Shown: one piece after another, positions 1-35,948 of the stretch
Position numbering within the stretch: the stretch's first letter is position 1
Layout of the letters: every line of letters starts with the position of its first letter
The notes under the pieces: generated by a model
What the model saw: the letters and a program-made list of their open reading frames with translations, nothing else
What the model was told of the DNA's origin: nothing
The model's database searches: none
IMG/VR virus record: IMGVR_UViG_3300017773_000049
Coordinates: 1 to 35,948 of that record
Source of the DNA: a virus
Reading direction: 5' to 3' (one strand)
Length of the DNA: 35,948 bases
Translations under genes and position numbers: made by a program

Positions 1-2
1 CT

Positions 3-431
3 AAACTACAGAAAGTATCTAACAAGATTCACCAGAAAACTCTTAGAGGTGGTGCAAACTTTATGGTAATTTCTCCTTCAGTTGCTACAATCATTGAATC
101 AATTCCTGGATTTGCTTCAAACGCTGACGGCGATGCTAACAAAGCTAAATTCGCTTTCGGTATTCAGAAAATGGGACAAATGAACAGCAGATATGATGTT
201 TATAAAAACCCATACATGACTGAAAATGTAATATTAATGGGATATAGAGGTTCTCAGTTCTTAGAAACTGGTGCTGTATTTGCCCCTTATATTCCATTGA
301 TCATGACTCCATTAGTATACGATCCAGACACTTTCACACCAAGAAAAGGTCTATTAACGAGATATGCTAAGAAAATGATCAGACCAGAATTCTACGGAAG
401 AGTATTTGTTAACGACTTAGCGTCAGTTTAA
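3..431 (+). CDS. 23: Major capsid protein, C-terminal part (gp23-like)
   Basis: This frame is open from the left edge, so the gene starts outside the window and only about 142 C-terminal residues are seen. Visible blocks include KIHQKTLRGGANF, then SPSVATIIESIPGF, then MGYRGSQFLETGAVFAPYIP, then TPLVYDPDTF and TRYAKKMIRP. The same order of blocks (a K-I-H segment, a YRGS segment, an APY segment, a DP-x-x-F segment and a TRYG-like segment) occurs at the C-terminus of T4 gp23, the HK97-fold protein that forms the hexamers of the head. A good intrinsic terminator follows 26 bases after the stop, so the capsid gene ends its transcription unit. Identification rests on these blocks and on the neighbouring neck genes. 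Confidence 0.9.
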   Translation, partial: KLQKVSNKIHQKTLRGGANFMVISPSVATIIESIPGFASNADGDANKAKFAFGIQKMGQMNSRYDVYKNPYMTENVILMGYRGSQFLETGAVFAPYIPLIMTPLVYDPDTFTPRKGLLTRYAKKMIRPEFYGRVFVNDLASV

Positions 432-457
432 TAAACACTTAACATAAATTCAAAATT

Positions 458-487
458 AGACCTGGCTTTTTAGTCAGGTCTTTTTTT
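458..487 (+). terminator. Intrinsic terminator after the capsid gene
   Basis: AGACCTGGC (458-466) pairs with GTCAGGTCT (473-481), nine pairs including one G-T, closed by a six-base loop. It runs directly into seven T residues (481-487). It separates the capsid gene from the neck-gene unit, whose promoter-like element lies just downstream at 505-515. Confidence 0.9.
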
Positions 488-504
488 GTCTTACTTTAGG
501 GTCT

Positions 505-515
505 AATATTTATAA
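505..515 (+). promoter_or_regulatory. Late-promoter-like element, copy 1
   Basis: AATATTTATAA lies 10 bases before the ATG at 525 and directly after the capsid terminator. It matches the consensus (A/G)ATATTTATAA shared by 11 sites in the window. No -35-like block is evident. Confidence 0.65.
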
Positions 516-524
516 CAAAATGCT

Positions 525-950
525 ATGGCTGATTTCACCCTTCAAATAAAAGAACGAGTATTACTTAATGGAACTGAAAGGGGTACTGATTATAATTTAA
601 CCATATCTGATATAGAAAATTATGATAATCGTATAGTTACAGTACCTTCTGGTAGTGAAACAACAATATTTGAATATAGTAATAAACCTGGATCAGGTAC
701 ATTTAATTCAGGTAGTTTTAAATATGGTAGAGTATCAAACTATTCATCTACAGTTCCTATTAATTTAAAAGTATCATCTTCTTCAGAACTAATGAATTTT
801 TTAATAGCTGCCGGTGGTACATTTATGTTATCAACAAGTGACATAACAGGCAGTGCAACTAATATATTTTCATATAATGACATAATATCAGTATTTGTAG
901 AACCTTCAGGAAGTTCTGCTAAGGTAGAATATTTTATAGCAACAACTTAA
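525..950 (+). CDS. Small structural-type protein of unknown function
   Basis: This 141-residue protein is not recognised. It has no membrane segment or signal peptide. It is rich in Ser, Thr, Gly and Asn and in alternating hydrophobic residues, as in small beta-sandwich virion proteins. Examples are the segments VTVPSGSETTIFEYSN and SKPGSG-like turns, and a hydrophobic LMNFLIAAGGTFML block around residues 88-101. It lies between the capsid gene and the gp13-like neck gene and begins a new transcription unit, with the promoter-like element 10 bases upstream. A head decoration or neck accessory role would fit the position, but nothing in the sequence proves it. The ATG at 525 is the first start after the promoter-like element; no Shine-Dalgarno sequence is present. 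Confidence 0.8.
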   Translation: MADFTLQIKERVLLNGTERGTDYNLTISDIENYDNRIVTVPSGSETTIFEYSNKPGSGTFNSGSFKYGRVSNYSSTVPINLKVSSSSELMNFLIAAGGTFMLSTSDITGSATNIFSYNDIISVFVEPSGSSAKVEYFIATT

Positions 951-960
951 TAAATAGATT

Positions 961-2127
961 ATGAATATTCCAATTTGGACAGGCGTATCAACATTTGCAG
1001 CAGGACAAACACCTTTTGGTTTTTATGATTATCAATCTGATTTTATAAATGATGCTAACAAAGTAGCAGATTTTTGTGCCCGTAGATTAGGTTTTCCCTT
1101 AGCAGATGTAGAACTACAATCAGGTTCATTTTTTACTGCATTTGAGGAAGCAGTTACTACATACGGAAATGAATTATATGCCTATAAAGTAAGAGAAAAT
1201 TATTTATCACTAGAAGGTTCTTCTACATTAGTAGAATCTAATAAAAAAATTATATCACCTAATATGGCAGGTATTGTTAGAATATCAGATCAATATGGTG
1301 AAGAAGCAGGTGTAGGAGGAAAAGTAGATTGGTATTCTGGTTCTCTAAAATTACAACCTGGGGTACAAGATTATAATATGGATTCTTGGGCTGCAGCTAG
1401 TGCAAGTTTAGAAGAAGGAGATAGAATAGAAATTAAAAGAATATTTTATGAAATAGGACCTGCAATATCAAGATATTTTGATCCTTACGCAGGGACAGGT
1501 ACAGGTATGATGAATTTATTAGATTCATTTGGTTGGGGAAATTATTCACCTGCTATTAATTTTTTACTAATGCCTATGAATTATGATTTACAGGTAATTC
1601 AGGCAATAGAATTTAATGATCAAATAAGAAAATCACAATATACCTTTGAACTTATTAATAATAAATTAAGAATATTTCCTATACCATTTTATAATGATAT
1701 GCAAGGAGGAGAAGAGCATAGATTATGGTTTCAATATATAAAAGAATCTGATAGACAAAATCCCTATTCAGATGGTACTAATAAAGTAACAAATGTAGCA
1801 GAAGTACCATTCGAAAATCCTAATTATAATCAGATAAACTCAATAGGTAGACAATGGATATTTGAATATACTTTATCAATAGCTAAAGAAATGTTAGGAT
1901 ATATTAGGGGAAAATATGGTACTATTCCTATACCTGATGCAAATGTAACATTAAACCAATCAGATTTAATATCTGCTGCTACATCAGAAAAAAATGCATT
2001 AATAGAAAGATTAAGAGGATATTTTGATGAAACTTCTAGAGATAAACTACTAGAAAGAAGAGCAAACGAGAATGATTTTTTACAAAAGGAATTAAATAAA
2101 GTTCCTTATACAATTTATATAGCATAA
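961..2127 (+). CDS. 13: Neck protein (gp13-like)
   Basis: The protein has 388 residues, longer than T4 gp13 (about 309). Residues about 32-70 carry the pattern A-x-x-V-x-D-F-C-A-R-R-L-G-F-P-L-A-D-V-E-L, then a segment ending in F-E-E-A-V-T-T-Y-G-N-E-L. This resembles the start of T4 gp13 (I-L-R-R-L-G-A-P-x-x-x-V-E-L followed by a helix and A-L-x-x-Y-G). In T4, gp13 and gp14 form the neck ring that closes the filled head and makes the connector for the tail. The next two genes look like gp14 and gp15, which supports the call. It is spaced 10 bases from the upstream gene and one base from the downstream gene, so the group is translated from one message. Confidence 0.75.
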   Translation: MNIPIWTGVSTFAAGQTPFGFYDYQSDFINDANKVADFCARRLGFPLADVELQSGSFFTAFEEAVTTYGNELYAYKVRENYLSLEGSSTLVESNKKIISPNMAGIVRISDQYGEEAGVGGKVDWYSGSLKLQPGVQDYNMDSWAAASASLEEGDRIEIKRIFYEIGPAISRYFDPYAGTGTGMMNLLDSFGWGNYSPAINFLLMPMNYDLQVIQAIEFNDQIRKSQYTFELINNKLRIFPIPFYNDMQGGEEHRLWFQYIKESDRQNPYSDGTNKVTNVAEVPFENPNYNQINSIGRQWIFEYTLSIAKEMLGYIRGKYGTIPIPDANVTLNQSDLISAATSEKNALIERLRGYFDETSRDKLLERRANENDFLQKELNKVPYTIYIA

Positions 2128-2128
2128 T

Positions 2129-2692
2129 ATGGCTTTATACGGTAGTCAACGTGATGTTAGTCTTTTAAGACACATTAATAGAGAATTAATAGGTGATATT
2201 ATTTCTCAAGAATGTGCTTACTATAAATTTAAATTAGAAGAAACTAAAGTTAATCTTTATGGTGAATCTGCAGGTGCTAAATATTATTACCCACCCGTAT
2301 TATTAAGTTGTTTAATTGACCATCAACCACAATCTTACCCAGATGATGAGTTTGGTGTACGTTATTATAGAAATGTTGATTTTAAATTTTTACGTGATGA
2401 TTTACTACAGAGAAATTTGGATTTTAATAAAGATTATGATCAGGGAAATTATTTTGGAGCAGATTTAGAACCAGAAGTAGGAGATATAATAATGTATTAT
2501 GGAGGCTATTATGAAGTAGATGATGTAATAGGCAATCAATATTTTGTAGGTAAAGATCCAAGATATAATTATGCAGAAAACCCAATAAACCCCGGATTAG
2601 AAAATTTTGGTAGTGATTTATCAATTGTATGTAAAGCACATTACCAACCCGCAGATAAAGTACAAATAGAAAAAGCAAGAATAAATGGCTGA
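2129..2692 (+). CDS. 14: Neck protein (gp14-like)
   Basis: The protein has 187 residues, shorter than T4 gp14 (about 256). The first half contains L-L-R-H-I-N-R-E-L-I-G-D-I-I-S-Q-E-C-A-Y-Y-K-F, like the gp14 segment near V-L-V-A-E-S-I-Q. The second half has EPEVGDIIMYYGGYYEVDDV (about residues 111-130), matching the gp14 pattern P-K-E-G-D-L-I-Y-F-P-x-x-x-x-x-F-E-I. The role expected from T4 is completion of the head-tail neck together with gp13. The start follows the gp13-like stop after a single base, and the stop overlaps the next start by eight bases, so the three genes are translationally coupled. Confidence 0.75.
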   Translation: MALYGSQRDVSLLRHINRELIGDIISQECAYYKFKLEETKVNLYGESAGAKYYYPPVLLSCLIDHQPQSYPDDEFGVRYYRNVDFKFLRDDLLQRNLDFNKDYDQGNYFGADLEPEVGDIIMYYGGYYEVDDVIGNQYFVGKDPRYNYAENPINPGLENFGSDLSIVCKAHYQPADKVQIEKARING

Positions 2693-3671
2693 AAAGTATA
2701 GAAGACCTACACCTAAATCCCAAAGGGAACTTTCTACGGGATTGCACACACCTTCTGATGCTAAAATGGGTAATCCTAATAATGCTTTTGAAGGAAAACA
2801 ATTCCCCCCCGAAAATGAAGCCAATATTCCTTTTAATAGATCTACACAAATGTCATTTAAAAATGACACTACTAAACCATTTTCTATTGGAATTCAAGAT
2901 ATAGATGAATCTATAATGTATTATTTTGATAATGTTATTAGACCATCTGTAATACAAAATGGAGAAAGAATAGCAGTTCCCATCATATATGGTTCTCCTG
3001 AAAGATGGAAATCAATGCAAAAAGATACATATTTAAGAGATAAAAAAGGTGCTATTATGATGCCTATAATAGTATTTAAAAGAGATAATATAGAAAAAAA
3101 TAGAGCATTAGCAAATAAATTAGATGCTAATATGCCTAATTTGTACACATCATGGCAAAAAGTATGGAATAATAAAAATATTTATAGTAATTTTAATTTA
3201 TTAAATAATAGAGTTCCCACTAAACAATATATAGCCAATGTAGTACCTGACTATGTTACATTAACTTATAGTTGTATTGTACAAACATATTATGTTGAAC
3301 AACTTAATAAAATAATAGAGGCAATAAACTATGCTTCTGATTCTTATTGGGGAAACCCAGAAAGATTTAAATTCAAAGCCTTAATAGACAGTTTTGCTAC
3401 AGTAACAGAGTTACAACAAAGCCAAGAAAGACTAGTAAAAGGCACGTTTTCATTAAGAATGCATGGGTATATAATCCCAGATGCTATTCAAAAAGACTTA
3501 AACTCAGTAAAAAAATATAATAGTAAATCTAAAATAATATTTCAAATGGAAACAGATTACACTCCCGAAAGATATGAAGCAAACCCAACAAGAACACCGG
3601 ATGGAAGGACAAGAATAAATAAAGATGGAGAAGTTTTAAATTCCAATATGGAAGAATCAAACGATTATTAG
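2685..3671 (+). CDS. 15: Tail completion and sheath stabiliser (gp15-like)
   Basis: The protein has 328 residues; T4 gp15 has about 272, and the excess is mostly an N-terminal Pro/Asn-rich extension of about 65 residues. From about residue 80 it follows gp15: a helix with I-M-Y-Y-F-D-N-V-I-R-P, then I-A-V-P-I-I-Y-G-S-P-E-R-W (T4: I-R-V-P-I-T-Y-A-S-K-E-H-F). Next come a central Y-V-T-L-T-Y-S-C-I-V-Q-T-Y-Y and a C-terminal S-L-R-M-H-G-Y-I-I-P-D (T4: L-T-F-E-V-N-G-W-M-Y-P-P). In T4 the hexamer caps the tube and sheath and binds the neck. It closes the neck operon, overlapping the gp14-like gene by eight bases. Confidence 0.8.
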   Translation: MAEKYRRPTPKSQRELSTGLHTPSDAKMGNPNNAFEGKQFPPENEANIPFNRSTQMSFKNDTTKPFSIGIQDIDESIMYYFDNVIRPSVIQNGERIAVPIIYGSPERWKSMQKDTYLRDKKGAIMMPIIVFKRDNIEKNRALANKLDANMPNLYTSWQKVWNNKNIYSNFNLLNNRVPTKQYIANVVPDYVTLTYSCIVQTYYVEQLNKIIEAINYASDSYWGNPERFKFKALIDSFATVTELQQSQERLVKGTFSLRMHGYIIPDAIQKDLNSVKKYNSKSKIIFQMETDYTPERYEANPTRTPDGRTRINKDGEVLNSNMEESNDY

Positions 3672-3677
3672 TTTTAT

Positions 3678-3688
3678 AATATTTATAG
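3678..3688 (+). promoter_or_regulatory. Late-promoter-like element, copy 2
   Basis: AATATTTATAG lies 20 bases before the ATG at 3708, in the short gap after the gp15-like gene. It differs from the consensus only at the last base. It heads the fibre gene series. Confidence 0.6.
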
Positions 3689-3707
3689 CAGGTAAACAAA
3701 GTATTCT

Positions 3708-5096
3708 ATGGCTTCAAATGTAAGATTTCTTGATCAAGTTCCAGTTAGTGCATACGGCAACACAACAGCCCTCACTATAAACACTGGTTCATTTATGGTA
3801 ACGGGTTCCGTAGATGATAATAATAAATTAACGTTTACAAAAGGAGATGGTTCAACATTTGATCTTCAAGTAGCAGCTTCAGCTAGTTCAGCAGATGCTT
3901 TAGTAACAGCATCGGTTTCTGCTAGTACAATGACATTTACTAAAGGAGATGCTAGTACATTTGATGTAGGTTTACCTAGTGGAGGAGGAAGTGATATAAC
4001 TTATAATACATCTGCATCCCAAATTATTCAAGATATAGTAGTTAAAGATTTTGATACAGATGTAACTGTTACTTTTGATGCGGGTAAATTAACATTTTTA
4101 TTTGGTACTCCTCAAGCACCAAACCCAGCAATGGCAAACTCAGGAGATACTTTCTTAACAGACAGATTTAATAAAGTTTTAGACACTTATGGCGTTACAG
4201 GAACTTTTAATATAGGAGGTTATACTTTATTATCAGCTTCTATATTTGAAACGACTGCTGGAAGTGAAGGTTTAGTAGCAGGTCCGGTATATACTGGAAC
4301 TACTCTATCAATTTCCCCAGATCCAAACACTTCAGGTTCTAGATCATACAGATTAGATATTACTTCAAGTAATCCATCGGATAATAGCATAGATACACAA
4401 TCTGCAACATTATCACTAAACTTAAGTAAATCTCAACCTGCAGTACCAACACAAGCAGCATCAGCTACGGTTCAATTATCGGCAGCTTCAAACCAAATAG
4501 AAGAAGGTGCTACTGGAAGTATTACATTTACAGCAGATACTGGATCTGCAAATGGGTGGGTTTATGAAGCTGCAAGTTTAAATACTAACTTCTCAAGCCC
4601 AATCACTATAACAAATTCAGATGTAGGAGGATACAGTATTTCTGCTTCTGCAAATTATTCATCTTCTGGTACAAATGGAAGTGATAATGATCCTGTACTA
4701 ACTGTAACAAAAACTTCTACACCTACAGTATTTACAAGAATTAGAAGTTTAAGATATGGTGCTAGTACGGATGCTGATTTAGATTTAACTGAATTAAGAG
4801 ACATTGATGCTTGGGATACTGCTTTAGGTGGAACTATTGGAAGCATAGAAAAAGGTACTACAAATCCTGTTGGACAAAATTTCCAATTTACATGGACCGG
4901 AGATAAGTACCATTATATTATTTATGATAGTGCAAGAGCAAATTTAAGTGATATAAAAGAAACAGATACTAACTTTAGTGTACTCTCTTCATTTGGTGGA
5001 GGACCGTATGCTACAGTAGGAGATTATAAGATATATAGAACCACTGCAGTTCAAGCTGGATATGCAGGAACAACAATTAAATATTCATTAAGTTAA
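3708..5096 (+). CDS. Fibre/tip protein, modular paralogue 1
   Basis: The protein has 462 residues and is a virion fibre-type protein. The N-terminal part (residues 1-93) has two copies of a repeat built around T-F-T-K-G-D-(G/A)-S-T-F, also found in the proteins starting at 6457 and 10068. The rest, from about residue 95 to the end, is a shared C-terminal module. It starts near V-K-D-F-D-T-D-V, continues with L-F-G-T-P-Q-A-P-N-P, contains F-T-R-I-R-S-L-R-Y-G-A-S-T-D-A-D and ends G-T-T-I-K-Y-S-L-S. The same module ends the next gene, collinear with no net insertion or deletion, and a diverged copy ends the gene at 10068. This arrangement suggests an attachment repeat region followed by a trimer-forming tip. 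The actual receptor or partner cannot be inferred. Confidence 0.85.
   Translation: MASNVRFLDQVPVSAYGNTTALTINTGSFMVTGSVDDNNKLTFTKGDGSTFDLQVAASASSADALVTASVSASTMTFTKGDASTFDVGLPSGGGSDITYNTSASQIIQDIVVKDFDTDVTVTFDAGKLTFLFGTPQAPNPAMANSGDTFLTDRFNKVLDTYGVTGTFNIGGYTLLSASIFETTAGSEGLVAGPVYTGTTLSISPDPNTSGSRSYRLDITSSNPSDNSIDTQSATLSLNLSKSQPAVPTQAASATVQLSAASNQIEEGATGSITFTADTGSANGWVYEAASLNTNFSSPITITNSDVGGYSISASANYSSSGTNGSDNDPVLTVTKTSTPTVFTRIRSLRYGASTDADLDLTELRDIDAWDTALGGTIGSIEKGTTNPVGQNFQFTWTGDKYHYIIYDSARANLSDIKETDTNFSVLSSFGGGPYATVGDYKIYRTTAVQAGYAGTTIKYSLS
4044..5096 (+). repeat. Long direct repeat, copy A (C-terminal fibre module)
   Basis: This segment encodes the C-terminal module and is matched by copy B at 5390-6442 at a constant offset of 1346 bases, so there is no net indel over about 1.05 kb. 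Long identical stretches can be seen, for example around 4319-4373 and 5665-5719. It is most simply a recent tandem gene duplication. Confidence 0.85.
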
Positions 5097-5107
5097 AAAA
5101 ATAAAAT

Positions 5108-5322
5108 ATGGCTATTACATTACCCGCGGGGTTTAACATAACAAACACAGAACCAGTAGATGCAAGAATTACTGTAGCTGATCAAGCAGCTCGTCTAGCA
5201 TTTAGTTCAGCTAATGTTTATAATGGTTTAGTAGTATTCCAAAGAGATACAAATGAACTTTATGTATTAAAAGATACAGGTTCTTGGAATTTAAACTCTG
5301 GTTGGAATTTAGTAGGAAGTGG
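5108..5322 (+). repeat. Direct repeat, copy A (N-terminal docking module)
   Basis: These bases are nearly identical to 6457-6671 (constant offset 1349). They encode the first 72 residues of two adjacent fibre proteins. Confidence 0.85.
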
Positions 5323-6442
5323 TAGTGGTGGAGGAACTGATGTTACTTTTGATTCTACAGGCTCATCAGTCGTTAATAACATTATAATAAAAGATTTTGA
5401 TGCAGATGTTGCTGTAACATTTAGTGGAGGTGATTTAACTTTTATTTTTGGTACTCCTCAAGCACCAAATCCAGCAATAGCAAATTTAGGAGATGCTTTC
5501 TCAACAGATAGATTTAACAAAGTATTAGATACTTATGGTGTTACAGGAACATTTAATATAGGAGGATATATTTTACAAACCGCTTCTATATTTGAAACAA
5601 CAGCAGGGAGTGAAGGTTTAGTAGCAGGGCCAGTTTATACTGGAACTACTTTAGCAGTATCTCCGGATCCAAACACTTCAGGTTCTAGATCATACAGATT
5701 AGATATTACTTCAAGTAACCCAGCAGATAACAGTATAGATACACAATCTACAACTTTAACTTTAACTTTAAATAAATCTCTACCAGCTGTACCTACACAA
5801 AATGCTACTGCAACAGTTCAATTATCAGCAGCTTCAAATCAAATAGAAGAAGGTGCTACCGGAAGTATTGCATTCACAGCAGATACAGGTTCAGCAAATG
5901 GGTGGGTATATTTAGCTAGTTCATTAAGTACTAACTTCTCAAGTCCAATTACAATAACAAATTCAGATGTAGGAGGATATAGTATTTCTGCTTCTGCAAA
6001 TTATACATCATCAGGTGTTGGAGGAACAGATAATGACCCAGTATTATCAGAAACTAGAACATCAACTCCAACTATATTTACAAGAATTAGAAGTTTGAGA
6101 TATGGTGCTAGTACGGATGCTGATTTAGACATTTCAGAATTAAGAGATATTGATGCTTGGGATACTGCTTTAGGTGGAACTGTTGGAAGTATAGAAAAAG
6201 GTACTACCAACCCAGTAGGACAAAGTTTTCAATTTACATGGACTGGAGACAAATACCATTATATTATTTATGACAGTGCAAGAGCAAACCTATCAGATAT
6301 AAAAGAAACAGATACTAACTTTAGTGTACTCTCTTCATTTGGTGGAGGACCTTACGCAACTGTAGGAAGTTACAAAATATACAGAACAACAGATGTACAA
6401 GCAGGATATGCAGGAACAACAATTAAATATTCATTAAGTTAA
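5108..6442 (+). CDS. Fibre/tip protein, modular paralogue 2 (mosaic)
   Basis: The protein has 444 residues. Its N-terminal 72 residues (MAITLPAGFNITN..., ending at the G-W-N-L-V-G-S-G linker) are almost identical to the start of the next gene at 6457. The remainder is almost the same as the C-terminal module of the gene at 3708. The protein is therefore a mosaic: head like its downstream neighbour, tip like its upstream neighbour. The N-terminal block with V-D-A-R-I-T-V-A-D-Q-A-A-R and V-V-F-Q-R-D-T-N-E-L-Y-V-L also appears, diverged, at 12931, so it is probably a common docking domain. It follows the previous stop by 11 bases with an A/T-only leader and no promoter-like element, so it is co-transcribed. 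Confidence 0.85.
   Translation: MAITLPAGFNITNTEPVDARITVADQAARLAFSSANVYNGLVVFQRDTNELYVLKDTGSWNLNSGWNLVGSGSGGGTDVTFDSTGSSVVNNIIIKDFDADVAVTFSGGDLTFIFGTPQAPNPAIANLGDAFSTDRFNKVLDTYGVTGTFNIGGYILQTASIFETTAGSEGLVAGPVYTGTTLAVSPDPNTSGSRSYRLDITSSNPADNSIDTQSTTLTLTLNKSLPAVPTQNATATVQLSAASNQIEEGATGSIAFTADTGSANGWVYLASSLSTNFSSPITITNSDVGGYSISASANYTSSGVGGTDNDPVLSETRTSTPTIFTRIRSLRYGASTDADLDISELRDIDAWDTALGGTVGSIEKGTTNPVGQSFQFTWTGDKYHYIIYDSARANLSDIKETDTNFSVLSSFGGGPYATVGSYKIYRTTDVQAGYAGTTIKYSLS
5390..6442 (+). repeat. Long direct repeat, copy B (C-terminal fibre module)
   Basis: Partner of the copy at 4044-5096. The differences visible are mainly third-position and conservative changes, so both copies seem to be kept under selection for protein function. 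Confidence 0.85.
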
Positions 6443-6456
6443 AAGAATTTTAAAAG

Positions 6457-6671
6457 ATGGCTATTACTTTACCCGCAGGGTTTAACATAACAAATAAAGA
6501 ACCAGTAGATGCAAGAATTACTGTAGCTGATCAAGCAGCTCGTCTAGCATTTAGTTCGGCTAACGTGTATAATGGTCTAGTAGTATTCCAAAGAGATACA
6601 AATGAACTTTATGTTCTTAATGATACAGGTTCTTGGAATTTAAATTCAGGTTGGCAATTAGTAGGAAGTGG
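6457..6671 (+). repeat. Direct repeat, copy B (N-terminal docking module)
   Basis: Partner of 5108-5322. After this point the two genes become unrelated, which marks a module boundary. Confidence 0.85.
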
Positions 6672-9600
6672 AGGGACTGTAAATACTGGATCTTTACTTG
6701 AAACAGGTTCTGTTAGTTTAAACACTTTAACATTCACTAAAGGAGATGGTAGTACATTTGCCTTAACTGTAGATACAGGTTCAGGTGGAGGAAGTGGTGT
6801 AGGATTCCCATTCACAGGATCTGCTTTAATAACTGGAAGTTTAGGAGTAACAGGATCAATAAGTGTATCCGGATCAGTTATTAACCAATTAACTTCTTCA
6901 TATGCTATGACTGCTTCACTTGCAGATGTAGCAACTACATCAGTAACAGCTTCTAATATAGTATTTGATGGTGATAGAAAAATTTCTAATGTTAGTATGC
7001 CTGTGGGTGTATTTGATGTTAATTATGGTGGAACTGATTTAAAACAATTTGTTGAAAATGTATTTTTTGTAAATTCAGCTCCAGTAGTACAAGATACTGC
7101 AAGTATTAGTATTGGAGAATATGAATCAATAGGTACTAATGTTTTTGTAGTTACTGCTATTGATGCTGAAGCACAAACATTAACATTTATTACCCAAAGT
7201 TCTTATACTGATAATTATTTTGGTATTAATAGTAGTACAGGTCAAGTTACAGTAAATACTAAAACTGTAGCCTCTATGAATACCGTTACTACAGGTAGTG
7301 AAAATAAAGCTCCATTTCCTGTAAGAGTTACTGATACTGGAGGATTATTTGGAGAAAGAACATATTATATTAGAGTAATACCTAATACAGCACCTATTTG
7401 GAGTTTAACTAGTGGTGGAACAGAATTAACACCTAATTATACAGGTTCACTTACAGAAGCTTCTTCAACTGGAGCTAATAAGTACCAATTTTGGTTTAGA
7501 GATACTGAATCAGATACTATAACAATAAACACTGGATCGTTAAATATAGACTTTACAAATTATTTTTCATTAAATATCCAATCTAATTATGTAGGTTTAG
7601 ATCAAGATTCTGCTTTAGATTTTGATACAGTTCCTTCAATGTCATTTGTATTAACAGCTAGTGATCAACACTTTGAAAGTGGAGATGATCCAAGTGCTAT
7701 AAAATATTTACCTGTTAAAATTGAAGTACAAGATAATGCTCATCCAACTATAGGAGTTCAAAGTTTTTCAATAAATGAAAAATCAAATAATGGAGCAACA
7801 GTTGGTACTATTACTAATGTAAGTGATGGAGAAGGAAATAATGTTCAAATACCAACATTTACTCTTGTAAGTGCACATTTAGCATCTGCACCTGGAACTA
7901 ATTTAACACAATCCTTAGTAGCAGGAGGTCAAAATTCATTACAAAACCCAACTGCAGATCCATTTGAAGTAGCTAATCAAAATACTAGAGTTATTACAAG
8001 AAAAAGTGGTGTATTTTTAAACTCGGATGTAGCAGATACTTATACTTATAGAGCATTTGCAACAGATCAATATCAACCATCACCATCAGCTAGTGCTATA
8101 ATGACAATTACAGTAGCTGATCATGCTGCTTCTACTGTAAATGGAAATACACCTTGGTATGTAATAGAATCTGCAAGATCAGGAGAATATGCTACTAATG
8201 ATTCAGATGGTATTCCAGAAAATTCAGGAGAATATGCAGATTTAACCTCAGCTCAATCTCAAAGATATACTATAGTTTCAACTAGTAACTTTATAGAAGG
8301 CACAGTTGCAACGGGTTCTGCAACAGATTTAAGATTAGCAATTGATTTAAGTGGTTCGGGTACTACTTCGGGAGCTACTATAAATGTTCAAGTAACATCT
8401 TCTCAGGATGACTTTGATACTACAATTCAAAAACAAGATTATACAATATCAGTAGTTGCTATGCAACCACCAGTATTATCACCTTCAGATCAATCATCTA
8501 ATTTAAATACTAATGGTGCTAGACCAAGTAATAACTTAGTATTAGTTAGTATTACAGATCCACAAAGTTATGGTATTAATCATTCAACATGGACTTTTAC
8601 ACCAAATGCAGGACAAGCTTTAGAAGCAGTTCAAAATGGTGGAGGAGATAGTTACTATGTACGTCCAACTGCTAACTTAGCAGCTGGAACTTATGGATAC
8701 ACAGCTAGTATTTCTAATGATAGAGGATTTACAGCAGGTGAATTAAAAGATGAATTTACAATAGCTCAAGCAGGAGTAGGTACATTAACAGGAGATACTA
8801 CTTCATATATTATAGAATCTTCAACAGGATCAGGAGCTCAAATAAAAGAAGATAGTAATGGATATACAGGGAATCAGGCAGATTTAGATGTTAATTATGG
8901 GGGTACAGGATATAACGGAGCAGCAGTAACAGATTTTACTTCATCTAATGCCTTTATAGCAGTAACAAGTACTGGTTTATTATCTGTAACAGGAGATGTT
9001 AGTGGTTCTTATGCTTTTGGAGATCCTGCTATTACATCAAATATTAATTGGCAAGATCAATATGGTAATGTAGGAGGCCCAACAGCAATAACAGTTAATA
9101 TTGCTGAAAATGAAGCACCCACAGCTACATTTACTAATAATACATCCAATTTTAATACAGATAATGCTGTTTTAAATGCTGTTATGATTAATATTACTAA
9201 CATAACTGATTCTCCAAGTGATGAACCTTACACATTAACTTTAAGTGGAACTGATGCTGCTAGTTTTACCATAGATTCCCCAGTAACTACTCCAGGAGGA
9301 TCTTCAACAGTTAAAGCCGCAGGACCATTAGCAGCAGCTACTTATAATTTTACAGTTAGAATTAAAGATTACTATGGTTCATTTACAGATTATAGTAGAA
9401 GTATTACTGTAGACCAATCTGCGGATTATGGAGATATTTATTTTTATCATACCAACTGGGCTGTAACACCATATTATGGAGCAAGTGGTTGGTCTGGTAT
9501 AAACACTTATAATGCTACTACTCCTTTTGAAGTAACATCATTTAGAGCTGAAGCTTTACCTTTAGGAGAAGTATATAGAGATGGTTTAGCTACAGGTAGT

Positions 9601-10041
9601 GGTAATGATTCTATTTTCTTATTTACTTCAGGAAATGATTATTATATGAATGAAGTAGGTATAATTTCATCATCAGCTACATATTCTTCAGTTGAATCTT
9701 CTTTTAATAATGGTGGAGATTTTACAGTGCCTGCTATAGATGGATTAACAACTCAAAGATATTTCTTCTTTATACCTTCAGGATCTTCACTTACAGGTAT
9801 ACCATATGAAGGTATGGTTGATTCTTTAAATGGAGCAGGATCTGCTAATAAAGGGGTATTATATTTAAACACTGATGGTGGTGGTTGGTATCCAAAAACC
9901 TCAGTAAAAATAAACTTAATAGATTTTGGATCAGCTCAACATGGATATCAAAAATGGTATGTGGTAGGAACTAATGCAGGAGAAACTGCGGGTTCTATGA
10001 AATGGAGAATAGTCCCCGAAAATGGTACAGCACCAACATAA
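6457..10041 (+). CDS. Large fibre protein with cadherin/Ig-like repeats
   Basis: The protein has 1194 residues. Residues 1-72 are the docking module shared with the gene at 5108. Residues about 73-110 hold a T-F-T-K-G-D-G-S-T-F repeat and a Gly/Ser linker. From about residue 200 it is a string of beta-rich domains of roughly 100 residues. They have cadherin/Ig-like features: N-(S/T)-A-P-(V/I) openings, acidic turns such as T-A-I-D-A-E-A-Q and F-R-D-T-E-S-D, V-R-V-T-D-T-G-G, and V-K-I-E-V-Q-D-N-A. Later domains carry W-Y-V-I-E-S/S-Y-I-I-E-S motifs. The last about 180 residues, from D-I-Y-F-Y-H-T-N-W, look like a separate globular tip. No enzymatic motif was seen. A long flexible adhesin or receptor-binding fibre is the likely role. 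Confidence 0.85.
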   Translation: MAITLPAGFNITNKEPVDARITVADQAARLAFSSANVYNGLVVFQRDTNELYVLNDTGSWNLNSGWQLVGSGGTVNTGSLLETGSVSLNTLTFTKGDGSTFALTVDTGSGGGSGVGFPFTGSALITGSLGVTGSISVSGSVINQLTSSYAMTASLADVATTSVTASNIVFDGDRKISNVSMPVGVFDVNYGGTDLKQFVENVFFVNSAPVVQDTASISIGEYESIGTNVFVVTAIDAEAQTLTFITQSSYTDNYFGINSSTGQVTVNTKTVASMNTVTTGSENKAPFPVRVTDTGGLFGERTYYIRVIPNTAPIWSLTSGGTELTPNYTGSLTEASSTGANKYQFWFRDTESDTITINTGSLNIDFTNYFSLNIQSNYVGLDQDSALDFDTVPSMSFVLTASDQHFESGDDPSAIKYLPVKIEVQDNAHPTIGVQSFSINEKSNNGATVGTITNVSDGEGNNVQIPTFTLVSAHLASAPGTNLTQSLVAGGQNSLQNPTADPFEVANQNTRVITRKSGVFLNSDVADTYTYRAFATDQYQPSPSASAIMTITVADHAASTVNGNTPWYVIESARSGEYATNDSDGIPENSGEYADLTSAQSQRYTIVSTSNFIEGTVATGSATDLRLAIDLSGSGTTSGATINVQVTSSQDDFDTTIQKQDYTISVVAMQPPVLSPSDQSSNLNTNGARPSNNLVLVSITDPQSYGINHSTWTFTPNAGQALEAVQNGGGDSYYVRPTANLAAGTYGYTASISNDRGFTAGELKDEFTIAQAGVGTLTGDTTSYIIESSTGSGAQIKEDSNGYTGNQADLDVNYGGTGYNGAAVTDFTSSNAFIAVTSTGLLSVTGDVSGSYAFGDPAITSNINWQDQYGNVGGPTAITVNIAENEAPTATFTNNTSNFNTDNAVLNAVMINITNITDSPSDEPYTLTLSGTDAASFTIDSPVTTPGGSSTVKAAGPLAAATYNFTVRIKDYYGSFTDYSRSITVDQSADYGDIYFYHTNWAVTPYYGASGWSGINTYNATTPFEVTSFRAEALPLGEVYRDGLATGSGNDSIFLFTSGNDYYMNEVGIISSSATYSSVESSFNNGGDFTVPAIDGLTTQRYFFFIPSGSSLTGIPYEGMVDSLNGAGSANKGVLYLNTDGGGWYPKTSVKINLIDFGSAQHGYQKWYVVGTNAGETAGSMKWRIVPENGTAPT

Positions 10042-10067
10042 TATGAATAAATTAAAACAAATATAAA

Positions 10068-12926
10068 ATGGCATTCGATCCATATCCAGCACCCTCCACC
10101 GGTTTTGGTGGTCAAGTAGGATTAACACCTGCAGCTTCTGCAAGTGGTGACCTTGCATTTGCTAATGTTGAGTTCATTAGAGGAGCTTTTAAAGTATATG
10201 AATCAGAATCTATACTTCAAGCCCAAAATGCTAATCAGTTTTCAGATGGGCAAATAGTTTATATTGAAGATGTAAATAAATTATACCGAATGGAATTTGT
10301 TCCTGCAAGTGGTTTCCCACCTGTAGGGCCTTTTGCAACTAGTGCATCATTTACATTTCCAGGATCAGGAGGAGGAAGTACAGATACAGGTTCATTATTA
10401 ATTACAGCTTCTGTAGCAGGTAATACAATGACATTTACAAAAGGTGATGGTGCAACATTTAGTGTTGCCTTACCTTCAGGAGGTGGTGATGCATTTCCTT
10501 ATACTGGATCTGCTATTATATCAGGTTCTTTAATTGTAACTGGTAGTTCATTTTTTACAGGAAGTATTAATGCTAGTTCTATAACTAGTTCATTCAAAGG
10601 AGATTTAGATGGAACGGCTAGTATAGCTACTACAGCTATATCAGCTTCAAATTTATATTTTAATGATACTAAAAAAGCCGAAGCTACAAATACAGGTCTT
10701 ACAGTAACAGGAGGATTAATTACTGATGCTTCTTCTGATATGGCAGGTCTTAATATGACCTCTGACATAGCAATGGGAGATAATAACATTGGAAGTGTAG
10801 GTAGTATAAGTTCTAAAATTGATGCCTCTCTTTTAGATGGTCAAATAAATGCAACATCTTCACTAACTGTTACAGCAGCAGCTAAAACAACAAATAATAG
10901 ATATTATAACCAAGGTTCAGGAAATGCTTATTATTTTAATGGAATAGAATCTCCATATATAACATTCTACCCAGGAAAATCTTATAGAATTGCATATCCA
11001 GCATCACATCCTGTAGCTTTTTATTTAGATGCAAACAAAACTACTCAATATACTACAGGTGTAACTACTCCTGCTAGTAATACGGTTCAAATTGATGTAA
11101 CAGAAGATACTCCAAAAATATTATATTATATGTGTACTGCTCACCCATTAATGGGTAATGCAACTCATATACAATCAGCAAATAGTGCATCCTTTGCTGG
11201 AACTTCATCTATAGCATTAAAAAACTTATCAACAGCCTCAGTTAGTTTAAATACTATAACTTTTACAAAAGGTGATGGTACAACTTTCCCAATTACAGTA
11301 GATACAGGGTCGGATGAAAGTGGAATATTTAAACAAACAGGTTCATTTTTTGCTACATCAAATGATTTACAAGTTACTGGTTCTATAACTAGTTCATTTC
11401 AAGGAAATTTAACAGGAACAGCTAGTTTAGCTTCACATTCTTTAAGTGCTAATTCCGCTTCTTTTGTAACAGGAAGTAATGTTTATGGTCCGTTTGGAGC
11501 TAATAGTGTTATAAGCGCTTCTTATGCAGTTTCAGCTTCAGTTGAAATTATAAAAGAAATTTCTTCAAGTCATGCTGAAGTGGCAGATGTAGCAGATGGA
11601 TTACAAAACAACCCATCTATAACAGTTACAAACATTACAGCATCAGGTGGTATAAGTTCAAGTGGATTATTATTTGCTTCTGCCTCACAAAATGAAAAAG
11701 GTGTAAGTAGTCCAGTTGATAATGTAGCAATGTATAATAGTGCTTCAGGTCAATTTTTCTATACAGCTTCAAGTGCTATTGGAGGAGGAGGATCAGCTAT
11801 AAACGCAACAGGTTCAGGCTTAGATGCAGGCAGTGCTGGTGGAGAAGTTAGCACTATTACTATACAAGATTATGATGCAGATGTTGTAGTACAATATAAT
11901 GCAGGAGACTTAAAATTTATATTTGGTACACCAACAGCCCCAACTCCATCAATTGGACAAAGCGGATTTCTATCGGATAGATTTAATTTACAACTACAGA
12001 CATATACTATTACTGGTACATTTGGTTTAGGCGGATATTCGCTAGTTAGCGCGTCATTATTTTCAGGAAGTGACCAACTAGAAACGGGAACTACTGGAAC
12101 AAGTCTAGCCAGAACTTTTACAGATGTAACTGGTGAAATTGCTGAAAAAACTTATTCACTTCAGTTAACATCTAGTAATCCAGTAACATCAACAGAAGAT
12201 AGACAATTAGAAACCGTAGCATTAAGTTTAAGTAAAAGTAATCCTGTATCACCATCTAATACATTTAACGTAGATGCGATTTATTTAGGAGCGGCTTCAA
12301 ATCAAATAGAAGTAGGTGCTACAGGTAGTATAGCCTTTACAGGATCTAAAAGTGGAACTGATAATAGTTGGACTTTTGTTTCAATGAGTGCAAGCCCATC
12401 AACTGATCCTACTATAACAAGTACAGCAACAAGTATTAGTGCTAGTTACAATATATCAGCCTCAGGGGTAGATTCATCAGTAAGTTTCTTCTCTACGGCT
12501 AATTATAATTCAGCGGCATTAAATAATCCTGTAATCAATGTTAATAGAAATTCTAGTACTCAAACTTATTCAAGAATTAGAAGTATTAGATTTGGAGCAT
12601 TTTTAGAATCAGCTACGGCTTCATTAGAAGCGGGTATGACAGATTTAGGAGCTTTTCAAGCTGGAGGTACTATATATAAAGGAACAGTTAACCCAAATAA
12701 CCAATCAGTTAATATAGCTCATGGAAGTGGGGTTATTGAGTATATAGTAGTAGATGATGCGTATACTTTAACGGCAATTGAAGCAGGAGGAACTAATTTC
12801 TTAACTAGTACATTTACACATACTACAGCAGGAGGAAGTCCTCAAGTAATAAGTGGGTATAGAGTTTATAAATCATCAACTCCTTTAGGAGCCACAAGTG
12901 GAATTACATATTTATTAAAAACATAA
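10068..12926 (+). CDS. Fibre protein with cupredoxin-like insert
   Basis: The protein has 952 residues. The N-terminus (to about residue 90) is a distant relative of the docking module, with I-V-Y-I-E-D-V-N-K-L-Y-R-M-E-F in the place of V-V-F-Q-R-D-T-N-E-L-Y-V-L. Two T-F-T-K-G-D-G-x-T-F repeats occur, with several G-S-I-T-S-S-F-x-G-x-L-x-G-T-A-S repeats between and after them. Residues about 275-370 form an inserted domain with H314 (S-H-P-V-A-F), C356, H359 and M362 (C-T-A-H-P-L-M), the ligand pattern of type 1 copper cupredoxins. From about residue 590 the C-terminal module is a diverged copy of those at 3708 and 5108, with I-F-G-T-P-T-A-P and a final Y-R-V-Y-K-S. It follows the previous gene by 26 A/T-rich bases without a promoter-like element. 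Confidence 0.85.
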   Translation: MAFDPYPAPSTGFGGQVGLTPAASASGDLAFANVEFIRGAFKVYESESILQAQNANQFSDGQIVYIEDVNKLYRMEFVPASGFPPVGPFATSASFTFPGSGGGSTDTGSLLITASVAGNTMTFTKGDGATFSVALPSGGGDAFPYTGSAIISGSLIVTGSSFFTGSINASSITSSFKGDLDGTASIATTAISASNLYFNDTKKAEATNTGLTVTGGLITDASSDMAGLNMTSDIAMGDNNIGSVGSISSKIDASLLDGQINATSSLTVTAAAKTTNNRYYNQGSGNAYYFNGIESPYITFYPGKSYRIAYPASHPVAFYLDANKTTQYTTGVTTPASNTVQIDVTEDTPKILYYMCTAHPLMGNATHIQSANSASFAGTSSIALKNLSTASVSLNTITFTKGDGTTFPITVDTGSDESGIFKQTGSFFATSNDLQVTGSITSSFQGNLTGTASLASHSLSANSASFVTGSNVYGPFGANSVISASYAVSASVEIIKEISSSHAEVADVADGLQNNPSITVTNITASGGISSSGLLFASASQNEKGVSSPVDNVAMYNSASGQFFYTASSAIGGGGSAINATGSGLDAGSAGGEVSTITIQDYDADVVVQYNAGDLKFIFGTPTAPTPSIGQSGFLSDRFNLQLQTYTITGTFGLGGYSLVSASLFSGSDQLETGTTGTSLARTFTDVTGEIAEKTYSLQLTSSNPVTSTEDRQLETVALSLSKSNPVSPSNTFNVDAIYLGAASNQIEVGATGSIAFTGSKSGTDNSWTFVSMSASPSTDPTITSTATSISASYNISASGVDSSVSFFSTANYNSAALNNPVINVNRNSSTQTYSRIRSIRFGAFLESATASLEAGMTDLGAFQAGGTIYKGTVNPNNQSVNIAHGSGVIEYIVVDDAYTLTAIEAGGTNFLTSTFTHTTAGGSPQVISGYRVYKSSTPLGATSGITYLLKT

Positions 12927-12930
12927 TTAA

Positions 12931-13449
12931 ATGGCAGTATCTATACCAGCAGGATTTTTAGTAATTAATACAGACCCTATTGATGGGAGAATGTTAGTAG
13001 CAGATGCGGCTGCTAGAAAAAATACTTCCACTTATGATCAATATAATTCTTATCATGGGTTATTAGTATATGAACAAGATACTAACAAACTATTTGCTTT
13101 AAAAGATCCAACTAATGTTACTTCAGATTCTAGCTGGGAAGAATTATCTGGAGGAAGTGGTACCCCAGGAGGAGCAGATACTCAAATTCAATTTAACAAT
13201 AGTGATACTTTTGCAGGTAGTCCTAAATTTATATTTAACAGTACTACAGGAGCAGCTACTATTAGTGGTAGTTTTTCTATATCAGGATCTACTGCAAGTG
13301 ACATATTCTTAGTAAAAAGTGGAAGTTTAGATGTAGCTAAAATCACAACAGACGGTGTATTTGTGCTAGGAGAATTAAATCCTCAACCTACTGCAGTAGA
13401 AGGAGGAATTTTTTACTCTTCTTCAGCTCTTTATGTAGGAATAGAATAA
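12931..13449 (+). CDS. Short fibre protein sharing the docking domain
   Basis: The protein has 172 residues. The first about 70 residues (MAVSIPAGFLVINTDPIDGR..., then L-V-Y-E-Q-D-T-N-K-L-F-A-L-K-D) are a diverged copy of the docking module seen at 5108 and 6457. A Gly/Pro linker follows, then I-Q-F-N-N-S-D-T-F-A-G-S-P-K-F and S-G-S-F-S-I-S-G-S-T repeats. The end, P-T-A-V-E-G-G-I-F-Y-S-S-S-A-L-Y-V-G-I, is the type of C-terminus found in trimeric phage fibres. It starts only four bases after the previous stop and ends seven bases before the promoter-like element of the next unit. It may be a minimal fibre or an adaptor that shares an attachment site with its neighbours. Confidence 0.8.
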   Translation: MAVSIPAGFLVINTDPIDGRMLVADAAARKNTSTYDQYNSYHGLLVYEQDTNKLFALKDPTNVTSDSSWEELSGGSGTPGGADTQIQFNNSDTFAGSPKFIFNSTTGAATISGSFSISGSTASDIFLVKSGSLDVAKITTDGVFVLGELNPQPTAVEGGIFYSSSALYVGIE

Positions 13450-13453
13450 GTTA

Positions 13454-13464
13454 CATATTTATAA
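13454..13464 (+). promoter_or_regulatory. Late-promoter-like element, copy 3
   Basis: CATATTTATAA lies after the short fibre gene and 113 bases before the ATG at 13577. Unlike most copies it is followed by a long leader containing a hairpin. Confidence 0.55.
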
Positions 13465-13491
13465 ATGATAAAAAAAATTAAAATAAACATC

Positions 13492-13529
13492 GTTGTATCC
13501 TAAGGATAACACCCCGATACAACATTTTT
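13492..13529 (+). terminator. Leader hairpin with T-run: terminator or attenuator
   Basis: GTTGTATC (13492-13499) pairs perfectly with GATACAAC (13516-13523), followed by A and six T residues (13525-13530). A second, overlapping hairpin, TATCC (13496-13500) with GGATA (13504-13508), is mutually exclusive with the inner part of the first. The structure is downstream of the promoter-like element at 13454, so besides ending the upstream fibre message it would stop or regulate transcripts begun there. Whether it ends transcription or regulates it cannot be decided from sequence alone. Confidence 0.6.
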
Positions 13530-13576
13530 TAAAACCAAAAATAAATAATAAATAATAATAATTAAAATTTAAAATT

Positions 13577-15430
13577 ATGGCAGAATGGAAAAAGGTGGTG
13601 TTAGACGGGGCAGCAGCAAGTTTAGCATCATTAACATTAACAACAGATCTCTCGGTAGCCAATGGTGGTACTGGAGCAAGTACACACACCGCAGGTAATG
13701 TATTAATTGGTGCTGGTGCAAGTGCAATTACATCAACAGCAATTGGTATTGCAAATGATAACATCGTTGAAATAGACGATGCTGATGCAGCTAGTGGCGA
13801 CTTTGCAAGATTTACCGCAAATGGTTTAGAAGGTCGTAGCGCATCAGAAACATTAAGTGACATTGGAGCAGCAGCAGATGGAGCAAACTCAGACATTACT
13901 TCACTTTCAGGATTAACTACAGCTTTATCAGCAGCACAAGGTGGTACTGGTAAAAATGGAACAGATTTATCTAGTGCAACTGAAGGACAGGTATTAACAG
14001 TAAATGCCGCAGGAAATGGATATGATTTTACTACTTTAACAGGTGATATTTCACAAGTATCAGCAGGAACAGGTTTATCTGGTGGTGGTGCATCCGGTAA
14101 TGTAACACTTAATGTAGATTATTTAGGTGCAGATAATATTATACAGGCAGCGCCTAATAATGATATTACTCCTGTTTTAGGTGATGAAATCCTATTAAAT
14201 GATGCTGATACAGGTAATGTAGAACATGTAACATTAACTAAAATCAAAACTTTATTTGGTACTGGTATTGGTAGTATTACAGTAACAGCAGGTGATGGTT
14301 TATCCGGTGGTGGTACATTAACAGCTGATGGAACTCTTTCTCTTGCAGTTGATTTAAATGAATTAGGAGCTGAAACTTCTATTGCAGATGCTGATCAAAT
14401 AGCAATGGTAGATGCTACTGATAATGGTTCACAAAAGATTACATTTGCTAACTTTATGACTAGTGGTGCTACTAAATTAGCAGGTACAGTCACATCAACA
14501 GGTTTAGCAGCATCTTCAGGTGTATTATCTATTGATATAGCTAACATGACTGCTTTAGGTGGTGCTTCAGTTGCTCAAGTGGATGAATTCGCGTTTAGCG
14601 ATGCAGGTACTCTTAAAAAAGTTACTTTCTCTAACTTAGAAGATTCAATCTTTGCTAATATTACAGCAGCAGGTGGTGATGTTACTGCAGCAGCAGGTGG
14701 TGAATTAACAATCGGATCTCAAGTGGTTGAAAATACTATGCTTAATTCTAATATTATTTCAGGCCAATCAACTGTTACTCCAGTAGGAGCTGATTTCTTA
14801 TTATTTGGAGATACTGATGATTCAAATAGATTAAGAAAAACTTCTATTGAAACACTAATAGGTTTAGCACCAGCAGGTACAGTTACTTCTGTAGCAGGTG
14901 GTACAGGTCTTACTTCTACAGGTGGTACAACTCCATCACTTTCAGTAGATGCAGCACAAACAGGTATTACATCTATGACAGGTGTTAATACTATAAATGC
15001 TGGTGGTAGTGCTTTAGCATTAGGTAGTTCAGATAGTAATGTTACAGTTCAAGGTAACTTAATAGTAAATGGAACAGCTTCATTTGAAGATGCAGAAACA
15101 TTAAGAGTTAAAGATCCAATGATCATATTAAGATCAGGTTCATCAGGAGCAGGAGATGGTGGTTTCATCGTAGAACAAAGTGGTGGTGAAACAGGTCAAT
15201 TCTTTGGATATGATGCTACAGCAGGAAGTTCAGGTGGTAGATTTGGTGTAGTAGCATCAGTTGCTGAAGACGCTACATCAGTTACTATATCAAACTTTAT
15301 GCCAACAGTTACACAAGGCGCCTTAGGTGGAGCCCCAGGTGGTGCACCTCTTTATGGAGGAAATACAGGATATGGTAACTTTGCAGTTGATACTACAAAT
15401 CATGATTTATATGTTTATATAAGTTCTTAA
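13577..15430 (+). CDS. Tail fibre/virion surface protein, Gly-Ala-rich repeats
   Basis: The protein has 617 residues. It begins MAEWKKVVLDGAAASLASLT, a short block shared in pattern with the gene at 16097 (MPNWKKVLLNG). Repeats typical of phage fibre shafts follow: two V-A-N-G-G-T-G/A-A-Q-G-G-T-G motifs, D-I-G-A-A-A-D-G-A-N-S-D-I-T-S-L, then several G-(T/D)-G-L-S-G-G-G-x-L-T blocks. The last about 110 residues (E-T-L-R-V-K-D-P-M-I-I-L, then G-G-F-I-V-E-Q-S-G-G, ending D-L-Y-V-Y-I-S-S) look like a globular end domain. The gene is visibly richer in GGT and GCA/GCT codons than its neighbours, which may reflect the Gly/Ala content or separate ancestry. A strong terminator follows the stop. Confidence 0.85.
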   Translation: MAEWKKVVLDGAAASLASLTLTTDLSVANGGTGASTHTAGNVLIGAGASAITSTAIGIANDNIVEIDDADAASGDFARFTANGLEGRSASETLSDIGAAADGANSDITSLSGLTTALSAAQGGTGKNGTDLSSATEGQVLTVNAAGNGYDFTTLTGDISQVSAGTGLSGGGASGNVTLNVDYLGADNIIQAAPNNDITPVLGDEILLNDADTGNVEHVTLTKIKTLFGTGIGSITVTAGDGLSGGGTLTADGTLSLAVDLNELGAETSIADADQIAMVDATDNGSQKITFANFMTSGATKLAGTVTSTGLAASSGVLSIDIANMTALGGASVAQVDEFAFSDAGTLKKVTFSNLEDSIFANITAAGGDVTAAAGGELTIGSQVVENTMLNSNIISGQSTVTPVGADFLLFGDTDDSNRLRKTSIETLIGLAPAGTVTSVAGGTGLTSTGGTTPSLSVDAAQTGITSMTGVNTINAGGSALALGSSDSNVTVQGNLIVNGTASFEDAETLRVKDPMIILRSGSSGAGDGGFIVEQSGGETGQFFGYDATAGSSGGRFGVVASVAEDATSVTISNFMPTVTQGALGGAPGGAPLYGGNTGYGNFAVDTTNHDLYVYISS

Positions 15431-15476
15431 TTAGAATAAAACATGAAATTAAAAGGTTAATGAAAAACAATAATAT

Positions 15477-15509
15477 AAGGGCTGTCTTTAAAAAAGTCAG
15501 CCCTTTTTT
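15477..15509 (+). terminator. Intrinsic terminator after the 617-residue fibre gene
   Basis: AAGGGCTG (15477-15484) pairs with CAGCCCTT (15498-15505). The stem continues inward, after one T-T mismatch, with CTTT/AAAG. The T-run covers 15504-15509. It sits 47 bases after the fibre stop codon. Confidence 0.85.
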
Positions 15510-15522
15510 AAAATCTATCGTT

Positions 15523-15744
15523 ATGGGATTTAAAGGAAATATGAATATTAAAAAAACAAAACCAGAATTTGAAGCTGTGAAAAAAGATTTAAAAAACGCT
15601 AAAAGTAGTTTGGATCAGGATGAAATAGGTATTATATTAAATTTGATAAAAGAAAATAGCTTTAAAGGTAAAGATTTAGAAATTATATACAATTTAGTTA
15701 TAAAATTACAAGATCAATATCTTAGCTTAGAAAAAGAAAATTAA
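15523..15744 (+). CDS. Small hypothetical protein
   Basis: The frame is open from an ATG at 15460, but bases 15477-15509 form the terminator of the preceding gene. I therefore take the ATG at 15523 (M-G-F-K-G-N), giving 73 residues; 15541 is another option. The protein is highly charged and Lys-rich, predicted mostly helical, with no membrane segment. Residues 30-70 (D-E-I-G-I-I-L-N-L-I-K, then L-E-I-I-Y-N-L-V-I-K-L) look like two amphipathic helices. The next gene follows after nine bases. I do not recognise the family. Its position between two fibre genes suggests an assembly helper, but that is a guess. Confidence 0.6.
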   Translation: MGFKGNMNIKKTKPEFEAVKKDLKNAKSSLDQDEIGIILNLIKENSFKGKDLEIIYNLVIKLQDQYLSLEKEN

Positions 15745-15753
15745 ATTTAATAA

Positions 15754-15990
15754 ATGTTTCAATTTGATAAACCACAATATACATTAATAGATTTAAAGTA
15801 TATTTATGGAGCTTTAATGCAAATAGAGGTTAAAGGGGAAGATGTTAGGATATTATCTTTATTACAAGATAAAACTTTGGACCATATTAAACAATTAGAA
15901 TCTTTAAATGAAGTTAAAGAACCGGAATTAGAACTTCCAGAGTTAAAACTTCCTAAAATAAAACCAGGACCTCCTGGAAAAAAAGTATAA
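15754..15990 (+). CDS. Small hypothetical protein with Pro-rich tail
   Basis: The protein has 78 residues. The first about 50 residues are helical in pattern, with I-D-L-K-Y-I-Y-G-A-L-M-Q-I and V-R-I-L-S-L-L-Q-D-K-T. Then comes a repetitive acidic/Pro segment E-P-E-L-E-L-P-E-L-K-L-P and a final K-P-G-P-P-G-K-K-V. The spacing to the preceding small gene is nine bases, so the two are probably translated together. No family is recognised. The Pro-rich tail could be a flexible binding segment. The ATG at 15754 is preceded only by A/T bases. Confidence 0.65.
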   Translation: MFQFDKPQYTLIDLKYIYGALMQIEVKGEDVRILSLLQDKTLDHIKQLESLNEVKEPELELPELKLPKIKPGPPGKKV

Positions 15991-16016
15991 ATTATATTAA
16001 TTTTTTAATTAAGATT

Positions 16017-16027
16017 AATATTTATAA
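16017..16027 (+). promoter_or_regulatory. Late-promoter-like element, copy 4
   Basis: AATATTTATAA (core 16019-16026) lies 70 bases before the ATG at 16097. It is followed by a G/C-richer leader that can fold. Confidence 0.6.
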
Positions 16028-16038
16028 TAAATTAATTT

Positions 16039-16080
16039 GTTGGCCCGAAAGGGAAGTGGACTTAACTGGAAGTAGCCAAC
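16039..16080 (+). ncRNA. Structured 5' leader of a fibre gene (three-stem junction)
   Basis: Stem 1 is GTTGGC (16039-16044) with GCCAAC (16075-16080). Inside it are CC-GAAA-GG (16045-16052), a GNRA-type tetraloop hairpin extendable to CCC/GGG, and ACTT (16060-16063) with AAGT (16070-16073) around a six-base loop. The block is much richer in G and C than anything around it and lies between a promoter-like element and the start codon. It may be a cis-regulatory RNA. The fold was drawn by hand and its energy is not computed. Confidence 0.5.
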
Positions 16081-16096
16081 CGCAAACTAAAAAATT

Positions 16097-18079
16097 ATGC
16101 CAAATTGGAAAAAAGTATTATTAAATGGTAGTGATGGGAGTTTATCAACTCTTAGCCTTACTGGAATATCAGCACAAAACTCAGAAACAGACGTATTAAC
16201 TATAAATGGTTCAAATGTAGTTGGAACTAGAACGTTAGGTTCTAACGCATTTACATCAACAACTATTGGAACAACTACTAACAATTTAACAGTAGATAAT
16301 ACAACAATTCAGTTAAATTCAGGTACAACTTTTAATGGTAGTGGAGCAAGAACTATATCAGCAAAAACAGCAACAGTTTCTGAGACTGGAACTGGTTTAG
16401 CTACTGGAGCTCAAATTTTTAGCTTTGTAACAAATTTAGGATATGGTACAGGTACAGTAGATACTACAGGTACACCGGCAAACAACCAAATAGCAACTTT
16501 TACCGATGCTAATACAGTAGAAGGTACTTCTAACTTTACTTATGATTCTTCCACTAAAGAATTATTATTAGGACCATCAAGTGCAGGTAACACAGAATCC
16601 AATACTTTAAGAATTCAAGGTTATAATTCTTCAAACCCAGCTATGTTGAAACTAGGATGGAATAATTATGGAGGAGCAGCTTTTGAGAGTGGATTTGGTG
16701 GAAATTTAAATATATATAATTTCGGTACATCGGCAACTGCTGGAGGTAGAGTTATTATAGGCCAAGCAGGAGATACAGGTACAAACCAAACAAATTATTT
16801 ATGGATTCGAGGAGATAATGCAGATGATTCAACTCACATTTACATGGGAGCAAACTCTACTACATACTCTTCTGAAATTGGTATAGAAAGACAAGAAGGC
16901 ACAGGTGTAAACTACGAGAGTGATATTGCTTTAAGAGCAGCCGCAGGAACTAATGGACATAAATCAGAATATATATTTTCTAGAAAAGGAATGTTCCAAG
17001 CACAAGATGCCGGATTTACGGTAAGTGGGTCAGGTCAAGTATTTGTAAATATAACTGCCTCATTAATAAATCCTACTACAAAATTAAGTGGATTTGATCA
17101 AGCCTTAGTAGTTAATGGAACTATAACAGCTTCGGCATTTCAAGGCGATGGTTCACAATTAACAGGAGTAGGAACATTAACGGGCAATGGTACATCAACA
17201 AGAGTTCCTTTTTATAATGGAACTACATCATTTACAACAAATGCAGGATTTGTTTATACTGATGGAAGTAAAAGATTAGAATTAACGGGTGATGGAAGTA
17301 ATGCTCCATTAAGAATCTCTAATTTAACATCCCCAGATTCTTCTCAAGTAGTTTTAGTAGTAGATTCAGAAAATAATGATGATATACAAAAGAGAACATT
17401 AGGTTCAAACGCATTTACATCTACAACAATCCCAACCAACAATAACCAATTAACAAATGGTGCTGGTTACATAGATTCACTTTCAGGTGCAGTACTTACA
17501 ACTGGAGCTCAAACAGTAGCTGGTGTTAAAACATTTTCTAGTCAACCTGTTTTTAGTAGTGGTATTAACATTGGCAGTACCTCATATGCTTTATTTGTAT
17601 ACTCTAGTTTATTATATCTAACAGCTCCAGCAGGGGTAATTTCAATTGGTGGTGGACCCGGAGGTGCTAATAATGATTTATCAATACCTTATGGATCATT
17701 AGGTGTAGGTAATATATCTCCTTCTTCTACAAATGGTAGAATAGATGCTTCAAATGATGTAGTAGCATATTCTACCTCAGATAAAAAATTAAAAGAAAAT
17801 ATTAAACCAATTAAAAATGCTTTAAATAAAGTATCCCAAATTTCTGGTGTTGAATTTGATTGGAAAAAATTATCAAAGGAAGAAAAGAAAACAATTCATA
17901 GTAATAAAGGACATGATGTAGGAGTAATAGCTCAAGAAATTGAAGAAGTATTACCTGAAGTAGTTACTACAAGAGATAATAGTTATAAAGCTGTTAAATA
18001 TGAAAAGATAGTACCATTATTAATTGAAGCTATAAAAGAATTACAAGCAGAAGTACAAGAACTTAAAAATTCTAAATAA
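16097..18079 (+). CDS. Tail fibre with C-terminal S74 chaperone domain
   Basis: The protein has 660 residues. It begins MPNWKKVLLNG, like the gene at 13577. The shaft has repeats such as R-T-L-G-S-N-A-F-T-S-T-T-I (twice, about residues 35-47 and 435-447), N-N-Q-(I/L)-T segments and F-Q-G-D-G-S-Q-L-T-G-V-G. From S561-D562 the last 100 residues match the intramolecular chaperone (peptidase S74) domain: S-D-K-K-L-K-E-N-I, then V-E-F-D-W, G-H-D-V-G-V-I-A-Q-E-I-E, V-L-P-E-V-V and a terminal coiled coil. In the known family this domain helps the fibre trimerise and then cuts itself off just before the conserved Ser. The expected mature fibre therefore ends near residue 560. The stop overlaps the next start. 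Confidence 0.9.
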   Translation: MPNWKKVLLNGSDGSLSTLSLTGISAQNSETDVLTINGSNVVGTRTLGSNAFTSTTIGTTTNNLTVDNTTIQLNSGTTFNGSGARTISAKTATVSETGTGLATGAQIFSFVTNLGYGTGTVDTTGTPANNQIATFTDANTVEGTSNFTYDSSTKELLLGPSSAGNTESNTLRIQGYNSSNPAMLKLGWNNYGGAAFESGFGGNLNIYNFGTSATAGGRVIIGQAGDTGTNQTNYLWIRGDNADDSTHIYMGANSTTYSSEIGIERQEGTGVNYESDIALRAAAGTNGHKSEYIFSRKGMFQAQDAGFTVSGSGQVFVNITASLINPTTKLSGFDQALVVNGTITASAFQGDGSQLTGVGTLTGNGTSTRVPFYNGTTSFTTNAGFVYTDGSKRLELTGDGSNAPLRISNLTSPDSSQVVLVVDSENNDDIQKRTLGSNAFTSTTIPTNNNQLTNGAGYIDSLSGAVLTTGAQTVAGVKTFSSQPVFSSGINIGSTSYALFVYSSLLYLTAPAGVISIGGGPGGANNDLSIPYGSLGVGNISPSSTNGRIDASNDVVAYSTSDKKLKENIKPIKNALNKVSQISGVEFDWKKLSKEEKKTIHSNKGHDVGVIAQEIEEVLPEVVTTRDNSYKAVKYEKIVPLLIEAIKELQAEVQELKNSK

Positions 18080-18708
18080 TGCCATTACCAGGATCAGGAA
18101 CACTTAGTATTAACGATATAGCAACTGAGTTTGGTGTAACGCTAACTAACGTAGCTTTAAACTCTACATTAGGTACTTATGCTAGTAAAGGTGCGGGTGT
18201 TACTACAGCTATATCAGATTTTTATGGTTTATCTAATTTAACAGCATTTGGATATTCAGGTACAACACCATTTGAAGATGCCTCTAGTGCCTGTTCTGAA
18301 GGAGGCACCTCTGGAACAGCTTACCATAATGGTTCTGGAACATTTCCAACAGTTGATGATTTTGTTTATGAAGATTCTGCAGGAGCTACAGCTTTATCAG
18401 ATGGATTTTATAGAATGAACTCGGGTCAATCTTTAGAGGTAGAAGATGAACAAGCTATGACAATAGCAAGCTGTGGTAGATCAGATAGAAGATTAAAACA
18501 CAACATAGTATTTAGAACATATTCTAAATCAGGTATACCAGTATATGAGTTTGAATATATTAATAAATCTGATGGAAAGGGTAAATATGTAGGTACTATG
18601 GCACAAGATTTATTAAAACTAGGTAAATCTGAAGCTGTTATAACAGATAAAGAAGGATATTATTTAGTAGATTACAATAAGGTTGATGTAGATTTTTATG
18701 AAATCTGA
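18079..18708 (+). CDS. Short fibre-like protein with reduced S74 domain
   Basis: The protein has 209 residues. Residues 1-52 (MPLPGSGTLSINDIATEFG..., ending A-I-S-D-F-Y-G-L-S) match a head segment common in phage structural proteins, with P-G-S-G-x-I-S-x-N-D-I and S-D-F-Y-G. The middle is Gly/Ser/Thr-rich. From S135-D136 there is S-D-R-R-L-K-H-N-I, then P-V-Y-E-F-E-Y, Y-V-G-T-M-A-Q-D-L-L and Y-Y-L-V-D-Y-N-K-V. This is a short S74-type chaperone domain of about 75 residues, lacking the coiled-coil end of its neighbour. It could cleave itself or act with the preceding fibre. Its start overlaps the previous stop and its end overlaps the methyltransferase start by 11 bases. Confidence 0.85.
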   Translation: MPLPGSGTLSINDIATEFGVTLTNVALNSTLGTYASKGAGVTTAISDFYGLSNLTAFGYSGTTPFEDASSACSEGGTSGTAYHNGSGTFPTVDDFVYEDSAGATALSDGFYRMNSGQSLEVEDEQAMTIASCGRSDRRLKHNIVFRTYSKSGIPVYEFEYINKSDGKGKYVGTMAQDLLKLGKSEAVITDKEGYYLVDYNKVDVDFYEI

Positions 18709-19336
18709 TTTTTTAGAAAAAGAGTTTTTAAGTAATAGTATTAAAATTATAGATGGAGTTTTATATTCATCTTCTCCCCATGTTGTAGTAGATATTATGA
18801 GTACTGATGAAGATCTTATAATGAAAGAATCTGCTAAAATATTATGTCAAAATAAGGGTATAGTATTAAATGTAGGATTTGGGTTAGGAATAATAGATAA
18901 TTATATAAGAGATTTTAAACCAAAAGAACATCATATAATTGAAATTCATCCTCAAATATATGATTTAGCAATAAAAGATAAATTTCATCAAACATCTTTT
19001 TTACATTTAGGAAATTGGGAAGATATAGTTAATCAATTTATGTTAAAAAATAAAAAATTTGATGCTATATATTTTGATACTTATACTTTTAATAGAGATA
19101 AAAAACAATGGGCTATGTTTGGTGATATAGTAGATAAAATATTAAATGAAGGAGGAATATTTTCTTATTTTAATGATAATGCTTCAAAAATTGAAAAAAT
19201 TGAAGATATATTAAAACCTTTAAATTGGGAAAAAAATATAAAATATATTCCTTTTTCTAAAATTAAAAAACAAACAAATAAAAAAAATATATTAGTATCC
19301 AAAAGACCATATGAATTAATATGGTTTAAAAAATAA
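18698..19336 (+). CDS. SAM-dependent methyltransferase, RMT2/GAMT-like
   Basis: The protein has 212 residues with a class I methyltransferase core. Motif I is I-V-L-N-V-G-F-G-L-G-I-I-D (residues 55-67). The second strand ends I-I-E-I-H-P (80-85), where the acidic residue would bind the ribose of SAM. The L-G-N-W-E-D-I block lies at 104-110, motif IV is F-D-A-I-Y-F-D-T-Y (121-129) and G-G-I-F-S-Y-F-N covers 152-159. This combination (G-F-G-x-G-I-I-D, E-x-H-P, x-W-x-D-I, F-D-x-I-Y-x-D-T, G-x-F-S-x-F-N) is typical of yeast RMT2 (a protein arginine delta-N-methyltransferase) and guanidinoacetate methyltransferase. It overlaps the fibre gene upstream, so it is made with the fibres. A role in modifying a virion protein is likely but unproven. 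Confidence 0.8.
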   Translation: MKSDFLEKEFLSNSIKIIDGVLYSSSPHVVVDIMSTDEDLIMKESAKILCQNKGIVLNVGFGLGIIDNYIRDFKPKEHHIIEIHPQIYDLAIKDKFHQTSFLHLGNWEDIVNQFMLKNKKFDAIYFDTYTFNRDKKQWAMFGDIVDKILNEGGIFSYFNDNASKIEKIEDILKPLNWEKNIKYIPFSKIKKQTNKKNILVSKRPYELIWFKK

Positions 19337-19391
19337 TTTGGATTATATCTTTTTTTTTATTATATTTATGTATAGTTTTAAACAAATAGTT

Positions 19392-19402
19392 AATATTTAT
19401 AA
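19392..19402 (+). promoter_or_regulatory. Late-promoter-like element, copy 5 (abuts the start)
   Basis: AATATTTATAA ends three bases before the ATG at 19405. A one-mismatch relative of the core, TATTTATG, lies at 19363-19370. The close spacing would leave almost no leader. Confidence 0.55.
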
Positions 19403-19404
19403 TC

Positions 19405-19710
19405 ATGGCAAAAAAAGAAAAAGTTACAAATAAAATAGAACAAAAAGAATTAGAAAATTTACAAACTCTAAGATCTACAAACGCTCAAAATTTAAATAAA
19501 TTAGGTTTATTAGAATATAGAATTTTAAAGGCTGAAGAAGAAAAATGGTCATTAAAAGAAGAAATTGTAAATACTGATCAACAATATTTAGATGTTCTTA
19601 AAGAACTTCAAGATAAATATGGTAAAGTAGAGATAGACTTAGAAACAGGAGAATTCACCCCAGAAGAAGAATTAACTCCAGAAGTTGCAGAAACTCCAGA
19701 AGTAGTTTAA
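19405..19710 (+). CDS. Small coiled-coil protein upstream of the sheath gene
   Basis: The protein has 101 residues. Residues 1-72 are charged and helical with heptad-like spacing (L-E-N-L-Q-T-L-R, L-N-K-L-G-L-L-E-Y-R-I-L-K-A-E-E-E-K-W-S-L-K-E-E, Y-L-D-V-L-K-E-L-Q-D-K-Y). Then follow V-E-I-D-L-E-T-G-E-F and an acidic Pro/Glu-rich tail. No membrane segment is seen. It lies between the fibre block and the tail sheath, with its own promoter-like element and another before the sheath gene. It may be a small assembly or capsid/tail accessory protein. The family is not recognised. The ATG at 19405 is the only reasonable start because there is no other Met near the N-terminus. Confidence 0.75.
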   Translation: MAKKEKVTNKIEQKELENLQTLRSTNAQNLNKLGLLEYRILKAEEEKWSLKEEIVNTDQQYLDVLKELQDKYGKVEIDLETGEFTPEEELTPEVAETPEVV

Positions 19711-19738
19711 AAATAATTGCATTTTTAGGGATTTCTGT

Positions 19739-19749
19739 AATATTTATAA
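19739..19749 (+). promoter_or_regulatory. Late-promoter-like element, copy 6
   Basis: AATATTTATAA lies 22 bases before the sheath ATG at 19771. Confidence 0.65.
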
Positions 19750-19770
19750 ACAAAATAAACTTATTATAAA

Positions 19771-21759
19771 ATGGCAGAAGTACTTTTATCCCCAGGTGTA
19801 TTAGCAAGAGAAAATGATAACACCTTTATCTCTTCACAACCTGTACAAGCAGGAGCAGCTATATTAGGACCTACAGTAAAAGGCCCAGTAGGAATACCAA
19901 CAGTAGTTTCTTCATACTCAGATTATCAAAATAAATTTGGTGCTATAGTAGAAAGTGGTAGTGCAGAATACACTTACTTTACTTCAATTTCAGCATACAA
20001 CTATTTTCAACAAGGAGGAGATTCACTATTAGTAACCAGGATAGTATCAGGTTCTTATACTTCTGCAACTAGTACAGCGATTTCTAATGCTGTAGAAAGT
20101 GGAGTATTAGGAAATTTAACTGGTGTTACTAAAAGTGTATTTAATGCAACTGGAAGTGCAGGTGGTAGTGTAAGTGCTGCCAAATCATCTAATGTAAATG
20201 TTACAGCTTCATTTGTATTAGCTAACTCAGAAAGTATATCTTCAATTACTTTAGATGCTGCTTCGGGAACATTTGCTATTGGAGATGCAATACAATTTAC
20301 TTCACAATCTTTAGGAGCAACAGATGCAGGTGGTACAGATTTAACACTTACTTTAATAGCTGATAATATAGTAAATCAATCAGCATTCCAATTAGAAACT
20401 TTAAGTGAAGGTGTAATAGTAAATAGTGGAACAGCTACGGGAGCAAATCAAACTTTAACAAATGGTACTAAAGATAATGTAAGATGGGAAATAACAGAAC
20501 CTAATACTGCTAAAGGAACATTTAGTTTATTAATTAGAAGAGGTGATGATACACAAACTTCTAAAACAGTATTAGAAACTTGGCCTAATTTATCTTTAGA
20601 TCCTAATTCATCTCAATATGTAGAAAAAGTAATAGGTAATTCTAAACAAGTAGTGACTAATGATGGAACAGATTTCTATGTCAAAAATGAAGGAACTTAT
20701 AACACATTAAGTCAATTTGTAAGAGTAAAATCTGTAACAGCTAAAACATTAAATTATTTTGATAACGATGGAGCAGCTAAAACCGCTTACACAGCATCTA
20801 TTCCATTAGCAGGTTCAGGTTCGTTTACCGGAGCTGTAGGTACACCATTTGTAGGAAGACAAGCTAATTTTTATGAAAATATAGATGGTACAGATACACA
20901 AGGATTAGTAGCAGATAATTATACTAATTCGTTAAACTTATTAGCCAATAAAGATTCATACCAATATAATGTAATCACAACACCAGGTTTAACAAAAGAT
21001 AATCACTCATCCCCAATAACAACTATGATAAACAATTCTCAATTTAGAGGAGATAATTTATCAGTTATAGATTTAAGATCTTATAATTCTACTTTAGCCT
21101 TAGTTACAGCAGGAGCAGCAGGAATAGATTCTTCATATGCAGCTACATATTGGCCTTGGTTACAAACAATTGATCCAGATTTAGGATCTCAAGTTTGGGT
21201 ACCAGCTTCAGCAATGATACCAGGTGTATATGCTTTTAATGATAGAGCAGGAGAAGCATGGTTTGCACCAGCTGGATTAAATAGAGGTGGATTATCAACA
21301 GTATTAAGAACTGAAAGAGCTTTAACAAATGGTAATAGAGATACTTTATATACCAATAATGTTAATCCGATAGCTACCTTCCCAAGTACAGGAGTAGTAG
21401 TATTTGGTCAGAAAACACTACAGAAAAAAGCTAGTGCTTTAGATAGAGTAAATGTTAGAAGATTATTAATTGCCCTTAAAAATTATATTTCTCAAATAGC
21501 AGAAAACTTAGTATTTGAACAAAATACAATAGCTACTAGAAATAATTTCTTAGCACAAGTTAACCCATATTTAGAAAGTGTACAACAGAGACAAGGATTA
21601 TATGCTTTTAAAGTAGTAATGGATGAAAGTAATAACTCACCTGATGTTATAGATAGAAATCAATTAATAGGGCAAATATATATTCAACCAACTAGAACAG
21701 CTGAATTTATATACCTAGATTTTAACCTACAACCAACTGGAGCTACTTTCCCAGCATAA
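19771..21759 (+). CDS. 18: Contractile tail sheath protein (gp18-like)
   Basis: The protein has 662 residues, against 659 in T4 gp18. The N-terminus has L-L-S-P-G-V-L-A-R-E-N-D and A-A-I-L-G-P-T-V-K-G-P-V-G-I-P, a common sheath opening. The C-terminal third is strongly sheath-like. It has W-P-W-L-Q-T-I-D-P, V-W-V-P-A-S-A-M-I-P-G-V-Y-A, W-F-A-P-A-G-L-N-R-G, then P-S-T-G-V-V-V-F-G-Q-K-T-L and R-V-N-V-R-R-L-L-I-A-L-K, F-E-Q-N-T and I-Y-I-Q-P-T-R-T-A-E-F-I. The protein forms the outer contractile layer of the tail. It is followed by the tube gene, as in T4, and each has its own promoter-like element, which would allow separate expression levels. Confidence 0.95.
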   Translation: MAEVLLSPGVLARENDNTFISSQPVQAGAAILGPTVKGPVGIPTVVSSYSDYQNKFGAIVESGSAEYTYFTSISAYNYFQQGGDSLLVTRIVSGSYTSATSTAISNAVESGVLGNLTGVTKSVFNATGSAGGSVSAAKSSNVNVTASFVLANSESISSITLDAASGTFAIGDAIQFTSQSLGATDAGGTDLTLTLIADNIVNQSAFQLETLSEGVIVNSGTATGANQTLTNGTKDNVRWEITEPNTAKGTFSLLIRRGDDTQTSKTVLETWPNLSLDPNSSQYVEKVIGNSKQVVTNDGTDFYVKNEGTYNTLSQFVRVKSVTAKTLNYFDNDGAAKTAYTASIPLAGSGSFTGAVGTPFVGRQANFYENIDGTDTQGLVADNYTNSLNLLANKDSYQYNVITTPGLTKDNHSSPITTMINNSQFRGDNLSVIDLRSYNSTLALVTAGAAGIDSSYAATYWPWLQTIDPDLGSQVWVPASAMIPGVYAFNDRAGEAWFAPAGLNRGGLSTVLRTERALTNGNRDTLYTNNVNPIATFPSTGVVVFGQKTLQKKASALDRVNVRRLLIALKNYISQIAENLVFEQNTIATRNNFLAQVNPYLESVQQRQGLYAFKVVMDESNNSPDVIDRNQLIGQIYIQPTRTAEFIYLDFNLQPTGATFPA

Positions 21760-21773
21760 AAATTAAAGAATTA

Positions 21774-21784
21774 GATATTTATAA
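21774..21784 (+). promoter_or_regulatory. Late-promoter-like element, copy 7
   Basis: GATATTTATAA (21774-21784) lies 21 bases before the tube ATG at 21805, in the gap after the sheath gene. Confidence 0.65.
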
Positions 21785-21804
21785 TCAGAAATAAACAATA
21801 AAAA

Positions 21805-22293
21805 ATGGCAGTATTAGATCCCAATGAAATATTTTATACAGCGTTTGAACCCAAACAAGCGAATAGGTTTATCCTATACATGGATGGGATGCCTAGCTAC
21901 ATTATTAAAGGTGTTAGTGCTGTAACGTTAACTCAAGGTGTAGTAACTTTAAATCACATTAATGTTGAAAGAAAAATTAAAGGTAAATCTACTTGGGGAA
22001 ATGTTACAATGCAATTATTTGACCCAATTACTCCTTCAGGTGCTCAAGCAACTATGGAATGGGTAAGATTACACCATGAATCAGTAACAGGTAGAGATGG
22101 TTATTCTGATTTTTACAAGAAAGATTTAACTATTAATACATTAGGGCCTGTAGGTGATATTGTTTCAGAATGGATACTAAAGGGTGCTTTTATTGTAAAC
22201 AGTAATTTTGGTGAATATAACTGGGATACAGTGGATCAAGCAGTCAATTTATCAATTGAAGTATCAATAGATTACGCAGTATTAAATTTCTAA
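21805..22293 (+). CDS. 19: Tail tube protein (gp19-like)
   Basis: The protein has 162 residues; T4 gp19 has 163. Matching features are an N-terminal F-E-P-K-Q-A-N-R-F-I-L-Y-M-D, the N-V-E-R-K-I-K-G turn, W-G-N-V-T-M-Q-L-F-D and a central W-V-R-L-H-H-E. The D-F-Y-K-K-D-L-T-I segment, E-W-I-L-K-G-A-F-I, a C-terminal Y-N-W-D-T-V-D-Q and a final L-S-I-E-V-S-I-D-Y-A complete the match. The hexameric rings stack inside the sheath as the DNA channel. Position after the sheath gene and length make this call firm. A strong terminator follows the stop. Confidence 0.95.
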   Translation: MAVLDPNEIFYTAFEPKQANRFILYMDGMPSYIIKGVSAVTLTQGVVTLNHINVERKIKGKSTWGNVTMQLFDPITPSGAQATMEWVRLHHESVTGRDGYSDFYKKDLTINTLGPVGDIVSEWILKGAFIVNSNFGEYNWDTVDQAVNLSIEVSIDYAVLNF

Positions 22294-22315
22294 AAATATT
22301 TAAATATTTTATTAA

Positions 22316-22347
22316 GGGGAGCTTGGCTATGTCAAGCTCCTTTCTTA
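22316..22347 (+). terminator. Intrinsic terminator after the tube gene
   Basis: GGAGCTTG (22318-22325) pairs with CAAGCTCC (22333-22340), eight perfect pairs, loop GCTATGT, followed by TTTCTTATATT. It isolates the highly expressed sheath and tube genes from the chaperone genes. Confidence 0.9.
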
Positions 22348-22351
22348 TATT

Positions 22352-22362
22352 GATATTTATAA
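22352..22362 (+). promoter_or_regulatory. Late-promoter-like element, copy 8
   Basis: TGATATTTATAA core (22354-22361) lies 23 bases before the ATG at 22385, directly after the tube terminator. Confidence 0.65.
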
Positions 22363-22384
22363 TAAAGTTATATAAATTAAGATT

Positions 22385-23116
22385 ATGAGCGAACATAAAT
22401 TCCCTACTGAAGAAGTAGAATTACCATCAAAAGGACTAGTATACCCTCCTGAACATCCTCTATCAAGTGGAAAAGTAGAAATAAAATATATGACTGCTAA
22501 AGAAGAAGATATTTTATCTAACCAGTCATTTATTCAAAAAGGAACTGTTTTAGATAAACTACTAAATTCTTTAATAGTAACCCCTGGAATAACAGTTGAT
22601 GATTTTGTAGTAGGAGATAAAAATGCTGTATTCATTGTAGCTAGAATTTTAGGATATGGTAAAGAGTATAAGGTTACAATTAATGGTAATTCTGAAACAA
22701 TTGATTTATCTGAATTGCAAAATAAACCTTTTAGTGAAGAAGAAATCCCTAATAAAGGAGTAAATGAATTTTCTTATAAATTAGAATCAACAGGTGATAT
22801 GTTAACTTATAAGTTATTAACTGGAAAAGATGAAAAAGCTATAGATAGGGAATTAGCAGGTCTTAAAAAAATTAACAAAGAATCTTCCCCTGACATGACT
22901 ACAAGATTAAAACATATGATTACTTCTATTAATGGTAATGAAGAAAAAAAACATATTAGAGAATTTGTTGATACTTATCTATTAGCCAGAGATTCTAGAG
23001 CATTTAGGGAGCATGTAAGAAAAACTCAACCAGATGTAAATATGGATTATATTTTAGATAGTGGTGAGGAGGTGGCCATTCCTATTGGCCTTACGTTTTT
23101 TTGGCCTGACGCCTAA
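22385..23116 (+). CDS. 26: Tail assembly chaperone / baseplate hub protein (gp26-like)
   Basis: The protein has 243 residues. The N-terminus V-E-L-P-S-K-G-L-V-Y-P, then V-E-I-K-Y-M-T-A-K-E-E-D-I-L-S-N, is the signature of the T4-type baseplate protein family that includes gp26. The middle holds I-L-G-Y-G-K-E-Y and a helical charged part. The end reads L-T-F-F-W-P-D-A. The gene lies between tube and tape measure, where phages usually carry a tape-measure chaperone pair joined by ribosomal frameshifting. A run of seven T residues (23096-23102) near its end allows a shift into the +1 frame, which is open to 23399. The T-run product would have about 337 residues. Whether the shift occurs is an inference. 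Confidence 0.85.
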   Translation: MSEHKFPTEEVELPSKGLVYPPEHPLSSGKVEIKYMTAKEEDILSNQSFIQKGTVLDKLLNSLIVTPGITVDDFVVGDKNAVFIVARILGYGKEYKVTINGNSETIDLSELQNKPFSEEEIPNKGVNEFSYKLESTGDMLTYKLLTGKDEKAIDRELAGLKKINKESSPDMTTRLKHMITSINGNEEKKHIREFVDTYLLARDSRAFREHVRKTQPDVNMDYILDSGEEVAIPIGLTFFWPDA

Positions 23117-23399
23117 AACGGCACCTCAATTTAGAATTTACGTATTTGAACATATACATAATATAGTCTTTCATGGAAAAGGAGGATATGATTATGATAC
23201 TGTGTACAATATGCCCATTTGGTTAAGAAAATTTACATTTAATCAAATTCAAAAACATTTTGATGAAGAAAAAAAGGCATATGAAAAATCTAGAGGGAAA
23301 AATAATTCTACAAATATGGTAGATTCTGATGGAAAGGTAAATGCTCCTGAATTCTTAAAAGCTTCCAAACAATATCAACGCAAAAGTCAGTATAAATAG
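23061..23399 (+). CDS. 51: Frameshift extension of the chaperone (gp51-like)
   Basis: This frame is +1 relative to the gene at 22385 and is open from just after the stop at 23055. The only nominal start is GTG 23061 inside the other gene, and the first residues encoded there do not look like a protein start. The real coding part is probably from about 23103 (G-L-T-P-K-T-A-P-Q-F-R-I), reached by a shift on the seven-T run. Recognisable blocks are H-I-H-N-I-V-F-H-G-K-G-G-Y-D-Y-D-T-V-Y and M-P-I-W-L-R-K-F-T-F-N-Q-I, in the style of gp51-like hub assembly proteins and lambda G-T-type extensions. The fused protein would help the tape measure fold and recruit tube subunits. A homopolymer sequencing error is the main alternative. 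Confidence 0.75.
   Translation: MVRRWPFLLALRFFGLTPKTAPQFRIYVFEHIHNIVFHGKGGYDYDTVYNMPIWLRKFTFNQIQKHFDEEKKAYEKSRGKNNSTNMVDSDGKVNAPEFLKASKQYQRKSQYK
23096..23104 (+). other. Putative ribosomal frameshift site (T7 run)
   Basis: Frame 0 reads ACG TTT TTT TGG. Moving +1 (or -2) on the T run gives TTT TTT GGC and continues in the open +1 frame. The first frame stops at 23114-23116. A GGCCA (23074-23078)/TGGCC (23086-23090) hairpin and an AGGAGGT (23067-23073) sequence lie just upstream and could make the ribosome pause. Confidence 0.55.
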
Positions 23400-23410
23400 T
23401 TTTATTTTTA

Positions 23411-23421
23411 AATATTTATAA
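23411..23421 (+). promoter_or_regulatory. Late-promoter-like element, copy 9
   Basis: AATATTTATAA lies 15 bases before the tape-measure ATG at 23436. Confidence 0.65.
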
Positions 23422-23435
23422 TAAATACCTTTATA

Positions 23436-25724
23436 ATGGCTACTGACAAAGATTTAAAAAACCAAGAGGAAATAAACAGGCTTAAAAGAGAAGCTCTTGA
23501 ATTAGATAGAAAATCAGCTGATTTTTCTAAGGCGGATGTAGCTAATAGTGATGATTTTAGCTCATTATTAAGGGATAACCTAAAAAATCTTAGATTAGTA
23601 GACGCAGCTAAATCAGAAATTCTTAGTATTGATAGACGTATTACAAAACAAGTTAATGATGCTTTTGTAAACGAGAAAAAAATGTTGGGCACTAAAAAAG
23701 CATCAACAGATTTAACTAAACAAGAATTACAATTAAAACGAGATATTGAAGTCCTAGAACAAAAAAGTGGTGCTCAGCTTACTAATGATAAAGGACTCCA
23801 AAAACAAATTAATGATACTATAAAGCAAAGAATAAGTGATGCTAAAAAATTATTAGAAGTTAATAAACAAAATGCTGATCTTTCTAAAGAAGTCCAAAGT
23901 AACCTAAGTGTTAGAACATTTGCAGGTTTAGAGGGCATAGCAAGTAAAATAGGTTTGGGGAATTTTGCCTCAGAGTTTGGAGATGCAGCTCAAGCTGCTA
24001 GAGAAGCAATAATTGGAAATAAAGAAGCTCAAGAATTAGAGATTTCTTCAAGAAATATAGGAGGAAAAAAAGGTTCACTCGCAGATCTCTCTAAAGAAGA
24101 AATAGAAATTATCCAAAAAGCCACAGCAGGAAAAGGTGGTGAAAAGGGATTTGGTAAAGGTCTTACTGAAGATCTTATGAAAAAAGCTGGATTTGGGGAT
24201 ATGGGAAAAGGAGTAGGAGCAGCTGAAAATATAAAAGCCGCAGGTGGTTTACAATTTAAAAAAGCGGGTAAAGCCCTTAATCCTTTAATGAAAGGTTTAA
24301 AGGCTTTAGGTCCTGCATTAAAAAAAGCATTTGGTCCATTAGCTATACTAATGGAGATTATGAAGATAGATAAAGTTATAGGAGATATGGCTAAAGGTCT
24401 CAATATGACCTATGATGCTGCTAGGGACATGAAGGAAGAAATGACTACTATAGCTAATGAATCTGGGAATACTTTTCTTACTTCTAAAAAATTAAGTGGA
24501 ACTTTAATGGAAGTAAATAAAGCAATGGGAACTAGTGTTCAATTAAGTGCCGATATGCTAGTACAATTTACTGAAATGAAAGAAATGGCAGGATTCACTA
24601 GTGAGGAACTAATGGGTATTGCTAAAATTTCTATGTCTACTGGTAAAGAAATGAATGATATTACTGGGGAATTTATGGCTCAAGCCAAAATATCATCAAT
24701 TCAAAATGGAGTTTTATTAAATGAAAAAGATTTATTAAAAGGTATGAAAGACATTTCAGCTGCAACTACCTTATCTCTAAGCCAAAATCCAAAAGAATTA
24801 GCTAAAGCAGTTGCTACTAGTAAAGCTTTAGGTATGGAATTATCTAAAGTAGAAAATATAGCTGGTGGAATGTTAGATTTTGAACAATGTATAGCTGATG
24901 AATTAAAAGCTGAATTACTAACAGGTAAAGAATTAAATCTAGAAAAAGCAAGACAGGCTGCTTTAGATAATGATTTAGCTACATTAGCAGAAGAATTAGC
25001 TAAAAATGTAGGAAATGCTGCTGAGTTTGGAAAAATGAATAGAATTCAACAGGATGCAATTGCTAAATCTGTTGGTATGTCTAGAGAAGATTTAGCTAAA
25101 ACTTTATATGTTCAAGAACAATTAAAGGGAGTAAGTGGAGAGCAAGCCGCAGAACAAGAAGCTTTACTTAATGCTCGAATAGCTGAAGTAGGATTAGCCC
25201 AAGCTCAAAAAGAAATGGCTAAAGATGGAGTTGAAGGATTAAGACAACAAGCAAGTGCTGCAGAGAGATTAGGAGCTATTATGGATAAATTAAATGATGT
25301 TATAGTTGCTCTTGTAGAACCTTTTATGCCAGTTCTTGATATTTTAATATCTATTGGAGATTTATTAGGATGGATAATGAAAAAATTAGATCCTGTATTT
25401 AAATTTATTGGTGTAGGTGGTGCTTTTTTAGGAGATGTATTTTCAGGAAGAGCATTTTCAGGAGATTTTTCAGGAACTGAAACTCAGGTTATGGCTGCTG
25501 AAGATAGTGCTCAAAGAAATTATGGTTATAACATGGATATATATGGTAGATATGATAGTGCGGGAAATTTAAAATCATCTTCAAGTGGTGGTGGAAATGA
25601 CGAAATAAAAAGATTAAATGATAATTTAGAAAAAATTGAACAAAATGGCATTAGTGCAACAGCTAATTTAGATGGAACAAATGTATCAACTGCCTTAAAT
25701 GTTAGTCAAAGAGAAATTCAATAA
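23436..25724 (+). CDS. Tail tape measure protein (gp29 position)
   Basis: The protein has 762 residues. Residues 1-160 are highly charged coiled coil (E-E-I-N-R-L-K-R-E-A-L-E-L-D, L-Q-L-K-R-D-I-E-V-L-E-Q-K). Residues about 280-315 are a hydrophobic helical stretch with G-L-K-A-L-G-P-A-L-K-K-A-F-G-P-L-A-I-L. A long Ala/Met/Lys-rich helical part follows. A second hydrophobic stretch, V-A-L-V-E-P-F-M-P-V-L-D-I-L-I-S-I, lies around residues 625-665. This architecture and the place after the chaperone pair are typical of tape measures, which set tail length inside the tube. T4 gp29 has about 590 residues, so at the usual 0.15 nm per residue this tail would be near 110 nm. Sequence identity to gp29 is not claimed. 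Confidence 0.85.
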   Translation: MATDKDLKNQEEINRLKREALELDRKSADFSKADVANSDDFSSLLRDNLKNLRLVDAAKSEILSIDRRITKQVNDAFVNEKKMLGTKKASTDLTKQELQLKRDIEVLEQKSGAQLTNDKGLQKQINDTIKQRISDAKKLLEVNKQNADLSKEVQSNLSVRTFAGLEGIASKIGLGNFASEFGDAAQAAREAIIGNKEAQELEISSRNIGGKKGSLADLSKEEIEIIQKATAGKGGEKGFGKGLTEDLMKKAGFGDMGKGVGAAENIKAAGGLQFKKAGKALNPLMKGLKALGPALKKAFGPLAILMEIMKIDKVIGDMAKGLNMTYDAARDMKEEMTTIANESGNTFLTSKKLSGTLMEVNKAMGTSVQLSADMLVQFTEMKEMAGFTSEELMGIAKISMSTGKEMNDITGEFMAQAKISSIQNGVLLNEKDLLKGMKDISAATTLSLSQNPKELAKAVATSKALGMELSKVENIAGGMLDFEQCIADELKAELLTGKELNLEKARQAALDNDLATLAEELAKNVGNAAEFGKMNRIQQDAIAKSVGMSREDLAKTLYVQEQLKGVSGEQAAEQEALLNARIAEVGLAQAQKEMAKDGVEGLRQQASAAERLGAIMDKLNDVIVALVEPFMPVLDILISIGDLLGWIMKKLDPVFKFIGVGGAFLGDVFSGRAFSGDFSGTETQVMAAEDSAQRNYGYNMDIYGRYDSAGNLKSSSSGGGNDEIKRLNDNLEKIEQNGISATANLDGTNVSTALNVSQREIQ

Positions 25725-25739
25725 AATAAAAATAATTTA

Positions 25740-25750
25740 AATATTTATAA
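25740..25750 (+). promoter_or_regulatory. Late-promoter-like element, copy 10
   Basis: AATATTTATAA (core 25742-25749) lies 15 bases before the ATG at 25765. It heads the baseplate gene series, in which no further copy is seen until 35436. Confidence 0.65.
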
Positions 25751-25764
25751 TAAAAAACATAATT

Positions 25765-25995
25765 ATGGGACTACAAGATAAACTATTAAAAGGAGAATCT
25801 ACCTTAACTGGATATAATGGAACAACTCCACCTTTGGAAAATAAATCACTATCTAAACTACATTTTGATTACTCAATTAATGGAAAACCTGAATTATTAG
25901 GAAACCCATCCCCTTCAGAATTAGATTTAAATGGTAAAGTACCAGCTTATAACTATAAAAATAATGCACCTGTAGAAGGAGTAGGAAGAATTTAA
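25765..25995 (+). CDS. Small protein at the head of the baseplate operon
   Basis: The protein has 76 residues and is not recognised. It is rich in Gly, Pro, Asn and Lys, with extended segments (G-Y-N-G-T-T-P-P-L-E-N, N-P-S-P-S-E-L-D-L-N-G-K-V-P) and no long helix or membrane span. The sequence looks like an extended linker or clamp rather than an enzyme. It lies 14 bases after its promoter-like element and six bases before the next gene, with which it must be co-translated. A small baseplate or tube-initiator cofactor is possible. The ATG at 25765 is the first in the frame. Confidence 0.7.
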   Translation: MGLQDKLLKGESTLTGYNGTTPPLENKSLSKLHFDYSINGKPELLGNPSPSELDLNGKVPAYNYKNNAPVEGVGRI

Positions 25996-26001
25996 ATCTA
26001 A

Positions 26002-27708
26002 GTGAGTAGATTATTAAATATTCAAACTGATTTAAAATCTCTTAAATTTGGTAATGATAGGCCTAGGGGAGGAAACAGCGGACAACCTTATATAAAAGAT
26101 GAAATTGGAGAAAGTTCAAGCCCTTCCTCTCCGGATTTTTTATTAAGAGGAGGTTTAAATGCTCCTTCATCAGCTGCTGAAGATGTTGTTAGATTAGCAA
26201 AATATTTTGTTGATCCCAAATCCCCCCAAGGTAGCTTATTTATCACTAAACAAGAATTACTTTCTGCTTCTTCCGTAAGGACTCAATCTACAGCAGGATC
26301 TTTTAATCAAGGGGTTTATAATCCTGCTAGTACATTAGCCCAAGCCGGAGGTGGATTTTTAGGACTTCATTTAAAAAGTAATGGAATTAATATTCTTGGT
26401 AAAACAGGACCTAATTCAACTAATGAAGAACTTTATGGGGTAAAAGTAAAATCTTCTCAACCACCTAAAGATAATAGATTAGTTAACTTAGCTGAAGCTT
26501 TAAGTAGTGAAAAGACAATAAAACTTAGTGGTTTTAATCTTAACCCTAATAAAGATGGGTTAAAACTAATGTCTTATAGAGGTGGGCCTGGGTCTGTATT
26601 AGGACAATTATCAAAAACTATTATCTCTACTACAAATAATAGAATAGGAATAGGTAATTTAACTCCTAATACATTTGAAGGAACTAATCAGGGAAAAATG
26701 TTTGATCAAGGCACAAAAGCCTTTTCATATCAACAAATATCAAGTATAGGAACATCAGGATCCCTTGAAGGTTATAAAGATTTTAAATTTTCTAACCAAA
26801 AAGAAAGAGCAACAACCCAACAGAGAGACTTTAGAGAACCTTTATTAGAAGATACTACAATATCATATGTAACTGGAATTGCTCCTAGTTATAACCCCGC
26901 AGAGAATAAAACCATAGATGGTATAGGAACTTCCAGAATAAGTTATAATAGTCCAGGTCAAAGAGGAAATGTTAGAGATTATTCTAAAGGAAAAATTGGA
27001 CCTGGAGGAGATACAGTAGATAAAATAAATTTCCAACCTATATATGAATCTAAAGGAGTAAGAAAAACAAATGTTGAAAAAAATGATTTAGTAAAATTTA
27101 GAATAGCAGCCATAGATTCAGAAGACCCTTCAGTACAACAATATATTCATTTTAGAGCATATATAGATAGCTTTAGTGATGCCTATACAGCCCAATGGGA
27201 TGCTATAAATTACATGGGAAGGGGAGAAAGTTTTCATAAATATAAACAATTTGGAAGAAATATTAATATGGGGTTTACAGTAGCAGCTCAATCAAAACCT
27301 GAATTAATAGCTCAATATAAAAAACTTAATTTTTTAGCTTCAAATTTAGCCCCAACTTATAGTAGTCAGGGTTATATGGGAGGTCCTTTAGTAAGATTAA
27401 CTTTAGGAGGATGGTGTTATGAACAACCAGGATTTATAACAGCAATGACTTTAACTGTTCCACAAAATACTCCATGGGAAATTGGAATAGATACAAATGG
27501 AAATTTTGATAATACAGTTAAAGAATTACCTCATATAGTACAAGTAACAGGATTTGCATTTACTCCAATTGAAGAATTTAGACCACAAAAACAAACTCTT
27601 ACATTTAATGATAAGGGAGATTTAAGTAAAGAAGAAGGAAAAAATGAATATGGTCCTCAAAGATTTATTGCTTTAAAAAATGGAGAAAATAATAATTACG
27701 ATAATTAA
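26002..27708 (+). CDS. Baseplate tail-tube-junction protein (gp48/gp54 type)
   Basis: The protein has 568 residues from a GTG start, six bases after the previous stop; no closer ATG is in frame. The N-terminal about 330 residues are Gly/Ser/Asn-rich and not recognised. Residues about 360-560 hold a compact domain: L-V-K-F-R-I-A-A-I-D-S, F-R-A-Y-I-D-S-F-S-D, M-G-R-G-E-S-F-H-K-Y, then G-F-T-V-A-A-Q-S-K-P-E-L and Y-K-K-L-N-F-L-A-S-N. It ends with G-P-L-V-R-L-T-L-G-G, P-G-F-I-T-A-M-T-L-T-V, T-P-W-E-I-G and F-T-P-I-E-E-F-R-P-Q. This succession is seen in tube-like baseplate proteins of contractile phages, which seed tube growth. The gp48/gp54 assignment is an inference from domain style and position. 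The stop overlaps the next ATG. Confidence 0.7.
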   Translation: MSRLLNIQTDLKSLKFGNDRPRGGNSGQPYIKDEIGESSSPSSPDFLLRGGLNAPSSAAEDVVRLAKYFVDPKSPQGSLFITKQELLSASSVRTQSTAGSFNQGVYNPASTLAQAGGGFLGLHLKSNGINILGKTGPNSTNEELYGVKVKSSQPPKDNRLVNLAEALSSEKTIKLSGFNLNPNKDGLKLMSYRGGPGSVLGQLSKTIISTTNNRIGIGNLTPNTFEGTNQGKMFDQGTKAFSYQQISSIGTSGSLEGYKDFKFSNQKERATTQQRDFREPLLEDTTISYVTGIAPSYNPAENKTIDGIGTSRISYNSPGQRGNVRDYSKGKIGPGGDTVDKINFQPIYESKGVRKTNVEKNDLVKFRIAAIDSEDPSVQQYIHFRAYIDSFSDAYTAQWDAINYMGRGESFHKYKQFGRNINMGFTVAAQSKPELIAQYKKLNFLASNLAPTYSSQGYMGGPLVRLTLGGWCYEQPGFITAMTLTVPQNTPWEIGIDTNGNFDNTVKELPHIVQVTGFAFTPIEEFRPQKQTLTFNDKGDLSKEEGKNEYGPQRFIALKNGENNNYDN

Positions 27709-28073
27709 TGGCACGATACAATAGCATACCAGTTTTACTTTCAACTAATGAAAAACCTATGAGGCAAACAGTACGTTATCCTGAAATACCTAGAGCAGAT
27801 AACGACATATATATATTTACTACTATAGGAGATAGATATGATACATTAGCCCAACAATATTATAAAGACTCTAGTTTATGGTGGATAATAGCTAATGCAC
27901 AAATTAGTTCAACAGATAAACTAAATACCGAGTTTAAAAGCAATTCTTTAACACCTCCTTTAGGAGCTCAAATAAGAATTCCAAATTCTCCAACACAAAC
28001 ATTAGTAGAATTTGATAAATTAAATCCTCCTACTAGCTTTACACAGAACGATACAGATGGTAATGGATATTAA
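27708..28073 (+). CDS. 53: Baseplate wedge protein with LysM fold (gp53-like)
   Basis: The protein has 121 residues. Residues about 33-95 are LysM-like: I-Y-I-F-T-T-I-G-D-R-Y-D-T-L-A-Q-Q-Y-Y-K-D, then L-W-W-I-I-A-N-A-Q, then P-P-L-G-A-Q-I-R-I-P. T4 gp53 and P2-like gpX carry this domain and join baseplate wedges. The length is shorter than T4 gp53 (about 196) but the LysM part is complete. Its start overlaps the stop of the preceding gene, and the next gene follows after 10 bases. Confidence 0.8.
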   Translation: MARYNSIPVLLSTNEKPMRQTVRYPEIPRADNDIYIFTTIGDRYDTLAQQYYKDSSLWWIIANAQISSTDKLNTEFKSNSLTPPLGAQIRIPNSPTQTLVEFDKLNPPTSFTQNDTDGNGY

Positions 28074-28083
28074 ATAAAAAGTT

Positions 28084-31000
28084 ATGGGAAATTTATTAGG
28101 AGAACCTTTTCGACCTTATGTAAATAGCCAAATAAAATTAAGGCAAGAAATACATGGTAAAAAAGAAAATAGAAGTCCACAGGATATTTCATATCTTAAC
28201 TCAAAAAATGCTTTTGTTAAGTTATTTTCTGGGGTTTCTTTAGATGAAAGAAGGTTAAAATATTTAAGAACTAAAAATGGTGTAACTAATCCTCTTATGG
28301 AAAGTATACTTCCTGGGTCTGATTTAGCTAAAAAATATGTTTTATTTAATGGTTTATCCGATGTAACAGCACTAAGTGGATTTAATCCACTTCAACAAAA
28401 CGCAATGCAACAAGCTGGAGTTATTAGAGGTAATGGTGATAGAGCAGGTATTACTTCTCCTACAAACCCTAATGGTGCATATGGTGTAGGTGGAACAGAT
28501 TTTGGCTATTCTCCTATGCCAGGAATAATATCTGCAGAAATTAAAGATTTAGGTAGAGGATCTCTTAAAGAAGCTATTATAAATTTAAAAGTTCATAATA
28601 AAAATCAATTTGACATAATTGAAACCTTGTATATGAGATTAGGTTATTCTATCTTATTAGAATGGGGAGTAGATAAATACATGAAATATAATAGTAATGA
28701 AACAGAAATTGAATATGTTAGTCATATTAAAACCATAGGAAATGAAAAATGGTTTGATTACTCTGGAAAGAGTGATTATTCAAATGTTTTAAGAGACATA
28801 GAACAAAAAAGAAAAGATAATTGTGGTAATTATGATGCTTTATTTGGTAGAATAACAAATTTTTCATGGGAATTTTCTCCTGATGGAAGTTATACGGTTA
28901 TGATTAAAGTATTTAGTGTAGGAGATGTTATAGAATCTTTAAATATTAATACCCCTCCTAAAGGTAAAATCACAGTAAAACAACCAGATCCCATTAGTGA
29001 ACAATCATTTGAACAAATTAGACAAACTTATAAAGATGCTGATGCTGTCCCAGAAGAGGTTTTTTATTCTCAATTATATCCTGGTTTAAAAGATGAAGTA
29101 AAAAGGTTTTACAATGATATGAAAAATAAAGGTTTTTTTAATATATTTGATGGGCTATATGATGAAGGAGTATATAATATTAAAAATCAAGAATCTGTAA
29201 GTTTTTGGGATAAAGCTGTTCAATATGCTAAAGAAACTGTTAGTAGTGCTATAGCATTTACTGAATCCGACTGGAAAGTAGGAGTAGGATCAGATAAAAT
29301 ATTTTCAAAAGATCTTGCAAATCAGTTTATATTTAGACCAGTCTATAAACAAGACCCAGGGATTCAACCTATAACTTATAATTCACCCTCAAATTTATCT
29401 GAAGAATTTGGAAATGTTAATGATATTGTTAAAGAAGTATTAGGAGACCCTTCAAAACAACAAGGTGTTTTTAGTAATCCAAAAGCAGGAGATATTATAT
29501 ATAGAGGTGGTACTACTAATCTAGATTCAAGTATCACACAAACCTTAACTGATCTTACTTATATAGGTCGAAATTATCCTGCAGGATTTTTCTACGATAT
29601 ATTGGTTAATCAGTTAGAAAATGAAGCAAAAGATTATATTATAGCCCAAGATATTCAACAAATAACCCCAGAAAATAAAAATATGCCCCAAGATGATACT
29701 AATTTTAGAATTAGAATGCCTAACACATCTAAAAAAGTAAATGGTGCATATCCTGTAGAAGAAGTAATTTTAGTATTTAAAAAAATAGCACTTAATGAGG
29801 TACAATTTGAGGGTGTAGTAAAAAAAGGCTTTGATGATGCTTATGATGAGGCAAAACCAAATAAATTAATAGGTATTAAACCAGGATATGGAGCAAAAGC
29901 CGCAGGTACTTTATGGCCCGGTGTAAGAAGTGCTTGGTATTTAGTCCATTTAGGTTTAGATGAATTTTTAAGAGGAAAAAATGCTACATTTCAAAGTGCC
30001 CCTGCTGTAGAAGAAGGACCTGTATCTGTATATGAAGTAGCTAGACTAAATAATAAAGTAACTAACCCCCAAAGTGTACCTGCAGTATCAAATGAAAAAA
30101 CAATCCCAGGATGGAATCAAATCTTGGATAAACTTTTATTTTATATAGCTACTGAAGAAAAATTTCTTACTCACATATATAATATGTTTGTAGCTGCTGG
30201 TAAAGCAGGGGGGGAAGATGATGATAGATTTGAAGTTCCTGATGAAGATGAAATAACAGAAACACAAATAGATACAAATGTTTATGAACAACTTTTAGAA
30301 GAAAGAAGAAATAAAAATGCAATATTTAATTGGTTCTATAATATTCGAAAAATATATCCTTTATACACTTATGGTGTAGTTAATGAAACAAATGACAATA
30401 CTAAGCTTATAACTAACCAAATATTAGAAAATTTACCAAAAATTTCTCTCTTTATTAATAAAGGAGATAGAAAAGAATTTTCAGAAATTGGTAGAATTGT
30501 AAATCCTTATAATAGAAAATCTGAAGTAAAAAATATTAATAAAGGAGATATGTTATCTACACTAAAAGAGGTAATAGCTGATGAGTATGATAAAAATATG
30601 GAAGGAGTTACACTTTGGAGAACTGACGCAGGATCAGAATTTATGAATGTTACATTATCAGATAAATATGGGAGTGACGACCCCAATGAAATTTTTGCTC
30701 AATTAGAAGCAATTGCTGAAAAAGAAAATGTAAAAATATCCCCAGCAATAACAAAATTAAAAACATTATACACTAATAGTTTTAAAACCCCAACCCAACA
30801 AGCTGCAGAATGGAATGAAAAGGTAGGATTTCCCCAATATGTTGAAGGTAAAAGAAGAGATTTTGCTTTTTTATTTTTAAACCCAATTGAAAATTCTTAT
30901 TTTGTTAGATTAGGAGTTTTGTTAGAGTTTTTAGAAAGAAATGTAATATTTAAAGTTAATGAAAAAACCCCAGCTATTAAATTTGATACTAATGTAGAAA

Positions 31001-32136
31001 CAAATATTTGTTATGCTATTGATAATGTAATTTCAACTAATATTACTAAATGTTTAATATCTAATTCTAATTTTTATACTAGTAAATTTGGTGCTAGGTT
31101 AATATTTGATGATGTTTTTGAAAATTTAGAAGATTTTGTAAAGGTTGTAAAAGTAGATAAAGGAACTAAAGTATATGGACAGATAATGAATATATATTTT
31201 AATTTTAATAGAGTAGAACAAATTCTTTCAGCCGTTAATGATAGAAATGAAGTTCAACTATTTAAATTTTTAAAAACACTTACAAGTGATATAAATGAGT
31301 GCACTGGAAATGTAACTAACATTGAACCTGTTATAGATAAAGATACAAATACTATAAAATTTATAGATCAAACTACAATCCCGGGATTAGAACAAATAGC
31401 TAAGGCATTAGGAATTAAAAGTTTTCAAAAATCAAAATCCAAAGAAGTTACATTAGAAGTTTTTGGGTATAATCAAACAAATCCAGAAAAACCTACTTCA
31501 AATTTTATAAGAAATATAGGTTTAAAGACTGAAATTAGTAAAGAATACTCAGCTATGATTACTATAGGAGCAACCGCTAATGGTTCACTACCAGGGTCTG
31601 AAGCTACAGCTTTATCAAAATGGAATATTGGTATTCGCGATAGGTTTTTAGAAAGTGTTGATTCTGGGGATGCAAAAAAGGGAGAATCTTTTGAAGATAA
31701 ATATAAGAGGGTATTAGCAAATTATGCTAACTTGATTGCAAATAGATATGCAAGATGTGGGCTTAATTTTCCCTCAGATGGTGATAGTGGAACAAATTTT
31801 GTAATTAATTATGATTATATTAGTATTGCTCAAGACGTTATGTCAAATTATTATAAATTTGCTCAAGCATCAACTATGCAACGATTTTTAGAAGGCAAAG
31901 AAGAAGGGGTAGAAAGTTCTTTTGGATTTATACCTTTTAATTTATCCTTTGATATGGATGGAATAAGTGGTATAAAAATATATAATAGAGTAAGAATAAA
32001 TACTTCATTTTTACCTTCAAATTACGGAAATTCATTAGATTTTATTGTATCTGGAGTAAATCATGTACTACAAAATAATGAATGGGTAACTAAGTTACAA
32101 ACAATAGCTACTTCTAAATATAAAGACGGTTCATAA
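28084..32136 (+). CDS. Large baseplate hub-like structural protein
   Basis: The protein has 1350 residues and is the largest in the window. Residues about 135-210 contain D-F-G-Y-S-P-M-P-G-I-I-S-A-E-I-K, G-S-L-K-E-A-I-I-N-L-K-V-H-N and F-D-I-I-E-T-L-Y-M-R-L-G-Y-S-I-L-L-E-W-G. A hub-type barrel segment follows, with F-S-W-E-F-S-P-D-G-S-Y-T-V-M-I-K-V. The C-terminus has S-F-G-F-I-P-F-N-L-S-F-D-M-D-G-I-S-G-I-K-I-Y-N and V-S-G-V-N-H-V-L-Q-N-N-E-W-V-T-K-L-Q-T. This is like the ends of hub and spike-carrier proteins, in which such a strand pair closes a barrel. I infer a gp27-like hub with a very large central insertion. No enzyme motif was found. Its stop overlaps the amidase start, suggesting joint function in cell wall penetration. 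Confidence 0.65.
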   Translation: MGNLLGEPFRPYVNSQIKLRQEIHGKKENRSPQDISYLNSKNAFVKLFSGVSLDERRLKYLRTKNGVTNPLMESILPGSDLAKKYVLFNGLSDVTALSGFNPLQQNAMQQAGVIRGNGDRAGITSPTNPNGAYGVGGTDFGYSPMPGIISAEIKDLGRGSLKEAIINLKVHNKNQFDIIETLYMRLGYSILLEWGVDKYMKYNSNETEIEYVSHIKTIGNEKWFDYSGKSDYSNVLRDIEQKRKDNCGNYDALFGRITNFSWEFSPDGSYTVMIKVFSVGDVIESLNINTPPKGKITVKQPDPISEQSFEQIRQTYKDADAVPEEVFYSQLYPGLKDEVKRFYNDMKNKGFFNIFDGLYDEGVYNIKNQESVSFWDKAVQYAKETVSSAIAFTESDWKVGVGSDKIFSKDLANQFIFRPVYKQDPGIQPITYNSPSNLSEEFGNVNDIVKEVLGDPSKQQGVFSNPKAGDIIYRGGTTNLDSSITQTLTDLTYIGRNYPAGFFYDILVNQLENEAKDYIIAQDIQQITPENKNMPQDDTNFRIRMPNTSKKVNGAYPVEEVILVFKKIALNEVQFEGVVKKGFDDAYDEAKPNKLIGIKPGYGAKAAGTLWPGVRSAWYLVHLGLDEFLRGKNATFQSAPAVEEGPVSVYEVARLNNKVTNPQSVPAVSNEKTIPGWNQILDKLLFYIATEEKFLTHIYNMFVAAGKAGGEDDDRFEVPDEDEITETQIDTNVYEQLLEERRNKNAIFNWFYNIRKIYPLYTYGVVNETNDNTKLITNQILENLPKISLFINKGDRKEFSEIGRIVNPYNRKSEVKNINKGDMLSTLKEVIADEYDKNMEGVTLWRTDAGSEFMNVTLSDKYGSDDPNEIFAQLEAIAEKENVKISPAITKLKTLYTNSFKTPTQQAAEWNEKVGFPQYVEGKRRDFAFLFLNPIENSYFVRLGVLLEFLERNVIFKVNEKTPAIKFDTNVETNICYAIDNVISTNITKCLISNSNFYTSKFGARLIFDDVFENLEDFVKVVKVDKGTKVYGQIMNIYFNFNRVEQILSAVNDRNEVQLFKFLKTLTSDINECTGNVTNIEPVIDKDTNTIKFIDQTTIPGLEQIAKALGIKSFQKSKSKEVTLEVFGYNQTNPEKPTSNFIRNIGLKTEISKEYSAMITIGATANGSLPGSEATALSKWNIGIRDRFLESVDSGDAKKGESFEDKYKRVLANYANLIANRYARCGLNFPSDGDSGTNFVINYDYISIAQDVMSNYYKFAQASTMQRFLEGKEEGVESSFGFIPFNLSFDMDGISGIKIYNRVRINTSFLPSNYGNSLDFIVSGVNHVLQNNEWVTKLQTIATSKYKDGS

Positions 32137-33182
32137 TGGAAAAATCAAGAATTAACACATCCTACTTATTATCGGGAATACAAGTTATGGTTCCTGCTAC
32201 AAATAATCCTCCAAGAAGTGCTGGAGGAGGTGCACCTAAACCAACCGCAGGTCCTGTTCCTAAAGGATACATAAAAACTTTCCAAGGGTTTAATTTTACT
32301 ATGGATGCTTGGAGTGATAAGAATAGGGCTATGCCTACTCAAATATTTTTACATCATACTGCGGGTTCTCAAAGAGCAGATAAGGGAGAAGGAACTATTA
32401 GAGGATGGAATACAAGAAACTCTCCAGGAGCTAAAGAAGATGGTAGCAGAGATTTTGGATCTACTCATTGTGTAATAGATAAAAATGGAATATTAGAAAG
32501 ATGTGTTCCTGAAAATAGAAAAGCTCATTCTGAAGGAGTTGCAAATTCAGAATGGAGTGTAAATGTAGAGCTTTTAGGTTTAGGGTGGTTTGATAAACAA
32601 TTCAAATCAGATGGAGTTCATGGAAAAAGGAAGAAAAAACATTCAAAAGGTCAATGGTATAGAGGAGGTGAAAGAAAAACAGTATGTCCTGTTGGGGAAG
32701 AAGCAAAACCCGTAGGATATGACAGGAAAGAACTTAAAAATGGATATAGAGGATTTCCAGTTTATCAAGAATATACTCCAGCTATGGTAAAAACCTGTAT
32801 GGATTTAATAAAAGAATGGTGTTTTAGATATAATATTAAATTTATTTTTGATCAAAAAGCATATGATAACATGTTTCCAGGAAAAAAATCTACACCTTTA
32901 AAAAATAAAAAAACTAAAGGTGTTTTTACCCATAACTCAGTAAAACCCTCTAGTAAAAAAACAGATGTATTCCCTTCTCCACTCTTAGTACAAGCTCTTT
33001 ATGATAATTTTTCAAACCCTAATAATGTAACTGTAACGAGTTATAATGAAAGTCAGGCATTACCTAGAACTGTACCAGTTTGGAATCCAACAGAAATACA
33101 AGTAGGAGTATTTATGCCATGGAAAAATACAGGATTTGCCGATAAAGATAAAGTTAAACCCCCTTATGCAAATATTACTTAA
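32136..33182 (+). CDS. Tail-associated N-acetylmuramoyl-L-alanine amidase
   Basis: The protein has 348 residues with an amidase_2/PGRP-type catalytic domain from about residue 65 to 285. The first zinc ligand lies in F-L-H-H-T-A-G (H73). Other family features are F-G-S-T-H-C-V-I-D-K-N-G, A-H-S-E-G-V-A-N-S and W-S-V-N-V-E-L-L-G. The other ligands fit H266 in F-T-H-N-S-V-K-P and D277, the AmpD-like H-x10-D arrangement. The insert between the ligands is larger than in AmpD. It would cut the bond between muramic acid and L-Ala in peptidoglycan. It overlaps the hub-like gene and lacks a signal peptide, so it more probably opens the wall during injection (the role of T4 gp5 lysozyme) than acting as the endolysin, although the latter cannot be excluded. 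Confidence 0.85.
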   Translation: MEKSRINTSYLLSGIQVMVPATNNPPRSAGGGAPKPTAGPVPKGYIKTFQGFNFTMDAWSDKNRAMPTQIFLHHTAGSQRADKGEGTIRGWNTRNSPGAKEDGSRDFGSTHCVIDKNGILERCVPENRKAHSEGVANSEWSVNVELLGLGWFDKQFKSDGVHGKRKKKHSKGQWYRGGERKTVCPVGEEAKPVGYDRKELKNGYRGFPVYQEYTPAMVKTCMDLIKEWCFRYNIKFIFDQKAYDNMFPGKKSTPLKNKKTKGVFTHNSVKPSSKKTDVFPSPLLVQALYDNFSNPNNVTVTSYNESQALPRTVPVWNPTEIQVGVFMPWKNTGFADKDKVKPPYANIT

Positions 33183-33185
33183 TAG

Positions 33186-34142
33186 ATGTATTACCCAAAA
33201 TCTCAAATAACAACTAATTTATATGCTAATTCTAGTGATGAACTTGTTACTAAAAAAGGTCAAAAAAGTTATGTAGGGCCTTATTACTTAGTATCTAATG
33301 GAAAAAAATATGCAGGAAAAGCCCCATCAAGTGTTTCGATAGAATTAATACCTAACCCAGAATTAGAGGTAGATACTATAGAAGACTTTTATACCACAAT
33401 AACTGCTACTTTATCCCCAGGTGATCCAGATCCTACAGAATTAGCAGATACTAGTGAAAATGATGAAGGATCAGATCCATTTTTAATTGAAAACAACTAT
33501 ATTCAAAATACTTATGTAAGGTTAACACCTTCCATAAATAACAGAAAAGTTCCTTTAAATTCTAATGTTAAGCCTACTAATGCCGAAATTAAAAGGGGCT
33601 ATTATCAAAAATATTATGCTAAAAAAACAAATGAAAGTCTTTTTGTAGAAATAGATTATAATACTTTTAAACTATTTACTAGTGGAGACCCTAATATGGC
33701 TTTAGATTTATATGAAGTTGAATCTATAACTTGGACATTAAAATCTAAAACAAGAGATCCCTATGATATTAATAAAAAAACAGTTGAAAAACTAGAATTT
33801 CAAAAGAAATGGAATGGGTTCACTTCATATTTTAATGGTAGATTTGGCCCATCAGAAAAACCAGAAGATTTTTATTACACTAATGGAGGAGTTTTAGTTT
33901 TACTTAACAGGACTAATTATATAGGTTATTTTCATACTACAGGAATTAATAAATTTGCAACTGGAAAATATCCTGGTGATGGAGGAAATCTTCCTTTATT
34001 CCAATTAAACTCTAGTATTCCTTTAATTGCAGAAGAACCTAATAATGAAGGAGATTTTAATTTTGATAATACAAACTCACCAAGTTCTCAATCCCCAACA
34101 AATACTTCATCTCCAAGTAGTGGAGGAGGAGGTGGATATTAA
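33186..34142 (+). CDS. Baseplate-region structural protein of unknown function
   Basis: The protein has 318 residues and no membrane or signal segment. It begins M-Y-Y-P-K-S-Q-I-T-T-N-L-Y-A-N, followed by G-P-Y-Y-L-V-S-N-G-K-K-Y-A-G-K-A-P. The central part has R-G-Y-Y-Q-K-Y-Y-A-K-K-T-N-E-S-L-F-V-E-I-D and S-I-T-W-T-L-K. Later come F-T-S-Y-F-N-G-R-F-G-P and G-Y-F-H-T-T-G. The tail is low-complexity Ser/Pro/Gly, ending S-G-G-G-G-G-Y. Such proteins seem usual next to baseplate genes in related aquatic phages, to my recollection, but I know of no assigned function. It starts three bases after the amidase stop. It is the last gene of the structural series. Confidence 0.75.
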   Translation: MYYPKSQITTNLYANSSDELVTKKGQKSYVGPYYLVSNGKKYAGKAPSSVSIELIPNPELEVDTIEDFYTTITATLSPGDPDPTELADTSENDEGSDPFLIENNYIQNTYVRLTPSINNRKVPLNSNVKPTNAEIKRGYYQKYYAKKTNESLFVEIDYNTFKLFTSGDPNMALDLYEVESITWTLKSKTRDPYDINKKTVEKLEFQKKWNGFTSYFNGRFGPSEKPEDFYYTNGGVLVLLNRTNYIGYFHTTGINKFATGKYPGDGGNLPLFQLNSSIPLIAEEPNNEGDFNFDNTNSPSSQSPTNTSSPSSGGGGGY

Positions 34143-34149
34143 AAATACC

Positions 34150-34163
34150 ATTCGTATATTTAG
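34150..34163 (+). promoter_or_regulatory. Possible non-late promoter before the polymerase
   Basis: The 24-base gap before the polymerase holds TTCGTATATTTA in place of the late element. A similar TTTGTATATTCA occurs at 35892-35903 before the last gene. Two examples only, so this is tentative. Confidence 0.3.
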
Positions 34164-34166
34164 TTA

Positions 34167-35429
34167 TTGTTTTGGCTAATAGAAAATACTGACCAATTAA
34201 AAGGTTTTTATAATAAAGGTTACAAAGAAGCTTACATAGAAGTTATACCATATTCTTATAAAACGCATCCTGTAACTAATAAAATATCTTTAGTATATGT
34301 ACATCCTTTAAATGCACATAAGGGTTATATTATATCTATAAACCATAGTGAATCTATGCCATTAAACAGCGAATATATTGCTGAATTAATTAGTAGTTAT
34401 AATACATTGTACGTTTGGGGTAAAAAGGAGTTTTTGCATTATTATGTGCATAAAAATATAATAGATATTTCTTTAGCATCCCAAGATTATGAAATGGAAA
34501 CTACTAAAGCTCACCAAATTTTACAACAAAGAGCTAAAGATAAGTTGGATATTAACAGAATAGTTCCTATCGTTAAACATTACGAAACGTGTGAAAAAAA
34601 TTACAATAATTTAAAACAATATTTTAATGAACCAGTCAACGAATTTTACAATAGCAGAGTACCATTGGTATTCAACTCCATCGAAAGGAATGGTTTACGA
34701 GTTAATAGAGAACTCTTCAAAGAACACTTCAACCAAGATTGGGGAGATAAAGTATACACACAATATAATTACAGAACAACAACAACAAGGCCCTCAAATA
34801 GGTTCGGAGGGGTCAATTTCGCAGCGTTAAATAAAGAAAATGGAACAAGAAAAACATTTATTCCTGAAAATGATAGATTGGTTGAAATTGATATTTCAGC
34901 TTATCATCCTACTCTTGCTAGCTCCCTTATTCATTATAACTTTACTGATGACGATATTCATAGATCATTTGCGAGATTATATAATGTTGATTATAAAAAA
35001 GCAAAAGAGTTAACATTTAAACAGCTTTATGGTGGTGTTTTTAAACAATATCAACATTTAGAATTTTTCCAAAAAATACAAGCTTATGTAAATAAAATAT
35101 GGAGCCAATTTCAAAATGAAGGTTTTATAGAATGTCCTATATCAAAATATAGGTTTAAGCGTGATAAATTAGATAATATGAACCCACAAAAATTATTTAA
35201 TTACCTACTACAGAATTTGGAAACTGCAACAAATGTTCGTATATTGTGGGATATAATTAAGTTGCTAAAAGGTAAAAAAACAAAATTAATTCTTTATACG
35301 TATGATGCTTTTTTATTAGATGTATGCAAGAAAGAAAAAGAAGATATAAAAAAAATATTTAAAGTATTTGAAAAATATAAATTAAAGATAAAGGTTAAAC
35401 ATGGAGACAGCTACGATTTTACAAAATAA
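34167..35429 (+). CDS. Compact, divergent family A DNA polymerase
   Basis: The protein has 420 residues from a TTG start directly after an in-frame TAG. Motif A is L-V-E-I-D-I-S-A-Y-H-P-T-L-A (D242). Motif B is K-A-K-E-L-T-F-K-Q-L-Y-G-G, with K280, F284 and Y288 at the places of E. coli Pol I K758, F762 and Y766. Motif C is L-Y-T-Y-D-A-F-L-L (D380). The R-P-S-N-R-F-G-G-V-N-F block (208-218) matches the Pol I template-binding T-G-R-x-S-x-x-x-P-N segment. The usual H-D-E of motif C is Y-D-A, so the second acidic residue is missing. Residues 20-120 look like a decayed 3'-5' exonuclease, and I cannot find its full acidic set. It may be a full replicase or an accessory gap-filling enzyme. Confidence 0.8.
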   Translation: MFWLIENTDQLKGFYNKGYKEAYIEVIPYSYKTHPVTNKISLVYVHPLNAHKGYIISINHSESMPLNSEYIAELISSYNTLYVWGKKEFLHYYVHKNIIDISLASQDYEMETTKAHQILQQRAKDKLDINRIVPIVKHYETCEKNYNNLKQYFNEPVNEFYNSRVPLVFNSIERNGLRVNRELFKEHFNQDWGDKVYTQYNYRTTTTRPSNRFGGVNFAALNKENGTRKTFIPENDRLVEIDISAYHPTLASSLIHYNFTDDDIHRSFARLYNVDYKKAKELTFKQLYGGVFKQYQHLEFFQKIQAYVNKIWSQFQNEGFIECPISKYRFKRDKLDNMNPQKLFNYLLQNLETATNVRILWDIIKLLKGKKTKLILYTYDAFLLDVCKKEKEDIKKIFKVFEKYKLKIKVKHGDSYDFTK

Positions 35430-35433
35430 CATT

Positions 35434-35444
35434 GGTATTTATAA
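35434..35444 (+). promoter_or_regulatory. Late-promoter-like element, copy 11 (abuts the start)
   Basis: GGTATTTATAA (core TATTTATA 35436-35443) ends two bases before the ATG at 35446. It matches nine of ten consensus positions. It lies just after the polymerase stop at 35427-35429. Confidence 0.45.
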
Positions 35445-35445
35445 A

Positions 35446-35871
35446 ATGAATTACGACTTTGAAAGTCCTTATAATATTAGCGATTTGAATAATAAATTAT
35501 TTTGTACTTTTACTACATTAGATAATTTAGAGGGACTTGTATCTAGTCTCTCTTCTAAGTACTCAATCATGTATAATAAAATGTTTGCATTATATATAAA
35601 GAGTAATGATGAGTATGTTCTTACTTATAATGTTGATCAAGGTAATGTAAGTGAAATTCCTGATAATACTATATTAGTACATAGAAAAAAAGAAACTAAT
35701 ACTTTATATACTATAAACGCCTTAAATGAGCTAATCAAAAGCCTAAACGGAGGAGTAGTAAACATTAAATTTCCTATAGATTGGAAACACTATAGAAATT
35801 GTATACTATTAACCCAACACAATGAGTTAAAACAACTCAATACCAAAATACACAAAATAATCGAACTATAA
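35446..35871 (+). CDS. Small protein of unknown function after the polymerase
   Basis: I choose the ATG at 35446, giving 141 residues. A longer reading from 35401 would overlap the polymerase and cover the promoter-like element. The protein has no membrane segment. It contains L-F-C-T-F-T-T-L-D-N-L, Y-N-K-M-F-A-L-Y-I-K-S-N-D-E-Y-V-L-T-Y-N-V, then I-L-V-H-R-K-K-E-T-N-T-L-Y-T-I-N-A-L-N and W-K-H-Y-R-N-C-I-L-L-T. The alternating beta strand and helix pattern suggests a small mixed-fold protein, possibly with a C-terminal helix in L-N-T-K-I-H-K-I-I-E-L. I do not recognise it. Proximity to the polymerase hints at a replication or regulatory role. Confidence 0.7.
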   Translation: MNYDFESPYNISDLNNKLFCTFTTLDNLEGLVSSLSSKYSIMYNKMFALYIKSNDEYVLTYNVDQGNVSEIPDNTILVHRKKETNTLYTINALNELIKSLNGGVVNIKFPIDWKHYRNCILLTQHNELKQLNTKIHKIIEL

Positions 35872-35902
35872 TTTGGATCCCAAATAATCAGTTTGTATAT
35901 TC

Positions 35903-35948
35903 ATGTCGAAATTTTTAAAAAACAGTTATAATTATGGATTTAAGCAAA
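35903..35948 (+). CDS. Start of another gene, cut by the window edge
   Basis: The frame from ATG 35903 (M-S-K-F-L-K-N-S-Y-N-Y-G-F-K) stays open to the end of the window. A competing start is ATG 35934 in another frame (M-D-L-S-K). Too little is seen for a functional call. Confidence 0.4.
   Translation, partial: MSKFLKNSYNYGFKQ

Follow-up and report, generated by a model that had tools for sequence, protein, structure and literature searches.

The window, by which we mean the entire 35,948-nucleotide stretch of IMG/VR record IMGVR_UViG_3300017773_000049, is a portion of the genome of a T4-like myovirus, with sheath, tube and fibre genes present and a G+C content of 31.6%. Ahead of one of the fibre genes, whose product we call the adhesin and which also matches tail fibre and baseplate PHROGs, lies a block (16039–16080) that reads GTTGGCCCGAAAGGGAAGTGGACTTAACTGGAAGTAGCCAAC, as an earlier note on this DNA had reported. 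The block is richer in G+C (0.42–0.50 in 50-base windows) than the window as a whole (0.316), and it is placed as had been described, after the string TATTTATA and before the ATG of the Peptidase_S74 fibre gene at 16097; the string GGAAGTAG was located at 16068–16075. The features of the locus are collected in Table 1.

Table 1. Features of the adhesin locus, in window coordinates
Feature	Position	Strand	Basis
Small-protein gene 1	15460..15744	+	Family upstream in 128/138 loci
Small-protein gene 2, divergent	15754..15990	+	Weak matches to upstream proteins of other loci
Late-promoter-like TATTTATA	16019..16026	+	Recurrence and spacing; promoter function putative
Whole structured RNA	16035..16088	+	Match to covariance model R1, 58.7 bits, E 2.9e-15
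P1 5′ strand: UUUGU (36–40), bulged U41, GG (42–43)	16036..16043	+	Covariation, A2 columns 2–9
P2 hairpin CCC-GAAA-GGG, stem 16044–16046/16051–16053	16044..16053	+	98.8% of cells paired
J2/3 AAGU	16054..16057	+	Almost invariant, 96 members
P3: inner GG (58–59)/CC (76–77), bulge A74–G75, outer ACUU (60–63)/AAGU (70–73)	16058..16077	+	Covariation
J3/1 AA	16078..16079	+	Almost invariant
P1 3′ strand CC-GCAAA, ribosome entry region of the fibre gene	16080..16086	+	
Adhesin gene, 660 aa, starts MPNWKK, C-terminal Peptidase_S74 chaperone domain	16097..18079	+	PF13884, E 2.6e-18

A second fibre-like gene of the window, at 13577–15430, has a MAEWKK start and a 127-base AT-rich 5′ gap that holds no copy of the RNA; the range of 2–23 bases that had been given for the 5′ gaps of the other units was therefore inexact. 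The related locus L200 also has a gene, with a MANWKK start, that lacks the RNA.

Fold of the leader and covariation

Compensatory change across aligned homologues establishes, at the level of comparative structure prediction, that the leader folds as a three-way junction. P1 is formed in the window by pairing of 16036–16040 and 16042–16043 with 16080–16081 and 16082–16086, and its sequence is UUUGU-U-GG/CC-GCAAA. Throughout the family P2 follows the plan CC(C)-loop-(G)GG and P3 combines a variable hairpin with inner GG/CC or AG/CU pairs, while the conserved junction string AAGU(G/A)GG lies at 16054–16059 in the window. The CC-GAAA-GG and ACTT/AAGT hairpins of the earlier note correspond to P2 and P3, and the covariation agrees with both of them. 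The GTTGGC/GCCAAC outer stem proposed alongside them was discarded, because many relatives cannot form its pairs (C44–G75 pairs in 5 of 85 and G39–C80 in 38 of 86) and the covarying P1 sits further out.

In the A2 alignment of 96 sequences, 95.8% of the cells pair, and two-sided changes are found in 14 of the 18 pairs, a count that does not represent independent events because the sequences are related. The covariation score was 0.450, against 0.184 for shuffled and 0.036–0.113 for slid versions. A MAFFT alignment of 59 sequences, which was not fitted to the model, gave 0.279, against 0.123 shuffled and 0.036–0.074 slid. The members of the latter set had been picked by a pattern that fixes the CCC/GGG, GG and CC strings, so that these columns could not vary; A2 was drawn mostly from loci picked by protein start, which frees the same columns, and is fitted to the model. 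The inner pair of P1 changes from G-C to A-U in the immuto group (GACC...CCAAUC), and the inner pair of P3 is G-C in 62 members and A-U in 24 (AAGUAGG...CUAACC in the A-U form). The third pair of P2 is C-G in 35 members and U-A in 30, with stem and loop of varying length, and the outer pairs of P3 show at least four pair types in A2. The presence of G.U pairs identifies the sense strand. The earlier note had named conservation and covariation in related phages as one of its tests, and on this point the support is very strong.

Its other test, fold energy relative to shuffled sequence, gave the opposite outcome, since the window leader folds no better than its shuffles (z −0.11 and −0.25). Such single-sequence comparisons were uninformative across the family as well (mean z −0.76). 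The predicted minimum-energy fold of the window leader (−10.5 kcal/mol) includes the GTTGGC/GCCAAC stem, compared with −8.3 kcal/mol predicted for the family fold; the family fold prevails in most members.

Three subtypes are visible among the leaders. The first, to which the window and most members belong, has a short P2 with GNAA-like loops; the second has a long P2 with loops of the UGGCAAC/UGGCGAC type; and the third is marked by AAGUAGG...AUCUAACC, often with a long P3 capped by CGGCAUAA. The UGGCAAC/UGGCGAC loop of P2 was observed in L357, L363, L365, L386, L402, L409, L416, L419 and similar leaders, and the CGGCAUAA loop of P3 in L364, L381, L383, L405 and similar leaders. The recurrent GGC(A/G)-containing loops, in P2 or in P3, may provide a common contact. 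A self-cleaving ribozyme was considered and rejected, as no hammerhead-type strings and no sign of cleavage were present.

Occurrence among phages

Among the loci of fibre and sheath relatives, three more MPNWKK genes have a clearly homologous leader (L078, L200 and L226). The pattern GGCCC..GGGAAGTGG..CCAACC matched at least 120 stretches in IMG/VR, and among the matches listed, an ATG that opens MP(N/S)WKK follows 87 of 93 distinct pattern matches; the remaining ones lie at contig ends, have GTG starts or are in odd frames. In all, homologous leaders precede MP(N/S)WKK adhesin genes in more than 120 viral contigs. A sample that does not depend on the RNA was assembled from loci taken solely by the nucleotide pattern of the MP(N/S)WKK start and then scanned with R1. 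The RNA was present in 78 of 81 new loci of this sample; L366, an exception, has its start just 4 bases from the contig edge. A single R1 match was obtained in each of another 40 records, which reach 186 kb in length, and 20 additional records held one copy each, one of them with an extra match at chance level (E 0.1).

Among 84,980 species genomes of bacteria and archaea, a strict pattern had zero matches, a search that divergent copies would escape, and when 50,697 phage genomes were compared with a leader by blastn, nothing real was returned. A different pattern, CCGAAAGG...GGAAGTAGC, matched 71 contigs, none of them homologous, so that these strings alone occur by chance.

The best cultured matches to the sheath of the window are four Flavobacterium phage immuto records (55% identity). 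The immuto RNA is a single copy (MW353175.1:137892-137946, E 1.2e-14) that precedes the MPSWKK gene immuto26A_219, annotated as ‘putative tail fiber-like’; this copy was reached via the adhesin N-terminus and the covariance model only. As immuto is the nearest cultured relative with the RNA, a flavobacterial host is likely for the window phage, judging by this relationship. In Microcystis phage Mel-JY01 the sheath is related (48%) and the small protein has a weak match, and the sole match to the RNA is noise. The weak small-protein homologue of Mel-JY01 (PP395634.1:4601-4732) lies before a large gene annotated as FkbM methyltransferase, without the RNA.

A covarying structure, a fixed site in the 5′-UTR and a consistent downstream gene are the general marks of a structured cis-regulatory leader, and all of them were found here. 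The comparison thus gives good support to the view that the leader belongs to a new structured 5′-UTR RNA family in T4-like myoviruses related to immuto. The suggestion of a new phage cis-regulatory RNA in the earlier note is likewise supported by the covarying three-way junction, its fixed site before one gene and its lack of an Rfam match.

Promoter-like element and ribosome entry

Of 126 distinct leaders, 125 have 12–25 nt between the invariant CC of P1 and the ATG. In L237 and L267 the RNA lies 118 nt from the ATG, and the extra sequence of about 110 nt possibly represents an inserted short ORF or another start. On the 5′ side, 92 of 124 instances have a TATTTAT that ends 9–16 nt ahead of the leader's GGCC, compared with 0 of 121 in a control stretch at −120 to −80. 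With this spacing, transcription would in many cases begin at P1 or close to it. The string TATTTATA(A) is also found on the coding strand upstream of 19405, 19771, 21805, 22385, 23436 and 25765, which are structural genes that include sheath and tube. Read on the opposite strand, the string gives the T4 late element TATAAATA, and from its recurrence TATTTATA is likely to be a late-promoter motif.

A Shine-Dalgarno sequence is mostly missing from members that have the promoter-like element and mostly present in the others (TATTTAT versus Shine-Dalgarno, 76/10/27/13; Fisher p 4e-10, calculated on sequences that are related and not independent). The same RNA is kept in the 40 of 126 members that have no promoter-like element. 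P1 encloses at least three bases of the Shine-Dalgarno sequence in 19 of the 33 members having one, the other members of the sample having none, and the enclosed sequence is mostly AAGGAG against CUUUAU or ACUUAU. In one lineage the 3′ strand of P1 contains the Shine-Dalgarno sequence. The window leader has no recognisable Shine-Dalgarno sequence.

Small proteins encoded upstream

Directly 5′ of the RNA, 128 of 138 loci have one or two tandem copies of genes for a family of small proteins (members of 55–100 aa) with the core LTKxExEFLLxxIKxSTFxGExxExxYNxVxKLQxQY. Tandem pairs occur in immuto, where they are the genes immuto26A_217 and immuto26A_218 with products of 60–74 aa (MW353175.1 137396-137578 and 137652-137876), and in other records, and the product of 15754–15990 in the window is probably, by its sequence, a paralogue of the product of 15460–15744. 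The top match to the small protein adjoins the RNA in 13 of the 13 large RNA-bearing records searched, with one weak extra match. The small protein has no family in Pfam or PHROGs. AlphaFold predicts a confident C-terminal helical hairpin (pTM 0.45), which is a generic fold. Its linkage to the RNA makes the small protein a candidate RNA-binding regulator or fibre chaperone.

Relation to known RNAs and alternative explanations

In Rfam 15, no family matched over the leader at the gathering score in the window and 36 related loci, and permissive thresholds yielded noise alone over the leader, with no relevant weak match. Had the fold-energy and Rfam tests been relied on alone, the finding would have been discarded. 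The kinship to the glnA (RF01739) and Downstream-peptide (RF01704, Glutamine-II) families that the earlier note had raised was not borne out, as neither model recognises any of the members searched. RF01739 gave no leader match in the window record, immuto and 10 related records, and RF01704 gave none in 12 leader-bearing records, although as a positive control RF01739 finds the glutamine riboswitch of phage Melnitz (52.8 bits, E 5.1e-12), which is described in PMC9004378. R1, for its part, does not recognise the Melnitz element. What stands of the comparison is the topology, since both known families share with the leader a 5′-UTR P1-P2-P3 three-way junction, and they have a GGAAGU-type string after P2, where one subtype of the leader has GGAAGUAGG.

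The Melnitz element, which reads ACGUUCAUCCCUUUGGGACGGAAGUAGCAUUAUGCGAAGGAACGC, has an unpaired GGAAGUA between P2 and P3, GAAG between P3 and P1 and a P1 of the CGUUC/GAACG type. The leader, in contrast, has AAGU in the first of these places, where the GGs on either side are paired (the first in P2, the second in P3), AA in place of GAAG, and a P1 of the AUUAU/AUAAU type; GGAAGUAG at 16068–16075 in the window is a hairpin loop plus one strand of P3, a role other than the one it has in the riboswitches. RF01739 and RF01704 are known from marine cyanobacteria and marine myophages, whereas the leader comes from aquatic phages with a cultured relative on a flavobacterium and precedes adhesin genes. 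Thus, the common plan, including GGAAGUAGG, is a resemblance only, and a highly divergent glutamine riboswitch seems to us very improbable, even though glutamine riboswitches occur in marine T4-like myophages (PMC9004378). The manA (RF01745) and wcaG motifs resemble the leader in being orphan structured 5′-UTR RNAs of T4-like aquatic phages (PMC2864571), but they precede metabolic or exopolysaccharide genes in cyanophages, and the leader has no Rfam match. A scan of pelagimyophages and cyanomyophages in 2020 with a scanner for known riboswitch classes found none (PMC7029224).

The main rival is a metabolite riboswitch of a new class, with a junction that would bind a small molecule, perhaps one that signals nitrogen or sugar in the infected host, and a P1 whose closure would stop adhesin translation. 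It accounts well for a compact junction with almost invariant unpaired AAGU and AA and for a P1 that extends to the ribosome entry site, and the glutamine riboswitches and orphan manA and wcaG RNAs of marine T4-like phages provide precedents. Known riboswitches usually occur before several genes and in hosts. The leader, however, is found once per genome and before one kind of gene, and its strict pattern was absent from the cellular genomes searched, where divergent host forms would escape it; we therefore regard a metabolite riboswitch as doubtful, with an appreciable chance of being right. Less probable still is a 5′-terminal element that stabilises the mRNA or recruits ribosomes and so boosts expression without any switch. 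The placement of TATTTAT, with transcripts starting at or near P1, and the usual lack of a Shine-Dalgarno sequence in promoter-bearing members are consistent with such an element. Yet a simple hairpin would suffice for that purpose, and neither the almost invariant junction bases nor the strict limit to one among many late genes is explained; nor does it fit the retention of the RNA in members without the promoter. An element acting as DNA, such as a recombination site or exchange point for fibre cassettes, would be expected to border a variable adhesin gene, as the block does. Compensatory changes that include one-strand G.U pairs and variable loops within conserved stems are signs of RNA, and the ATG distance is maintained and the family was recovered independently by gene and by RNA, so that a DNA element, or chance, is scarcely credible.

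Proposed mechanism

The structure of the RNA, its place and its target lead us to infer a cis-acting three-way-junction leader that would control translation of the adhesin through P1, with a trans-acting factor setting the balance; we assign this reading a probability of roughly 55%. Late mRNAs would begin at or near P1. Closed, P1 would hide the landing site of the 30S subunit, and in one lineage the Shine-Dalgarno sequence itself would be paired; open, it would uncover that site. Which of the two states prevails would depend on a trans-acting factor recognising the conserved junction. The upstream 60-aa protein or proteins would be the first candidate effector, with a metabolite as the main competing proposal, and the single target per phage together with the absence of the strict pattern from the cellular genomes searched leads us to favour, somewhat, a protein made by the phage over a metabolite. 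Autogenous leaders, such as those of ribosomal proteins and the translational operators of phages, are similar in having one target per genome and a structure over the ribosome entry site. Their binding protein is also encoded next door, as it would be in the phage leader for the candidate, although the candidate is encoded upstream of the RNA and not downstream.

Some observations count against control of translation through P1. The predicted minimum-energy fold of the window leader differs from the family fold, and a recognisable Shine-Dalgarno sequence that could be masked is present in some members only, the window having none. The constant distance to the ATG would be equally expected of a stability or ribosome-recruiting element, and the adjacency of the small protein may be mere gene order of the fibre module. 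More tentatively, and at somewhat less than even odds, we propose a module in which a ligand or the adjacent 60-aa family would bind the new junction RNA and set the amount or timing of a single adhesin across a widespread clade of aquatic T4-like phages.

What is described here is a well-supported new family of structured RNAs, consistently associated with only one target, the gene on which the phage's choice of cell depends. The reports of marine phage riboswitches consulted name metabolic or tmRNA genes as targets, and searches of the open-access literature found no account of such an RNA ahead of tail-fibre genes. We know of no receptor-binding protein described as regulated through an RNA leader; if the proposed control is true, this would be the first receptor-binding-protein gene with its own structured RNA switch. 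Because the cultured pair of immuto and Flavobacterium sp. LMO8 carries the RNA, the ligand, the protein partner and the effect are directly testable, and the linked small-protein family offers a ready hypothesis for the partner.

Elsewhere in the window, the adjacent genes at 5108–6442 and 6457–10041 share their upstream sequence and have a near-identical N-terminus (MAITLPAGFNITN.EPVDARITVADQAARLAFSSANVYNGLVVFQ), and on this sequence identity we read them as a recent duplication.
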